Positions 1-64,000 of a DNA stretch of 64,000 nt are shown piece after piece. The DNA comes from Longimicrobiales bacterium (GTDB lineage: Bacteria; Gemmatimonadota; Gemmatimonadetes; Longimicrobiales; Gaopeijiaceae). The position numbers and the translations under genes were made by a program. A model generated the notes under the pieces. The model ran no database searches. It was not told where the DNA came from and saw only the letters and a program-made list of their open reading frames with translations. How positions within the stretch are numbered: position 1 is the first letter of the stretch; each line of letters starts with the position of its first letter. The stretch covers positions 2,025,340 through 2,089,339 of the forward strand of contig OX638356.1 of assembly GCA_951813395.1 (NCBI GenBank). The letters are read 5' to 3'.

Positions 1-172
1 CATACCGTTCTCCACGATGATTGAGCGATTCCCCGACCGGGTCATCGAACTGGCAGTCCGCGGAATGCTCCCGAAGAACAAGCTGGGTCGGGTCATGCGC
101 AGGAAACTCCGGGTCTACCCGGGCGCACGGCACCCACATCAGGGCCAGAGCCCGAAACCCCTGGAAATCTGA
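1..172 (+). CDS. rplM: 50S ribosomal protein L13, C-terminal end (partial)
   Basis: The window opens inside this gene; reading from base 2 gives 56 residues and a TGA at 170-172. The visible part has the L13 C-terminal pattern: an [20 protein letters not shown] stretch, then [14 protein letters not shown]13 is an early-assembly protein of the large ribosomal subunit. The rpsI gene follows 17 bases later, the usual rplM-rpsI pair, which supports the call despite truncation. The start lies outside the window. Confidence 0.93.
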
Positions 173-189
173 TCCCCCACGGAGTCACA

Positions 190-585
190 ATGGCCAGCAA
201 CCAGCCGATACAAGCGGTGGGGCGCAGGAAGACCAGCGTTGCCCGCGTAGTCCTCCGTCCGGGGCATGGACTCTGGTCCATCAACGGACGCGAACTCGAC
301 GACTACTTCCCGAGGCCCGCGCACCGGATGCGGATCGAGGACCCGCTGCGCGTGGCCGGCTCGGAGGGCAGCCTGGACGTGAATGTGCGAGTTCGCGGCG
401 GCGGACTTACCGGCCAGGCCGACGCGATCCGTTTGGGCGTGGCGAGGGCTCTGGTTGCGCAGGATGAGGAAGTCCGGTCGATGATGCGCGAAAGCGGTCT
501 GCTGACCCGGGACGCACGCAAGGTCGAGCGCAAGAAGCCGGGCCGTCCCAAGGCCCGCAAGCGCTTCCAGTTCAGCAAGCGATAG
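190..585 (+). CDS. rpsI: 30S ribosomal protein S9
   Basis: The 131-residue protein has the usual S9 length. The N-terminal GRRKTSVARV motif, the central GGGLTGQADAIRLGVARAL stretch and the basic tail ending in KRFQFSKR are S9 hallmarks; the C-terminal lysine/arginine reaches toward the P-site tRNA in known ribosomes. The ATG start follows a GGAG-type site (CACGGAGTC). It sits between rplM and rpsB, and the three are probably cotranscribed. Confidence 0.97.
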   Translation: MASNQPIQAVGRRKTSVARVVLRPGHGLWSINGRELDDYFPRPAHRMRIEDPLRVAGSEGSLDVNVRVRGGGLTGQADAIRLGVARALVAQDEEVRSMMRESGLLTRDARKVERKKPGRPKARKRFQFSKR

Positions 586-598
586 GCGGCGCATTCGA

Positions 599-1489
599 AT
601 GAATCCAGAGGCAAATGCGGTGGGACTGGCCGAGTTGCTCGACGCTGGTGTCCATTTCGGCCACCAGACCCGGCGTTGGAACCCCAAGATGCGTCCGTTC
701 ATCTTCGGAGAGCGCAACGGGATCCACATCATCGACCTGCGCAAGACGCTGGATCGCCTCTCGGAGGCCAGGGACGCCGTGCGCAGGGTGGTGCTGAAGG
801 GAGAGAAGGTCCTCTTTCTCTCGACCAAGCGGCAACTGCGGCAGATCATCGAGGAGGAAGCGACCCGATGCGGCGCGCTGTACGTGACCGAACGCTGGCT
901 CGGGGGCATGCTGACCAACTTCCAGACGATACGCCGCCAGATTCGGCGAATGAAGGAGCTGGAGCGGGGCCAGGAAGAGAACGCGTTTGAATTCTATACC
1001 AAGAAGGAACGTCTTCTGCTCGAGCGGGAACGGTCCAAGCTCGAGAAGTACTTCATTGGCGTTCGCGACATGGTGCGGTTGCCCGGCGCCGTTTTCGTCG
1101 TCGACGCGAAGCGCGAGATCATCGGTGTGCGGGAGGCCCATCGGCTCGGGATTCCCGTGATCTCCATCGCGGACACGAACGTCGACCCCGAGTTCATCGA
1201 CTATCCCATCCCCGGAAACGACGACGCGATCCGCTCCGTGAGCCTGATCGCGGGTGAGATCGCGGATGCGATCGAGACGGCGCGGCGGGAGGTGCCCGAC
1301 GAACAGCTGCGGCGGCAGGCGGAACTCGAAGCCACCACCTACTCGACCGAGACCGGTGAGAAGTCCGCGGACGTCAGGGAAGTGAGGCGTCGGCCTCGCC
1401 GCCGCCGGCCGCGTCCCGAGGCCATCGCGCAGGTGCGAAAGTCCGGCGACGGCGAAGCGGGCTCCAAGCCCGGTGGCGCCGCGGAATAG
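599..1489 (+). CDS. rpsB: 30S ribosomal protein S2
   Basis: The first ~230 residues of this 296-residue protein are canonical S2: LLDAGVHFGHQTRRWNPKM near the N-terminus, then TERWLGGMLTNFQTI, and PVISIADTNVDP. The last ~60 residues form a basic extension rich in Arg (near residues 260-280) that is longer than in E. coli S2. Only 13 bases separate it from rpsI, and tsf follows, the near-universal rpsB-tsf order. Confidence 0.97.
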   Translation: MNPEANAVGLAELLDAGVHFGHQTRRWNPKMRPFIFGERNGIHIIDLRKTLDRLSEARDAVRRVVLKGEKVLFLSTKRQLRQIIEEEATRCGALYVTERWLGGMLTNFQTIRRQIRRMKELERGQEENAFEFYTKKERLLLERERSKLEKYFIGVRDMVRLPGAVFVVDAKREIIGVREAHRLGIPVISIADTNVDPEFIDYPIPGNDDAIRSVSLIAGEIADAIETARREVPDEQLRRQAELEATTYSTETGEKSADVREVRRRPRRRRPRPEAIAQVRKSGDGEAGSKPGGAAE

Positions 1490-1556
1490 AGCGGCTGAGG
1501 TCCTTGCGAGCGCTCCGCGCGGCATGGCCCGTGACGCGGCCCAGGGAAACCCGAAA

Positions 1557-2150
1557 ATGACGATTGGCGCGAAACTGGTAAAGGAACTCCGCGACCGGAC
1601 GGGAGCGGGGATGATGGATTGCAAGCGCGCGCTGCAGGAGACCGGCGCCGACATCGAGGCCGCCATCGACCTGCTGCGCAGCAAGGGGGAGGCGAAGGCC
1701 GCAAAGCGGGCGGATCGGGCTGTCAACGAAGGGGTCGTGGCCAGCTACATTCACCATGGCGGGCGCATCGGCGTCCTGGTGGAACTCAACTGCGAGACCG
1801 ACTTCGTGGCCAACACGGACGAATTCAGGACGGTCGCGCGGGACATCGCAATGCACGTGGCCGCATCCGATCCGCTGGCCGTCGCGATCGAGGACGTCGA
1901 CTCGGCTGTCGTGGAGCGGGAGCGCAGGATCTTTGCCGAACAGGTCGCCCGCGAGGGGAAGCCCGAACACATTCGGGATCGCATCGTGAACGGCAAGATG
2001 GCCAAGTTCTTCAGGCAGAGCGTTCTGTTGGAACAGGCCTTCGTCAAGGATCCGGACAAGAGCGTCGGTGATCTGATCACCGAGACGTCCGCCAGGACCG
2101 GCGAAAAGGTGAGAGTTGCACGCTTTGCGCGCTTCAGGATCGGAGGATAG
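1557..2150 (+). CDS. tsf: Elongation factor Ts
   Basis: EF-Ts is the nucleotide exchange factor for EF-Tu. From the ATG at 1557 the protein has 197 residues, matching the short EF-Ts type seen in Thermus and cyanobacteria rather than the ~283-residue E. coli form. The N-terminal UBA-like segment (VKELRDRTGAGMMDCKRAL) and the CETDFVAN motif that inserts into EF-Tu are both present. The frame is open back to 1473, inside rpsB, but the added residues do not resemble EF-Ts, so 1557 is preferred. Confidence 0.96.
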   Translation: MTIGAKLVKELRDRTGAGMMDCKRALQETGADIEAAIDLLRSKGEAKAAKRADRAVNEGVVASYIHHGGRIGVLVELNCETDFVANTDEFRTVARDIAMHVAASDPLAVAIEDVDSAVVERERRIFAEQVAREGKPEHIRDRIVNGKMAKFFRQSVLLEQAFVKDPDKSVGDLITETSARTGEKVRVARFARFRIGG

Positions 2151-2222
2151 GGGTTTGAAGGAGGCGTCGCGGACCGTGCGCGGGTTGCGCTTCGGGTCCA
2201 CGAACCGACCGGAACCTGCGGC

Positions 2223-2945
2223 GTGAGCGACCGGAGGAGTCCGGGCTACGGCCGCGTACTCCTGAAGCTCTCCGGCGAGGCTCTCGCGGGATCGCGCGGC
2301 TTCGGCATCGACCCGAAGACCGTCGAGGGCATCGCCGACGAGATCCGTGCAATCCACGATGTGGGAGTATCGCTGGGGCTTGTCATCGGGGGCGGCAACA
2401 TCGTGCGCGGCGCCATCGCCAGTCAGCGCGGAATGGACAGGGTTTCCGCGGACTACATGGGGATGCTCGCCACGATCATGAATGCGCTGGCGGTGCAGGA
2501 TCTGCTCGAAAAGAGGGCCATCGAGACCCGCGTCATGACGGCGATCCGGATGCCGCAGCTGGCGGAGCCGTACATCCGGCGCAGGGCGCTTCGGCACATG
2601 GAGAAGGGGAGAATCGTCATCTTCGCCGGAGGTACCGGGAATCCCTACTTCTCCACCGACACCGCGGCGGTCCTGCGGGCGATCGAGATGGATGCGGACG
2701 TGGTCATCAAGGCCACGAAGGTCGAGGGTGTGTACAGTGCGGATCCCGTGCGCGATCCGGAGGCCGAGTTCATCCCGGAAATCTCGTACCACGAGGTCGT
2801 CACGCGTGATCTGCGGGTCATGGACGCAGCGGCGGTGTCCCTCTGCCGCGAGAACGACCTCCCGATCATCGTGCTCAACCTCGACGATCAGGGAGCGGTC
2901 CGCAGAGCGATTCAGGGTCAGCGAGTCGGAACGCTGGTATCTTAG
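2223..2945 (+). CDS. pyrH: UMP kinase
   Basis: UMP kinase of the amino-acid-kinase fold phosphorylates UMP to UDP for pyrimidine nucleotide supply. The 240-residue product has the N-terminal [11 protein letters not shown], the GGGNIVRG glycine loop, the [16 protein letters not shown] segment and a C-terminal [13 protein letters not shown]. The GTG start lies about 70 bases after tsf. The tsf-pyrH-frr order is common across bacteria and couples translation factors to nucleotide synthesis. Confidence 0.97.
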
Positions 2946-2986
2946 TTCACGGGAATCACTGTCGTACCGCTTGGAAGGAGCACGGC

Positions 2987-3538
2987 GTGACACTGGTGGA
3001 CGAAACGAAGAGCAGAATGGACGCTGCCGTGGCGGCGATCCGCCGCGAATTCGAGACGGTGCGCACCGGCAAGGCCGTTCCGTCGATCCTCGACTCCGTC
3101 CGGGTCAATGCATATGGCAGCCGGATGCCGCTGAACCAGGTGTCGACGGTGAACGCCCCGGACCCGTCTCTGCTGGTCGTGCAGCCCTTTGACCCGTCCC
3201 TGATCGGGCCGATCGAAAAGGCGGTGCTGACGGCCGGTCTGGGACTCAACCCCTCCAATGACGGCGCCATCATCCGGGTGCCGATTCCGCCCCTCAGCGA
3301 GGAGCGTCGCAAGCAGTACGTGAGGCTTCTGCATAAAATGGCCGAGGAGGGCCGCGTGTCGGCAAGGCATGCGAGGCAAGCGGCGAACGACCGTGTGAAG
3401 GCGAGGCTGCGGGCGAATGAGGTGGGCGAGGACGAAGCGCGCCGCACCATGGCCGAAGTTCAAAGTCTCACTAACGAATGCGTCGGCAGGATCGATCACC
3501 TTCTTTCCGTCAAGGAAAAGGAGGTGATGGCGATCTGA
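2987..3538 (+). CDS. frr: Ribosome recycling factor
   Basis: RRF splits post-termination ribosomes together with EF-G. Its 183 residues match the family length. The N-terminal MDAAVAAIRREFETVRTGKA, the PFDPSLIGPIEKAV stretch and the RVPIPPLSEERRKQYVRL hinge region are characteristic. The start is GTG, preceded by a strong GGAAGGAG site at 2972-2979. It follows pyrH by 41 bases. Confidence 0.97.
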   Translation: MTLVDETKSRMDAAVAAIRREFETVRTGKAVPSILDSVRVNAYGSRMPLNQVSTVNAPDPSLLVVQPFDPSLIGPIEKAVLTAGLGLNPSNDGAIIRVPIPPLSEERRKQYVRLLHKMAEEGRVSARHARQAANDRVKARLRANEVGEDEARRTMAEVQSLTNECVGRIDHLLSVKEKEVMAI

Positions 3539-3574
3539 GGCACTCGACCAGCGCGCTTCCGCTCCAACCGACCC

Positions 3575-4318
3575 ATGGCGGCTGATCCGCTGTCCCTGAT
3601 CAGGGCGAATGGGCGCGTGCCGTGCCACGTGGCGGTCATCATGGATGGCAACGGCCGGTGGGCTTCCAAACGTGGACTTCCCCGGCACGCGGGTCACTGG
3701 GAGGGGATGAAGGCGGTCCGGGAGGCCGTGGAGGGCGCTTGTGCCGCGGGAGTCGAGATCCTGACGCTCTTCGCGTTTTCCACCGAGAACTGGAAGCGGC
3801 CGCAGTCCGAGATCGACGCGCTCATGCAGCTTCTTTGCGCGTACGCCGAATCCGAGCACGAAGACCTCGCCGGCCACGGTGTAGAGGTCCGCGTGTTGGG
3901 CGAGATCTCGCGTCTTGGCTCCGAGGCGCGAGCGGCTGTGGACCTGATCGAGGACGCGACGCGGGATGGGGCCGTGTTGCGGCTCAACCTGATGGTTTCG
4001 TATGGCGGACGGGAGGAAATCGTTCGCGCGGCCGGTCGCCTCGCGGAGCGCGTGCGGGACGGACGCATTGACCCGGAGGCGATCGACGAGGACATGGTTG
4101 AGCGGATGCTGTTCACGCGCGGGCTTCCCGACCCGGACCTTCTTATTCGTACCTCGGGGGAGCTGAGGATCAGCAACTTCCTGCTGTGGCAGATGGCCTA
4201 CACCGAGTTTCACATCGCCTCGGTGCTCTGGCCCGACTTTACGCGAAAGGACCTGTTTGCAGCCATCCTGGACTACCAGCGCCGGGACCGACGATTCGGC
4301 CGGGTCGCCACCCGATGA
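3575..4318 (+). CDS. uppS: Undecaprenyl diphosphate synthase
   Basis: This cis-prenyltransferase builds the C55 lipid carrier used for peptidoglycan and other surface polymers. The 247-residue protein has the catalytic HVAVIMDGNGRWA loop with Asp24, the FAFSTENWKRP motif, and the C-terminal RTSGELRISNFLLWQMAYTE stretch that binds the pyrophosphate. It is followed by cdsA, dxr and rseP, a widely conserved lipid/envelope gene order. Confidence 0.97.
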   Translation: MAADPLSLIRANGRVPCHVAVIMDGNGRWASKRGLPRHAGHWEGMKAVREAVEGACAAGVEILTLFAFSTENWKRPQSEIDALMQLLCAYAESEHEDLAGHGVEVRVLGEISRLGSEARAAVDLIEDATRDGAVLRLNLMVSYGGREEIVRAAGRLAERVRDGRIDPEAIDEDMVERMLFTRGLPDPDLLIRTSGELRISNFLLWQMAYTEFHIASVLWPDFTRKDLFAAILDYQRRDRRFGRVATR

Positions 4319-4340
4319 CCTCCCTGGTGCTCCGCGCGTC

Positions 4341-5216
4341 ATGATTTCGGCCAAACTCCGAGCCAGAATCGCGGTCGCGCTGGTCGGCATCCCGGTGGGC
4401 CTCCTCGCGGTCCATGCCGGCGGCTGGTATCTCGGGGGGCTGCTGGCCGTCGTGGCGGGTGCGGCAACCCTGGAGTTCCATGCGCTGGCGTCCGCCACGG
4501 GTGCGCGTCCAGTCGGCTGGCTGGGCGTGCCAGCGGCATCGATCCTTGTGCTCCTGGCCGCGTACGAACCGACATTCGGCGCCTGGGCGGACCGTGCGCT
4601 CGTGCTGGTGCTGGCGCTGTTGTTGGCGACCCTGGTCGTCGCCGTGTCCCGGCGCAGCACTGCGGACGCACCGCTGTTCTCGGTGGCGGCGACGGTCGCG
4701 GGGGTGCTCTACACCGGCGGAACCCTCGCCTTCGCGGTGCTGCTGCGCCACCTTCCCGATGCCGTGGCGACGGGTTCCCACGACCCCCTGGAGGGACGGC
4801 TGCTGGTGTTGTACCCGCTCGTCGTGATCTGGTGCTCGGACTCTGCCGCGTACTTCGCCGGCAAGCGTTTCGGACGCACCAGGATGGCGCCGCGGGTCAG
4901 TCCCGGGAAGACGGTGGAGGGCGGGGTGGCCGGGCTGGTCGCGGCCGTCGTGGCCGGAGCCCTGGCCGGATTTGTCATGCGCGATCTCGCCACCTTCCCG
5001 GTGGCGCCGATCGTCGGGGCTCTTGTCGGCCTTGCCCTGGGCGTCGGAGGCCAGTTGGGCGACCTTGCCGAGTCACTGCTCAAGCGCGAGGCCGGTGTCA
5101 AGGACTCGGGCACGCTGCTGCCGGGTCATGGAGGCGTGCTCGACCGATTCGACGCGCTCTTTCTGAGCCTGCCGCTGGCGTACGTCCTGCTCCTGTTGAC
5201 GCGAACGGCCGGATGA
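4341..5216 (+). CDS. cdsA: Phosphatidate cytidylyltransferase
   Basis: CdsA makes CDP-diacylglycerol from phosphatidate and CTP, the branch point of phospholipid synthesis, in the inner membrane. The 291-residue protein is mostly hydrophobic helices. The C-terminal signature is intact: SLLKREAGVKDSGTLLPGHG followed by GVLDRFDAL. The ATG at 4341 is preferred over an upstream in-frame TTG at 4257 inside uppS because residues from there on look like a normal CdsA N-terminus. Confidence 0.95.
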   Translation: MISAKLRARIAVALVGIPVGLLAVHAGGWYLGGLLAVVAGAATLEFHALASATGARPVGWLGVPAASILVLLAAYEPTFGAWADRALVLVLALLLATLVVAVSRRSTADAPLFSVAATVAGVLYTGGTLAFAVLLRHLPDAVATGSHDPLEGRLLVLYPLVVIWCSDSAAYFAGKRFGRTRMAPRVSPGKTVEGGVAGLVAAVVAGALAGFVMRDLATFPVAPIVGALVGLALGVGGQLGDLAESLLKREAGVKDSGTLLPGHGGVLDRFDALFLSLPLAYVLLLLTRTAG

Positions 5217-5223
5217 CGGGTCC

Positions 5224-6381
5224 GTGAAGCGCATCGCTCTCCTGGGAGCGACGGGCTCGGTGGGCCGTTCTACGCTCTCCGTGATACGACGCCATCCCGA
5301 ACGGTTCAGCGTGGTGGCGCTTTCCGCGCGGCGTTCGGTCGCCGCGTTGGAGGCCTTGGCGGCCGAATTCGGGGCGCGGCATTTGGCGCTGGCCGAACCT
5401 GGAGCCCTGGATGAGCGTCCGGATCTTGCGGCCGCAGGATGGCGCTCGGGCGCCGACCGGATCGTGGAGCTCGCCAGGCGGGGAGATGTCGACATTGTGG
5501 TGAACGCGGTCGTCGGCGCGGCGGGTCTGCGTCCCACCATCGCCGCCCTGGAAGCCGGGAAGCGATGCGCCCTCGCCAACAAGGAGTCGCTGGTGGCGGC
5601 CGGGGACCTCGTCCGTCGGGCAGCCGAGCGGGGCGGCGGCGAACTGGTGCCCGTGGACAGCGAGCATTCCGCGATCCTGCAATGCGTTGGTTCGGCTCGC
5701 CGGGAAGAGATTCAACGGCTGATCCTGACGGCGAGCGGGGGCCCGTTTCGCGGGATGTCCGCCGAAGACCTGGAACGGGCGGACGCCACGAAGGCGCTCC
5801 GGCATCCGACCTGGGACATGGGCGCCAAGATCACGATCGATTCGGCAACGCTCGCGAACAAGGCGCTCGAGGTGATCGAGGCGCACTACCTCTACGGCCT
5901 TCCCTATGATCGCATCGACGTGGTGGTGCATCCGACCTCGATCGTCCACTCGTTCGTGGAGTTCGTCGACGGGTCCGTGCTGGCGCAGATGGGACAGCCC
6001 ACCATGGAGCTCCCGATTCTGCACGCCCTTACGTGGCCGCGGCGGCCGCCGGATCCGGCGCTCCGCAGCTTCGATCCGTTCAAGGCTTCGCCGCTGGTCT
6101 TCGAGCCCGTTGATGAAGCGTGCTTCCCGCTCTTCCGGCTGGGAGTGGATGCAGGTCGCGCCGGCGGCACCGCCCCGGCCGTGTTCAACGCTGCGAACGA
6201 GGTGGCCGTTGAAGCATTCTTGAAGGGAATCGTTAGCTTCACCGGTATTGCGAAGGTTGTCGAGGCCGCGCTGGGAGCATTGGAGGGCACGGTGGCGGCG
6301 ACGCTTGAAGAGGTGCTCAGGGCGGACCGGGCTGCGCGGAGCCGGGCGGCCGCCGAGGTGGAAAGGATGATTCGCGCATGA
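5224..6381 (+). CDS. dxr: 1-deoxy-D-xylulose 5-phosphate reductoisomerase
   Basis: DXR catalyses the NADPH-dependent second step of the MEP isoprenoid pathway and is the target of fosmidomycin. The 385-residue product has the N-terminal LLGATGSVGRSTL nucleotide-binding loop, ALANKESLVAAGDLV, the metal-binding PVDSEHSAILQ, and SGGPFRG near the middle. GTG start, seven bases after cdsA. It supplies isoprenoid precursors that uppS, two genes upstream, elongates. Confidence 0.97.
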   Translation: MKRIALLGATGSVGRSTLSVIRRHPERFSVVALSARRSVAALEALAAEFGARHLALAEPGALDERPDLAAAGWRSGADRIVELARRGDVDIVVNAVVGAAGLRPTIAALEAGKRCALANKESLVAAGDLVRRAAERGGGELVPVDSEHSAILQCVGSARREEIQRLILTASGGPFRGMSAEDLERADATKALRHPTWDMGAKITIDSATLANKALEVIEAHYLYGLPYDRIDVVVHPTSIVHSFVEFVDGSVLAQMGQPTMELPILHALTWPRRPPDPALRSFDPFKASPLVFEPVDEACFPLFRLGVDAGRAGGTAPAVFNAANEVAVEAFLKGIVSFTGIAKVVEAALGALEGTVAATLEEVLRADRAARSRAAAEVERMIRA

Positions 6382-7724
6382 CGCTACTGGCCGTTCTGGT
6401 TCTGCTCGGTGTGCTGATCTTCGTGCACGAACTGGGCCATTTCTGGGCTGCGAAGTCTGTTGGGGTCGCGGTCGAGCGTTTTTCGATCGGCCTCGGTCCG
6501 CGCGTGTGGGGGTTTCGCAAGGGCGACACGGACTACGTGCTCTCGGCGATCCCGCTGGGTGGATACGTCAAGATGCAGGGAATGGAGGACGAGGTCCTGG
6601 ATCACCTGGAGGGTGGTGCGCGCAAGGCTCCCAGGAGGCCGGGCTCCGGCGACTTCGACGCGCGACCGGTCTGGGCGCGTGCCGTTGTCATTTCCGCGGG
6701 CGTGGCCATGAACATGCTCTTCGCCTTCTTCCTTTATGCGCTGGTGGCGGCCGCGTGGGGGCTCCAGGAAACGGCCGTCACCCGGGTCATGGATGTGGAC
6801 GAGAGCACGCTGCCGCCCGGGGCCGAGGCACTGGCCGGGATCGTCCCGGGGGCCGAGATCGTCAGCGTCGGAGCGTCACGCCCCGGTTCCTGGAATGAAA
6901 TCCAGCGGGCGTTCATGGAGAGTGCTACGGGCCCGCTCACCGTTGTCACGGAATCCCCCGGGGGGACCTTCGACATCGTGGTACCCCCGGACGAGGCAGA
7001 CCGTCGCGCACTCGGGCAATCGCTGCAGTACTGGATCGATCCCGTCGTCGGAAATGTCCAGGCCGGAACGCCTGCTGCAGGTGCCGCGATCGAACTGGGC
7101 GACAGGGTTACCCATGTGGCGGGCGTGGCGGTCAGCAGTTGGACGGAAATGACCAGGGAACTCGGCGCGCGTCCGGGGGAACGAGTGGAGATCGGGCTCT
7201 CGCGGGATGACGTGAATCTGATCCGGATCGTGGTGCTCGACGATGTCGAAGGCGAGCGGGCCGGAGAGCGGCGCGGCATGCTGGGGATCCAGCCGTCGCC
7301 ACCGCCGCTCCGCACCGTTTCGCTCGGACTCGGAGAAGCCGTCTCATTCGGCGCGGCGCGGACCACGGAGGTCACCGCGGCCATCCTTCGCTTTCTGCGC
7401 GACCTGGTGACGCTCAACGAGTCGCCGCGGTCGGTTGGCTCCATCGGCACGATCTGGGTGTTCTCCGGGGCCGCCGCAGCCGGGGGGCTCAGCACCTTCC
7501 TGGGCTTCATGGCGTTCTTCAGCATCAATCTCGCCATCCTCAACATGCTGCCCATTCCGCCTCTCGACGGCGGCCACATGGTCTTCCTCGGCATCGAGTT
7601 CGTGCGCGGGGAGAAGCTGGGGGTCAAGCAGCGGGTGCGCTGGGGACAGATCGGTTTCTACGTGATCGTGGGGATCATGGTGTGGGCCTTGGGGAACGAC
7701 GTGCTTCGCCTCTTCGGGCTGTAG
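6378..7724 (+). CDS. rseP: RIP metalloprotease RseP (site-2 protease family)
   Basis: This intramembrane zinc protease cleaves anti-sigma factors or remnant signal peptides. The 448-residue protein has HELGH at residues 17-21 in the first membrane helix, the second zinc motif LDGG around Asp397, and a periplasmic middle region with two PDZ-like segments (roughly residues 125-300). The start overlaps the dxr stop by four bases. Three or four membrane helices are predicted by eye. Confidence 0.94.
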   Translation: MTLLAVLVLLGVLIFVHELGHFWAAKSVGVAVERFSIGLGPRVWGFRKGDTDYVLSAIPLGGYVKMQGMEDEVLDHLEGGARKAPRRPGSGDFDARPVWARAVVISAGVAMNMLFAFFLYALVAAAWGLQETAVTRVMDVDESTLPPGAEALAGIVPGAEIVSVGASRPGSWNEIQRAFMESATGPLTVVTESPGGTFDIVVPPDEADRRALGQSLQYWIDPVVGNVQAGTPAAGAAIELGDRVTHVAGVAVSSWTEMTRELGARPGERVEIGLSRDDVNLIRIVVLDDVEGERAGERRGMLGIQPSPPPLRTVSLGLGEAVSFGAARTTEVTAAILRFLRDLVTLNESPRSVGSIGTIWVFSGAAAAGGLSTFLGFMAFFSINLAILNMLPIPPLDGGHMVFLGIEFVRGEKLGVKQRVRWGQIGFYVIVGIMVWALGNDVLRLFGL

Positions 7725-7738
7725 GACCAGCGCTGCGT

Positions 7739-8560
7739 TCAGAAGAGCGACAGCTGGCGTGGGCCGTTGCGTTCCCGCAATTCCGCCAGATCGAATACCG
7801 GGGTGGGCCGGTCCGGCAGCGCGATTTCGACGAGGCCCTTGAACCCCCTTCTTCCCAACGCGCGTGCGGCCGCAGCCCTGGCCAGGCGGGGCGTGTTCGA
7901 TTCTTCCGACAGGTGGGCGAGAACCACCACCGACAGGCGGGAATCGACGATCTCCGCCAGGAAGTCTGCGGCTGCCTGATTGGAAAGATGACCGTGGCTG
8001 GACGCGATCCTCGCCTTGACCGCGGGTGGGTACCCGGCTGACCACAGCATTCCCTCGTCGTGGTTGGATTCCACGATCAGGGCATCGCATCCTCTCAGGG
8101 CATGCCGGATTTGCACGGTGGGCTTGCCCAGATCCGTAGCGATCCCGAGGCGAAGTCCGGTCGCCGAGTCGGTCACGGCGACCGCAACGGGGTCGGCGGC
8201 GTCGTGGACCGTTATGAACGGATCGATCCGCAGCTGTTCGATGTCCACGGGAAACCCGGCGCGGTAGCTATGGACCACCTCGTTTCCGCGAAACAGCTTT
8301 CGGCAGGCCCGGCGCGTCCCTTCCGTCATCAGTAGAGGGGTGCCGTGCGCGCGTGCGAAGACGCCCGCGCCGCGGGTGTGATCGCCGTGTTCGTGCGTCA
8401 GGACAATGGTCGAGATGGCGGCCGGGTCGACGCCGACCATCGCCAGACGGTTCACGAGCTCGCGTCCGCTGAAGCCCGCGTCGACAAGGACGCGCGTGTC
8501 GCCGGCGGCCACGAGCACCGAGTTCCCCCGGCTCCCGCTTCCCAGAACCGAGAACTGCAT
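7739..8560 (-). CDS. WalJ/YycJ-like metallo-beta-lactamase-fold hydrolase
   Basis: A 273-residue MBL-fold protein. It has the THEHGDH metal motif around residues 55-61, an upstream SGSRGNSVLV strand and a DALIVESNHD motif near the middle, which together are typical of the YycJ/WalJ subgroup of putative nucleases or phosphodiesterases. The substrate is unknown. It is the last gene of a leftward operon, five bases after the GlmU-like gene, and converges with rseP with a gap of only 14 bases and no visible terminator. Confidence 0.85.
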   Translation of the reverse strand: MQFSVLGSGSRGNSVLVAAGDTRVLVDAGFSGRELVNRLAMVGVDPAAISTIVLTHEHGDHTRGAGVFARAHGTPLLMTEGTRRACRKLFRGNEVVHSYRAGFPVDIEQLRIDPFITVHDAADPVAVAVTDSATGLRLGIATDLGKPTVQIRHALRGCDALIVESNHDEGMLWSAGYPPAVKARIASSHGHLSNQAAADFLAEIVDSRLSVVVLAHLSEESNTPRLARAAAARALGRRGFKGLVEIALPDRPTPVFDLAELRERNGPRQLSLF

Positions 8561-8564
8561 GCCG

Positions 8565-9773
8565 TCAGGGCCCCGGCTCCGATCGCGACGGGGCGGTTGC
8601 CTGGAAGACCGTGCGGTAGTGCCTGCGCATGCCGTCGGTCAGGCCGACCTGTCTACGGGCCATGACCCTCCCGGCCGTGGCGATGAAACGCTCGATATCG
8701 TACTCCGTCCATGCGCCCGCGGTACCCCAGCAAAACGGTGGCACCCAGCCGGACACGAGGCCGCCTCCGGACAGGCTGGTTCCCGCCCCGATGATCGTCC
8801 CGGTATTGATCAGCGTTCCAATCCCGGTGCGAACGTGATCCCCCACCAGACACCCGGCCTTCGTCAGTCCCGTGTCGATCGTCTGTCTCCCGACTCTGGC
8901 CCTGACCGGACGATACGTGTGCTTGAGGTCGGAGTTGGTGGTCATCGCCCCCAGGTTCACCCACCTCCCCACGATCGAATGACCCAGGTACCCCTCGTGC
9001 GCCTTGTTGGAGAAACCGAGCATGACGGTGGCCCGAACCTCGCCATGGACCCTGCACGCCGGCCCGATGCTCGAGTGCGCGACGACCCCTCCCAGCAGGA
9101 CCGAACCGATCCCCAGATATGCAGGCCCGACGATTCGGCACGGTGCCTGCACGCGGGCCCCGGAGTCCACGATCACCGGCCCGCCGGTTGTGTCCAGGAT
9201 CACACCGGGATCGACTTCCGAATCGGGAGATACCGCGACCCGTCCTGAGCCGAGCCGGTGGACCCCCGGAGGGATTCCGTGTTCCGGGAAACGGTGTGCG
9301 TCGGCCGCGACGCGCCGGGCATTGGCCGCCATCAAGTCCCACGCGGAGCCGAGAAGCGTGCCCGTCACCGGTCGTTTGGGCCAGCGCGGCCAGCGGCCGG
9401 CCAGCGCTGTGGCGGGAAAGCGTTCGCCGTCGGGCAGCCACGCGCCGACGGGGCCCGTTTCGCCGAAAAGGACCGTCGGCTCATCGAATTCCAGGGCGAC
9501 CGGCTCGGAGGGGACGAACCTGCTCGACAGGTAGACCCGGTCACCGCACGGCTCGTCGGCACCGACAGTCGTGCACGGGGGCGTGTCCGGCTCCTCGAAA
9601 CAGCGCAGCGACTGACCGGCAACGTGGGCTTCGCACGCAAGCCCCAGCTGCCCCTCGGCGCGTGCGCGCAGCGTCGCGGTTCCGAAAAGGAGTTCGCCGA
9701 CGGGGCGGGTCGCGGCAAACGGCTGCCACTCGCGGGCGATATCGTCGTCGTAAACCAGGAGGCGCGGGGACAT
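8565..9773 (-). CDS. GlmU-like sugar nucleotidyltransferase/acetyltransferase (alternative bacterial type)
   Basis: 402 residues. The N-terminal half has the ATRPVGELLFGTATLRARAE pattern seen in the alternative bacterial GlmU group instead of the classic glycine-rich AGGxGT loop. Residues ~175-350 form left-handed beta-helix hexapeptide repeats, with the acetyltransferase-like GFSNKAHEGYLGHS segment. Likely role: making a UDP- or other NDP-activated sugar, perhaps UDP-GlcNAc. Its ATG overlaps the manC stop (TAATG), so the two are translationally coupled. Exact substrate is not determinable here. Confidence 0.8.
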   Translation of the reverse strand: MSPRLLVYDDDIAREWQPFAATRPVGELLFGTATLRARAEGQLGLACEAHVAGQSLRCFEEPDTPPCTTVGADEPCGDRVYLSSRFVPSEPVALEFDEPTVLFGETGPVGAWLPDGERFPATALAGRWPRWPKRPVTGTLLGSAWDLMAANARRVAADAHRFPEHGIPPGVHRLGSGRVAVSPDSEVDPGVILDTTGGPVIVDSGARVQAPCRIVGPAYLGIGSVLLGGVVAHSSIGPACRVHGEVRATVMLGFSNKAHEGYLGHSIVGRWVNLGAMTTNSDLKHTYRPVRARVGRQTIDTGLTKAGCLVGDHVRTGIGTLINTGTIIGAGTSLSGGGLVSGWVPPFCWGTAGAWTEYDIERFIATAGRVMARRQVGLTDGMRRHYRTVFQATAPSRSEPGP

Positions 9774-10858
9774 TACGGAGAATCCGGCCCGGCACCCCCG
9801 TCGTCGGTCGCGCGCGTGGTCCGTGCCGGCAGGTCCTTCAGGTGTTGCTTCAGGCGGCCCAGCTCGGACCTGGGCATCACCAGCGTGACGTCGTCGGTCC
9901 GCACCACGAGCATGTCCTGAACGCCGAACACCACCACGCGGCCCGAGTCCGCGAACGCGATGTTGCCGGCGCCATCCGCGACGTGCGCGTCACCGACGCA
10001 GACGTTGCCGTCGGCGTCCGGCGGATTGCGGCGAGCGACCGCTTCCCAGCCGCCGATGTCGTCCCAGTCGAAGGTGGCGTCGATCGCGGCGACCCTGGTG
10101 CTGCGCTCCAGAACCGCCTCGTCCACGCTGATGGATTCGGCCTGATCGAAAAAAGTGGCGACATCGCCACGCTCGAGCGCTGGCAGGGCCCGTGCGATCC
10201 CGGGCGCGTGGGTCCCGAGTTCCGCAAGCAGGCGCGCGGCCCTCCACACGAAAATGCCCGAGTTCCAGCGATAGCCGTCGGCCACGAATCGGGCTGCGTC
10301 CCCGGGACCGGGCTTTTCGACAAAGGCGGCCACCCGGTAGGCCGTGTGCCCCGCGGGCGCGCTCAATGCCTCGCCCGGTCTGATGTAGCCGTAGGCGGTT
10401 TCGGGACGGTCCGGCGGGACCGCAACGGCGACCAGGAGGTCGTCGCGCCGCGCAAGGTCGGCGGCGGCGGCAAGGATGTCCCGGAAGCGGGCCGTCGGCG
10501 TGACCACGTGGTCCGAATGAAGTGAGATCATGACGGCTTGCGCGTCGGAGCGCGCGATCTCCCACGCTGCCCACGCCAGCGCCGGGCCCGTGCCCCGTGC
10601 CCGGGTCTCGATCAGCATGGACTCGTCGCCGAGCCCTGTCGCGCGGCGTATCGGTTCCGCAAGGTGCGCGCCGGTCAGCACCCGGATGTTGGCCGGTGGC
10701 ACGAACCCCCGCACGCGCTCGATCGTGTCCGCGATGAGGGGCCGCGGCCCTGCCAGATTCAGGAGCTGTTTGGGCCGGCGGGAGGTGCTCAGGGGCCAGA
10801 ACCGCGTGCCGGCACCGCCGGCCAGGACGGTTACCCAGACGGAGATGTTCGAGGTCAC
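9773..10858 (-). CDS. manC: Mannose-1-phosphate guanylyltransferase
   Basis: Makes GDP-mannose from GTP and mannose-1-phosphate. From the GTG at 10858 the protein has 361 residues. The N-terminal LAGGAGTRFWPLSTSRRPKQ is the nucleotidyltransferase loop with the PKQ motif, and AAFVEKPGPG and WNSGIFVW are conserved sugar-binding segments. It lacks the C-terminal isomerase domain of the bifunctional enzymes. GTG 10858 is chosen because GAAGGATC precedes it; the longer frame to 10957 covers the promoter. First gene of the leftward operon. Confidence 0.9.
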   Translation of the reverse strand: MTSNISVWVTVLAGGAGTRFWPLSTSRRPKQLLNLAGPRPLIADTIERVRGFVPPANIRVLTGAHLAEPIRRATGLGDESMLIETRARGTGPALAWAAWEIARSDAQAVMISLHSDHVVTPTARFRDILAAAADLARRDDLLVAVAVPPDRPETAYGYIRPGEALSAPAGHTAYRVAAFVEKPGPGDAARFVADGYRWNSGIFVWRAARLLAELGTHAPGIARALPALERGDVATFFDQAESISVDEAVLERSTRVAAIDATFDWDDIGGWEAVARRNPPDADGNVCVGDAHVADGAGNIAFADSGRVVVFGVQDMLVVRTDDVTLVMPRSELGRLKQHLKDLPARTTRATDDGGAGPDSP

Positions 10859-10928
10859 GTGATCCTTCAACAGGGCCGGGAGTCTCCCGCATTCGGGAGC
10901 CTTGCAGAGCACTCGCCGAGGGCCGCCG

Positions 10929-10957
10929 AACCTAGTGTCGTGACCTGGCGAAGTCAA
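10929..10957 (-). promoter_or_regulatory. Sigma-70-type promoter for manC operon
   Basis: Read on the minus strand: TTGACT (10957-10952), a 17-base spacer, TAGGTT (10934-10929). The start point would be near 10922, giving a leader of about 64 bases before the GTG at 10858. The leader contains repeated CTCCCG/CGGGAG hairpin arms. Confidence 0.6.
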
Positions 10958-10985
10958 CGAACCGGTTCACGCATCGGAGTTGACT
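10952..10985. promoter_or_regulatory. Symmetric inter-promoter element (candidate operator)
   Basis: Between two divergent promoters lies an exact 10-base palindrome, GAACCGGTTC, at 10959-10968. It is flanked by the inverted pair AGTCAAC (10952-10958) and GTTGACT (10979-10985), which are the two -35 boxes. A dimeric regulator bound here could block both promoters. No regulator gene is adjacent, so this is inference from symmetry and position. Confidence 0.4.
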
Positions 10986-11007
10986 CCGGAACCTCGCCGG
11001 GTAGAAT
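10980..11007 (+). promoter_or_regulatory. Promoter for lipoprotein gene, leaderless geometry
   Basis: TTGACT at 10980-10985, 16-base spacer, TAGAAT at 11002-11007. Only six bases separate the -10 box from the ATG at 11014, so transcription would begin at or next to the start codon. No Shine-Dalgarno sequence precedes the gene, which fits a leaderless mRNA. Confidence 0.6.
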
Positions 11008-11013
11008 TCACAC

Positions 11014-11571
11014 ATGAAGATGCGTAACCTGGGGCTAGTGGTGCTTGGCGCAGCCGGTGTTCTCGCCGCGTGCGACGACAACCCCTTTCTGATTCGGTGG
11101 GTGGAGGATCCGGACACGGTGCGGCTTTACGCGCTGTCCCTCCCGGAACCCAATCTCGTCTCCGGGTTCGACTTTCATCTGCGTCGCGCCGTACGCATCG
11201 AGGCTCCAAACACCGGAGACGATTGGGACCTTGCGGTGGACAGGCGTGAGGGGACGCTGGTGTGGCTGCCGGCGGCCGCACTCGGGATTCCGTCCGAAGC
11301 GGCGCTCGCGGTTCTGGAGGGCGAAACCTTCGTTTCGGCGATCGAAGCTCCGGAGGACACGGCCCGCTATGTGTCGGATGCCCCCGTGCCCATCGTCCCC
11401 GGGCGCGTCTACGTGATCCGCACGAGGCGGCACCGCGGCACCTTCGGCACGATCTGCAACTACTACGGGAAGATCGAGCCGCTTAGCACCGATGTCGCCG
11501 CCGGGACCGTGCGGTTTCAATTCGACATGAGCCGCATTTGCAACAGCCGCGACCTGATTCCCCCCGACTAG
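11014..11571 (+). CDS. Predicted lipoprotein, function unknown
   Basis: 185 residues. The start MKMRNLGLVVLGAAGVLAAC is a short lipoprotein signal with the lipobox LAAC (Cys20), so the mature protein is probably lipid-anchored outside the cytoplasm. The rest is soluble with two further Cys residues near residues 149 and 177. I recognise no family. It is a stand-alone gene between the manC operon (divergent) and serS, with its own promoter. Confidence 0.75.
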   Translation: MKMRNLGLVVLGAAGVLAACDDNPFLIRWVEDPDTVRLYALSLPEPNLVSGFDFHLRRAVRIEAPNTGDDWDLAVDRREGTLVWLPAAALGIPSEAALAVLEGETFVSAIEAPEDTARYVSDAPVPIVPGRVYVIRTRRHRGTFGTICNYYGKIEPLSTDVAAGTVRFQFDMSRICNSRDLIPPD

Positions 11572-11573
11572 TC

Positions 11574-11599
11574 CGGAACCGCTCCCAACGCGGGTTCCG
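11574..11599 (+). terminator. Hairpin after lipoprotein gene (weak terminator or structure)
   Basis: CGGAACC (11574-11580) and GGTTCCG (11593-11599) form a seven-pair stem with a 12-base loop just after the stop codon. No T-run follows, so it is at best a weak or Rho-assisted terminator, or only a 3' end stabiliser. Confidence 0.3.
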
Positions 11600-11620
11600 C
11601 GGCCACGATTAGCGACTGCG

Positions 11621-12904
11621 ATGCTGGACATCAGGCAACTGCGCCGCGACCGCGAGGGCGTGACCGCCGCGCTCGCGCGCCGGGGATTGGCCGATGCGCC
11701 CGAGTCGGTTGGCGCCCTCCTCGAACGCGACCGCGCACGGCGCAAGGCGCTGGGAGAGGTCAACGAGCTCAAGGCGCTGCGAAACCGGGTATCCAGGCGT
11801 ATCGGCGAGGCGAGGCGAGAGGGCGGCGACGCGTCCGGCGAGATCGCTCGCATGCGCGAGGTGGGCGCACGGATCGGCGAACTGGATGCGGCGGTCGCCG
11901 AAGCCGACGACTGGATCGCCGACGCCCTGGCGGTCATTCCGAATCTTCCGGATCCCAGGGTCCCCGAAGGCGGCGTGGAGCGCAACCGGATCGTGCGGAG
12001 TTGGGGCCAGCCTGCGAAGCTCTCCTTCGGTGCGAAGCCGCATTGGGAGTTGGGCTCGTCGCTGGGGATCCTGGATCTCGCTGCGGGCGGCAAGGTCTCC
12101 GGTTCCGGTTTCTACGTCCTGCAGGGCCGCGGGGCTGCGTTACAGCGTCGCCTCATCGACTGGATGATCGAACTGCATGCGGCGGAGCACGGATACCATG
12201 AGCTGAGGATCCCCTACCTGGTCAAGCGGGACGCGATGACCGGGACGGGCCAGCTTCCGAAGTTCGCGGAGGAGTCGTATGTGACACGGCGGGACGGTCT
12301 GTGGCTGATCCCCACCGCGGAGGTGCCGGTCACCAACCTGCACGGCGGCGAGATCCTTCGTGGTGATTCACTGCCTCGGAAGTACGTGGCGTATTCGCCC
12401 TGTTTCCGAAGAGAGGCCGGAGCGGCGGGGAAGGACACCAGGGGGATGCTCAGGGTCCACCAGTTCGACAAGGTCGAGCTGGTCCGTTTCGAGACTCCCG
12501 AGGCGGGACCGGCGGCGCTTGATGAACTGACCCGGGAAGCGGCCAGGGTGCTGGAACTCCTTGGCCTGACCTACAGGGTCGTCCTGCTCGCCGCCGGAGA
12601 TCTGGGGTTCTCGGCCTCCCTCACCTACGACCTGGAGGTCTGGGCTCCCGGGGTCGGTCAATGGCTGGAGGTCTCAAGCTGCTCTACCTTCAGCGACTTC
12701 CAGGCGCGCCGCGCGAACATCAGATTTCGACGGACGCAAGGCGCTGGAACGGAATTCGTGCATACGCTCAACGGTTCGGCGCTGGCGCTGCCCAGGCTGA
12801 TGGTCGCGCTGCTCGAGACGTATCAGCAGCCGGACGGCACGATCCGTCTTCCGGAGGTGCTTGCTCCCGTAGTGGGATTCAGGGAGATCCGACCTGGGGG
12901 GTAG
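11621..12904 (+). CDS. serS: Seryl-tRNA synthetase
   Basis: Class II synthetase charging tRNA-Ser. The 427-residue protein has the N-terminal coiled-coil tRNA arm (residues ~1-110, starting MLDIRQLRRDREGV), then motif 2 (FRREAGAAGKDTRGMLRVHQF) and the C-terminal motif 3 (LALPRLMVALLETYQQ). GTGQLPKF and EVSSCSTFSDFQARR are also diagnostic. Length fits the family. Confidence 0.97.
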   Translation: MLDIRQLRRDREGVTAALARRGLADAPESVGALLERDRARRKALGEVNELKALRNRVSRRIGEARREGGDASGEIARMREVGARIGELDAAVAEADDWIADALAVIPNLPDPRVPEGGVERNRIVRSWGQPAKLSFGAKPHWELGSSLGILDLAAGGKVSGSGFYVLQGRGAALQRRLIDWMIELHAAEHGYHELRIPYLVKRDAMTGTGQLPKFAEESYVTRRDGLWLIPTAEVPVTNLHGGEILRGDSLPRKYVAYSPCFRREAGAAGKDTRGMLRVHQFDKVELVRFETPEAGPAALDELTREAARVLELLGLTYRVVLLAAGDLGFSASLTYDLEVWAPGVGQWLEVSSCSTFSDFQARRANIRFRRTQGAGTEFVHTLNGSALALPRLMVALLETYQQPDGTIRLPEVLAPVVGFREIRPGG

Positions 12905-12943
12905 CGCCGACGGGCCGGTGGCGGCCACAGGAACAGGGATCGG

Positions 12944-14221
12944 ATGATCAGGCGAAGAGGTCTTACGAGGGAAACCGCTGGAGCGAGGGCCCGAACCTGG
13001 CCGATCGCGCTGGCCATCCTGTTCGTGGCACTGCTGGTCTGGTACCTGGTGTCCACCGCGGAGATCGTGCGTTCCCGCCAGGCCGACGCGGAGACCTTCA
13101 CACGAATCTACGCCCATGTGCAGCGGGGGCTGACGAGCCAGGAGGTGGGGGCGGAGTTGGCGGCTCTCACCAATCTTCAGCGCGAACTCGTGGCATTGGG
13201 GGTTCCCTTCGTCGTCACGTCCGAACCCGGCCGCTACTACAACACCTCGGCCAACCTGCCGTTCGAGACTGCGGACCCGCCGACCGCCGACGAAGTGGAG
13301 CGCATACTCCGCTATGCCGACGAACTCGATGCCCGCAACCCTCCCGTGGGCGACCCGACCAGCCAGCTGGTCCACTACGGTACCACGCCCGAAGCTGCGC
13401 GCCTCCAGTGGATGCCCTTCCTGTGGGCGTCGGGCCTGCTGCTTACGGTGCTGCTGGCTGTCACCGTCTTCCGGTACCAGCGCCGCGCCGCCGCCGAGCA
13501 GGCGTGGACCGCGATGGCACGCGAACTTGCGCACCAGCTGGGCACTCCGATCAGCTCATTGCAGGGATGGGTAGAGGTGCTCGGGCTGTCCCCGACCGAG
13601 CGTCCCGGCGACATGCGCCAGCTCGAGATCGCCACAGCCATAGGCGAAGATCTGGTGCGCCTGGAGCGGGTCAGCCGGCGTTTCGAACTCATCGGCAGGG
13701 ATCCGGAGCTGAAACGTGTTTCCCTGCGGGATGTAGTCGCGGAGTTGCGCACCTACATGGAGGCGCGGCTGCCCCGCCTGGGCCCCGGCGTGGCGCTCCA
13801 TGTCCAGGTGCCCGACGACTTGCCGGACATTCTCGGACACGAGGTTCTCCTGGCGTGGGCCCTGGAAAACGTGGTGAAGAACGCCCTGGATGCGATGGCC
13901 GGCACCGGGGGCTCGATCACCCTGTCCGCCCGGCCCTCCGAGGAGAGGTGGGTCGTGCTGCAGATCAGGGACACGGGTCCGGGCGTGCCCTTCGAGATAC
14001 GTGACCGCCTGTTCGACCCGGGAGTGACCACCAAGTCGGGTGGATGGGGCGTGGGGTTGACCCTGACCCGGCGAATCGTCGAAGGCGTTCACGGCGGGAA
14101 GCTCGAACTGCTGGACCGCGGCGAGCGTGGCGTCACCTTCCAGGCACGGCTGCCGAGAGCACCGGAGACGCGCGATCAGCGCGGTCGCGGAGTGGATCCG
14201 CCCCGGCGTGGCGGCCGGTGA
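12944..14221 (+). CDS. Membrane sensor histidine kinase (orphan)
   Basis: 425 residues. Two membrane segments (about residues 19-41 and 153-172) flank a ~110-residue extracytoplasmic sensor region. The H-box is MARELAHQLGTPISSLQGW with His197. The N-box (ENVVKNALDAM), the DTGPGVP motif and the WGVGLTLTRRIV G2 loop are all present, so the kinase looks active. No response regulator is next to it. Its stop overlaps the pcrA GTG start by four bases. The signal sensed is unknown. Confidence 0.88.
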   Translation: MIRRRGLTRETAGARARTWPIALAILFVALLVWYLVSTAEIVRSRQADAETFTRIYAHVQRGLTSQEVGAELAALTNLQRELVALGVPFVVTSEPGRYYNTSANLPFETADPPTADEVERILRYADELDARNPPVGDPTSQLVHYGTTPEAARLQWMPFLWASGLLLTVLLAVTVFRYQRRAAAEQAWTAMARELAHQLGTPISSLQGWVEVLGLSPTERPGDMRQLEIATAIGEDLVRLERVSRRFELIGRDPELKRVSLRDVVAELRTYMEARLPRLGPGVALHVQVPDDLPDILGHEVLLAWALENVVKNALDAMAGTGGSITLSARPSEERWVVLQIRDTGPGVPFEIRDRLFDPGVTTKSGGWGVGLTLTRRIVEGVHGGKLELLDRGERGVTFQARLPRAPETRDQRGRGVDPPRRGGR

Positions 14222-16515
14222 GGGAGGCCTCCCGCCCGTTGGATGCACGCCCCGGGAAGACCCGGTTCGGGGAACCGGCCTTTGTCGCACCCGGTCTCAA
14301 CCCGGAACAGCGGGAGGCCGTCGAGCACTTCGAAGGCCCAAGCCTGGTGCTGGCCGGTGCGGGGTCGGGCAAGACCCGGGTTCTCACGACGCGGGTGTGC
14401 CACCTGATCCTGGAGCATGGGGTTCCTCCGGACCGAATCATGGCCGTCACCTTTACCAACAAGGCGGCCGGGGAAATGCGGGATCGGGTGATCAAGATGC
14501 TGGGGAGCGAGCTGCGGGGACTCTGGATGGGGACCTTCCACGCCATCGGAGCCCGTCTCCTCCGTCGCCATGCCCCCCGAATCGGGTGGACGCGATCGTT
14601 CACCATCCGCGACGCCGAGCAGTCGTTGCGCGAGGTGAAGAAGGCCCAGAAGAGCGTGGACGTGAACCCGCTGCGGTGGTCCCCGAAATCGATTCGGGAG
14701 CGGATATCGGAGGCCAAGAACCAGCTGGTCGGGACGGAGCGGTTTGCCGAGGAGTACGGCGACAGCGGGGACCTGTTCATGAGGCGCGTCGCGCTCGTCT
14801 ATCCCGTGTACCAGGAGGCGCTGCGCAGCCAGGACGCCATGGACTTCGACGATCTGCTGGTGCTTCCCGTTCGCCTCCTTCAGGGGGATCCGGATCTGCT
14901 GCGGCGCTATCGGGAGCGCTTCGCTTTCATCCTCGTGGACGAATACCAGGACACCAATCATGCCCAGTTCCGATTCCTGGAACTCCTGGCCTCGGAGCAC
15001 GGGAACCTCATGGTCGTGGGTGACGACGACCAGAGCATCTACGGTTGGCGGGGGGCGGACATCCGCAACATCCTGGACTTCGAACACAGCTTTCCGGATG
15101 CCCGGGTGGTGCGCCTGGAGCGGAACTACCGCTCGACCTCCGTGATCCTGGATGCGGCGAATGCGGTGATCAGCGAGAACTCGGAGCGCAAGCGAAAGAC
15201 GCTCCGCACGGAACGCGGCGGCGGCGCACCCGTCACCTGCCTCGAGTCACGGGACGAGGGCGACGAGGCGCGGTGGATCCTGGAGGAGATCGAGCGCCTC
15301 ATGCTCTCCCATCCGGACTACGATCACCGTGACTTCGCGGTGCTGTACCGCACCAACGCCCAGGCCCGCGCCCTGGAGGATCGTTTCAGGCGGCGGGGAC
15401 TGCCGTACCAGATCGTCGGCGGGGTACGATTCTACGAGCGTCGCGAGATCCAGGATGTCCTGGCCTACCTTCGTCTGGCCGCCAACCCCCGCGACATGGA
15501 CGCCTTCGATCGCGTGGTGAACTATCCGCGCCGGGGGATCGGGCCGGCCAGTCTGGCCCGTCTGTCCGGCTTCGCGCGTGAAGCCGGGCTCGATCTGCTC
15601 GAAGCCGCCGGCCGGGCCGATGAGATTCGGGAATTGACCCCCGGTGCTCGTCGCGGTCTCCTCGCGTTCACGGGATTGATCCGCAGGCTTGGCGCGCTGG
15701 CGGTGGAGCGGACCGCCGGCGAGGTCCTGGAGGAATTGATCGAAGACCTGGACATCGTCATGCTCCTGCGTGGCGAGGGACCGGATGGAGACGACCGCGC
15801 GGAGAATGTCCGGGAGCTGGTCGCCGCGGCCCATGATTTCGAGGCCGGGCTGGTGCTCGATGCCGAAGAGGGCGAGACGGAAGGCTTCAGCGATCTCGAC
15901 CTCTTTCTGCAGCACGTCGCGCTGGTCACGGACGTCGACCGTCACGATTCGGCCGCCGACGCGGTGACGCTCATGACCATCCACAGCGCCAAGGGGCTTG
16001 AATTCCCCGTGGTCTTCATCGCCGGCATGGAGGAAGGGCTGTTCCCGCTGTCACGCGCGTACGACGACGCGAGGTCGCTCGAGGAAGAGCGGCGGCTCCT
16101 CTATGTGGGCGTCACCCGCGCGCGGGACAGGCTGTACCTGACGCACGCCCGCCGGCGTCGACGGGCGGGCGAAGTTCTCCATGGGACGCTCTCTTCGTTC
16201 CTGGGCGTTCTGGAGGACAGCCTTGTACACAAGGTCACCCAGCGTGTGCGCTGGGACTGGGCCGGTCAGCCGCGCCGCGGGCGAAGGATGGATCGGGCGG
16301 TGCCCGGTGACGGCGGCGACGCGGAGCCGGGCTTCAACCAGGACCGCCCGCGCTATGTGAAGGGCGAACGTGTCCGCCACCAGACCTTCGGCTCCGGCAC
16401 CATAGCCGAGCTTTCGGGATTCGGACGGGATCTCAGGGTGACCGTCGACTTCGACGGCGCGGGAAGGAAGAAGCTGCTGGTGCGCTACGCGGCCCTGGAA
16501 CGGGACTACTTCTAG
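14218..16515 (+). CDS. pcrA: ATP-dependent DNA helicase PcrA/UvrD
   Basis: Superfamily 1A 3'-5' helicase for repair and replication restart. From GTG 14218 it has 765 residues. Visible motifs: Walker A LVLAGAGSGKT, DEYQDTN (motif II), GDDDQSIYGWRGAD (motif III), RNYRST (motif IV), and near the C-terminus TIHSAKGLEFPVVF and LLYVGVTRARD. A Tudor-like tail (HQTFGSGTI..) ends the protein as in PcrA. The GTG overlaps the kinase stop; the longer open frame upstream is non-homologous. Confidence 0.94.
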   Translation: MREASRPLDARPGKTRFGEPAFVAPGLNPEQREAVEHFEGPSLVLAGAGSGKTRVLTTRVCHLILEHGVPPDRIMAVTFTNKAAGEMRDRVIKMLGSELRGLWMGTFHAIGARLLRRHAPRIGWTRSFTIRDAEQSLREVKKAQKSVDVNPLRWSPKSIRERISEAKNQLVGTERFAEEYGDSGDLFMRRVALVYPVYQEALRSQDAMDFDDLLVLPVRLLQGDPDLLRRYRERFAFILVDEYQDTNHAQFRFLELLASEHGNLMVVGDDDQSIYGWRGADIRNILDFEHSFPDARVVRLERNYRSTSVILDAANAVISENSERKRKTLRTERGGGAPVTCLESRDEGDEARWILEEIERLMLSHPDYDHRDFAVLYRTNAQARALEDRFRRRGLPYQIVGGVRFYERREIQDVLAYLRLAANPRDMDAFDRVVNYPRRGIGPASLARLSGFAREAGLDLLEAAGRADEIRELTPGARRGLLAFTGLIRRLGALAVERTAGEVLEELIEDLDIVMLLRGEGPDGDDRAENVRELVAAAHDFEAGLVLDAEEGETEGFSDLDLFLQHVALVTDVDRHDSAADAVTLMTIHSAKGLEFPVVFIAGMEEGLFPLSRAYDDARSLEEERRLLYVGVTRARDRLYLTHARRRRRAGEVLHGTLSSFLGVLEDSLVHKVTQRVRWDWAGQPRRGRRMDRAVPGDGGDAEPGFNQDRPRYVKGERVRHQTFGSGTIAELSGFGRDLRVTVDFDGAGRKKLLVRYAALERDYF

Positions 16516-17043
16516 TCAGGAATCTTCGCCGGGGCCGGCGGACGCTTCGGTGCCGTCTTCCGCCGCCGTGCCCAGGCCGCGCACCAGCGCGGTGCCCTGC
16601 CGGAGCATCCTGACCGCGGCCGCGGCGTCCAGCACCGCACCCTCGGCCTCGGACTGCGCAAGGTCGAGCAGGGCCGAAAGGTCCGCGACACGTCGCCTCA
16701 CATCTGCCGAGGCCCTGCCGATGTCTTCCGCCACCTCGCCGACCGCGCCGTCGAAACGATCGACCTCGGAGCGCACGACCTCCGTGATCCGCTCGAGGTT
16801 CCGCGCGGCGTTGTTGGCGTGCTCCACGAGCGGGGCGGACCGGTCGGTGGTCGTGTCCAGGAACGTGGACCAGGTACGGGAAAGAAACCGCAGTTCGGAC
16901 AGGACCAGGAGGAGAACGATCAGAATGACCACGAACGCCACGCCAATGCCGACGGTCATCCACGCCGAGACCAGGCCGATCCCGTCCCTGGCAAGCGTGA
17001 CGACCGTTGTGTCCTGAAGCGCTGGTTCGAAGTGCAATGGCAT
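16516..17043 (-). CDS. DUF948-like membrane protein
   Basis: 175 residues: one N-terminal membrane helix (about residues 28-50, GIGVAFVVILIVLLLVLSEL), then a long heptad-rich helix with regularly spaced Val/Leu (ERITEVVRSEVDRF.., AEDIGRASADVRRRVADL). This matches the DUF948/YtxG-type layout of unknown function. Its stop abuts the pcrA stop with no intervening base. It is divergent from murA, about 84 bases away. Confidence 0.7.
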   Translation of the reverse strand: MPLHFEPALQDTTVVTLARDGIGLVSAWMTVGIGVAFVVILIVLLLVLSELRFLSRTWSTFLDTTTDRSAPLVEHANNAARNLERITEVVRSEVDRFDGAVGEVAEDIGRASADVRRRVADLSALLDLAQSEAEGAVLDAAAAVRMLRQGTALVRGLGTAAEDGTEASAGPGEDS

Positions 17044-17115
17044 TGCGTGGCCACCGGATGAAGTCGCTGCGGGTCCCGGCGAAATATGGGCCTTCAGCGG
17101 AAACCGATCCAGCGG

Positions 17116-17121
17116 TATCTT
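17116..17121 (+). promoter_or_regulatory. Possible -10 box for murA, leaderless geometry
   Basis: TATCTT lies six bases before the murA ATG at 17128, the same spacing as at the lipoprotein gene (11014). No clear -35 box and no Shine-Dalgarno sequence are seen, so this rests on spacing alone. Confidence 0.35.
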
Positions 17122-17127
17122 CCACCC

Positions 17128-18405
17128 ATGCCATCATTCATCGTGACCGGCGGACGGGAACTGAGCGGGACCATCCGTCCCGGCGGGAACAAAAACGCGG
17201 CGCTGCCGGTGCTTGCCGCGACCATGATGTCGGCCGAGCCCGTCACCGTTCGCAACGTCCCGCGCATCCGCGATGTCGCGACCTTGCTCGAAATCATGGA
17301 CTCACTGGGTGCCGACGTCGCGTGGACCGGGGCCAACGAGGTCAGGGTCGATGCGGCCAACGCAACCGCCGGGGACCTCGACCCCGCTCTGGCCGAGCGC
17401 ATCCGGGCGTCGATTCTGTTGGCCGGGCCCCTGCTCGCGCGCTTCGGTTCGCTGTCGCTTCCTCCGCCGGGCGGCGATGTCATCGGGCGCCGTCGCCTGG
17501 ACACGCACCTGCTCGCCTTCCGTGCGCTCGGGGCGGAGGTCGAGACCTCCTCCGGCCTCGATATCCGCGCCCGCTCGCTTGCCGGCGCCGACATGTTTCT
17601 CGACGAGCCCTCCGTAACCGCGACCGAGAACGCCATCATGGCGGCCTCCCTGGCCAAGGGCGAGACGGTCATCAGGAACGCGGCCGCAGAGCCCCATGTA
17701 CAGGACTTGTGTCATCTGCTGAACGCCATGGGGGCACGGATATCCGGCATCGGGACGTCCAGTCTGGTCATTCGTGGCGCGGCCTCGCTGGGGCGCGCCG
17801 ACTACACGATCGGCGCCGACCATGTCGAGACGGGGTCGTTCATCGGCCTCGCGGCGGTCACGAGGAGCAGGCTGGTGATCGAGGATGCGCCTTTGGAGCA
17901 TCTGGATTCCGTCCTGATCGGCTTCCGGCGCCTCGGGATCGATTGCCGGGTAGATGGACGCGACCTGGTCGTCGACGGGCGCGAGGATCCGGTCATCCGG
18001 ATGGATGCCTTCGGGCATTTGCCGAAGGTGGACGATGGTCCCTGGCCCGCGTTTCCGGCGGATCTCACGTCGATCGCGGTCGTCGCGGCTACCCGGGCAC
18101 GCGGAACGATCCTGATCCACGAGAAGATGTTCGAATCGCGGATGTTCTTCACCGACAAGCTGGTATCCATGGGTGCGCGCATCATACTGTGCGACCCGCA
18201 TCGCGTGGTCGTCGTCGGTCCGTCGCCGCTGAGGGGAGCTCGATTGGAGAGCCCGGATATCCGTGCCGGCATGGCGATCCTGATCGCCGCGCTGGGCGCA
18301 ACCGGCCAGAGCCGGATCCGCAATGTCGGTCAGATTGAACGAGGCTACGAGAGGATCGACCAGCGCCTCAGGGCCCTTGGCGCATGCATCGAACGCCGTG
18401 ATTGA
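17128..18405 (+). CDS. murA: UDP-N-acetylglucosamine 1-carboxyvinyltransferase (Asp117 variant)
   Basis: MurA transfers enolpyruvate from PEP to UDP-GlcNAc, the first committed step of peptidoglycan synthesis. The 425-residue protein has the substrate-binding Asn21-Lys22 (GGNKNAALP) and the LAGPLLARFG segment. The active-site loop reads PPPGGDVIGRR, with Asp117 where most MurAs have the catalytic, fosfomycin-reactive Cys (PGGC). Mycobacterial and chlamydial MurA have the same Asp and are naturally fosfomycin insensitive. ATG 17128 gives the normal N-terminus. Confidence 0.96.
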   Translation: MPSFIVTGGRELSGTIRPGGNKNAALPVLAATMMSAEPVTVRNVPRIRDVATLLEIMDSLGADVAWTGANEVRVDAANATAGDLDPALAERIRASILLAGPLLARFGSLSLPPPGGDVIGRRRLDTHLLAFRALGAEVETSSGLDIRARSLAGADMFLDEPSVTATENAIMAASLAKGETVIRNAAAEPHVQDLCHLLNAMGARISGIGTSSLVIRGAASLGRADYTIGADHVETGSFIGLAAVTRSRLVIEDAPLEHLDSVLIGFRRLGIDCRVDGRDLVVDGREDPVIRMDAFGHLPKVDDGPWPAFPADLTSIAVVAATRARGTILIHEKMFESRMFFTDKLVSMGARIILCDPHRVVVVGPSPLRGARLESPDIRAGMAILIAALGATGQSRIRNVGQIERGYERIDQRLRALGACIERRD

Positions 18406-18431
18406 CCGGCGAACTCCGTCACAGCTATAAT
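18402..18431 (+). promoter_or_regulatory. Strong sigma-70-type promoter for the rimP-nusA-infB operon
   Basis: TTGACC at 18402-18407, overlapping the murA stop codon, an 18-base spacer, and a perfect TATAAT at 18426-18431. Transcription would start near 18438 and pass through the leader hairpins and terminator listed next before reaching rimP. Confidence 0.75.
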
Positions 18432-18433
18432 AC

Positions 18434-18469
18434 CTTGGTGGCTGACGGGCAGCTGCGGGCCTTACCAAG
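18434..18469 (+). promoter_or_regulatory. 5' leader stem of rimP operon
   Basis: CTTGGT (18434-18439) pairs with ACCAAG (18464-18469), continued by GGC (18440-18442) with GCC (18459-18461) across a two-base bulge. The last G is shared with the first base of the terminator stem downstream. The arrangement of an upstream stem abutting a terminator resembles attenuator leaders; which alternative fold antiterminates is not resolved. Confidence 0.4.
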
Positions 18470-18498
18470 TGGGGGAGATGGCGTCCCCCGCTTTTTTT
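18469..18498 (+). terminator. Intrinsic terminator in the rimP leader (candidate attenuator)
   Basis: GGGGGA (18471-18476) pairs with TCCCCC (18484-18489) around a seven-base loop; T-G and G-C pairs extend the stem to eight, and seven Ts follow at 18492-18498. It sits between the TATAAT box and the rimP start, so it should stop transcripts from that promoter unless antitermination occurs. It could also end read-through from murA. Confidence 0.75.
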
Positions 18499-18523
18499 GT
18501 CGGTTGACGAAAGGGTGAACGAC

Positions 18524-19015
18524 GTGAACGCAAGCCGGGCCGAGCTTCGGCGGGAGTTCGAGGAGCGACTCTCCCGCATGGGGTACGATCTGGTACAGGT
18601 CGAGTGGGCGGGTCGCGCTCATCGTCCGGTCATCAGGCTTCGCGTGGAGCGAGCCGCGCTGGACCGGCCGGTTTCGCTTGGCGATTGCACGGCCGTGAGC
18701 CGCGGGATGGAAGCCTGGCTCGATTCGGATGTCCGGGTCCCCGATCGCTACGTGCTCGAAGTGTCATCGCCCGGACTCGAGCGGCCCCTGACGCGCGCCC
18801 GGGACTTCCGCCGTTTTCGCGGACGGAAGATCGCCGTGCATGGAACCGAACCGCTTGACAACGGCGCTTCGCGAATCGAGGGAACCCTGCTGGGGTTTGC
18901 CGGTGGCGAAGAAGGCTTGGGGTCGATCCTGGTGCGCCTGAACGGCGGCCACGAAATCGAGGTTCCGCGTTCACGCGTTGCGAAGGCGCGCCTGGTCCAT
19001 GAATGGAATGCATGA
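18524..19015 (+). CDS. rimP: Ribosome maturation factor RimP
   Basis: RimP assists 30S subunit maturation. From GTG 18524 the protein has 163 residues; GAAAGG about nine bases upstream supports this start over the TTG at 18497, which lies in the terminator T-run. LSRMGYDLVQVEW, the VSRGMEAWLDSD region and YVLEVSSPGLERPL (the most conserved RimP motif) are present. It overlaps nusA by four bases, the classic rimP-nusA-infB order. Confidence 0.93.
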   Translation: MNASRAELRREFEERLSRMGYDLVQVEWAGRAHRPVIRLRVERAALDRPVSLGDCTAVSRGMEAWLDSDVRVPDRYVLEVSSPGLERPLTRARDFRRFRGRKIAVHGTEPLDNGASRIEGTLLGFAGGEEGLGSILVRLNGGHEIEVPRSRVAKARLVHEWNA

Positions 19016-20361
19016 TGACGGACTCCTCTCTGATCGGTCAGGCGGTGGGTGCGATCGCCAAGGCGAAGGACCTCGATGCCGACGAGGTGGACGTGCTGGT
19101 CAAGGAGGCCATCCACGCCGGTCTGGCGCGCATATTCGGCGCCAATGTCGAAACCGAGATCGACGTGGACCAGGGTACGGGCGAGATCGACATGGTTGTG
19201 CTGAAGCGGGTGGTCGCAACGGTGGAGGACGAAGCGTCCGAGATCGCCGTCGAGGAGGCCCGCTGGGACGATCCCACCTACGAGGTCGGCGACGTCATGG
19301 AGATTCCCGTGGACTTCTCCGAGTTCGGGCGCAATGCCGTCATGGCGGCCAAGCAGCGCATCGTGCAGCTGGTCCGCGAGGGCGAGCGCCAGCGTATCCG
19401 GGACGAGTACACCGATCGGGTCGGCGATCTGCTCTCCGGTGAGGTGCAGCAGATCGAACGCGGCAAGATCGTCCTGCTCCTCAACCGCACCAGAGAGGCC
19501 GAGGCGATCATACCGTGGAAGGAGCAGAACCCCCGTGAGCGCTTCCGCCAGGGCGAATCCATCCGCGCCGTGCTCAAGAAGGTCGACGAGACTCCCAAGG
19601 GTCCCCGGCTGATCTTCTCGCGCTCGGATCCGCTCTTCGTCGCCGCCCTGTTCAACCTGGAGGTGCCCGAGATCCAGCAGGGCATCGTCGACATCAAGGA
19701 ACTCACCCGGGAAGTCGGAGGCCGTACCAAGATCGCCGTCCACAGCCGCGACGAGTCCATCGATCCGGTGGGGGCCTGCGTGGGTCTCAAGGGGTCGCGC
19801 GTGCAGGCCGTGGTTTCGGAGCTGGGTGGCGAGCGGATCGATATCGTTCCCTGGCATCCCGATCCGGAGATCTTCGCGCGCCGGGCGCTTGCCCCGGCTC
19901 GTGTGGCGAAGGTCGTCTCGGATTCCGCGCGGCAGGTTGTCACGGCGATCGTCGACGAGGACCAGCTGTCGCTTGCCATAGGCAGGAACGGCCAGAACGT
20001 GCGCCTGGCATCTCAGCTGATCGGATGGCAGATAGACCTCTACGGCTCTCGCGAGTGGCTGGAACGCGGTGCCGACATGTCTCTGTTCGTGGAGGAAGAG
20101 GCCGATTCATATGAAACGGCCGATTTCCCCCTGAGCGAACTTTCGCTGGATTCGGCAACGCTGGATGCGCTGGCGTCGGCCGGCTACGACAGTTTCCTCG
20201 ACATCATCGACCTCGACCGCGCCGACTTCCTGGCCGTGGACGGGGTGACCGAGGATGCCGCGGCGCGGCTCCTTACCCTGATCGAAGACCTCACCGTGGT
20301 CGACTCGGAGTCCGTTCGTTCCAGCGAGGAGCCAGTGAGCGGAGGGGGTGGGCCAGCTTGA
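19012..20361 (+). CDS. nusA: Transcription termination/antitermination factor NusA
   Basis: 449 residues: N-terminal RNA-polymerase-binding domain, S1 domain (~residues 130-200), KH1 and KH2 (DPVGACVGLKGSRVQAVVSEL, then LSLAIGRNGQNVRLASQL), and a C-terminal helix-hairpin-helix region (SLDSATLDALASAGY..). The start is ATG at 19012 or 19015, overlapping the rimP stop. NusA commonly feeds back on its own operon, which fits the terminator found in the rimP leader. Confidence 0.96.
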   Translation: MMTDSSLIGQAVGAIAKAKDLDADEVDVLVKEAIHAGLARIFGANVETEIDVDQGTGEIDMVVLKRVVATVEDEASEIAVEEARWDDPTYEVGDVMEIPVDFSEFGRNAVMAAKQRIVQLVREGERQRIRDEYTDRVGDLLSGEVQQIERGKIVLLLNRTREAEAIIPWKEQNPRERFRQGESIRAVLKKVDETPKGPRLIFSRSDPLFVAALFNLEVPEIQQGIVDIKELTREVGGRTKIAVHSRDESIDPVGACVGLKGSRVQAVVSELGGERIDIVPWHPDPEIFARRALAPARVAKVVSDSARQVVTAIVDEDQLSLAIGRNGQNVRLASQLIGWQIDLYGSREWLERGADMSLFVEEEADSYETADFPLSELSLDSATLDALASAGYDSFLDIIDLDRADFLAVDGVTEDAAARLLTLIEDLTVVDSESVRSSEEPVSGGGGPA

Positions 20362-23147
20362 TGCGGGTGAAGGAACTGGCGACGGATCTCAAGGTCAATG
20401 CCGATGTGCTTCTCAGGTTTCTGCGGGAGTCGGGTGTGCGCGTGGGGCATGCCGACGCGCCGATCAGGGATGTTGACATAGCTCTGATACGCACGCGCCT
20501 GGAACGCGAACGCAGGGCGGGTCACGGCGAAGCCGCCGACGTGATGAAGGCTGTGGTCAAGGCCCGCAGGCCGGTGAGCCGCCGCCGGCGGCGGGCGCCT
20601 TCTCGCCGTCGTTCCGCAGTCGAAGCGCAAACAGCCGTTGCGGAAGCACCCGAGGACACGGTCGCCGGTGACGAGACCACCGCGGATGGGGCTGCACCGG
20701 CTGCCGCACCGGAAGCCGCGACCGCGCCGGACGCATCCCCGACCGAACCTGCCGAACCGGCCGAGTCCCGCGAGGCCGAGACCGCGCCGACCGCGGACGG
20801 GACCGGGTTGCAGGTGCCCGGAGCTCCGTCGGCCGACGAGCCGGCCGCCGCAGTCGATTCAGTTCCCGGCGACGACGTACGTACGGCCCCGCCCGACGAG
20901 GGGCAGCCCGAAGGACCTGAGTTGGCGGTGTCGGAACTCTCCGAAGCCGCAACCGAATCTTCACAGCTGGACGGAACAGGGGAAGCCGCGGCAGAAACCG
21001 ACACCGCGCTTCCCCGACCCGAGCCGCCGCTCGCCGCCCGCACGGGGTTCAAGCCGACCAGCGCCCGTCCGGGTCCCGGCCAACCTTCCGTGCCGGGCAA
21101 ACCGGAGCCCGCGGCAAGCGCAGGTCCCGGCGGTCGCGTCAGGATCCAGGCCGAAGGCTACACGTCGGACGGCCGTCGCAAGAGGGCACGGAAGAAGGGC
21201 CGCCGCCGCAAGGGTGCCGACCGCGACGTGGCGAGGCAGAACATCCAGCGGGTCATGGCCGAGATCAAGGGGGGCCGCAAGAAGCGCAAGAAGGGGAAGG
21301 GCGCGGTGGCCGCGGCCAAGGAGGAACGGGTCGCGGCGGAGGAACGCGCCGCCGAGGCGAGGTCCGCCGAAGCACGAATCGTGCGCGTCAACGAATTCCT
21401 CACCGTGGCCGAGCTGGCGGAGCTCATGGATGTTGCTCCGACCGAGATCATCGGGTGGGCATTCAAGAACATGAGTCTGATGGTCACCATCAATCAGAGG
21501 CTCGATTTCGATCAGATCGAATTGCTGCTCGAGGGGTTCGGCCTTACCGCGGTGCGAGAGACCGACTATCTGCCCCCGTCGGAGGAGCAGGCCGATGAGG
21601 ACGATCCCGAGGATCTGCGTCCGCGTCCGCCCGTCGTGACGGTCATGGGTCACGTGGACCACGGGAAGACCAAGCTCCTGGACTGGATCCGGAATACCAA
21701 TGTCGTGGCCGGCGAGGCCGGCGGCATCACCCAGCACATCGGCGCCTATCACGTGGAACTCGACGACGCCCGCACCATTTCGTTCCTTGACACGCCCGGG
21801 CACGCAGCCTTCACGGCCATGCGGGCGCGTGGCGCGGACGTCACCGATCTGGTGGTTCTCGTCGTTGCCGCCGATGATGCGGTGATGCCGCAAACCATCG
21901 AGGCGATCAGTCACGCCAAGACCGCCGGCGTGCCCATGGTGGTCGCCATCAACAAGATCGACCTCCCCAGCGCGAATGCCGACAAGGTACGGCAGGACCT
22001 GCTCCAGCACGGGGTTACGGTCGAGGACTTCGGCGGGGACACGCTTGTTGCGGAGGTATCCGCCAAGACCGGCGAGGGCATGGACGACCTGCTGGAGAAG
22101 ATTCTCCTTCAGGCCGAGATCCTCGAACTCCAGGCGAATCCCGACCGCGACGCCCTGGGCGCGGTGGTTGAGGCGGAACTGGACATCGGCAAGGGACCCG
22201 TGGCGACGGTTCTCGTTCAGAGTGGCACGCTGCGCGTCGGGGACAGCTTCGTGGTGGGACTGTACGACGGCAGGGTGCGCGCGCTGGTTGACGAGCGCGG
22301 TCATGGAGTCGACGCCGTGGGCCCCGGGATTCCGGTGCAGATGCTCGGTGTCGCCGGAGTGCCCCAGGCCGGTGACGTGTTCCAGGTGATGGGAGCCGAC
22401 CAGGCAGCCTCCATCGCCGCCAACCGCCGGCGGCTTGACCGGGAGAAGCAACTGCGGATCAAGCAGCGGGGCATCAAGCTCGGCGACTTCACGCAACTGC
22501 TGGCGGCGGGTGATGTCGGAACGTTGCGGCTGGTGGTCAAGGGCGACGTGGACGGGTCCGTCCAGGCTCTGTGCGACGCCCTGGAGCAGTTGTCGACGCA
22601 GGAGGTTCAGGTGGAGATCATCCATCGCGGCGTCGGGGCGGTCAACGAGTCCGACGTCATGCTCGCGCTCGCCGCCGGGGCGGTCGTCATCGGCTTCCGG
22701 GTCCGCCCCGACGCACGGGCACGCCAGGCTTCGTCGCGCGAAGCCGTTGACATCCAGGTCTACGACGTGATCTACGAGGCGGTGGACGATGTCAGGGCGG
22801 CGCTCGAGGGGCTCCTGGCACCAGAGCGTCGCGAAAGCGTGGTCGGGGCCGCGGAGGCCCGCGTCATCTTCAAGATCCGGGGAGTCGGCACCATTGCCGG
22901 GAGCTACATCGTGGATGGCGTGGTGCAGCGGGGAGGCATGGCACGCGTCATCCGCGACGGCGTCGTCATCTACGATGGCGAGATCGGGTCGCTGCGGCGC
23001 TTCAAGGAAGATGTCCGGGAGGTGAAGGAAGGCTTCGAATGCGGGATCGGCATCGCGAACTTCAACGACCTGAAGGTGGGCGACGTCGTGGAGGCCTATC
23101 AGGTGCAGGAGGTCGCCCGCACCCTGGCGGGTACCGGGCAGGGTTGA
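20361..23147 (+). CDS. infB: Translation initiation factor IF-2
   Basis: IF-2 is the GTPase that places initiator tRNA on the ribosome. The 928-residue protein has the N-terminal IF2N fold ([21 protein letters not shown]), a ~220-residue low-complexity Ala/Pro/Glu linker, a basic stretch near residues 270-310, a second IF2N copy ([14 protein letters not shown]), and the G domain beginning [17 protein letters not shown] near residue 430, with DTPGHAAF and NKID. The ATG overlaps the nusA stop by one base. Confidence 0.96.
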
Positions 23148-23461
23148 ACGAACCCCGTGGCGCAGCGGTCCCGCGGCCCGCGGTGGTCGTCACCGTGGCC
23201 ACCTGGGACCTTTCCATGCCGGGGTCGGCCTCACTGAAGCAGAAGCGGTCCGTCCTGCGCTCGCTCAGGGACAGGCTCGCGCGCATGAACGTGTCGGTCG
23301 TCGAGTCGGGACTCCAGGACGCGCGCAATCGAGCCCGGATCTCGGTGGCGTTTCTCGCGGCGCACGCCGCCCAGGCCGATTCGATCCTGGAGTCGGTCGA
23401 TCGCCGTGTGGCCGGCGCGCGCGGTGCGGTGGTGGTCGGAAACTCCAGCGAACGGTACTGA
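23144..23461 (+). CDS. DUF503 family protein
   Basis: Up to 105 residues. The core MPGSASLKQKRSVLRSLRDRLARMNVSVVES followed by RARISVAFLA matches DUF503, a small dimeric ferredoxin-like fold of unknown function almost always found between infB and rbfA. The TTG at 23144 overlaps the infB stop; GTG 23183 gives a more typical N-terminus and is an equal candidate. No Shine-Dalgarno sequence decides it. Confidence 0.82.
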   Translation: MNEPRGAAVPRPAVVVTVATWDLSMPGSASLKQKRSVLRSLRDRLARMNVSVVESGLQDARNRARISVAFLAAHAAQADSILESVDRRVAGARGAVVVGNSSERY

Positions 23462-23826
23462 TGTCCGGGCGGCGTCTTTCGCGACTGGGCGAGCAGCTTC
23501 GCCGGGAACTGTCGACCAGGATCCAGTACCAGCTTCGCGACCCCGATGTGGGGTCCCTGACCATCACCGGGGTGGATGTGACCGAGGACCTCTGGCTGGC
23601 CCGCGTATACGTGGAGCTCCACGGCTCGCGTGATCAACAGTCCCGAACCCTGGCGGCGCTGGGCCGGGCGGCACCGTTTCTGCGTTCGGTGCTCGGGCGT
23701 GAACTCAGGATCCGGCGGATGCCCGAGCTGCGGTTTCAGCGTGACACGACGATCGAGGACGGTCGGCGGATCGAGGCCATACTGCGCGACGTGATGCCTC
23801 CCGACGGCGTGGCGGACGAGCCTTGA
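23461..23826 (+). CDS. rbfA: Ribosome-binding factor A
   Basis: RbfA binds immature 30S subunits and helps finish 16S rRNA 5' end processing. The 121-residue protein has the typical SRLGEQLRRELSTRIQYQLRDP N-terminus, VTEDLWLARVYVEL, and the PELRFQRDTTIEDGRRIEAIL C-terminal segment. The ATG shares a base with the preceding stop. Flanked by DUF503 and truB, the normal neighbourhood. Confidence 0.95.
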   Translation: MSGRRLSRLGEQLRRELSTRIQYQLRDPDVGSLTITGVDVTEDLWLARVYVELHGSRDQQSRTLAALGRAAPFLRSVLGRELRIRRMPELRFQRDTTIEDGRRIEAILRDVMPPDGVADEP

Positions 23827-23843
23827 AGGCTGCGCCGGATATC

Positions 23844-24725
23844 ATGCGTTTCCTCCTGGTGGACAAGCCGGCCGGGGTCACGTCCCACGACGTGGTCGCC
23901 GCGGCGCGGCGCGGACTGGAAGAACGCAAGGTGGGACATGCGGGTACGCTCGACCCCTTTGCCACCGGCCTCCTCGTGCTCGCGGCGGGAAAGGCCACCC
24001 GCCTGCTGGAGTACCTCGTGGGGTTTGACAAGACCTACCGGGCGACCGCGCGGCTCGGGGTGGCCACCGATTCGCAGGATCGAGACGGAGCGCGGATCGC
24101 CGAAGATGACAACTGGACCTCGTTGAAGCGGGGGCAGCTGGAGGCGGCTGCGGCCGGAATGGTCGGCAGGCTGAGCCAGGTTCCGCCCGCGTACTCCGCG
24201 GTGAAGGTGGACGGAGTGCCGGCCCATCGGCGCGCGCGGCGGGGTGAGCGGCTGGCGCTCGCCCCCCGGGAGGTAACCTTGAGCAGTTTCGAGATCCTCG
24301 ACTACGTGCCGCCCCGGGTGCACTTCCGGGTCGCGTGTTCCAGCGGCACCTATGTGCGGGCGCTGGCGGTCGAATTCGGCAAGAGGCTGGGAACGTCCTG
24401 TCACCTCGCGGAACTGTGCCGAACGCGCGTAGGGTCCTTCCATGTGCGCCACGCGGCGTCGCTCGCTTCCGTGGCGGCCGGGGAGCCGCGGCAGGGAGCC
24501 TGGGTCGGGGCCGTGTCCGCCCTGTCCCATCTGCCGCGCGTGATCGTCGGTGCCGACGAGGCGGCGAAGCTGGCCGCCGGAAGGTGGATTCCCATGGACG
24601 CGCCCGACCGGAGCGCGGCCGTTTTCGTCCTGCCCGGGGAACGGCTGGTGGCGGTCGGGGCCGTGCGCGACGGAGTGCTCCGGCCCAGAAAGGTCTTCCA
24701 CGAACCCGGGGGAGCCGGGGCGTGA
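23844..24725 (+). CDS. truB: tRNA pseudouridine(55) synthase
   Basis: Makes pseudouridine 55 in the T-loop of tRNAs. 293 residues from ATG 23844; a TTG at 23823 overlapping the rbfA stop is the alternative. FLLVDKPAGVTSHDVV, the catalytic VGHAGTLDPFATGLL loop with its Asp, and KTYRATARLG are diagnostic, and CSSGTYVRALA is the second conserved motif. Its C-terminus carries a PUA-like segment. Confidence 0.95.
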   Translation: MRFLLVDKPAGVTSHDVVAAARRGLEERKVGHAGTLDPFATGLLVLAAGKATRLLEYLVGFDKTYRATARLGVATDSQDRDGARIAEDDNWTSLKRGQLEAAAAGMVGRLSQVPPAYSAVKVDGVPAHRRARRGERLALAPREVTLSSFEILDYVPPRVHFRVACSSGTYVRALAVEFGKRLGTSCHLAELCRTRVGSFHVRHAASLASVAAGEPRQGAWVGAVSALSHLPRVIVGADEAAKLAAGRWIPMDAPDRSAAVFVLPGERLVAVGAVRDGVLRPRKVFHEPGGAGA

Positions 24726-25678
24726 CGGTTTTTCGGTCGGGGCTGTCGGGGGTGCCGCGCGACGATCGACCCGTCGTCGTGACGGTGGGGACGTTTGACG
24801 GAATCCACCGGGGACATTGGCGGATTCTGGAGGAAATCGGCGAGCGGGCTTCGGCACGGGGCGGGCGCAGTGTCCTGGTCACCTTCGATCCGCACCCGCT
24901 GCGTGTGGTCCGGCCCGAGGCCGCGCCACCACTGCTGACCACGCCGGACGAGAAGAAGGCCGTCCTCGCGTGCAGCCCGCTCGACTACGTGGTCTTCCTG
25001 GTCTTCACGGCCGAGCTTCGCGACTTTTCGCCGCGCCGGTTCGTGGAGGAGGTCCTTTTGCGCCGGCTGGGGATGAGCCAGCTCGTCATCGGGTACGACC
25101 ACGGTTTCGGACGAGGACGATCCGGGGACGTCAATACGCTCCGCGACATCGCCGCCGACAGGGGCTTTCAGCTCGATGTCGTGGAAGCGGTCCATTCGGG
25201 GCCCGCTGCGGTCTCGTCCTCATCGATCCGGCGGGCGCTCCTCGATGGGCGACTCGCCGATGCCAACCGTTGGCTGGGCCGGCCGTACTCCTTGACCGGC
25301 ACCGTCGTCAAGGGAGACGGGCGGGGCCGGGATCTGGGTTTTCCGACCGCCAACCTGCGTGTGGCGGGGACGGACAAGCTCGTTCCCGCCCAGGGCATCT
25401 ACGCCTGCTTCGCCACCGTGCCCCAGGGCAGGTTCATGGGCGCGCTCCATATCGGAGAACGTCCGACCTTCCCGGGCGCCAGCGCCTCCGTCGAGGTGAA
25501 TCTGCTCGATTTCAACGCAGATCTGTACGGGCGGACGATCCATCTGGACATGTTCGAATACCTGCGTCCGGTGGTTGCGTTCGGTTCGGCTGCGGCGCTG
25601 ACGGCCCGGATGCAGGAAGACGTGGCGCACACCCGGAAGCTTCTGGAGCGGCGTTTGGCGCCAGCCCCGGTGACTTGA
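24722..25678 (+). CDS. ribF: Bifunctional riboflavin kinase/FAD synthetase
   Basis: Converts riboflavin to FMN and then FAD. The 318-residue product has an N-terminal FAD synthetase domain (VTVGTFDGIHRGH, nucleotidyltransferase HxGH-type site; SSSSIRRAL) and a C-terminal kinase domain (GTVVKGDGRGRDLGFPTANL, AQGIYACF). GTG 24722 overlaps the truB stop by four bases; the frame upstream lies within truB. Confidence 0.95.
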   Translation: MTVFRSGLSGVPRDDRPVVVTVGTFDGIHRGHWRILEEIGERASARGGRSVLVTFDPHPLRVVRPEAAPPLLTTPDEKKAVLACSPLDYVVFLVFTAELRDFSPRRFVEEVLLRRLGMSQLVIGYDHGFGRGRSGDVNTLRDIAADRGFQLDVVEAVHSGPAAVSSSSIRRALLDGRLADANRWLGRPYSLTGTVVKGDGRGRDLGFPTANLRVAGTDKLVPAQGIYACFATVPQGRFMGALHIGERPTFPGASASVEVNLLDFNADLYGRTIHLDMFEYLRPVVAFGSAAALTARMQEDVAHTRKLLERRLAPAPVT

Positions 25679-25752
25679 GCCCCGGTGCTTCCTTCCCCCG
25701 CCGGAAATCCATCTTCCGTTCAGGCTCGTGTGCCGTTGGACAAGACTTGCGG

Positions 25753-25781
25753 TTGTGTGCCCATCGGCCATCGGCTATGTT
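25753..25781 (+). promoter_or_regulatory. Candidate rpsO promoter
   Basis: TTGTGT (25753-25758), a 17-base spacer and TATGTT (25776-25781) fall in the AT-richer part of the 242-base gap between ribF and rpsO. A start near 25788 would leave a ~130-base leader. Both boxes match the consensus only in part. Confidence 0.4.
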
Positions 25782-25786
25782 TAAAG

Positions 25787-25906
25787 GCTGTCCGCCTGAC
25801 AGTGTTGTACAGTTCACAAATTCAAGCGAGCCGCGGGGGACGATGTGATCCGCCCATGGCGCGTCCGGTTTCCCCTCGCGTTTCGCCCTCGCAGGAGAGA
25901 GGCGAA
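25787..25906 (+). promoter_or_regulatory. Structured rpsO leader (possible S15 autoregulatory region)
   Basis: Two hairpins are visible: CTGTC/GACAG at about 25788-25801, and TTCGCC (25882-25887) pairing with GGCGAA (25901-25906) with AGGAGAG exposed in the loop. Many bacteria have an S15-binding regulatory leader before rpsO, with non-homologous structures in different phyla. Assignment here rests on position and predicted pairing only. Confidence 0.3.
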
Positions 25907-25920
25907 CACACGGGAACACG

Positions 25921-26181
25921 ATGGGTATCGACAAGCAAGAGATCATAGACAAACACCAGCCTCACGAGAACGGGGCCGGCAGTACGCAGGTACAGGTCGC
26001 GCTTCTCACGGCCAGGATCAATCACCTGCGTGGCCATTTCGACGCCCACAGGCACGACCATCACAGCCGCCGCGGCCTCCTGAAGATGGTGGGACGCCGG
26101 CGTCGGCTCCTCGAGTACCTCAAGCGGACCGATCTGGACGGGTACCGCGAATTGATCAAAGACCTCGGGCTGCGCCATTGA
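25921..26181 (+). CDS. rpsO: 30S ribosomal protein S15
   Basis: The 86-residue length is normal for S15, a primary 16S rRNA binder. The [38 protein letters not shown] and [11 protein letters not shown] segments match the family along its full length. It is followed by pnp, a very conserved pair in which processing of the shared transcript often regulates pnp. Confidence 0.97.
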
Positions 26182-26307
26182 CCGGCGCTGGCATGGAGGC
26201 GTTCTCCCGCCGTCGGCGCGAAACGGCGCCACAGCGGGCGGTTGCGCGCCCGTAGTGCCACGGCCCCCCTTCGCCGCAGGTTCTCTGCGGCAATCCCGGA
26301 AGAGAAA

Positions 26308-28437
26308 ATGACAGACAGAATCGAACGACAGTTCGCCGGCCGGCGGCTGGTCCTCGAGGTGGGCCGCATGGCCCGGCTCGCGCATGGGGCCTGCCTCGTC
26401 CAGTTCGGCGAGACGGTAGTACTGGTGACGGCCACGGTTCAGGACAGGCCGACCCATCTCCCCTTTTTCCCGCTCACGGTGGAGTACCGCGAGAAGGCGT
26501 ACGCGGCCGGAAAGATCCCCGGCGGCTTCTTCAAGCGCGAGGGCGCGCCTCAGGAGAAGGAGGTGCTGTCCTCCAGGTTGACGGATCGCACCCTGCGCCC
26601 GCTCTTCCCGGACGGGTTTTTCAACGAGACGCAGATCCACGCCCAGGTCCTGAGCGCCGACCAGGAAAACGACGCCGACGTGCTCACGCTGATCGGCGCC
26701 TCGGTGGCGCTCAACACGTCGGTCATCCCCTTCCGCACGCCGGTGGCATCGGTGCGCATTGGCAGGATCCAGGGCAACTGGGTAGTGAATCCCACCTTTC
26801 TGCAACTCGAATACGCCGATGTCGACATCGTCGTGGCGGGTTCGGCCAGCGCGATCGTGATGGTCGAGGGAGGAGCCATCCAGGTTCCCGAGACCGAGAT
26901 TCTCGAGGGTCTGAAGGTGGCGCACGAGGCGATCCGGGAGCTGATCGATATCCAGGAGGAACTCATTGCGCCCCGACGTGTTCCCGCAATGGCGTGGGAG
27001 CCCAGGCAGGTGGATCCGGACCTTCGGAGCCGTGTTGAGAAGGAGGCGGCGGCGCGCGTTGCCGAGGCCGTAAGGATCACCGGCAAGAAGGAGCGGTCGG
27101 CGGCGCTGGCGGCGGTTACCGGGGATATCGTGGCTCAGCTGGCCGAAGAGAACCCGGAGAGCCCGGCTTCCGACGGGGACGTGCGGGATGTCGTTCGTTC
27201 GCTGGAGAAGAAGAGTATGCGCGCCCGCGTCCTCGACGAAGGTGTGCGGGCCGACGGCAGAGGCGCGGACGATGTGCGCCCGATCGACTGCGAAGTCGGC
27301 CTCCTGCCCAGAACACACGGGTCCGCCCTGTTCACGCGCGGGGAGACCCAGTCCCTGGGTGTCGTAACCCTGGGGACGTCGAGGGACGAGCAGCGCATCG
27401 ATTCGATCGACAGCGCCGAGCAGATCACCAAGTCGTTCATGCTCCACTACAACTTCCCGCCGTTCTCGGTCGGGGAGGCGCGCCCCATCCGTTCGACCTC
27501 GCGTCGTGAGAAGGGGCACGGGGCACTCGCGGAACGGGCCATTCAGCCCCTGCTCCCCGACTACGAAGAGTTCCCGTACACCATCCGGATCGTATCCGAC
27601 ATCCTGGAGTCGAACGGATCTTCCTCGATGGCGTCGGTGTGCTCCGCGTCGCTTTCGCTGATGGACGCGGGCGTGCCGCTGCAGGCCGCCTGTGCCGGTG
27701 TGGCGATGGGCCTGGTCGCCGAGGGTGACCGCGTGGCCGTTCTTACGGACATTCTGGGCCTCGAGGATGCGCTGGGGGACATGGATTTCAAGGTGGCCGG
27801 AACGCGCAAGGGCGTCACGTCCATACAGATGGACATCAAGATCGAGGGGCTGACCTTCGACCTCCTGAGCGAGGCGCTGGAGCGGGCCCGCCGAGGCCGG
27901 ATGCACATCCTCGACCGCATGGACGCGTCGATCGCGGCGCCTCGTGAAGACCTCTCGGACTATGCCCCGAGGATCGAGTCGATCAGGATCAACCCTGAGA
28001 AGATCGGTGACATCATCGGCCCCAAGGGTAAGACCATCCGTGCGATACAGGACGAGTCGGGGGCCACGATCGAAGTGGACGACGACGGCGTCGTCAAGAT
28101 TGCCGCCGTGTCATCGGAAGCGGGTGCCAGAGCCCGCGAGATGATCGAAGCCATCGTGCAGGAGCCGGAGGTGGGCAGGATCTACGAAGGCCCGGTCAAG
28201 AACACGACGACATTCGGCGCATTCATTGAAATCATGCCGGGTGTCGAGGGGCTGTGCCACATCTCGGAACTGGCCGACTACCGGGTCGGGAAGACCGAGG
28301 ACGTCGTGAACCGCGGAGACATCATACGCGTCAAGCTTCTGTCCATCGACGAGAAGGGACGCATGCGACTCTCCAAGAAGGCCGCGGCGGCCGAGGAAAG
28401 GACTCCGGTCGCGGAAGAGGCCGGAGCCCGCAGCTAG
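26308..28437 (+). CDS. pnp: Polyribonucleotide nucleotidyltransferase (PNPase)
   Basis: 3'-5' phosphorolytic exoribonuclease of RNA turnover. From ATG 26308 it has 709 residues: first RNase PH-like domain (KIPGGFFKREGAP, LTDRTLRPLFP), a helical linker, the second RNase PH domain (LPRTHGSALFTRGETQ, then FMLHYNFPPFSVGE and the catalytic-region GDMDFKVAGT), then KH (IGPKGKTIRAIQ) and S1 (GRIYEGPVKNTTTFGAFIE). The GAAGAGAAA before the ATG supports this start. Confidence 0.97.
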   Translation: MTDRIERQFAGRRLVLEVGRMARLAHGACLVQFGETVVLVTATVQDRPTHLPFFPLTVEYREKAYAAGKIPGGFFKREGAPQEKEVLSSRLTDRTLRPLFPDGFFNETQIHAQVLSADQENDADVLTLIGASVALNTSVIPFRTPVASVRIGRIQGNWVVNPTFLQLEYADVDIVVAGSASAIVMVEGGAIQVPETEILEGLKVAHEAIRELIDIQEELIAPRRVPAMAWEPRQVDPDLRSRVEKEAAARVAEAVRITGKKERSAALAAVTGDIVAQLAEENPESPASDGDVRDVVRSLEKKSMRARVLDEGVRADGRGADDVRPIDCEVGLLPRTHGSALFTRGETQSLGVVTLGTSRDEQRIDSIDSAEQITKSFMLHYNFPPFSVGEARPIRSTSRREKGHGALAERAIQPLLPDYEEFPYTIRIVSDILESNGSSSMASVCSASLSLMDAGVPLQAACAGVAMGLVAEGDRVAVLTDILGLEDALGDMDFKVAGTRKGVTSIQMDIKIEGLTFDLLSEALERARRGRMHILDRMDASIAAPREDLSDYAPRIESIRINPEKIGDIIGPKGKTIRAIQDESGATIEVDDDGVVKIAAVSSEAGARAREMIEAIVQEPEVGRIYEGPVKNTTTFGAFIEIMPGVEGLCHISELADYRVGKTEDVVNRGDIIRVKLLSIDEKGRMRLSKKAAAAEERTPVAEEAGARS

Positions 28438-28468
28438 CGAACGCCCCGAACCAGGCGCGTAAGGCCGG

Positions 28469-29716
28469 ATGGGACTCAATCCCGGTGCGGCAGGCTTTCG
28501 TGACGACCGGCTGGGGAACGGGGTGCATGTACTGACCGAGCGCATGCCGGGCGTGCGCTCGGTGGCCGTCGGGGCGTGGGTGCGGCAGGGAGCGGCGCAC
28601 GATGGCCCCGGACAGGCCGGCGCCAGCCATCTGTTGGAACACCTGGTCTTTCGGGGCACCGGAACACGCTCGCGTCGCCAGATCGCGCTTTCGCTGGAGA
28701 GCGTGGGCGGCTCGCTTAACGCGTACACGTCGCGGGAGCACACAGGGTACGAAGCCCGGGTGCTGGCAAGGCATCTGCGCCGGGCGGTGGACGTGATCTC
28801 GGACCTGGTACGCGACCCGCGGCTCGCCGAGCGGGATCTCGATCAGGAGAAGGCGGTGGTCGGCGAGGAGATCGCGGCGGTGGAGGATACGCCCGACGAC
28901 CTCGTGTTCGAGCTTCACGGAGAGCGCCTGTGGCGAGGGCATCCGTACGGCAGATCGATCCTGGGAACCCGTGATTCGGTGGCCTCGATCTCGCGCGACG
29001 ATCTGGCCGGGCTGCACCGGGACCGCTACGTGGGGGCGAATCTGGTCGTGGCAGCGGCGGGCGCCGTGGAGCACGACGAGTTCCTGGGGCTGGCCGACGA
29101 TTGGTTCGGAGGAATCGAGCCCGGCAGCGAAGCCCCCGGCGTGCCGGAGCCTCCCGCGCCGGAGGAGGGCATGGACAGAGTGGCGCGCGAGGCCTCGCAG
29201 GTGCACATCGTGCTTGGACGCACGACCCCGGGGCACTCGCACCGGGATCGGCACGCGCTGGTCCTGCTGTCGGCGGCGCTGGGCGGTGGAATGAGCTCCA
29301 GGCTCTTCCAGCGGATCCGGGAGGAGCTGGCGTTGGCGTACGCTGTGTTTTCCTACCAGTCGTTCTACACCCGGGGCGGCGTGTCCGGCGTGTACGCGGG
29401 GACCCGTCCCGGCAAGGAGCCGGAGACCCTGGACGCGATTCGCGATGTCTATCGGCGCATTGCCGCCGAAGGTCTCCCTCGCGACGAACTGGACACGATC
29501 AAGGAGCAGGTGAAGGGCCAGGTCATGCTTTCCCAGGAGTCGCCCGGCGCCCGGCTGCATCGCCTCGCGGGCTTCGCATTGCACCGCGAGCCCTTCATCA
29601 CCCTGGACGAATTGACCTGCCGGATCGATTCCGTGTCCAATCGTGACATTGTGAGAGTGGCCGCAGATATTTTCGAGCCCGAGCGCCAGTATGCTCTGTG
29701 CCTTGGCCCGCATTGA
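28469..29716 (+). CDS. M16 (pitrilysin/insulinase) family zinc peptidase
   Basis: 415 residues. The inverted zinc motif is complete (HLLEH in GASHLLEHLVFRGT near residues 51-61), with the distal Glu ligand in EEIAAVEDTPDD. The C-terminal half (GGGMSSRLFQRIREELALAYAV) is the second M16 domain with the R-Y-like substrate region. This resembles the processing peptidase/MlpA group that usually follows pnp. It lies 31 bases after pnp. Confidence 0.92.
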   Translation: MGLNPGAAGFRDDRLGNGVHVLTERMPGVRSVAVGAWVRQGAAHDGPGQAGASHLLEHLVFRGTGTRSRRQIALSLESVGGSLNAYTSREHTGYEARVLARHLRRAVDVISDLVRDPRLAERDLDQEKAVVGEEIAAVEDTPDDLVFELHGERLWRGHPYGRSILGTRDSVASISRDDLAGLHRDRYVGANLVVAAAGAVEHDEFLGLADDWFGGIEPGSEAPGVPEPPAPEEGMDRVAREASQVHIVLGRTTPGHSHRDRHALVLLSAALGGGMSSRLFQRIREELALAYAVFSYQSFYTRGGVSGVYAGTRPGKEPETLDAIRDVYRRIAAEGLPRDELDTIKEQVKGQVMLSQESPGARLHRLAGFALHREPFITLDELTCRIDSVSNRDIVRVAADIFEPERQYALCLGPH

Positions 29717-29749
29717 CGAGGGACACAACACCGGGACGGATCGCAAGAA

Positions 29750-31318
29750 ATGGTCGTTGGCATTCCATCCGAGATCAAGCACAACGAATACCGGGTCGCG
29801 CTGACGCCGGCTGGCGCCGAAGCCATGACCAAGGCCGGCCACGATGTCCTGGTCCAGGCCGGGGCGGGCCGGGACAGCGGATTCACCGACGACTTCTACG
29901 CGCGGGCGGGGGCCGGGATCGTCGATGCGGCCGCGGAGGTCTGGGAGCGCGCCGAGATGATCGTCAAGGTGAAGGAGCCGGTCGCCTCCGAGTGGCCCCT
30001 GATCCGGGATGGACAGATCGTCTTTGCGTACTTCCACTTCGCCGCGTCCGCAGAGCTGACGCGGGCCGTGATCGACAGCGGTGCGATCGCGATTGCCTAC
30101 GAGACGGTGGGACCCGAGAACGGCGACCTGCCGCTTCTCACGCCGATGAGCGAGGTGGCCGGGCGCATGGCCGTGCAGGAAGGCGCCAGGTTCCTCGGCC
30201 GTCCCTCGGGCGGATCGGGGATCCTGATGGGCGGCGTCCCGGGTGTTCTTCCCGCCAAGGTGCTGGTGCTGGGCGGGGGAGTCGTGGGGACGCACGCGGC
30301 GAAGATGGCGGCGGGCCTGGGCGCCCGCGTGTCGATCATGGACATATCGCTGCCGCGGCTGCGGCAACTCGCGGACATCATGCCGGCCAACGTGAACCTC
30401 CTGTTCAGCACGCGGTATGCCGTGCGGAAGCAGCTCAGGGACTCGGACCTGGTCATCGGGGCCGTGCTCGTACCGGGTGGGAGGGCGCCGAGCCTGGTCG
30501 AGCGGGGTGACCTCGCCACGATGCGGCCCGGATCGGTGATCGTCGATGTCGCGGTCGACCAGGGCGGGTGCGTCGAGACCATACGGCCAACGACCCATGA
30601 GGATCCGGTATACGAAGTCGACGGGGTGATTCACTACGGGGTGTCGAACATCCCCGGGGCGGTACCGCGCACGTCGACGCTGGCGCTGACGAACGCGACG
30701 CTGCCGTACGCGATGCGCCTGGCGCGGTCCGGATGGCGCCGGGCGTGCGCCGAGGATCCCGACCTCGCCAGGGGTGTCAACATCGCGGCGGGCAGCGTCG
30801 TGCACCGGGGAGTCGCGGAGGCGTTCGGGATGACGACCGCGTCGACGTGCCGGCAAGAGGCTGTGGACCGGCGGGACGCGCCCATGGTGCGGTTCAAGCG
30901 TTTGGCGACGAATGCGGATCTGCCGCTGCCCGCTCGCGCGTCGGCCGAGGCTGCCGGATTCGACATCCGCAGCTGCGAGACCTTCCGGCTCGCCCCCGGC
31001 CAGATCCATGCGGCGTCGACGGGATTGATCATGGAAATGCCTGCGGGGCTAGAATGTCAGGTCCGGCCTCGCTCCGGACTGGCGGCGCGGCACGGGATCA
31101 CCCTGCCGAACAGCCCCGGCACGATCGATTCGGATTATCGCGGAGAACTCAGGATTCTCATGCAGAACACCGGCGCCGAGACCGTCACGATCAACCGTGG
31201 GGACCGCGTCGCCCAGCTTGTGTTCAGCCACTGCCTCTCGCCCCGCGTGGACGAGGTACGGGGGGTTGCCGCAACGGAGCGCGGCTCCGGCGGTTTCGGC
31301 AGTACGGGCGTGAAATGA
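29750..31318 (+). CDS. Alanine dehydrogenase-dUTPase fusion
   Basis: One uninterrupted 522-residue frame. Residues 1-~370 are alanine dehydrogenase (NAD-dependent alanine to pyruvate): GIPSEIKHNEYRVALTP, MIVKVKEP (catalytic Lys), FAYFHFA (catalytic His), VLVLGGGVVGTHAA, ALTNATLPY. Residues 379-522 are a complete trimeric-type dUTPase with all five motifs: AGFDIRS, RSGLAARHGIT, GTIDSDYRGEL, RVAQLVF, and the C-terminal RGSGGFGSTG. An in-frame ATG at 30884 could give free dUTPase. A dUTPase next to pnp/M16 is expected; the joined Ald is not. Confidence 0.9.
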   Translation: MVVGIPSEIKHNEYRVALTPAGAEAMTKAGHDVLVQAGAGRDSGFTDDFYARAGAGIVDAAAEVWERAEMIVKVKEPVASEWPLIRDGQIVFAYFHFAASAELTRAVIDSGAIAIAYETVGPENGDLPLLTPMSEVAGRMAVQEGARFLGRPSGGSGILMGGVPGVLPAKVLVLGGGVVGTHAAKMAAGLGARVSIMDISLPRLRQLADIMPANVNLLFSTRYAVRKQLRDSDLVIGAVLVPGGRAPSLVERGDLATMRPGSVIVDVAVDQGGCVETIRPTTHEDPVYEVDGVIHYGVSNIPGAVPRTSTLALTNATLPYAMRLARSGWRRACAEDPDLARGVNIAAGSVVHRGVAEAFGMTTASTCRQEAVDRRDAPMVRFKRLATNADLPLPARASAEAAGFDIRSCETFRLAPGQIHAASTGLIMEMPAGLECQVRPRSGLAARHGITLPNSPGTIDSDYRGELRILMQNTGAETVTINRGDRVAQLVFSHCLSPRVDEVRGVAATERGSGGFGSTGVK

Positions 31319-31338
31319 GCACGGGAATTCGATAGTAT
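31310..31338 (+). promoter_or_regulatory. Candidate promoter for the mre operon
   Basis: GTGAAA (31310-31315), 17-base spacer, TAGTAT (31333-31338), overlapping the end of the ald-dut frame. A start near 31345 would leave about 63 bases before the mreB TTG. The match is fair, not strong. Confidence 0.4.
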
Positions 31339-31407
31339 TAGGTCAAGTCCCACTCTCTGCGGAGGCCAACCCCCCAACACCGGCGTTGCTCCGGCTTGCG
31401 TTGACCG

Positions 31408-32451
31408 TTGCCCCCAATCTCCAGTTGGTTCAGTTCGAAGCGGTTGGTCCCGACGAGCGATATCGGCGTGGATCTGGGGACGGCCAATACGCTCGTGTGC
31501 GTGCGTGGCGAGGGTGTCGTTCTCAGTGAACCCTCGGTCGTTGCGGTGGAGCGCGGCACGAAGCGGATCATGAGCGTGGGCCTCGAAGCCAAGCGAATGC
31601 TCGGCCGCACGCCCGAAGGGATCGAGGCCGTCCGCCCGTTGAAGGATGGCGTCATCGCCGACGTGGACGTGACGGAACTCATGCTTCGGCATTTCCTGAA
31701 ACAGGTCATGTCGAAGCGGATTTTCCGCATCAAGCCCAGGGTCGTGGTGGGCGTGCCGTCGGGCATCACCGAACTTGAACGCAGGGCGGTGCGCTCTTCG
31801 GCACAGGCCGCCGGCGCGAACGAGGTGTACATGGTGGCGGAGCCCATGGCGGCCGCCATCGGGGTTGGACTCCCGATCGAGACCCCGCGCGGAAACATGG
31901 TGATCGATATCGGGGGCGGGACTACGGAAATCGCGGTCATCGCGCTTTCCGGAATCGTTGCCGACACATCGATTCGGATCGGGGGCGACGAACTGGATCA
32001 GTCGATCGTCGCCTTCCTCCGGAAGAACTACAACCTGCTGATCGGTGAACCAACCGCCGAGGCGATCAAGATGCAGATCGGTTCGGCGATCGAGACGGAC
32101 AGCGAGCGGGAGATGGAGGTCAAGGGGAGGGACCTGGTGTCGGGCATCCCGAAGATGGTGCTCATCCATTCCCAGGAGATACGGGAGTGTATTCAGGAGC
32201 CGCTGCGCTCGATCGTCGAAGCGGTCCGGTCCGCACTGGAGATCACGCCGCCGGAGCTGGCTTCCGACATCGTGGACTACGGGATCGTCATGACGGGTGG
32301 CGGAGCTCTCATTCGTGGTCTCGACAGGCTGATCGCCCTCGAGACCAACCTGCCGATTCACGTCGACGAGGAGCCGATGACCTGCGTGGTGCGGGGTTCC
32401 GGCAGGATTCTCGACGAATTCACGAAGTACCGGTCCGTGCTCAAGACCTAG
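31408..32451 (+). CDS. mreB: Rod shape-determining protein MreB
   Basis: Bacterial actin that organises the elongation machinery. 347 residues from a TTG start. IGVDLGTANTLVCVRG is phosphate loop 1, VIDIGGGTTEIAVI phosphate loop 2, and MTGGGALIRGLDRLI the adenosine-binding motif. The N-terminal extension SSWFSSKRLV is amphipathic and may tether filaments to the membrane. The length favours TTG 31408 over the in-frame TTG at 31444; no clear Shine-Dalgarno sequence. Confidence 0.95.
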   Translation: MPPISSWFSSKRLVPTSDIGVDLGTANTLVCVRGEGVVLSEPSVVAVERGTKRIMSVGLEAKRMLGRTPEGIEAVRPLKDGVIADVDVTELMLRHFLKQVMSKRIFRIKPRVVVGVPSGITELERRAVRSSAQAAGANEVYMVAEPMAAAIGVGLPIETPRGNMVIDIGGGTTEIAVIALSGIVADTSIRIGGDELDQSIVAFLRKNYNLLIGEPTAEAIKMQIGSAIETDSEREMEVKGRDLVSGIPKMVLIHSQEIRECIQEPLRSIVEAVRSALEITPPELASDIVDYGIVMTGGGALIRGLDRLIALETNLPIHVDEEPMTCVVRGSGRILDEFTKYRSVLKT

Positions 32452-32504
32452 AATTCCCGGCGGGACGAGCGCGGATTCTCCGCTAATGGGAGGCAAGACG
32501 AGAA

Positions 32505-33374
32505 TTGGCTGGTCAGTCCACGCGGAACCGGGCAGGGAGCAAGCGCGATTCCCCTGTCGTCATCGGACTCGTGCTGACTTCCCTGATCCTGCTCAACCTT
32601 CCCGAGTCGGCGCAGCGGTCCGTTGCGCACTCCGTGCGGCAGATTGCCCTGAGCCCGTTCATCGAGGTCAACGGGATGATTACCCGGGCCGAAGCGCGCG
32701 CGCGCGATTTCGACGTGCTGCGGGCCCAGATGGATTCGTCCATGGCACTGATCGCCCGTCAGCGCACGCTCGCGGAAGAGAACCGGCAACTGCGCGGCGT
32801 GCTGTCGTTGCGCCAACGGATGCCGAGTCGCTTCGTGGCGGTCACGGTCATGCGCGCCGGGACTTCGGGTTCAGAGAGCGTTTTTCACATCGATGCCGGC
32901 GAGGACCTGGGCATCCAGCCCTTCAACGCCGTAGTCACCGAAGGCGGATTGCTGGGTCAGGTCCAGGTGGTCTTCCCCGGGTACGCCCTGGCCTACGACT
33001 GGTCGCATCCGGGTTTCCGGGTGTCGGCCATGACGGTTGACGGCCAGGAGCACGGAATCGTCGAGGTGGCTCGCGGGCAGTTCCGAGCCCAGGATCGGCT
33101 GGTGCTGCGGGGCGCGTCCTTTCTGTCGGATCTGCCGGACGGGGCCGAGCTGGTGACGTCGGGGCGCGGGGGGGCGTTCCCGAGGGGCATTCGGATCGGC
33201 CACCTGTCCGGCGTCGCCGAGACGTCGGCGGGCTGGAGCAAGAGCTACTACGTGATCCCGTCCGTGTACCCGGGCGAGGCTACGCACGCGGTCGTCGACC
33301 TGGGGATGGACAGGAACCTGATCGCGGCCGGGGCGGACACACCCGTCGCTGCGCCACCGGATCGCGTTCCGTGA
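32505..33374 (+). CDS. mreC: Rod shape-determining protein MreC
   Basis: 289 residues: one N-terminal membrane helix (VVIGLVLTSLILLNL, ~residues 18-33), a coiled coil (~residues 60-105) and the periplasmic beta-rich MreC domain (VTEGGLLGQV, VTSGRGGAFPRGIRIGHL). MreC links MreB to PBP2/RodA outside the membrane. The TTG start at 32505 is supported by GGGAGG about ten bases upstream. The last ~20 residues are Pro/Ala-rich. Confidence 0.92.
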   Translation: MAGQSTRNRAGSKRDSPVVIGLVLTSLILLNLPESAQRSVAHSVRQIALSPFIEVNGMITRAEARARDFDVLRAQMDSSMALIARQRTLAEENRQLRGVLSLRQRMPSRFVAVTVMRAGTSGSESVFHIDAGEDLGIQPFNAVVTEGGLLGQVQVVFPGYALAYDWSHPGFRVSAMTVDGQEHGIVEVARGQFRAQDRLVLRGASFLSDLPDGAELVTSGRGGAFPRGIRIGHLSGVAETSAGWSKSYYVIPSVYPGEATHAVVDLGMDRNLIAAGADTPVAAPPDRVP

Positions 33375-33844
33375 CGATTCGGGTCGTAGTCCTGGCGGCG
33401 GTCCTGATCGTGATGCATCTGGTGCTCCATGTGGCTCTGGGCCTCGGCAGGGAGGCACCGGACCTCTTCGTGGTGGCGCTTCTTGTCGCCAGCCGGTCGA
33501 TGAGCGTCCGCTCCGGTGCCGCGCTCGGCATGCTGCTGGGATTGCTGGAGGACGCGTATTCGATGACCTCATTCGGATCGAACGTCCTGGCCATGACCGT
33601 CCTGGGCATGGCCGGAGCGAAGTCCCGAGACCTCTTCGTAGGGGATTCGAAGAGCTTTCTGGTCACCTTTTTCCTGCTGGGCGGATGGGTTCGCATCGCC
33701 CTCGTGTGGGCGGTGACCGATGCCGCCGTCCGGCCCGGCCTCGACGCGCGCCTCCTTGTGGAGTCCATGCTCATGGCACTGTACGCCGCGTCGGTCGGGA
33801 TCGCCTTGTGGGTTCTGTTCCTGCGCGGCGGGACAACGTCATGA
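33371..33844 (+). CDS. mreD: Rod shape-determining protein MreD
   Basis: 157 residues with about five hydrophobic segments and the MreD-like pattern APDLFVVALLVASRS, then GMLLGLLEDAYS. MreD is a polytopic partner of MreC. MreD diverges fast, so position between mreC and mrdA is a large part of the evidence. GTG start overlapping the mreC stop by four bases. Confidence 0.85.
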   Translation: MTIRVVVLAAVLIVMHLVLHVALGLGREAPDLFVVALLVASRSMSVRSGAALGMLLGLLEDAYSMTSFGSNVLAMTVLGMAGAKSRDLFVGDSKSFLVTFFLLGGWVRIALVWAVTDAAVRPGLDARLLVESMLMALYAASVGIALWVLFLRGGTTS

Positions 33845-35682
33845 GTCGCCGCCGCTACCGGCACTCCGTCCTCGCGAACCGCGCGCGCATCACGGTCGTG
33901 GTCCTCCTGGGCATCCTTGCCGGCGTGCTGTTCCGGGCGCAGGTGCTCCGCGCCACCGACTGGCTCCTGCAATCGGAGCGGAATCGATTGCGGCCGCTGA
34001 CGGTGCCGGCCCCGCGCGGGATCATCCGTGATCGGGACGGGAGGGTGCTGGCGGACAACATCCCCGGGTATTCCGTCTCCATCGTCCCGGACCAGCCGGA
34101 CTCGATGTTCTCCACGCTAGGGCGGCTGCGGGAGCATCTGGACCTTCCCGCCGGACGCCTTGAAGCCTTGTCGCAGCAGGTCCGGGCCGGGGGTCCACGG
34201 CCGCTGTTGGTCACGGGCGACGCGCCATTCGACGCCGTCGCGGCCCTCGTGGAACGGCGCTCGGGCTTCCCGCGCCTGCTTATCGAACCCCGTCCAAAAC
34301 GGCGCTATCCCGCGGGGCAGCTGGGCGCGCACGTGATCGGATACGTGGGCGAGATCAACGAGTCCGAACTGGGGCGCCCCGAGTTCGAGGATGCGGAGCC
34401 GGGGTGGATCGTGGGCCGGTCCGGAGTGGAGTCGCACTACGAATCCCTGCTTCGGGGCACGGTGGGGACGCGGTACGTGGAGGTGGACGCCGCGGGACGC
34501 ATCGTCGGATCGTTTGGCGGCGTCCAGGGTGTCGCCGCGGACCCGGGCGAGGATGTCGACCTCAATCTCGACCTGGAACTCATGGAGTGGATTCACCAGG
34601 TGTTTCCGGAGGGAATGAACGGTGCCGTGGTGGCCCTCGATGTCGAGACCGGTGGGGTCCTGGCGCTCTATTCGGCGCCGGCCTTTGATCCCAACGTGTT
34701 CGCCGGAGTGGTCGATGCCGAGGAATGGAGCCGGCTGGTCGGCAACCCCGAGAGTCCGCTCTATCACCGTGCCGTGATGGGGACGTACGCCCCCGGGTCG
34801 CCCTGGAAGCTCGTTACCGCGGCGATCGCACTCGACCTCGGCCTGGTGACCCCCGACGAGCACATGCCCGTTCCCTGCCGCGGCGCGTACATGTACGGCA
34901 ACCGTGTGGCCCGGTGCTGGGACTCCGATGGGCACGGCTCGCTGGACCTGCCCGGTGCCATTCAGCACTCCTGCAACGTCTACTTCTATCAGCTCGGACT
35001 TCGAATCGGGCTGACCCGCATGCTCGGCGTGGGCAACCGCATGGGGTTCGGAAACCGGTGCGGTATCGACCTGCCCCAGGAAGCGGGCGGGATCTTTCCG
35101 GAGAGCCTCGATTTCTGGGAGCGGCGTTTCGGGTATCGGGCGCAGGAGGGCGAGGTGCTGAGCTTGGCCATCGGACAGGGACCCAACGACCAGACGCCCC
35201 TGAAGATGGCCCAGTTCCTGCTTGCGATCGCCCGGGACGGCTCGGCACCGGCGCCCACGCTGTACAGAGAGGCGGTGCCGGCAGATGGATGGCGCCTCGA
35301 GATCCGGCCGGAGCACCTGGAGGAAATCCGTGAGGGCATGCGCCGGGTCATGGAGCCGGGGGGCACGGCGCACCTGTCATCGCTCGAGCACTTCGATCTG
35401 CTGGGGAAGACGGGGACGGTCGAGCACGGTGGCGAGGGGCTGGAACATGCCTGGTTTACCGGCATCGCCGGGCCATTCGGCGGTCCGCCCGAGATCGTGA
35501 TCGTGGCGATGGTCGAATTCGGGGGCAGCGGTTCGGGCGTCGCGGCGCCCCTGGTTGCCAAGGCGGCCGACTTCTATCTGCGCGGCAAACACGATATGCC
35601 GCGCGATACCATTCAGACGCTGAGGGAGTACCTGGGAGCCGGCCGCAATACGGCCTGGGCCGACCGGCGGGAAGCGAGATGA
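33841..35682 (+). CDS. mrdA: Penicillin-binding protein 2 (elongation-specific transpeptidase)
   Basis: Class B PBP crosslinking peptidoglycan during elongation, target of mecillinam. From ATG 33841 it has 613 residues: one N-terminal membrane helix (~residues 15-32), the PBP dimer domain (APRGIIRDRDGRVLADN), and the transpeptidase domain with SPWK (Ser320), SCN (in QHSCNVYFYQLG) and KTGT (Lys523). The ATG overlaps the mreD stop (ATGA). Confidence 0.95.
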   Translation: MSRRRYRHSVLANRARITVVVLLGILAGVLFRAQVLRATDWLLQSERNRLRPLTVPAPRGIIRDRDGRVLADNIPGYSVSIVPDQPDSMFSTLGRLREHLDLPAGRLEALSQQVRAGGPRPLLVTGDAPFDAVAALVERRSGFPRLLIEPRPKRRYPAGQLGAHVIGYVGEINESELGRPEFEDAEPGWIVGRSGVESHYESLLRGTVGTRYVEVDAAGRIVGSFGGVQGVAADPGEDVDLNLDLELMEWIHQVFPEGMNGAVVALDVETGGVLALYSAPAFDPNVFAGVVDAEEWSRLVGNPESPLYHRAVMGTYAPGSPWKLVTAAIALDLGLVTPDEHMPVPCRGAYMYGNRVARCWDSDGHGSLDLPGAIQHSCNVYFYQLGLRIGLTRMLGVGNRMGFGNRCGIDLPQEAGGIFPESLDFWERRFGYRAQEGEVLSLAIGQGPNDQTPLKMAQFLLAIARDGSAPAPTLYREAVPADGWRLEIRPEHLEEIREGMRRVMEPGGTAHLSSLEHFDLLGKTGTVEHGGEGLEHAWFTGIAGPFGGPPEIVIVAMVEFGGSGSGVAAPLVAKAADFYLRGKHDMPRDTIQTLREYLGAGRNTAWADRREAR

Positions 35683-36917
35683 CCGGGACGAGGCCCGCGT
35701 GGCTGCGGCAACTTCCGTTCACGGCCACCGTCCTCGTGCTTTCGCTGTTCGGCGTGGCCATGATCTACTCCGCCGGCGTGCTCGAGGTCCCGAGCCCGGC
35801 CATGCAAGGCCTCTGGCTCCGTCAGGCCGTCATCCTTGCCGCGGCGATCGTCGGGCTGCTGATGCTGTCACGAGTGCCCCTGCGGTGGTTCGAGTGGTTC
35901 GCGATGCCCGTGTACATCGTCGGTGTCGCCGTCCTTGCGGTCACGCTGGTCGCCGGCACCGGCGTGGGCACGGCGGAGGGCGTGAACAGTTTCCTGTCGA
36001 TTGCGGGATTCCGCTTTCAGCCCGCCGAGGCGGCCAAGGTGACGACGGCCCTGGCGCTGGCGCTGTTGCTGGCCCGGCGCGAGGAGCCGCCAGGCTACCT
36101 GCGCGACCTTCTGACACCCGCTCTCCTGGTGGCCGTACCGCTGGGGCTCGTGCTGCTTCAGCCGGATCTGGGTACGGCCCTGGCGTTCGTGGGGATGTTC
36201 TTCGCAATCATCTATTGGGCCCGAACGCCGTGGCCCCTGATCCTTTTCGCCGCGTCCCCCGGGCTCGGTCTCCTGCTCGCGTTCAGCGCTCGCGTCTGGT
36301 CGGTGTACATCATCCTGCTCGCCGTCGCACTCTATCTCTACCGGTTCAGGCTCTATCTGGTGGAGTCGGTCACCGTGATTCTGGGCAATGTCGCCGCCGG
36401 TGCGGTCGCACAACCGCTTTGGAACTCCCTCGCACAGTACCAGCGCAACCGTCTGCTCGTCTTCCTCGACCCGAGCCTCGACCCGCGCAACGCCGGCTGG
36501 CAGCTCATCCAGTCGAAGGTGGCGGTGGGCAGCGGCGGACTGGTGGGGAAGGGCTTTACCGCCGGTACGCAGAAGAGGCTCGCATTCCTCCCGGAGCAAC
36601 ATACGGATTTCATTTTCAGCGTAATCGGCGAGGAGCTGGGGTTCGTGGGAACGTCGCTGCTGCTACTGCTGTTCTGCCACCTGTTCCTTCGCATGATCCG
36701 GATGGCGGAAACCGCGAGCGCCCCCTTTGCCGGCCTGTTCATCTTCGGTATTATGGGCGTCTGGCTTACACATGTGTTTGTCAACGTGGGGATGACCGTT
36801 GGCGTGGTCCCCATTACCGGAATTCCTCTCCCGTTCATCAGCTATGGAGGATCTTTCCTTCTGATGTCGTGGACGGCTGCGGCGATTGTCGTGGCCCTCG
36901 CCAGCGAAGATCCCTGA
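35679..36917 (+). CDS. rodA: Peptidoglycan glycosyltransferase RodA
   Basis: SEDS-family glycan polymerase that pairs with PBP2. 412 residues with about ten membrane segments. FRFQPAEAAKVTTALALAL, VLLQPDLGTALAFVGMFF and FLPEQHTDFIFSVIGEELGFVG are SEDS hallmarks; the Asp in QPDLGT is near the conserved catalytic region. The ATG overlaps the mrdA stop. Completes mreBCD-mrdA-rodA, implying rod-shaped growth. Confidence 0.95.
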   Translation: MTGTRPAWLRQLPFTATVLVLSLFGVAMIYSAGVLEVPSPAMQGLWLRQAVILAAAIVGLLMLSRVPLRWFEWFAMPVYIVGVAVLAVTLVAGTGVGTAEGVNSFLSIAGFRFQPAEAAKVTTALALALLLARREEPPGYLRDLLTPALLVAVPLGLVLLQPDLGTALAFVGMFFAIIYWARTPWPLILFAASPGLGLLLAFSARVWSVYIILLAVALYLYRFRLYLVESVTVILGNVAAGAVAQPLWNSLAQYQRNRLLVFLDPSLDPRNAGWQLIQSKVAVGSGGLVGKGFTAGTQKRLAFLPEQHTDFIFSVIGEELGFVGTSLLLLLFCHLFLRMIRMAETASAPFAGLFIFGIMGVWLTHVFVNVGMTVGVVPITGIPLPFISYGGSFLLMSWTAAAIVVALASEDP

Positions 36918-36953
36918 CCCGGGCGACGCCCCACCGACGCGAGGCTTCCAGCT

Positions 36954-37811
36954 TTGGCCTGGTTCCAGAAGAAGAAGAAGCGGCTGACGGCCGAGGACCG
37001 CCGCGACCTCCCGTCCGACGTGTTCGAGAAGTGCGACGGCTGCGGAGAGATCCTGTACGGTGAGCGCCTCGCGCGGAACCTCGGCGTGTGTCCCGAATGC
37101 GGGAACCACTTCCGCATCTCCGCGGGGCGCTATGTGGAGCTGCTCCTCGACTCCGGCTCCTTCGAAGAGGAGGACGCGGGCATGACGAGCGGCGACCCTC
37201 TCGCTTTCTCCGATCTCAAGCCGTATCCGGGCCGGCTGGAGGCGGCTCGGCGAAAGACGGGGCGCAACGAGGCCGTGATTACCGGCCGTGGCCGTGTCGA
37301 GGGAATCCCGATCGTGCTGGCGGTGATGGACTTCAGCTTCATCGGCGGATCGATGGGGTCCGTCGTCGGGGAGAAGATTGCCCGTGCCGGCAGGGACGCC
37401 CTGGAAAGGGATCTTCCGCTGGTCGTCGTCAGCGCATCCGGAGGCGCGCGCATGATGGAGGGGATTTTCTCCCTCATGCAGATGGCCAAGACCTCCGCCG
37501 TGCTCGCGCGGCTCCACGAGCGCGGCTTGCCGTATATCTCGGTTCTCACGGACCCGACCACCGGGGGTGTGACCGCATCGTACGCCATGCTCGGCGACGT
37601 GAACCTGGCCGAGCCCGGTGCCCTGATCGGCTTCGCCGGGCCCCGCGTGATCGGCGAGACCATCAAGCAGGCGCTGCCCTCGGGCTTCCAGAGCGCCGAA
37701 TTCCTGGAGGAGCACGGGATGGTGGACCGCGTGATCGATCGGCGGGAACTGAGGAGCGCGATCGCCCAACTGCTCCGCCACATGCGCGAGGGGTGGCGGC
37801 CCTGGGGCTGA
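36954..37811 (+). CDS. accD: Acetyl-CoA carboxylase carboxyltransferase subunit beta
   Basis: Carboxyltransferase half of acetyl-CoA carboxylase for fatty acid synthesis. 285 residues. The N-terminal zinc finger is intact (Cys27, Cys30, Cys46, Cys49), followed by FSFIGGSMGSVVGEKI, SASGGARMMEGI and DPTTGGVTASYAMLGD, the crotonase-fold CoA-binding motifs. TTG start, 36 bases after rodA. An AccA partner is not in the window. accD-folC order is common. Confidence 0.96.
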   Translation: MAWFQKKKKRLTAEDRRDLPSDVFEKCDGCGEILYGERLARNLGVCPECGNHFRISAGRYVELLLDSGSFEEEDAGMTSGDPLAFSDLKPYPGRLEAARRKTGRNEAVITGRGRVEGIPIVLAVMDFSFIGGSMGSVVGEKIARAGRDALERDLPLVVVSASGGARMMEGIFSLMQMAKTSAVLARLHERGLPYISVLTDPTTGGVTASYAMLGDVNLAEPGALIGFAGPRVIGETIKQALPSGFQSAEFLEEHGMVDRVIDRRELRSAIAQLLRHMREGWRPWG

Positions 37812-37843
37812 GCGGGCGCGATCCATCGCCGGACGAGCGCGGT

Positions 37844-39157
37844 GTGGCCCTGGACGAGCTCTTCCCCGGTGCGTCGAGCGCGGTCGAGTGGGGACTCGCC
37901 CGCATGCAGGCCGCGCTCGCGGAAGTGGGCAACCCTCATCACCGGTATCGCTGCCTGCACGTCGGCGGCACGAACGGCAAGGGGTCCGTCGCGTCGACCT
38001 GGGCTTCCGTGCTGCGAGGGAACGGGGACCGGACCGGACTCTACACGTCGCCCCACCTGTGCTCGTTCAGGGAGCGCATCATGGTCGACGGTGCCCCTCT
38101 TGGCGCGGCTCGCCTGGCAGAGGGCGCGCGTCGCCTGGGGCCTCTGGCACGAGACCTGGGAATGTCCCTGTTCGAGGCCTGTACGCTTCTCGCCCTGGTC
38201 ATGTTCGCGGAGGAGGAGGTCGAATACGCGAGCATCGAGGTGGGACTCGGCGGACGCCTGGACGCGACCAACGTGATCGTTCCCGAAGTCTGTGCCATCA
38301 CCAATGTCGCGCTGGATCACCAGGACCATCTCGGGGACTCGCTTGCGGACATCGCGCGGGAGAAGGCGGGAATCATCAAGCCCGGCGTGCCGGTGGTGAC
38401 CGCCGAAGGACGCCCTGACGTTCTGGACGTGCTGCGCGCTCGGGCCCGCGCGGTCGGAGCGCCATTCCACTCGGTCGAACCCTGGAGGCACATCTCCGAT
38501 CTGCGGCTCGGCCGGGGGGGCACGCGGTTCAGGCTGGGCACCCGCCGGTGGGGCGATCTGGAACTCGAGACGCCTCTGCCCGGAGCGCATCAGGCCACCA
38601 ACGCCGCGCTGGCCATACGTGCGCTCGAACTCGTCGAGCACCCGCCCCGGCCCGACGCCGTGCGCCAGGGCGTCGCCGGAGTGCAGTGGCCCGGCCGGGG
38701 CCAGATGCACCGGATCGGCGACCGCCTCTTCGTATTCGACGTCGCGCACAACCGCGCTGCCGTCGCCGCGCTCGTCCGTACTCTGGCCGACCTCGCGCCC
38801 CCCCGTCCGCTGGTGGTTCTCGCCGGAATACTCGGGGACAAGGACTGGTCGCGCATGCTGCCGCCCCTGGTCGACCTGGCGGATCGCGTCGTCTTCACGA
38901 TCCCCGGTTCGGCGCCCCGGGAAAGGCTCTGGAATCCGCGCGCGGTGGCCAGGGTCGTGCGCGGCGGCGTCCCCATCGAGATCGAAGAGGAGCTGGCCCT
39001 TGCGGTAAGGCGGGCGGAGACGCTTTCCAGCGGCGGTACCGTGGTCGTCACCGGTTCGTGTCATACCGTGGGCGACGTCCTGGAGGTGCTCGGGGTCGAT
39101 CCCTTTGCCGAGAGAGGCGACCATGAGGAACGTCGGTCGCCGTACGTCCAGGATTGA
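37844..39157 (+). CDS. folC: Bifunctional folylpolyglutamate/dihydrofolate synthase
   Basis: Adds glutamate to folates (and glycine-like ligation to dihydropteroate in bifunctional forms). From GTG 37844 it has 437 residues: HVGGTNGKGSVASTWASVL is the Mur-ligase ATP loop, YTSPHLCSFRERI the folate-binding region, EVGLGGRLDATN, and ITNVALDHQDHLG. GTG 37844, with GGACGAG upstream, gives the normal N-terminus; GTG 37793 would overlap accD by 19 bases. Confidence 0.92.
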   Translation: MALDELFPGASSAVEWGLARMQAALAEVGNPHHRYRCLHVGGTNGKGSVASTWASVLRGNGDRTGLYTSPHLCSFRERIMVDGAPLGAARLAEGARRLGPLARDLGMSLFEACTLLALVMFAEEEVEYASIEVGLGGRLDATNVIVPEVCAITNVALDHQDHLGDSLADIAREKAGIIKPGVPVVTAEGRPDVLDVLRARARAVGAPFHSVEPWRHISDLRLGRGGTRFRLGTRRWGDLELETPLPGAHQATNAALAIRALELVEHPPRPDAVRQGVAGVQWPGRGQMHRIGDRLFVFDVAHNRAAVAALVRTLADLAPPRPLVVLAGILGDKDWSRMLPPLVDLADRVVFTIPGSAPRERLWNPRAVARVVRGGVPIEIEEELALAVRRAETLSSGGTVVVTGSCHTVGDVLEVLGVDPFAERGDHEERRSPYVQD

Positions 39158-39181
39158 ATTCCCGACCCCGCCGATTAGATT
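39154..39181 (+). promoter_or_regulatory. hisS promoter, near-leaderless geometry
   Basis: TTGAAT (39154-39159, overlapping the folC stop), a 16-base spacer and TAGATT (39176-39181). The hisS ATG is only eight bases further on and has no Shine-Dalgarno sequence, so the 5' leader would be zero to two bases. Confidence 0.5.
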
Positions 39182-39189
39182 CGCAACCC

Positions 39190-40560
39190 ATGCCCCCCCA
39201 GTCCTTCTCCCGGCTTCCCGGCTTCCGCGATTTCGTACCCGGCGAGCTCGCGCTTCGCAACCATGTCTTCGAGACGTGGCGCCGGGTGGCCACGCGGTAC
39301 GGCTTTCACGAGTACGATGGCCCGCCGCTGGAGCCCCTGGGACTCTATGTCGAGAAGAGTGGAGCGGAGATCGTCGGGCAGCTCTACAACTTCGACGACA
39401 AGGGTGGACGCCGGGTGGCGCTCCGTCCCGAAATGACGCCGACGCTGGCCAGGATTCTCGCCGAGCGCAGCCGCGGGATGCCCAAGCCGATTCGCTGGTT
39501 CTCGCTGCCCCAGCTCTTCCGGTACGAGCGCAGCCAGCGCGGACGCCTGAGAGAGCACTTCCAGCTCAACGTGGACATCGTGGGAGAGAGCGGGGTGGCC
39601 GCGGACGCCGAGGTCCTGGCCGTGGCTGTGGACGCGGTGCGTGGTCTCGGGCTGGGAGAGGACGACTTCGTGGCCCGGGTGAACGACAGGCGACTTGTCA
39701 CCCGCGTTCTGACAGCCGTCGGTGTTGCGGCCGACCGGCATGCGGACTGCCTCGCGGTCATCGACAAGGCAGGCCGTGCCGGACCCGATGCGACGGGAGC
39801 GAGCCTGCGGGCGCTGGGGCTGGACGCGGGTGCCGGGGACACGCTCGGCAGCCTGATCGCGGACGGTACGTGGGAGCACATGAAGCAAAGGTTCGCGGAT
39901 GTGCCCGCGGTACTCGAGGCCATGCGGCCGCTCGCCGAGCACCGGGCGATCCTCGATGCGATGGGGCTGGGCGGGTACGTGCAGTTCGATTTCACGGTGG
40001 TGCGGGGCCTGGCCTACTACACGGGTATCGTCTTCGAGCTGTTCGACCGCGCCGGGGAGCTTCGCGCGATCTGCGGAGGCGGGCGCTACGACCGGCTCCT
40101 GGAACTGGTCGGCGGCGAGCCGCTGCCGGCGGTCGGATTCGGTATGGGCGATGTGGTGCTCACCGAGCTGTTGCGCGACCGCGCCCTCGTGCCGGCCGAA
40201 GCCCCGGCCTGCGATTGCTACATCGTTTGGGTGGGAGACGAGGAACGCACGCTGGGGATGTCCGTCGGCCACCGGCTGAGGGAGTCCGGGTGCCGGGTGA
40301 TGTATTCGCTGCGGTCGCAGGGACTGGGAAAGCAGCTGAAGGCGGCGAATCGCGCGGGCGCGGCATATGCGGTGATCATCGGTCCGGATGAAGCGGCATC
40401 CGCCTCGGCGACGGTACGCGACCTGAGGACCGGTGCGCAGGATACGCGCTCCCTCGAGTCGCTGATCGAGCACGGACCCGGGGGAGACCGCGCCACGAGC
40501 CTCGGCAGTGGGACAGGCCCGCCTTCGCGGGGCGGCCGCGCCGAACGGAAGGCGACGTGA
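39190..40560 (+). CDS. hisS: Histidyl-tRNA synthetase
   Basis: Class II synthetase charging tRNA-His. 456 residues from ATG 39190. LPGFRDFVPGE, motif 2 FRYERSQRGRLREHFQLNVD, the His-specific RGLAYYTGIVFE, and motif 3 AVGFGMGD are present, then a C-terminal anticodon-binding domain (DCYIVWVGDEE). The two histidine signatures distinguish it from HisZ. A ~35-residue Gly/Arg-rich tail after the anticodon domain is unusual. An in-frame upstream TTG at 39154 is rejected. Confidence 0.94.
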   Translation: MPPQSFSRLPGFRDFVPGELALRNHVFETWRRVATRYGFHEYDGPPLEPLGLYVEKSGAEIVGQLYNFDDKGGRRVALRPEMTPTLARILAERSRGMPKPIRWFSLPQLFRYERSQRGRLREHFQLNVDIVGESGVAADAEVLAVAVDAVRGLGLGEDDFVARVNDRRLVTRVLTAVGVAADRHADCLAVIDKAGRAGPDATGASLRALGLDAGAGDTLGSLIADGTWEHMKQRFADVPAVLEAMRPLAEHRAILDAMGLGGYVQFDFTVVRGLAYYTGIVFELFDRAGELRAICGGGRYDRLLELVGGEPLPAVGFGMGDVVLTELLRDRALVPAEAPACDCYIVWVGDEERTLGMSVGHRLRESGCRVMYSLRSQGLGKQLKAANRAGAAYAVIIGPDEAASASATVRDLRTGAQDTRSLESLIEHGPGGDRATSLGSGTGPPSRGGRAERKAT

Positions 40561-40907
40561 CGCCCCGCGGCAAGCGGCGGCCACGGAACAGGCGCCGGCA
40601 GCCATCCCAGGAGGACATGCGCGTGGTGCGGCAGGTGATGAGCCGGGCCATTCGGCGCCTCAACCTTCTCGAGGCGATCCTGCTCGCGGCCGCGGCGGTC
40701 GCTGCCGTCGCCGGAGGCTGGCTCGCCGCGTACCTGGGTCGCGGCGCGTTCGGGTGGCCGTTTCGGACGACGTGGCTGGCCGCGGCGGTCCTTCTTTTCG
40801 GCGTTCCAGGGGTGTTGGCATGGACGATGGACCGGCGGCAGCGGTCCAGCGGGCAAAAACAGGGGAAAACCGGCGACGATTCGCCCGGAGGTGGCGGAGG
40901 CATATGA
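40557..40907 (+). CDS. Small membrane protein of unknown function
   Basis: 116 residues: basic N-terminus (GKRRPRNRRRQ), a soluble stretch, two membrane helices (about residues 37-60 and 72-90), and a Gly/Ser/Lys-rich tail. No family recognised. The GTG start overlaps the hisS stop by four bases and its end overlaps the proS start by four, so it is likely translated with both. Topology suggests both ends in the cytoplasm. Confidence 0.6.
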   Translation: MTPRGKRRPRNRRRQPSQEDMRVVRQVMSRAIRRLNLLEAILLAAAAVAAVAGGWLAAYLGRGAFGWPFRTTWLAAAVLLFGVPGVLAWTMDRRQRSSGQKQGKTGDDSPGGGGGI

Positions 40908-42376
40908 AGAAACGTCAAAAAGGGAAGGGACTTACGCCCCGGGCCGAGGATTTCAGCGCCTGGTACAACGAAGTGGTCCAACAGGCCGAGCTGGCCGACT
41001 ACTCCCCGGTGCGCGGAAGCATGGTCATCAGGCCCTGGGGCTACGGCATCTGGGAGAAAATGCAGCGCGCCCTGGACGACATGTTCAAGGCGACGGGACA
41101 CCAGAACGCGTACTTCCCCCTCCTCATTCCGATGAGCTTCATCGAGCGCGAGAAGGAGCACGTCGAGGGTTTCAAGCCGGAATTGGCGGTGGTGACACAT
41201 GCCGGTGGCAAGGAACTGGACGAGGCCTACGTGATACGCCCGACGTCCGAGACCATCATCTACTCGATGTACGCGAAGTGGGTCCAGAGCTACCGCGACC
41301 TGCCGGTCCTGCTCAACCAGTGGGCGAACGTAATGCGCTGGGAGCTCCGGACCCGGCTCTTTCTGCGCACCGCCGAGTTCCTGTGGCAGGAGGGTCACAC
41401 CGCCCACGCGACCGAGAGCGAAGCCGAAGAGGAGGCCCGCACCATCCTCGGCGTCTACAGGACCTTCATGGAGGACTGGATGGCCATGCCTGCGATTACC
41501 GGCCTCAAGTCGGAGGCCGAGAAGTTCGCGGGCGCCGTTCGCAGCTACGCGTGCGAAGCGCTGATGCAGGACGGCAAGGCGCTCCAGGCCGGAACGTCGC
41601 ACATGTTGGGACAGAACTTCGCGCGCCAGTTCGGACTCACTTTCCAGAGCGAGGAAGGAAGGGAGGAATACGCCTGGAACACCTCCTGGGGCGTCTCCAC
41701 GCGGCTGGTCGGCGGGCTCGTGATGACCCACGGCGACGACGTGGGCGTGGTTCTTCCCCCGAAGCTGGCGCCCACCCAGGTGGTCGTGCTGCCCATCGGC
41801 AGGAGCGACGACCAGTGGGCGGTCGTGGCCGAAAAGGCCCGCCGGATCGAGGCGGAGCTGAACGACCGGGGGATCCGGGCGCTCGCCGACCAGCGGCGGC
41901 ACCTCTCTCCGGGCGCCAAGTTCTTCGAATGGGAGCGCAAGGGGGTCCCGCTCCGAATCGAGATTGGTCCGCGTGACGTGGAGAGGGGGGAAGTGGTGGT
42001 GGTCCGCCGCGTGTCCGGCGAGGGGGAAGCGCGCAAGGAGTCCATGTCCGAAGCCGCAGCGCTCGGTGGCATCGAGAACCGCCTTGCGGCCCTGCAGCGC
42101 CGGCTCCTCGACGCGGCGCGTGCCCGCCGGGACGCGGCGACCTACCGGGGCGAGGTCTCGTCGACGGATGAACTGGGGGACCTGTTGAACGAGGGCGCGG
42201 GATTCGTATACTCGGGCTGGAGCGGCGACCCCGGGGTCGAGGACAGGGTCAAGAACGAAACGAGGGCGACCATTCGTGTCATTCCGTCGCGCGAGTTCCG
42301 CTCCGACACGGCACCGACGAGGTGTGTCGGCGGCGGTGGCGCAAACATGGAGGTGGTGTGGGCACGCGCCTATTGA
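40904..42376 (+). CDS. proS: Prolyl-tRNA synthetase, archaeal/eukaryotic type
   Basis: 490 residues, much shorter than the E. coli-type ProRS (about 570) because the editing insertion is absent. It follows the archaeal form: DFSAWYNEVVQQAELADYSPVRG at the N-terminus, IRPTSETIIYSMYAKW, RWELRTRLFLRTAEFLWQEGHTAH (motif 2), GTSHMLGQNFA, and the C-terminal zinc-like domain ending in Tyr. This form is known in several bacterial phyla. ATG 40904 overlaps the preceding small gene. Confidence 0.93.
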   Translation: MKKRQKGKGLTPRAEDFSAWYNEVVQQAELADYSPVRGSMVIRPWGYGIWEKMQRALDDMFKATGHQNAYFPLLIPMSFIEREKEHVEGFKPELAVVTHAGGKELDEAYVIRPTSETIIYSMYAKWVQSYRDLPVLLNQWANVMRWELRTRLFLRTAEFLWQEGHTAHATESEAEEEARTILGVYRTFMEDWMAMPAITGLKSEAEKFAGAVRSYACEALMQDGKALQAGTSHMLGQNFARQFGLTFQSEEGREEYAWNTSWGVSTRLVGGLVMTHGDDVGVVLPPKLAPTQVVVLPIGRSDDQWAVVAEKARRIEAELNDRGIRALADQRRHLSPGAKFFEWERKGVPLRIEIGPRDVERGEVVVVRRVSGEGEARKESMSEAAALGGIENRLAALQRRLLDAARARRDAATYRGEVSSTDELGDLLNEGAGFVYSGWSGDPGVEDRVKNETRATIRVIPSREFRSDTAPTRCVGGGGANMEVVWARAY

Positions 42377-43671
42377 GTACCGGGCGGCGGCGGCAAGGGC
42401 CCCCGGACCGGGCGTCGGCCGACCCGGCGTTTCCGCGCCGTGACGGTGTCCTGCGCTGCGGCGACGTATCACTGGAGGCCCTTGCACATGAATACAGTAC
42501 ACCACTATATGTGTACAACGGCGACCGTATTCTGGAGCGGTTTCACGCGGTACGGGGCGCCTTCGCCCCCATTGACCTGCTGATCGCGTACTCGGTCAAG
42601 GCGAATCCGAATCTGGCCGTTCTGCGGCTGCTCGGCGAGGCGGGCGCCGGCGCCGACATCGTAAGCGGAGGAGAGCTGTACCGGACCCTTCGCGCCGGCA
42701 TCGATCCCGAGCGCGTCGTTTTCGCCGGAGTGGGGAAGACGCGGGACGAGATGCGCTACGCGCTCGAGCAGGGGATCATGGCGTTCCACGTCGAGAGCGC
42801 CCAGGAACTCGCCGCGCTCGGCGAAGTGGCACGCGGGGTCGGCGTCATCGCACCCGTCGCGGTACGGGTCAACCCGGACGTGCACAGCCCCACCCACGAA
42901 TTCACCCGCACCGGTCACGCGTCCGCCAAGTTCGGCGTGTCTCCGGACGAGGCGGTGCTCCTGTACGCCGCCATCGTGGAGCACCCCGGACTGAGCCCGG
43001 TCGGCGTCGATGTGCATATCGGGTCCCAGATCCGCGAACCGGGCCCCTTCCTGGCCGCGCTTGACGTCGTGCTCGGCGTGGCCGACCGGGTTCGAAGGGC
43101 CTGTGGCGCGGACCTCCGCTACGCTGACCTCGGCGGCGGTTTCGGAATTGCCGATGGCGAGGCCGGCGCGCTCGACATACACGCGCTTGCCGAGGGGGTG
43201 GCGGACCGCCTCGAAGGCCGTTCGCTCTCGCTGGTCCTGGAACCGGGGCGCTTTCTCGTCGGTGACGCCGGCGCGCTGCTGGCGCGCGTGCTCTATGTCA
43301 AGCGAAGCGGCGGCAAGACCTTCGTGATCACGGACGCGGGCATGACCGAGCTGATCCGCCCGAGCCACTACGGCGGGGTCCACGCGATCTCGCTTGTGTG
43401 CGACGGTGACAAGGGCGCCGTCGAGCGCGTGGACATCGTGGGTCCCGTGTGTGAGCAGGGCGACTTTCTCGCCCGGGACCGGCGCCTGCCGGTTCCACCC
43501 CCCGGCGCGCTCCTCTGCGTGCGCCAGGCAGGCGCCTACGGCTTCACCATGGCCTCCAACTACAACTCGCGGCCCCGTCCCGCCGAAGTCCTCGTACACG
43601 GCGGACACGCCACGCTGGCGCGCCGCCGCGAGGAATACGGCGACCTCGTCCGGGGCGAGCACGATGACTGA
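42358..43671 (+). CDS. lysA: Diaminopimelate decarboxylase
   Basis: PLP enzyme making lysine from meso-diaminopimelate; the substrate is also a cell-wall component. 437 residues from GTG 42358 (GGAGG just upstream). AYSVKANPN carries the PLP lysine (Lys81), [12 protein letters not shown] and HIGSQIRE are conserved, [11 protein letters not shown] binds phosphate, and [11 protein letters not shown] carries the active-site Cys. A TTG at 42373 overlapping the proS stop is the alternative start. Confidence 0.94.
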
Positions 43672-45292
43672 TCCGACGGGCGCCCCATCCGGCGCGGCAC
43701 GGGCCGCCGGCGACCCCGGCGCCCCCCTCCACGACCGCATCCTGGTCGTCGACTACGGCTCCCAGTTCACGCAACTCATCGCGCGCCGCATCCGCGAATC
43801 CGGCGTCTACTGCGAGATCCACCCCCCCACGCGGCCCATCGACTGGGTCCGCTCGTGGTCACCGCAGGGCATCGTGCTTTCGGGCGGACCGTCGTCGGTG
43901 TACGGGGACGATGTGCCCGGCCTCGACCCCGGCCTCCTCGGCCTGGGGGTCCCGGTCCTGGGCATCTGCTACGGCATGCAGCTCATCGCGGACCACGAGG
44001 GTGGCACGGTTGTTCCCGGCAAGCGCGAGTACGGCCGCGCCAGCCTGCGCGTATCGACCCGCGATGGCGGGCCCACCGGGGCCGCCGCCGATCTCTTCCA
44101 CGGCTTCGACCCCGCCGCCGACGTCACGGTGTGGTGCTCGCACGGCGACCACGTCGACGAACCCCCGCCCGGCTTCGAGACCCTGGCGGCCACCGCCGAC
44201 CTGCCCGTCGCGGCCTTCCGCGCCCGCTCGCGTCCGCTGTACGGCGTCCAGTTCCACCCCGAAGTCGCGCACACGCCGCGCGGCCAGGAGATCGTCAGCA
44301 ACTTCCTCTTCCGGATCTGCGGCTGTTCGGGCGACTGGACGGCCGGCGCGTTCGTCACCGAATCGGTTGACCGCATCCGTGCGCTGGCGGGCGCCGAGCA
44401 GGTGGTGTGCGGTCTCTCGGGCGGCGTGGACTCCTCGGTGGCCGCCGCCCTGGTGCACAGGGCCGTGGGCGACCGGTTGACCTGCATCTTCGTCGATACC
44501 GGGATGATGCGGCTCAACGAGCGCAGGAACGTCGAGCGCACCTTCCGCGAACACATGGGGATCCGCCTGGTGGTGGTGGAGGCCGCGCGGGAATTCCTGG
44601 AGCCCCTGGAAGGGATTGTCGAGCCCGAGCGCAAGCGCAGGATCATCGGCGAGACCTTCATCCGCGTATTCGAGCGCACCACCCGCGAGCTGGGCTCCAA
44701 TGCGCGCTTCCTCGTGCAGGGTACCCTGTACCCCGACGTGATCGAGTCGCTGGCCGTGCGCGGCCCGTCCGACACGATCAAGACCCACCACAACGTCGGC
44801 GGGCTCCCCGACGACATGCCCTTCGAGCTCATCGAGCCCCTGCGCGAGCTCTTCAAGGACGAGGTGCGCGGAGTGGGGCGCACCCTGGGGCTCGACGAAG
44901 CATTCATCCGCCGCCATCCGTTCCCCGGCCCCGGGCTGGGCATCCGGGTGATCGGCGCGGTGACCGAGGAGCGGCTCGACGTGCTGCGGCGCACGGACGC
45001 GATCTACCTCGACGAAATCGAGGCCGCGGGCATCTACGACGACATCTGGCAGGCCTTTGCGGTGCTTCTCCCCGTCCGCTCGGTGGGCGTCATGGGGGAC
45101 ACCCGCACGTACGAAAATGTCGTGGCGTTGCGCGCGGTGACGTCACGAGACGGCATGACCGCGGACTGGTATCCCTTCGAGCCCGATTTCCTCGGCCGGG
45201 TGTCGACCCGGATCATCAACGAGGTCGCGGGGGTCAACCGCGTGACCTACGACATCAGCTCAAAGCCGCCCGCGACCATCGAGTGGGAGTAG
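43664..45292 (+). CDS. guaA: GMP synthase (glutamine-hydrolysing)
   Basis: Converts XMP to GMP. 542 residues: GATase class I domain with nucleophile Cys102 (GICYGMQ) and the QFHPEVAHT His/Glu pair, then the ATP pyrophosphatase domain ([13 protein letters not shown]-loop) and the dimerisation C-terminus ending [10 protein letters not shown]. The ATG overlaps lysA by eight bases. It converges with a leftward lipoprotein gene nine bases away. Confidence 0.96.
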
Positions 45293-45301
45293 GGCCCGGG
45301 C

Positions 45302-45673
45302 CTACCCCACGGAGTCGGGACGGCTGCTCAGTTCCACCATCCGATTCTCGACGGCGGTCCACACCCCCTCCATGAAGGTCACGTTGTCGCCGTAGCGCTC
45401 GGCGAAGTCCAGAAGGTCCTCCTCGGTCACTCCGTGGGCCGCCAGCACCGAGTCCCGTTTCGCCTCCGTAATGACCGCGTCGGCCGCGCGCAGTTCCGCC
45501 GTGCGCAGGCCGACGTAGACGTCCACGAACTGCTGCCAGGTCATGACCTCCTCGGGCGCCGTCCCGCAGCCGGCCGCGAGCACAACGGCGGCCGACGCGA
45601 GACAGGCGCGCACGCCCGCGCGCAGGCTCCGCCGCTGCCGGATCCGGACGCCCCGGCGGTGTGCCGGCGTCAC
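45302..45673 (-). CDS. Small predicted lipoprotein coupled to the OPT transporter
   Basis: From GTG 45673 the protein has 123 residues: basic start (RRGVRIRQRR), hydrophobic ACLASAAVVLAAGC with a lipobox (LAAGC), then a helical domain with the pattern VITEAKRDSVLAAHGVTEEDLLDFAE. It is likely lipid-anchored. GTGA shares four bases with the OPT stop, implying coupled translation. The longer frame to 45766 runs into the transporter and is rejected. No family recognised. Confidence 0.7.
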   Translation of the reverse strand: MTPAHRRGVRIRQRRSLRAGVRACLASAAVVLAAGCGTAPEEVMTWQQFVDVYVGLRTAELRAADAVITEAKRDSVLAAHGVTEEDLLDFAERYGDNVTFMEGVWTAVENRMVELSSRPDSVG

Positions 45674-47676
45674 GCTGCGTCCCTCCGGTTCGCGACGCGC
45701 CACAGCATCCAGCACAGTCCGGCGAATACCAGCGTCCCGACGAGCGCGGAGCTTCCGGTGAACCACTCCGACCAGCCGTGCCCCACGTGCCAGATGGACG
45801 CGGGATCGGCGTGGCCGGTGCGGTTGGCCACCGCAAAGATCACGGCGCCGATCAGAACGCCCACCAGCGCCGCGCCGGCGATCAGCCCGGAGGCGAAGAG
45901 CACGCCCCGCTCGCGGTGCTCGGCCAGGACGTTTTCGCCGTCCCCGGTCTCGCCCGCGTCACGGTACTTGCGGTTGAGCGCCCAGCGCATCAGACCGCCG
46001 ACGAAGATCGGGGTCATCAGCGACACCGGCAGGTAGACTCCCACCGCCAGGGCGAGCGACGGCAGCTTGAAGACGAACTCGGCGACCGCCGCGATCAGAA
46101 TCCCCAGCAGCACGAAGCCCCAGGGCAGGGACGCGTTCAGCACGCCGTCGATCACCAGGCTCATGAGCGTGGCCTGGGGAGCGGGCAGTCCGTCCACCGT
46201 GCCGATCCCGTAGGACTCGTTGAGCACGACCAGCACCCCGCCCATCACCGCCGCGCTGGCGAGCACGCCCAGCATCTCGCCCACCTGCATGCGCCTGGGC
46301 GTGGCGCCGACCAGGAATCCGGTCTTGAGGTCCTGGGACGTGTCGCCCGCGACCGCCGCCGAGATGCACACCACCGCGCCCACGGCCAGAACGGCCACCT
46401 TGGCCGCTCCGCTGCCGTCGTTCAGCCCGAGGGCCACGAAGATCAGCGACGTCAGGATCAGCGCGGCGATGGTCATCCCCGAAACCGGATTCGACGACGA
46501 GCCGATGAGTCCCACGATCCGGCTCGACACGGTCACGAAGAAGAAGCTGAAGATCACGATCAGAACCGCGGCCAGCAGTCCCACCGGCACGCCCGGCCAG
46601 AGCCACAGCGCAACCGCCAGCAGCGCGGCGACGGTCATCACCATCTTCAGCGGCAGATCCTGCTGCGTGCGCGGCAGGTTGCTTCCCGCGCCGGCTCCCA
46701 CCTGCCCCAGGCCCAGCCGGAAGGACTCGACGATGGTGGGCAGCGACTTGAGGAGCGTCACGATGCCGGCGAATCCCACGGCCCCGGCGCCGACGTAGCG
46801 GATGTAGTTGTTCCAGATATCGCCGGATCCCAGCGTCGACATGGGGTCGCTCGCCGGGTACACGACGCTGTCGCCGCCCCAGAGGTTGATCGCCGGGATC
46901 AGCACGAGCCAGGCGAGGGCGCTGCCCCCGAACATGATCGCCGCGATGCGCGGCCCTATGATGAACCCGACGCCGAGCAGTTCCGGAGTGAAGTCGCCGC
47001 CGATCTCGGCCTTCGCGGGGAGCGGCTGGCTCGGGGACTCGTTCCAGAGCGCGAGGCCGCTCCGGTTCGCGAGCGCCTGGTAGAGGGCGCCGACGCCCAG
47101 GCCGGAGAACAGAAGGCGCGCCTTGCCGCCGCCCGCGGCCCCGGCCACCTGCACCTCGGCGCACGCGGTGCCCTCGGGGTAGGGCAGCTTGCCGTGCTCG
47201 CGCGAGATCAGGTAGCGCCTCAGCGGAATCATGAAGAGTACGCCGAGCAGACCCCCGATCGCGGCGATCACCGTGATCTGGACGAGGTCCACCACGATCG
47301 TCGGATCCGACCGCTGCCAAATGAAGAGCGCGGGAAGCGTGAAGATCACCCCGGCCGCCACCGATTCGCCCGCCGACCCGATGGTCTGAACGAGGTTGGT
47401 CTCGAGGATCGTGCCGCGCCGGATCGCGCGGAAGATGGCCACGGCCATGACCGCCGCCGGGATCGACGCGCTCACCGTCAGCCCCACCCTCAGCCCCAGA
47501 TACGCATTGGCGGCGCCGAAGACGACGGCCAGGAGGAGCCCGATGAGGACCGCCTTGACCGTGAGTTCGGCAAGGGACTGTTCGGGCGGCACGAACGGGC
47601 GGTATTCGTCGCCGGGAACGACTTCGTACGCCTCGGGCGGCAGGCCCTTGCGCGCGGGAGGGTCGACCGATGCCAT
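45670..47676 (-). CDS. OPT family oligopeptide transporter
   Basis: 668 residues from ATG 47676, with roughly 15 hydrophobic segments. AANAYLGLRVGLTVSASIPAAVMA near the start, FTLPALFIWQ, and the hydrophilic PRTQQDLPLKMVM loop fit prokaryotic OPT-family permeases, thought to import short peptides or metal chelates with protons. Substrate is not determinable. Frames extending to 48966 overlap clpB antisense and are rejected. Confidence 0.85.
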   Translation of the reverse strand: MASVDPPARKGLPPEAYEVVPGDEYRPFVPPEQSLAELTVKAVLIGLLLAVVFGAANAYLGLRVGLTVSASIPAAVMAVAIFRAIRRGTILETNLVQTIGSAGESVAAGVIFTLPALFIWQRSDPTIVVDLVQITVIAAIGGLLGVLFMIPLRRYLISREHGKLPYPEGTACAEVQVAGAAGGGKARLLFSGLGVGALYQALANRSGLALWNESPSQPLPAKAEIGGDFTPELLGVGFIIGPRIAAIMFGGSALAWLVLIPAINLWGGDSVVYPASDPMSTLGSGDIWNNYIRYVGAGAVGFAGIVTLLKSLPTIVESFRLGLGQVGAGAGSNLPRTQQDLPLKMVMTVAALLAVALWLWPGVPVGLLAAVLIVIFSFFFVTVSSRIVGLIGSSSNPVSGMTIAALILTSLIFVALGLNDGSGAAKVAVLAVGAVVCISAAVAGDTSQDLKTGFLVGATPRRMQVGEMLGVLASAAVMGGVLVVLNESYGIGTVDGLPAPQATLMSLVIDGVLNASLPWGFVLLGILIAAVAEFVFKLPSLALAVGVYLPVSLMTPIFVGGLMRWALNRKYRDAGETGDGENVLAEHRERGVLFASGLIAGAALVGVLIGAVIFAVANRTGHADPASIWHVGHGWSEWFTGSSALVGTLVFAGLCWMLWRVANRRDAA

Positions 47677-47773
47677 GACGGGTCCTCGGATCTGGGGTTG
47701 TCGATGCGCCCGGGTTCTGGCCCGGATCTTCCCTGTAGTTAAGGGGGAGGCGGGCCCGGTCGGACCGAATGAC

Positions 47774-47849
47774 TGCCATTTTGGCAGGTCGGTCTGCCGA
47801 TTTGGCCGACCTGGGCGGGTTCGCCTACCCGAACGCTGCCAAAATGGCA
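47774..47849. promoter_or_regulatory. Phased palindrome array between OPT gene and clpB (candidate operators)
   Basis: TGCCATTTTGGCA (47774-47786) and TGCCAAAATGGCA (47837-47849) are exact reverse complements, and each is itself an inverted repeat (TGCCA-n3-TGGCA). A degenerate third copy, TGCCGATTTGGCC, lies at 47795-47807. The centres are 47780, 47801 and 47843, i.e. 21 and 42 bases apart, close to two and four helical turns. They lie in the 207-base gap between divergent genes. Confidence 0.55.
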
Positions 47850-47883
47850 ACGTTTCCGACCGATTTGCAACAGGAGTCAGCAG

Positions 47884-50487
47884 ATGTTGAACGCGGACCG
47901 AATGACGCTGAAGGCCGCCGAAGCCATATCGGCGGCCGCCCGCGAGGCGCGTCGCCGGGAGCATCCGCAGATCGAGGGCGTTCACCTGCTCAGGGCGCTG
48001 CTCGGGCAGGAGGACGGCATCGTGGCGCCGGTGCTGCGTAAGATGGAGGTCTCGCCCGAGAAGGTTGCCGGGGACGTCGAGGCCGAGCTGGAGCGGCGTG
48101 CGCGCGTGAGCGGCGGGTCGGCGCCCGGCCCGTCCCGCTACCTGCGTGCGGCGCTGGATGCCGCGGAAGAGGCGGCCCGCAAACTCGCCGACGCGTATGT
48201 CTCGACCGAGCACCTGCTCGTGGGTCTCGCCGGACGGAAGAGCGACGCGGGCCGGATCCTGAGGGACAACGGCGTTACCGGCGAGAGGCTCGATGCCGCG
48301 CTGGAGGCGATCCGCGGCTCCCACCGCGTTACCGACCAGAACCCGGAGGACAAGTTCCAGGCGCTCAAGCGCTACTCCCACGACCTCACCGAGCGCGCCC
48401 GCAGGGGCAAACTCGATCCGGTCATCGGGCGGAACGACGAGATCCGCCGCGTGATGAAGGTTCTCGCCCGCCGTACCAAGAACAATCCCGTGCTCATCGG
48501 CGAGCCGGGTGTGGGGAAGACGGCCATCGCCGAGGGTCTGGCGCAGCGGATCGTGGCCGGGGACGTGCCGGCTTCGCTGAACGGCAAGAAGCTGGTGTCG
48601 CTGGACATCTCCGCCATGCTGGCGGGCGCCAGGTACCGCGGCGACTTCGAGGAGCGCATGAAAGCGGTGCTCAAGGAGGTGACCGAGGCGGACGGCCGCT
48701 ACGTGCTGTTCATCGACGAGATCCACACGATCGTCGGAGCGGGGGCCGCGGAGGGCGCCGTGGACGCGGGGAACATGCTCAAGCCCGCCCTTGCGCGGGG
48801 AGACCTGCGCGTCGTGGGCGCCACGACCCTCGGAGAGTACCGCAAGCACGTCGAGAAGGACCCCGCGCTGGAGCGCCGCTTCCAGCCCGTCTACGTGGCT
48901 CCGCCGTCGGTTGCGGACACGATCGCGATCCTCCGGGGCCTGAAGGAGCGCTACGAGGTTCACCACGGGGTGCGCATCACTGACGACTCGCTGATCACGG
49001 CCGCCAGATTATCGGACCGGTACGTGGGAGGGCGCTTTCTCCCGGACAAGGCCATCGACCTGATGGACGAGGCGGGGAGCCGGCTGCGCATCGAGATCGA
49101 TTCCCTCCCTCAGGAGATCGACGAAGTGGAGCGGCGCATCATTCAGCTGGAGATCGAACGGAAGGCGATGGCCCACGAAGACGACGCGGGCGCGCGGGAG
49201 CGGCTGGGCGGAATCGAGGCCGAGCTGTCCGAACTCCGCGAATCCAGCCAGACCATGAAGGCCGCGTGGCAGGCCGAGAAGATCCAGATCGCGCGGATTC
49301 AGGAACTCAAGGAGCGGGTGGACCGCCTGCGCACGGAAGCGGAGCAAGCCACGCGCCGGGGCGAGCTGGAGCGGGCGGCCGAGATCCATTACGCCGAGAT
49401 TCCGCGGGCCCGTGCGGACATCGGGAAGGCCGAGGAGCGGCTCGCCGGCCTCCAGACTCAGGGCAAGTTCCTCAGGGAGGAGGTGACCCCGGACGATATC
49501 GCCGAGGTCGTGGCCGAGTGGACCGGGATTCCCGTGACCAGGCTGCTGGCTTCGGAGCGCAGGCGGCTGGCGCGCCTGGAGGAGCTGCTGGCGAAGCGCG
49601 TTGTCGGCCAGGACCCGGCGCTGGGCGCGGTGTCGCGCGCCGTTCGGCGGGCCCGTGCGGGCATCCAGGATCCCGACCGGCCGATCGGGTCGTTCCTGTT
49701 CCTGGGGCCGACCGGGGTGGGCAAGACCGAGACCGCGCGCGCACTGGCCGAGTTTCTCTTCGACGATGAGCGCGCCATGGTGCGCCTCGACATGTCCGAG
49801 TACATGGAGTCGCACTCCGTGTCGCGGCTGGTGGGCGCGCCGCCCGGGTATGTCGGGTACGACGAGGGCGGACAGCTTACCGAGGCGGTCCGCCGGCGCC
49901 CGCACGCGGTCGTGCTGTTCGACGAGGTCGAGAAGGCGCATCCCAAGGTCTTCAACGCCTTCCTGCAGATTCTCGACGACGGCCGCCTCACCGATGGCCA
50001 GGGACGGACGGTGGATTTCCGCAACACGGTCATCATCATGACCTCCAATATCGCCGGCGCCGCGATACTGGCGCATTCGGAGGGTGGGGAATGGAGTGGA
50101 GTGGAGGAGATGGTGAAGGGGCGTCTCGGAGAGCATTTCCGCCCGGAGTTTCTTAATAGAATAGATGATGTTGTTGTATTCAAGCCGCTGTCACGTAGCG
50201 ACTTGACATCTATCGTCGAGATCCAGCTTGACCGCGTTGCCGCGTTGGCAAGCCAGCAGGACGTGACCCTGACGGTGGGGGACGGCGCGAAGGAGATCAT
50301 CACCGGGGAGGGGTACGACCCGGCGTTCGGGGCGCGGCCGCTGAAGCGCGCGATTCAGCGCCTTGTGCAGGATCCTCTGGCGATGGCGATTCTGGAGGGC
50401 GACGTGGTGCCGGGCGGCGCCGTGCGGCTGGAGCGGGGTGCGGGCGGCGGTCTCGTATTCGCCGCGGCGGAAGAGGCGGCGGGTTGA
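47884..50487 (+). CDS. clpB: ATP-dependent chaperone ClpB
   Basis: Hsp100 disaggregase. 867 residues: N-terminal Clp repeats ([23 protein letters not shown]), AAA1 with [15 protein letters not shown] (~residue 206), the middle coiled coil (~residues 400-520) and AAA2 with [15 protein letters not shown] (~residue 608) and [19 protein letters not shown]. The long middle domain separates ClpB from ClpA/ClpC. AGGAG precedes the ATG. No CIRCE or HAIR element was seen; the phased palindromes upstream may regulate it. Confidence 0.94.
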
Positions 50488-51023
50488 GCACGGGGACGGG
50501 CGGACGTCGCCGGCGGCGTGGGAGGTTCGTGCACGCCATGGTCCTTCCGCGGTTCCTGCTGGCGGCGGTGGCCGGGTGCGGGGGCACCCCCGGGCAGGTC
50601 GTGCCTGCGCCCCCTCCGGAGCCTGCGCAGGCGGTGGAGATGTTCCTCGAGGCCGCAGGCCGCAGGGATCACACGGCGATGGCCCGCCTCTTCGGGACCG
50701 TGGACGGGCCGATTGGCGATCGCGGCGGCACCCTCGGCTGCGCGTTCCGAAAGGCCGGCTCGTGGATCCGGCTGGGCGAGCGGTGCCTCGAAGAGCGCGA
50801 AGTAGAGCTGCGCATGGACGTGATCGCCGGCATCCTGCGGCACGACGCCTACCGCGTGCGGTCCGAGGAGGCCGTGGCGGGACGTGGACGGGCCGCGATT
50901 CGCGTGGGTGTGGATCTCGAGCGGGGAGGGCGGGGTGCGGTCGAGGTTCCGTTCGTGGTGGTTCGGACGAAGGGCGGAGCATGGCTGGTCGAGGAGGTGG
51001 AGCTGCACCGCGTGGTGGGGTGA
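50484..51023 (+). CDS. Predicted lipoprotein, function unknown
   Basis: Up to 179 residues from a TTG overlapping the clpB stop. A basic stretch (GRRRRRGR) precedes LPRFLLAAVAGC, a lipobox-like VAGC, so export as a lipoprotein is likely; an ATG at 50538 would give a very short signal. The mature part (AQAVEMFLEAAGRRDHTAMARLFG) resembles small DUF4878/NTF2-like folds, with a C-terminal GGAWLVEEVEL strand. Confidence 0.6.
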   Translation: MSTGTGGRRRRRGRFVHAMVLPRFLLAAVAGCGGTPGQVVPAPPPEPAQAVEMFLEAAGRRDHTAMARLFGTVDGPIGDRGGTLGCAFRKAGSWIRLGERCLEEREVELRMDVIAGILRHDAYRVRSEEAVAGRGRAAIRVGVDLERGGRGAVEVPFVVVRTKGGAWLVEEVELHRVVG

Positions 51024-51060
51024 GGCCGGCGGCGGCGAAGTCCGTCCGGATGGCCGATTC

Positions 51061-51465
51061 CTAGTGTCGCTCGACGAGTTCCACCAGCAGCCCGCCCGTC
51101 GACCTGGGATGCACGAACGCGATCCGGTGGCCGCCGGCACCCGTCATCGGCGCGGCGGAGGTGAACTCGCAGCCTTCGGCCGCCAGGGCCGTCATGGCCG
51201 CGCCGACATCCCCGACCCGGTAGGCGACGTGGTGCAGACCCGGGCCCCGCCGGTCGATGAACCGAGCGACCCCGCTGCTCCCGTCCAGCGGCCGAATCAA
51301 TTCCACGCGTCCCACGAAACACACTTCGACCCCCTGCGCCTCAACACGCTCCGGGGGGCTGGCCGTCGACCCCGTCAATCGCTCCAGCAGGGGAAGGGTA
51401 TCGGCGAACGAACGGACGGCGATCGCCACATGGTCGAGCGGAAGTCCGGTGAGGTGGCTGTCCAT
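51061..51465 (-). CDS. mce: Methylmalonyl-CoA epimerase
   Basis: VOC-fold enzyme interconverting (R)- and (S)-methylmalonyl-CoA in propionate metabolism. 134 residues from ATG 51465. PLDHVAIAVRS gives the first metal His, GPGLHHVAYRVGDV the second, and LLVELVERH the Glu ligand, in the epimerase-like order. The longer frame to 51690 is non-homologous. No mutase genes are in the window, so the function is by family only. Confidence 0.85.
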   Translation of the reverse strand: MDSHLTGLPLDHVAIAVRSFADTLPLLERLTGSTASPPERVEAQGVEVCFVGRVELIRPLDGSSGVARFIDRRGPGLHHVAYRVGDVGAAMTALAAEGCEFTSAAPMTGAGGHRIAFVHPRSTGGLLVELVERH

Positions 51466-51513
51466 CGGGACATCATGCCTGTGCGCCGCTGCCAGGGGCA
51501 AGCGGGCCCCCCA

Positions 51514-51543
51514 TTGGGCTTCCCGGCCGTGTGTGAACATATT
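51514..51543 (+). promoter_or_regulatory. Candidate promoter for the SUMF1-fold gene
   Basis: TTGGGC (51514-51519), 18-base spacer, CATATT (51538-51543), seven bases before the ATG at 51551. No Shine-Dalgarno sequence follows, so the geometry again suggests a leaderless start. Matches are partial. Confidence 0.35.
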
Positions 51544-51550
51544 TCCCGGG

Positions 51551-52396
51551 ATGATCGTCCGTCTTCTCTGTCTCACGGCGCTGGCCGTCGCCGCACCCCA
51601 GCGCCTCCACGCCCAGGATGCGCCCGCCGTGCGCCCGGAGTCGCCGGGGGACGGAGCGGTCTTCCGGGACTGCGCCGTGTGTCCCGTCATGGCGCGGGTG
51701 CCGGCCGGCGCCTACCTGATGGGATCCCCGGATTCGGAGCCCGGCCGCTACCGGGACGAAGGGCCCCAGAGGGTCGTGCTGGTCGCGGCGTTTGCGGCCG
51801 GAGTCCACGAAGTCACCTTCGCCGAGTGGGACGCTTGCGTGGAGGCCGGCGGGTGCCTGGAACACCTTCCCGACGACGAGGGCTGGGGACGCGGCGACCG
51901 TCCGGTCATCAACGTGAACTGGAACGACGCGCAGGCCTACGCGCACTGGCTTTCCGAGGTGACCGGCCACCGTTACCGGCTGCTCAGCGAGGCGGAGTGG
52001 GAGTACGCGGCGCGGGCGGGCACTTCGACGGCGCGTCCCTGGGGCGAAACCGTCACGGATGCCTGCCTGTATGCGAACGGTGACTACGCCTCGCTGCCGT
52101 GCGGGGACGGGCACGAGAACACGGCGCCGGCGGGATCATTCAAGCCGAACGCATTCGGTTTGCACGACCTCCTGGGCAATGTCTGGGAGTGGACCGGGGA
52201 CTGCTGGAACGAGGGGTACGCAGGCGCGCCGGGCGACGGCAGGGCGCGCGAAACCGGCGACTGTTCCGCCCGGGTGCTGCGCGGGGGTTCCTGGTATCAT
52301 GGCGTCAAGGATCTGCGCGCCGCCTACCGGCTGCGCAGCCCCTTCCTCGACCGCAGCCTGATCGTGGGCTTTCGGGTGGCCCGCTCGCTGGACTGA
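51551..52396 (+). CDS. Secreted SUMF1/FGE-fold protein
   Basis: 281 residues with a signal peptide (RLLCLTALAVAAPQRLHAQ). FRDCAVCPVMARVPAGAYLMGSP opens the domain; YRLLSEAEWEYAARAGT, NAFGLHDLLGNVWEWTGDCW and RVLRGGSWYHGVKDLRAAYRLR are the classic DUF323/FGE motifs. The two active-site Cys of true formylglycine-generating enzymes are not in the RGGSW region, so it is unlikely to modify sulfatases. Function unknown; probably extracytoplasmic. Confidence 0.85.
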   Translation: MIVRLLCLTALAVAAPQRLHAQDAPAVRPESPGDGAVFRDCAVCPVMARVPAGAYLMGSPDSEPGRYRDEGPQRVVLVAAFAAGVHEVTFAEWDACVEAGGCLEHLPDDEGWGRGDRPVINVNWNDAQAYAHWLSEVTGHRYRLLSEAEWEYAARAGTSTARPWGETVTDACLYANGDYASLPCGDGHENTAPAGSFKPNAFGLHDLLGNVWEWTGDCWNEGYAGAPGDGRARETGDCSARVLRGGSWYHGVKDLRAAYRLRSPFLDRSLIVGFRVARSLD

Positions 52397-52438
52397 AACG
52401 GGAAGTGCGCATGTGGTGGGGGCGGCGGGTCGGCCCAG

Positions 52439-52469
52439 CCGGTCGCCGGACCAGACGGCGCCGGTTTTT
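52439..52469 (+). terminator. Intrinsic terminator after the SUMF1-fold gene
   Basis: CCGG-T-CGCCG (52439-52448) pairs with CGGCG-CCGG (52456-52464), a nine-pair stem with one bulged T and a seven-base loop, followed by five Ts (52465-52469). It separates the SUMF1-fold gene from trxA. The remaining bases to 52577 show no clear feature. Confidence 0.7.
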
Positions 52470-52577
52470 CGTTAGAGTTAAGCGCAGCGAAAACGGCATG
52501 CGGCGGACCCCGGCGGAGCGAAGACCGCCCCGGGGGATCGGCGGCCGGAAATAACGTCTTTACGGGGGACTCCGAGA

Positions 52578-52910
52578 ATGGCAGACAACTCCAACCTCGT
52601 CACGATCACCGACGACAACTTTGCGGACGAGATCGAGGCTCACGACGGACTCGCGATGGTCGATTTCTGGGCCGAATGGTGCGGACCGTGCAGGATCATT
52701 GCGCCGTTCGTCGGGGAACTGGCGGACGAATACGCCGGCCGGGTGCGCGTCGGCAAGCTGGACGTGGACACGAACATGTCCACCTCGATGCGGTTCGGCG
52801 TGCGATCCATACCGAGCATCCTCTTCTTCCGCGACGGCGAGCACGTGGACACGATCGTCGGAGCGGTGCCGAAGGCCCAGCTGGAGCAGAAGATCACCGA
52901 GCACCTGTAG
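52578..52910 (+). CDS. trxA: Thioredoxin
   Basis: 110 residues, normal thioredoxin length. The active site FWAEWCGPCR has Cys35 and Cys38; the cis-proline region RSIPSILFFRDGE and the C-terminal VGAVPKAQLEQKI are conserved. It reduces cytoplasmic disulfides. The ATG follows a GGGGGACT site. Next is rsmI, 12 bases on. Confidence 0.96.
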   Translation: MADNSNLVTITDDNFADEIEAHDGLAMVDFWAEWCGPCRIIAPFVGELADEYAGRVRVGKLDVDTNMSTSMRFGVRSIPSILFFRDGEHVDTIVGAVPKAQLEQKITEHL

Positions 52911-52922
52911 GGTCCCCGGGGG

Positions 52923-53855
52923 GTGTCGGACCGCGCACAGGCCGGCAGGGGGCGCGAATCGCGCGGCCGTGCGGGTGTGTCGTCGGGGCGGTTTTTCATC
53001 GTGGCGACGCCCATCGGCAATCTCGCCGACCTGACCGGACGCGCCCGCGAGGCCCTTGCCGCGGCCGATCACATCCTCGCCGAGGACACGCGGCGGGCCC
53101 GGACGCTGCTCACCCACATCGGGGTGGCCGCGCATCCGGTGTCCCTCCATGCCCACAACGAGGCGAGCCGGATCGCCCGGGTGGCGGACTGGCTGGCTCG
53201 CGGCGACGATGTCGCGCTGGTCTCGGACGCGGGAACACCGCTGCTTTCCGACCCCGGCGAACGCCTGCTCGGCGCCGTCGTCGAGGGTGGGCACCCGGTC
53301 GTCCCGGTCCCGGGACCCTCGGCGGTGCTCGCGGCACTGGTCGCTTCGGGACTACCTTGTGTCCCGTTCACGTTTGTGGGATTCCTGCCGCGCAAGGCGG
53401 GCAAGCGGGCCCGCGCTCTGGAACGGATCATCGATGCAGAAGACACGACCGTGCTGTTCGAGTCCCCCGCGCGGCTCCTTCGGCTTCTCGAGGAGTTGGC
53501 CGCGCTCGTGGGCGGTGCCCGGCGTCGGATCGCGGTGTGCCGGGAAATGACCAAGGTGCACGAGGAGATCTTACGGGGCACCCCGCCGGAGGCCGTCCGG
53601 CATTACCGCGAGCATCCACCCCGCGGAGAGGTGACGGTCGTGGTCGAGGGACGATCGGAGGTGCGCGAACCGGACGCCGCCGAGATCGAGGCCCTGGCCG
53701 TCGCTGCCCTGGCGGACGGACTGTCTCCGAGCGCTGCGGCGCGGAGGGTGGCCGCGCGCGGTGGTATTCGGCGGGGTGCGGCCTACGACGCCGTGATGCG
53801 GGTCAGGAAGGCCGGCGGTGTCGACGAGTCGAACGGCGTCGGGGGCGGTGGATGA
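52923..53855 (+). CDS. rsmI: 16S rRNA 2'-O-ribose C1402 methyltransferase
   Basis: SAM-dependent methyltransferase of the tetrapyrrole-methylase fold acting on 16S rRNA. 310 residues: IVATPIGNLADLTGRAREAL, ILAEDTRRARTLL, LVSDAGTPLLSDPGERLL (SAM loop) and FVGFLPRKAGKR are RsmI signatures. GTG start. The C-terminal ~60 residues have an LSPSAAARRVAARGGI helix typical of the family. Confidence 0.93.
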   Translation: MSDRAQAGRGRESRGRAGVSSGRFFIVATPIGNLADLTGRAREALAAADHILAEDTRRARTLLTHIGVAAHPVSLHAHNEASRIARVADWLARGDDVALVSDAGTPLLSDPGERLLGAVVEGGHPVVPVPGPSAVLAALVASGLPCVPFTFVGFLPRKAGKRARALERIIDAEDTTVLFESPARLLRLLEELAALVGGARRRIAVCREMTKVHEEILRGTPPEAVRHYREHPPRGEVTVVVEGRSEVREPDAAEIEALAVAALADGLSPSAAARRVAARGGIRRGAAYDAVMRVRKAGGVDESNGVGGGG

Positions 53856-54568
53856 AGAAGTGTGGCATGCCCCACCGGCTTGGGCACGGCGTTTTCGGGG
53901 CCGGGGCGATGGTGGTGGCGCTGGCAGTGCACGTGACCGGTGCGTTCGCGCAGGGTGTGGGGCCCGTCACGATCGGCCGCCTTCAATACGACGGCGGGGG
54001 GGACTGGTACGCAAACCCGTCGTCGCTGCCCAACCTGCTCGCGGCGGTGCGTGAGCGGACCGGGATCGCCACGTCAGAACGTGAAGTCCCCGTCCGGCCA
54101 TCCGATCCTTCGCTGCGCGACTTCCCCTTCCTCTACATGACGGGCCACGGGAACGTCCGCTTTTCGGACGACGAGCGCCTCGCCCTGCGCCGCTACCTCC
54201 TCGCCGGGGGCTTCCTGCACGCGGACGACAACTACGGCATGGACGAGTCCTTCCGTCGCGAGATGGCGCGGATCTTCCCGGAGAAGGAGCTGATCGAACT
54301 CCCCACGGATCACCCGGTCTTCCACTCCCTCTACGAATTTCCAGACGGATTGCCCAAGATTCATGAGCACGATGGCGCACCGCCCCAGGCCTTCGGGATC
54401 TTTCATCAGGGCAGGCTCATCGTCATATACACCTATGAGACCGATCTGGGAGACGGCTGGGAGGACCCGGACGTCCATGAGGATCTGCCCGAGATCAGGG
54501 AGGACGCCCTGCGCATGGGAGTGAACATCTTCGTCTTCGCGATGGCGCAGGGAGTACGGACTTCGTGA
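53852..54568 (+). CDS. Secreted DUF4159 family protein
   Basis: 238 residues. The N-terminus holds a probable signal peptide (VFGAGAMVVALAVHVTGAFAQ). The mature part matches DUF4159: IGRLQYDGGGDWYANP, FPFLYMTGHGNVRFSDDE, RRYLLAGGFLHADDNYGMDE, IFPEKELIELPTDHPVFHS. The fold is related to the class I amidotransferase/ThuA type without an evident catalytic Cys. The ATG overlaps rsmI by four bases; the large upstream open frame is an rsmI shadow. Function unknown. Confidence 0.82.
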   Translation: MKKCGMPHRLGHGVFGAGAMVVALAVHVTGAFAQGVGPVTIGRLQYDGGGDWYANPSSLPNLLAAVRERTGIATSEREVPVRPSDPSLRDFPFLYMTGHGNVRFSDDERLALRRYLLAGGFLHADDNYGMDESFRREMARIFPEKELIELPTDHPVFHSLYEFPDGLPKIHEHDGAPPQAFGIFHQGRLIVIYTYETDLGDGWEDPDVHEDLPEIREDALRMGVNIFVFAMAQGVRTS

Positions 54569-57500
54569 CGGCCAGGGAACGGAAAGCGATGCGCGCGGCG
54601 GGCGTCCGGATCGGGGCGGCCGTGGAAGGCGTCCGTGCATACCTGTCCCGCTCCCTGGGGCTCATGGTGGCGGGGTGGTGCGGCGCCCTGGCCCTGGCGG
54701 TGCTGATCCTGGCGGCGGCGTTGGCCGGAGACGGAGGCTGGAGCGCGGGCAGCCCTGTCCCCCTGGTGCTCGCGCTGCTGGTGCTGGCCGTGATCCCGGG
54801 CGGCATCTGGCGTTGGCGCCGGCTTGGCGGGCACTGGTGCGCCGAGCACCGGATCACGCGCTCGATGGACCGGATCGCCGGGCTGGAGGAGGGTGCCGTC
54901 CTCGGTGGCCTGGAGCTGTCCCGGAAGGCGCCGCCCGGCACGTCCCCCGGTCTGCGCGCGCTGGCCCTGCGAAGGGTCGGCCGGAGGCTTTCCGGAGACC
55001 CGAAGAACCTCTCGGGCGGGCTTGGCGAGCAGGTGAAGGGACGAGCGCGGCGGGGCGCGATCGCGTTCGCGGTCGCGTTTCCGGCGGCGGTGCTCGTCAT
55101 GGGCGCGGCGCCGTCGCGCACCTTCAGCGCCTGGGATGGTCTTCTGAACCCCCTCGCGGTGCTGGCGGCGCCCGTTCTTCCCCCGGTCGACCTTGAGCCC
55201 GGCACGGTCGAAGTCGCCCGGGGCGCCGTCGTCGCGGTCACGGCACACGCGCCGCTGCGCGACAGCGTCGTGCTGCGCTGGGACGTGACGGGGCAGGTCA
55301 CGCGGTCCCGCGTGATTGCGCTGGCCGAAGGGACCGGCACCGCATCCCTTCCTCCGGTCAACGCCGAGGTCCGCTACTGGATCGAAGCGCCGGACGGCGC
55401 GCGTACCGGAGTACACGTCCTGACTCCGGTCGACCCCCTATTCGTGAGCAGCTTCTCGCTCGAAGTCACCCATCCGCCCCACACCGGCCTGCCTCCTGGC
55501 GAATACCGCGACGAGATGCCGGCGCTTGCCGTTCCAGAGGGCACACACCTGCGGGTGCGCGGCGAGGGCAGCCGGGTCATTGGCACGGCGACGCTCAGGG
55601 ACAATCAGCAGCGCCCGGCGGTGTCGCTCGACGTAAGCGGGACCCGCTTCGAAGCCGGATGGTTCCCGCAGCGCACGGGCACCTATACGTGGCACTTCAC
55701 CGATGCCGCGGGCGGGGAAGCGGCCTCGGCTCCCGAGCCGCTGGTGCTGGAGGTGATCCCCGACCGGTCGCCCGAGGTCGCGATCGTCTTCCCCGGCCGT
55801 GACACGATCATGCCGGTGAACCTGCGCCAGCCACTGGTCGTGCACACCCGGGACGACTATGGCATCGAGCGGCTGGAGCTCGTTGTGCAGCGGATCAGCT
55901 CCTTCGGCGAGGCGGGCGAGCCCGTGGTGCACGCGGTCGAGCTGGGCGGTTCGGCGGGCGCCATCGTGCGCCCCGTACTGGACCTCTCGGGCTGGACGCT
56001 CTCGCCCGGCGACACGATCCTGTATCGTGCGAGGGTGATCGACAACCATCCGGCACGTCACGCGAGCGAGAGCGCCGAATACCGCCTCTGGATGGGGGGC
56101 ATCGCGGAGTTGGAGCGCGCCGCCCAGGAAGAGCTGGAAAGGACGGCCGACGGCGTAGAGGAGCTGGCCGACGAAGCGCGTCGGGCCGAGGAGGAGGCCC
56201 GCGAGCTCCAGCAGCGCAATGAGCGCGAGAACGAAGCGTCCGGTGGCCGCAGGAGCAGCCAGTCGGATTTCGCGGAGCGTGAGGAAATCGCCCAGGCGCT
56301 CGAACGCCAGGACGAAATGATGCAGGCGGTCGATTCGCTGCAGCGCGAACTGGCCGAGCTGCGCGATGCCCTGAAGGATGCCGGTCTGGCCGATCCGGAG
56401 CTGGATGACGGGCTCGAGGAGCTCGAGAATCTGCTGGAGGATGCGACGCCGGAGGATCGCGACGAGCTGGACGAGCTGCGCGATCAGCTTGCCGGCATGG
56501 ACCCCGAGGAATTGCAGGCGGCCCTGGAGGAGATGACGCTGGACCAGGAGCGGCTGCGCGAAAGGCTCGAGGAATCGCTGCGCCAGTTCCGGGAGGCCGC
56601 GATCCAGCAGGACTTCCGCGCCACAACGCGCGAGGCGCAGGAACTGGCCGAGGAGCAGCAGATCCTGGCGGACGCGATGATGGAGGGTGGCGAGGAGGCG
56701 TTGCGGGCTGGCCAGCAGGAGGTTCTGGAAGCCGAGGCCGAGGAGCTTCAGCGCCAGCTGGAAGCGCTGCAACAGCGCCTGCAGGAGGCGGGCGAACAGG
56801 GTGCGGGGGCCGGCGTGCAGGAGGCCCGGCACCAGTTGAGCCAGGCGCGGGAGCAGATGCGGCAGGCGGCTCAGATGGCAAGCCAGGGACAGCAGCAGCA
56901 GGCCGGCCAGCAGGCCGGTCAGGCGGCCGGCGACCTGTCCGAGGTCTCGCAGCAGCTGAATCAGGCGCAGATGCAGATGCAGCAGGAGCTGATGAACGCC
57001 ATCCGCACCGCATTGGGCCAGACGGCCGCCGATGCCCTGGCGCTGGCGCGCACACAGTCCGAGTTGCGTGGCCGGATGCAAGGCGCCAATGCCGGCGAAC
57101 TCGCCGCGCTTCGGGCCGATGAGGCGGCGATGGCGCAGGGCATCCGCAACCTTGCCGAGAACTACGCGGAAGGGACCGAGATGGCCGCCCCGGGGGCACG
57201 CGACCTGCTCGCCGCGGTCGGTCAGGCGATGGAGCACCTTGACGGCACGATCGGGGCCATGGAGAACCCGCGTGCGCGGGGTCCGTCGCCGGCGGTCGAG
57301 GCCGAGGCCGTGGTGCGCAGCCTCAACGAGGTCGCCCGGCTTGCGATGACCTCGGGCCAGCAGCAGGGACAGGCGCAGGCCTCGGCGTCGGGCTCGGAGC
57401 AGATGATGCAGCAGATGCAGCAGCTCGCGCAGCAGCAGGGCGAGATCATGCAGGACGCGGCCTCGCTGACCCCGATGCGCCTCGGCCAGGAGACGATGGC

Positions 57501-57921
57501 GGAGCAGATGGAGGAGATGGCGGACCGGCAGGAAGAGGTCGCCGAAGAGCTGGGCGAGATGTCGGAGGAGGGCTCCGAGGAGGGTGACCCGCTCGGCGAT
57601 CTGTCCGCCTTTGCCGAAGAGGCCGAACGGCTCGCCGAGGCGCTGGCCCAGGGCCGCCTGGACCCCGAGGTCCTGCGTCGCCAGGAGCGGCTGTTCCACC
57701 GTCTGCTCGACGCCGGCCGGACGCTTGAGCGGGACGAGGAGTCCGAGGAGCGCGAGTCCGAGGAGGCCGGGGCGTTCGAACGGACGGGTGTGAGCGCCCT
57801 GAGCGCGGACGACATGGATGCCTTGCGCTTCGACCTGCCCGGTGCGGCGGTGCTGCGAGCGCTTCCGCCCGCCCAGCGGGCGTTGGTGATCCGCTACTTC
57901 GAGAGGATCAACCGTCGATGA
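54565..57921 (+). CDS. DUF4175-family membrane protein with long coiled coil
   Basis: 1118 residues. Two membrane helices near the N-terminus (~residues 35-57 and 67-83) and a third (~residues 170-187), then beta-rich extracytoplasmic domains (~residues 200-510), then Glu/Gln/Arg-rich heptads from ~520 to ~1080, with runs such as MQQMQQLAQQQGEIMQD. This is the DUF4175 layout. It may be a large envelope scaffold. GTG overlaps the DUF4159 stop and its end overlaps the next ATG, so the cluster is translated as a unit. Confidence 0.75.
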   Translation: MTARERKAMRAAGVRIGAAVEGVRAYLSRSLGLMVAGWCGALALAVLILAAALAGDGGWSAGSPVPLVLALLVLAVIPGGIWRWRRLGGHWCAEHRITRSMDRIAGLEEGAVLGGLELSRKAPPGTSPGLRALALRRVGRRLSGDPKNLSGGLGEQVKGRARRGAIAFAVAFPAAVLVMGAAPSRTFSAWDGLLNPLAVLAAPVLPPVDLEPGTVEVARGAVVAVTAHAPLRDSVVLRWDVTGQVTRSRVIALAEGTGTASLPPVNAEVRYWIEAPDGARTGVHVLTPVDPLFVSSFSLEVTHPPHTGLPPGEYRDEMPALAVPEGTHLRVRGEGSRVIGTATLRDNQQRPAVSLDVSGTRFEAGWFPQRTGTYTWHFTDAAGGEAASAPEPLVLEVIPDRSPEVAIVFPGRDTIMPVNLRQPLVVHTRDDYGIERLELVVQRISSFGEAGEPVVHAVELGGSAGAIVRPVLDLSGWTLSPGDTILYRARVIDNHPARHASESAEYRLWMGGIAELERAAQEELERTADGVEELADEARRAEEEARELQQRNERENEASGGRRSSQSDFAEREEIAQALERQDEMMQAVDSLQRELAELRDALKDAGLADPELDDGLEELENLLEDATPEDRDELDELRDQLAGMDPEELQAALEEMTLDQERLRERLEESLRQFREAAIQQDFRATTREAQELAEEQQILADAMMEGGEEALRAGQQEVLEAEAEELQRQLEALQQRLQEAGEQGAGAGVQEARHQLSQAREQMRQAAQMASQGQQQQAGQQAGQAAGDLSEVSQQLNQAQMQMQQELMNAIRTALGQTAADALALARTQSELRGRMQGANAGELAALRADEAAMAQGIRNLAENYAEGTEMAAPGARDLLAAVGQAMEHLDGTIGAMENPRARGPSPAVEAEAVVRSLNEVARLAMTSGQQQGQAQASASGSEQMMQQMQQLAQQQGEIMQDAASLTPMRLGQETMAEQMEEMADRQEEVAEELGEMSEEGSEEGDPLGDLSAFAEEAERLAEALAQGRLDPEVLRRQERLFHRLLDAGRTLERDEESEERESEEAGAFERTGVSALSADDMDALRFDLPGAAVLRALPPAQRALVIRYFERINRR

Positions 57922-59690
57922 TGCGCCTGGCGGTCGTCCTGTGTCTTGCCGCCGGTTCCGTACCGGCCGCGGCGGAGGTCCTGGCGGGTCAGTCGCGGTA
58001 CGATCCGCGTGTCGAGAACCGCATGCTGCGCCGCGCCACTACACAGGAAGCGCGGGGCGAACTGGTCGCGGCCGAGGCGACGCTTCGGGAGTTGCTGCGT
58101 CTGCACCCCGCTTCTTCGGCGGGGGTCTTTGCGTTGGAGCGAGTCCTGCGGAACGCGGACCGGCACGAGGAAGTGCTGCCGGTCGCCGATGCCTTCCTCG
58201 CGGTTGAGCCCGGTACGGCCACGGTGTGGGCGCTCAAGCTGAGCATCCTGGCCGGGACCGGGGCCGAGCGGGCCGTCGACGAGACCGTGCGAAGCTGGAT
58301 CGATGCCGTTCCGGGGTCACCGGATCCATACCAGGAGGGTGCGCTCGCATACCTCGATCTGCATGGAGCGGACAGGGCCGCGGCGCTGATCGAGGAGGGA
58401 CTGGAGGTGCTCGGCGACCTGCCGGTCCTGTTGCTCGAACTGGGTGATGCGCACGTCGCCGCCGGTCGCGTTGACGATGCGGCCGCGGCCTGGGCTCGGG
58501 CTCTCGGACGGGATCGCGCGAGGAACGGCGATGTGTTCCGGCGCGTCGCCGACCTGGACGCGGGGCGCGACGAGGCGGCCCGTGTCATCGTGGCGGCGGT
58601 CCGGGCCGGCCCCGCCACGGTGGCGCGGCTTGAGGCCGGAGCCGAACTGGCCCTGCGGGAGCGCCGGGAGGACGCGGCGCGTGAATTCGCCGCCGCCGCC
58701 CGGGAGCGGCTCGATGGACGCGAGGCACGCGGGTTCCTCAACGGCTTCGCACGCAAGGCGGAGGACCTGGACCGGCCGGCCAGCGCGCTTTGGGCCTATC
58801 GCCTGCTGCACGCCATGGCGGAGGATGCGGCGGAAGCGCGGGCGACCGACGAACGCATGACGACCGCGGCGCTGGCCGCCGGCGACACCGCGGCCGCTGT
58901 CGAGGCGCGACGCAGGATCACCCGGTCATTGGCGGCCGGCTCGTCCGTGCGGCGCACCGCCTGGACGGAGCAGCTGGGGTTGGAGATGGCCGCCAACATG
59001 ACCGAAGCGGCCGTGGAGGGCCTTGGCGCCTTCCGGGAGGAATTCCCCGAAGCCACCGAGCTGGACGCGCTGTCGGCGGCCCTCGCTTCCCGGCTGCTCG
59101 GCAGCGGAATGCGCGCCGAGGCACTCGAGGTGCTCGAGGGCATCGATGGGCCCGGAGCATCCCTGGAGCGTGCCTTCCTGCTCCTGGAAGGCGGCGCGGT
59201 GCCGGAAGGCATCGTCGCGCTGCAGGCATCCATCGCCGATCTGGAGCCCGTTCGCGCGACCGAGGTGCTGGAGCTGTCGCTCGCGCTGAGCGAACTTACG
59301 CCGGTTGGAGCCGCGCTGGCCGCGCAGGTTGCGATCTCCGGGCACCGGGGACGCCCCGCGGACGGGCTGGAGGCCGTCGCGGCCGGGATCGACGCGGTGC
59401 CGCCCTCGGACCGCCCTGCGATTCTCGCGATGGCGGCACACGCAGCCGATCGGTTCGAGAGGCTCGATCTTGCCATCGGCTTCCGACGCCGTCTCGTTGC
59501 AGAACACTCCGACGCGCGGGAGTTCCCGGACGCCGCCGTGCGTCTGGCGCGCGCGATCGCCGGGGATCCCGAGGGCCGCGACGAAGCGGTACGCATCCTG
59601 GAGACTCTGATTGTCAGCCGCCCGGACAGCCCCGTCGTACCCGGCGCGCGGCGGGAGTTGCGCCGCATACAGAACGGAAGCATGCCATGA
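57918..59690 (+). CDS. Secreted repeat (TPR-like) protein
   Basis: 590 residues. Signal peptide (RLAVVLCLAAGSVPAAAE), then an almost fully helical, Ala/Glu/Arg-rich body. Repeated pair-of-helix units such as EARGELVAAEATLRELLRLHPASSA and the GDAHVAAGRVDDAAAAWARAL unit look like tetratricopeptide repeats. No enzyme motif. ATG overlaps the DUF4175 stop by four bases. Possibly a periplasmic assembly adaptor for its neighbours; this is inference from repeats and context. Confidence 0.7.
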   Translation: MMRLAVVLCLAAGSVPAAAEVLAGQSRYDPRVENRMLRRATTQEARGELVAAEATLRELLRLHPASSAGVFALERVLRNADRHEEVLPVADAFLAVEPGTATVWALKLSILAGTGAERAVDETVRSWIDAVPGSPDPYQEGALAYLDLHGADRAAALIEEGLEVLGDLPVLLLELGDAHVAAGRVDDAAAAWARALGRDRARNGDVFRRVADLDAGRDEAARVIVAAVRAGPATVARLEAGAELALRERREDAAREFAAAARERLDGREARGFLNGFARKAEDLDRPASALWAYRLLHAMAEDAAEARATDERMTTAALAAGDTAAAVEARRRITRSLAAGSSVRRTAWTEQLGLEMAANMTEAAVEGLGAFREEFPEATELDALSAALASRLLGSGMRAEALEVLEGIDGPGASLERAFLLLEGGAVPEGIVALQASIADLEPVRATEVLELSLALSELTPVGAALAAQVAISGHRGRPADGLEAVAAGIDAVPPSDRPAILAMAAHAADRFERLDLAIGFRRRLVAEHSDAREFPDAAVRLARAIAGDPEGRDEAVRILETLIVSRPDSPVVPGARRELRRIQNGSMP

Positions 59691-60945
59691 CCGTCCGCAC
59701 CCTCTCCATCGCCGGCATGGCGACGATGGCCGCCGCCGCGCTCAGCGCTCTCTCGGCCCAGATGCTCCTTGTCCCCATGGACCGGGGCCAGGCGGATCAT
59801 CTCAAGGCGTACGGCCTCGCCTATTCGGTGCTGGAGCGCGACGGCCGGGCCGAGTGGCTTCTCAACTTCCAGGGCGGCGCATTCCTGCTGCCCGACACCG
59901 ACGCCGTCCGGCGCCGCGCCGCGCTCATGGGCGTGACCATCCAGCCCATTGGCGTCGCGGAAGAGGCGCGGATCCGGGGGATCGTGGCGAACTCGAACAT
60001 GGAGTCGGTCGTCCTTGAGAAGGCGACCAGCATTGCCATCTACACACCGCCGAACAGCGCCCCGTGGGACGACGCGGTGACCATGGCTCTCGACTATGCC
60101 GAGATTCCCTACGAGACGGTCTGGGACTACGAAGTACTCCAGGATGGCCTCGAAGACTATGAATGGCTCCACCTCCACCACGAGGACTTCACGGGTCAGT
60201 ACTCCAAGTTCTACATCGCCTATGCGGGCGCTCCGTGGCTCGAGGACGAGGTCATGCGCAACGAGGAGGCGGCGCGCGCCCTCGGCTTCCCCAACGTCCC
60301 GGCGCTGAAGAAGGCGGTCAGCCGCGCCATCCGCGAGTATGTCGACGGCGGCGGTTTCCTCTTCGCCATGTGCTCCGCTCCCGAGACGCTGGAGCTGGCC
60401 CTGGCCGCGACCTCCGTGGACATCGCGGCGGCCTATTCGGACGGGACACCACCCGATCCCGACGCCAGTGCGAATGTCGACTGGGGGCAGGCGATGGCCT
60501 TTCACGACGCCATGGTCCAGGTGGCTCCGTCGGTCAATGCCTTTTCCGACATCGACGGGCATCAGGTCAACACCGCGTGGAAGAAGGAACTGGGCGCGTT
60601 CACCCTGTTCGACTTCTCCGCCAAGTTCGACCCGGTGCCTGCAATGCTGACGCAGAGCCACGAGTCCGTACTCCGCGACTTCTACGGCCTGACCACGTCG
60701 TTTGCCATCGATCGTCTGAAGCCGGGCGTGGTCCAGCTGGCCCTGGAGGGGGTCTGGGCCAAGTACATCCATGGGAGTCTGGGTGAAGGCACCTGGACCT
60801 ACTACGGCGGTCACGACCCGGAGGACCCGGAGCACCAGATCGGAGACCCTCCGACCGATCTCGCGCTCCACCCGAATTCGCCGGGCTACCGGCTGATCCT
60901 CAACAACGTCCTGTTCCCCGCCGCCAAGAAGAAGAAGCTCAAGAC

Positions 60946-60949
<4 letters not shown>
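59687..60949 (+). CDS. Secreted amidotransferase-fold protein (often labelled asparagine synthetase B-like)
   Basis: 420 residues. Signal peptide (SIAGMATMAAAALSALSAQ), then a conserved protein lacking the Asn-synthetase ATP and glutaminase II motifs. EYVDGGGFLFAMCSAPETLEL places Cys229 at a nucleophile-elbow-like turn as in class I amidotransferase/ThuA folds, and YEWLHLHHEDFTGQYSKFY is a second conserved block. The label 'asparagine synthetase B' seen on relatives looks wrong. The basic tail AAKKKKLKT is unusual. Function unknown. Confidence 0.65.
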
Positions 60950-63528
<2,579 letters not shown>

Positions 63529-63610
63529 ATTCAAGTGAGGCGGGGCGGTTCCGCTTGGGGCTCCGCGCGCCCGGAAGTGACAGGATTCCCCAACCCTGGT
63601 GCATTTGCAA

Positions 63611-63808
63611 ATGAAGAAGGTGCTTGGATTCCTTGCCGGACTATTCCTCCTGACCCTCGCCGCCGGTGCGGCCCGTACCGCGTCGATCGGGTGGGGAGGC
63701 GGCGATTCCGACGTCGGTTTCTGGTGGACGGTGATCGCCGGTTTCCTCACGATCGCCGCGCTCGGAGCGCTTGTGGGGACGGCCATCCACTCCCGCCGGG
63801 CCGACTAG
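63611..63808 (+). CDS. Small two-helix membrane protein
   Basis: 65 residues from ATG 63611. First hydrophobic segment [18 protein letters not shown] could be a signal or a membrane helix; second segment [22 protein letters not shown] (residues ~38-59) is a membrane helix. Short basic tail. No family recognised. GTG 63599 is a possible longer start. Confidence 0.5.
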
Positions 63809-63827
63809 CGGCACGGGCCCGGAGATC

Positions 63828-64000
63828 GTGACCGTGAAGCCCGGCAAGATCGTGTGCGTGGGGCGCAACTATGCCGACCACGCCGCCGAATTGGGAAGTG
63901 CCGTGCCCGCCGAGCCCCTCATTTTCCTCAAGCCGCCATCGGCCGTGATTGCCGACGGCGACCCGGTCCACGTGCCGCCGGACGTGGGGCGGGTGGACTA
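63828..64000 (+). CDS. Fumarylacetoacetate hydrolase family protein (partial)
   Basis: Runs off the right edge after about 57 residues. [17 protein letters not shown] followed by [17 protein letters not shown] is the conserved N-terminal core of FAH-family hydrolases/decarboxylases (FAHD1/YcgM group), acting on dicarbonyl acids. The start is GTG 63828 or 63834; a GGAG at 63821 suits the latter better. The catalytic metal-binding Glu residues lie beyond the window. Confidence 0.8.

Follow-up and report, generated by a model that had tools for sequence, protein, structure and literature searches.

Helically phased palindromes upstream of clpB as predicted enhancers of a sigma-54 activator of heat-shock genes in Gemmatimonadota

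The HspR/HAIR regulon of Actinobacteria takes in dnaK, clpB and lon. PspF, the activator of the sigma-54-dependent phage-shock response, governs a stress regulon as a bacterial enhancer-binding protein (bEBP) with no working phospho-receiver and is controlled by protein contact. HsfA of Myxococcus xanthus is an NtrC-type regulator. According to Ueki and Inouye (2002), as cited in PMC9548883, HsfA, with HsfB, activates the heat-shock gene lonD. In addition, sigma-54 promoters have been predicted computationally at dnaK, grpE, ibpA, groES/groEL and ATP-dependent protease genes of Bacteroidota and Planctomycetota (PMC12316311).

The system proposed here for Gemmatimonadota resembles each of these in part. 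It overlaps with the HspR/HAIR regulon (PMC2687793 is one study of it) in its target genes, but HspR is a MerR-type repressor with another operator, and such a protein was not found here. It shares with PspF a stress regulon under a bEBP without a working phospho-receiver; PspF, however, lacks an N-terminal regulatory domain and targets membrane-stress genes. The likeness to HsfA, as far as that source describes it, is that a heat-shock lon gene is switched on by a two-component regulator. HsfA is placed there in a histidine-aspartate phosphorelay, whereas the Gemmatimonadota protein is an orphan with a pseudo-receiver, a contrast drawn from description, and its predicted regulon also takes in dnaK, clpB and hsp20. 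The text of PMC12316311 does not name Gemmatimonadota and proposes neither an activator nor enhancers for these promoters, and groESL of the genome analysed here is under CIRCE instead. A literature search, with subscription papers mostly outside its reach, found no report on heat shock in Gemmatimonadota or on the motif described below. Control of chaperones by sigma-54 already has precedents, and sigma-54 paired with a bEBP is a known arrangement; a dedicated orphan bEBP for dnaK, hsp20, lon and probably clpB across the phylum looks new as far as the literature found goes.

Palindromes at clpB and their distribution

In the window, which is the whole 64,000-nucleotide stretch analysed, the 207-bp gap between clpB and the divergent gene of an OPT transporter was found to hold three palindromes (Table 1). 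The two exact 13-base sites and the degenerate third (10 of 13 matches) reported by the first-pass annotation were all present, with centres at 47780, 47801 and 47843, that is, 21 and 42 bp apart. The complete unit is 15 bp long (CTGCCA-N3-TGGCAG). Within the window alone, a search for TGCCAN3TGGCA with one mismatch allowed was unremarkable (3 found compared to 1.5 expected).

Table 1. Coordinates of the sites, the genes beside them and the candidate activator (window positions unless a contig is given)
Feature	Coordinates	Strand	Remarks
Predicted UAS site 1, CTGCCATTTTGGCAG	47773..47787	.	Exact palindrome apart from the 3-bp centre; belongs to the genome-wide set; 13-mer TGCCATTTTGGCA at 47774-47786
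Predicted UAS site 2, degenerate, CTGCCGATTTGGCCG	47794..47808	.	21 bp from site 1; position kept before clpB of relatives; 13-mer TGCCGATTTGGCC at 47795-47807
Predicted UAS site 3, CTGCCAAAATGGCAA	47836..47850	.	42 bp from site 2; clpB starts 41 bp beyond its centre; 13-mer TGCCAAAATGGCA at 47837-47849
Sigma-54-like degenerate conserved element, TGGCCCGGATCTTCCC	47718..47733	+	60.5 bp before site 1; score 8.5
clpB, probable target	47884..50487	+	867 aa; Pfam ClpB domains
OPT oligopeptide transporter, divergent neighbour	45670..47676	-	Probably not controlled by the array; Pfam OPT E=7e-100
Orphan bEBP, candidate activator	G000:C1:1908885-1910561 (L125 6886-8562)		558 aa; proteostasis island

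In the 4.09-Mb genome the exact 13-mer occurred at six places. One was within coding DNA; the other five preceded chaperone genes, namely clpB and dnaK (two each) and an hsp20 copy (one). The pattern CTGCCRWWWYGGCAG (CTGCCR-WWW-YGGCAG) gave 11 matches, where base composition predicts about 0.15 and the reversed control gave none. When one mismatch was allowed in CTGCCR-N3-YGGCAG, further clusters were found before lon and the second hsp20 copy. In the 13 genomes of the genus there were 101 matches to CTGCCRWWWYGGCAG and 4 to the reversed pattern, and the loci read in relatives were chiefly dnaK, clpB, lon and hsp20. Absence of the motif from orthologous intergenic regions, or an equal frequency in coding sequence, had been named by the annotation as outcomes that would speak against its reading. 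Neither occurred: the orthologous regions compared retained both the motif and the whole-turn spacing, and the equivalent of site 3 is kept at -39 to -44 of clpB in relatives.

These findings point to a heat-shock regulon of chaperone and protease genes (clpB, dnaK, lon and hsp20), rather than the single clpB locus, as the predicted regulated unit. At about ten site-bearing loci in relatives, many of them at contig ends, no heat-shock gene was evident, and these loci count against such a reading. One genome of the set (G008) has no exact site, yet keeps the sigma-54 promoter of dnaK. Presence or absence of the motif within the genus is uninformative for the choice of regulator, because the system is phylum-wide.

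The OPT gene was considered as a second target of the array and was rejected as a probable non-target. Its upstream region had no sigma-54 promoter (best score 2.3), and at two loci (L085 and L096) where inserted DNA parts OPT from clpB, the sites remain with clpB; for these two reasons it is probably not controlled by the array. The exception is a contig-start fragment in G005 (L092), with two sites before OPT. The earlier proposal of a cooperative or looping regulator for clpB, the OPT operon or both is thus supported for clpB, where orthologous regions keep the motif and its spacing, and probably fails for OPT.

Array phasing and sigma-54 promoters

The arrays hold one to five copies of the palindrome before dnaK, hsp20, lon and clpB. 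The 71 neighbour distances in 40 arrays fell at 19-24, 30-32, 40-45, 50-52, 62-63 and 82-83 bp, with a best-fitting period of 10.25-10.4 bp; the Rayleigh p of about 1e-18 is nominal only, because orthologous arrays are not independent. The sites were also phased to the promoter, with R=0.75 at 10.4 bp for dnaK and hsp20 (n=52, almost all from the genus) and R=0.84 for dnaK of other genera (n=23). Two observations count against phased enhancers: the lon arrays differ from those of dnaK and hsp20 in their phase to the promoter, and certain sites lie just 15-18 bp from the -24 element, which is unusually close for a bEBP. The palindromes are dyad-symmetric, often several together, helically phased and near a promoter, as would be expected of the UAS of a bEBP. 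The predicted enhancers, whose distances from the promoter range from 15 bp to more than 100 bp, would offer a natural helically phased library for studies of the contact between bEBP and sigma-54 polymerase.

At dnaK, hsp20 and lon, GG-N10-GC promoters were found downstream of the arrays (e.g. CGGCACGCGCCTTGCC, TGGCACGACCGATGCA and TGGCAAGGATCGTGCA). They were scored with a rough untrained matrix set from the published consensus (GG-N10-GC; TGGCAC-N5-TTGC), for which 5% of a mononucleotide-shuffled background exceeded 10.4 and 1% exceeded 12.5. Nearly all dnaK, hsp20 and lon regions of the genus scored 12-17 compared to the shuffled 95% level of 10.4, and none of the 48 window genes reached 12. 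Outside the genus, a sigma-54 promoter was present in 26 of 26 regions upstream of dnaK, sampled in nine families and two classes (p<=0.05 with dinucleotide shuffles as the background). In 24 of the 26, a palindrome lay upstream of that promoter at p<0.05, as scored with a palindrome matrix derived from the genus only. The rpoN gene (PF04552) was present in 21 of 21 genomes tested, a sample drawn from outside f7 and the single-bEBP genomes described below. These findings place dnaK, hsp20 and lon in a predicted sigma-54 regulon, and the canonical form of promoter is missing at clpB of the genus.

No canonical sigma-54 promoter was found before clpB in the genus, the -12 element being non-canonical. 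In most relatives a conserved element, TGGCCCG-N4-TTYC, precedes the first site by 60-62 bp, and in one by 82 bp; it scores 7.0-10.3 and was found in another genus too (L159). In the window its -12 reads TTCC and not TTGC, and its score falls below the 95% background level. The clpB array of the genus lies between this degenerate element and the gene. Good sigma-54 promoters precede clpB in four families (f4, f5, f6 and f7). The element of the genus is read as a putative sigma-54 promoter that has drifted and whose enhancer lies downstream of it, although a different sigma factor is possible.

An array that sits 40 bp before a start codon with no canonical sigma-54 promoter, as at clpB of the genus, would also suit operators that lie near sigma-54 promoters by coincidence and serve a regulator with no link to sigma-54, be it a repressor or an activator, HspR-like or an unknown heat-shock regulator. 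The targets dnaK, clpB, lon and hsp20 resemble the HspR regulon, and multiple operators occur for repressors too. Coincidence, however, leaves the phasing of the sites to the -24/-12 element at dnaK and hsp20 across families and the joint conservation of palindrome and promoter to be explained, and an HspR-like MerR protein was not found in the genome: by eye there was none among five PF13411 matches, the three short ones being TipA-like or other MerR types. HspR was dropped for want of a candidate. HrcA is encoded, but CIRCE (TTAGCACTC-N9-GAGTGCTAA) is restricted to groESL; it lies as a single perfect copy before groES (sigma-54 score 8.2) and is the sole CIRCE in the genome with three mismatches allowed, so that its absence from the clpB region, as annotated earlier, was borne out. 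This heat-shock regulator of the same genome, with its different operator, was therefore rejected for the arrays. Among the loci read there was no autoregulated transcription-factor gene adjoining the motif. A regulator unrelated to sigma-54 is thus improbable, and enhancers serving a sigma-54 activator explain the sites better than operators of an unnamed regulator do.

The candidate activator

The palindromes are read here, with a probability of roughly 0.8, as bacterial enhancers (upstream activating sequences, UAS) of a sigma-54 activator, the 558-aa orphan bEBP; arrays adjoin sigma-54 promoters at dnaK, hsp20 and lon, in a layout kept in sequence across Gemmatimonadota. The genome has six bEBP-like genes. 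The orphan lies in an island with the order hslV-hslU-argF-gcvT-bEBP facing engB-lon-clpX-clpP-tig-degP-dnaK (genes named by sequence reading, Lon by Pfam). The dnaK-degP-tig-clpP-clpX-engB block, again facing the bEBP, was found in other families too (L285, L286 and L287), and in some fifteen further genomes dnaK and the bEBP are on one contig, about 7-15 kb apart; the linkage was not seen in sampled f4 and f5 genomes. Of the 121 Gemmatimonadota genomes sampled, 120 gave an orthologue, where weaker matches may include paralogues. The closest named relatives are from Gemmatimonadota MAGs, the nearest being RHO3_bin_72 with 89% identity.

In G052 and seven f7/g43 genomes, the orphan bEBP was the only match at E<=1e-60 among 11 candidates scored per genome, a limit beyond which weaker or further bEBPs could exist. 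In these single-bEBP genomes dnaK keeps its sigma-54 promoter and palindromes, and clpB has both in the six g43 genomes read. By elimination and linkage, the orphan bEBP is likely the protein at the sites. The enhancers might instead belong to another bEBP of the genome, for example a response regulator that bears a receiver (L101-L104), since there are six bEBP-like genes and HTH_8 was present in four of four scanned. That the orphan alone was detected at E<=1e-60 in lineages keeping the enhancer and promoter layout, and that linkage to the chaperone island is confined to it, makes this improbable as well.

The orphan protein has an AAA+ domain (PF00158) and a Fis-type HTH (PF02954), with GAFTGA in its sequence, as is characteristic of a bEBP (NtrC family), and its HTH recognition helix GIGERTLYRK is nearly invariant among orthologues. 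Residues 1-119 had no match to the Pfam receiver (Response_reg). Their predicted fold is nevertheless of receiver type (pLDDT 92), nearest to FrzS, DctD and other receivers, and 20 orthologues have a conserved TGG-like motif in place of the phospho-accepting Asp. The protein departs in this from an NtrC-type (HsfA-like) response regulator, which has a receiver with a phospho-accepting Asp and a partner kinase. Kinase control is unlikely because the aspartate of the receiver-type domain is replaced by the TGG-like motif, and we infer that the protein is regulated through protein contact.

Dimers of the orphan bEBP would bind the sites along one face of the DNA and assemble into an AAA+ hexamer. 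At the promoters of chaperone and protease genes, this hexamer would spend ATP to open sigma-54 RNA polymerase. The activity of the bEBP would probably be set by protein contact, for example by DnaK or another chaperone releasing it during protein-folding stress, and groESL would be controlled separately by HrcA/CIRCE. More tentatively, with the odds somewhat against it, the orphan bEBP may direct a phylum-wide sigma-54 master heat-shock response, in which it is restrained by a chaperone or protease of the island, freed by unfolded protein, and activates dnaK, clpB, lon and hsp20 via phased arrays, in the role that sigma-32 or HspR has elsewhere. The proposed system would supply a poorly studied phylum with its heat-shock regulator, and with a circuit of sites, promoters, sigma factor and activator that is nearly complete and open to test. 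It would also put the core chaperone regulon under a sigma-54 switch that depends on ATP and is normally silent.

The palindromes might also be a dispersed repeat of REP/MITE type, have clustered by chance, or form RNA hairpins in the leader of clpB. In favour of these readings, CTGCCAAAATGGCAG could form a 6-bp stem, some MAG contigs end at arrays and duplicated hsp20 copies lie near a transposase. They are very improbable, as the sites mostly precede heat-shock genes at spacings in helical turns, most lie upstream of the promoter and therefore outside the transcript, and the reversed-pattern control was near zero.

Other arrays and their neighbourhoods

Several further arrays were noted. In G004, a CitMHS/TrkA_C transporter gene has a four-site array with spacings of 21, 22 and 21 (L076 3490-3567), and in G011 (L088) one site was found before the orthologue of this CitMHS-type transporter. 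Two genomes have a lone exact site downstream of the gene of a conserved NarL-type response regulator (L081 3152 and L090 3007), in a neighbourhood free of chaperone genes. MAG contigs often stop at or near arrays (five loci: L063, L066, L068, L069 and L086), possibly because assemblies break where DNA is repeated or rearranged.

The hsp20 gene with its three-site array is duplicated 8 kb apart (G000:C1:3192.3k and 3200.3k; L031 5229 and 13174), with an IS3-like transposase between the two copies. The second copy encodes just 47 aa, in which 27 residues of Hsp20 are followed by unrelated sequence; therefore one of the two arrays now stands before a truncated gene, which it would be predicted to drive. 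In several relatives, hsp20 or clpB arrays adjoin tyrosine-recombinase (integrase-like) genes (L080, L083, L089, L094 and L095), and a BrnT/BrnA-like toxin-antitoxin pair, recognized by eye, was observed beyond the hsp20 array in two genomes, at L064 4107-4665 and L074 3716-4229.
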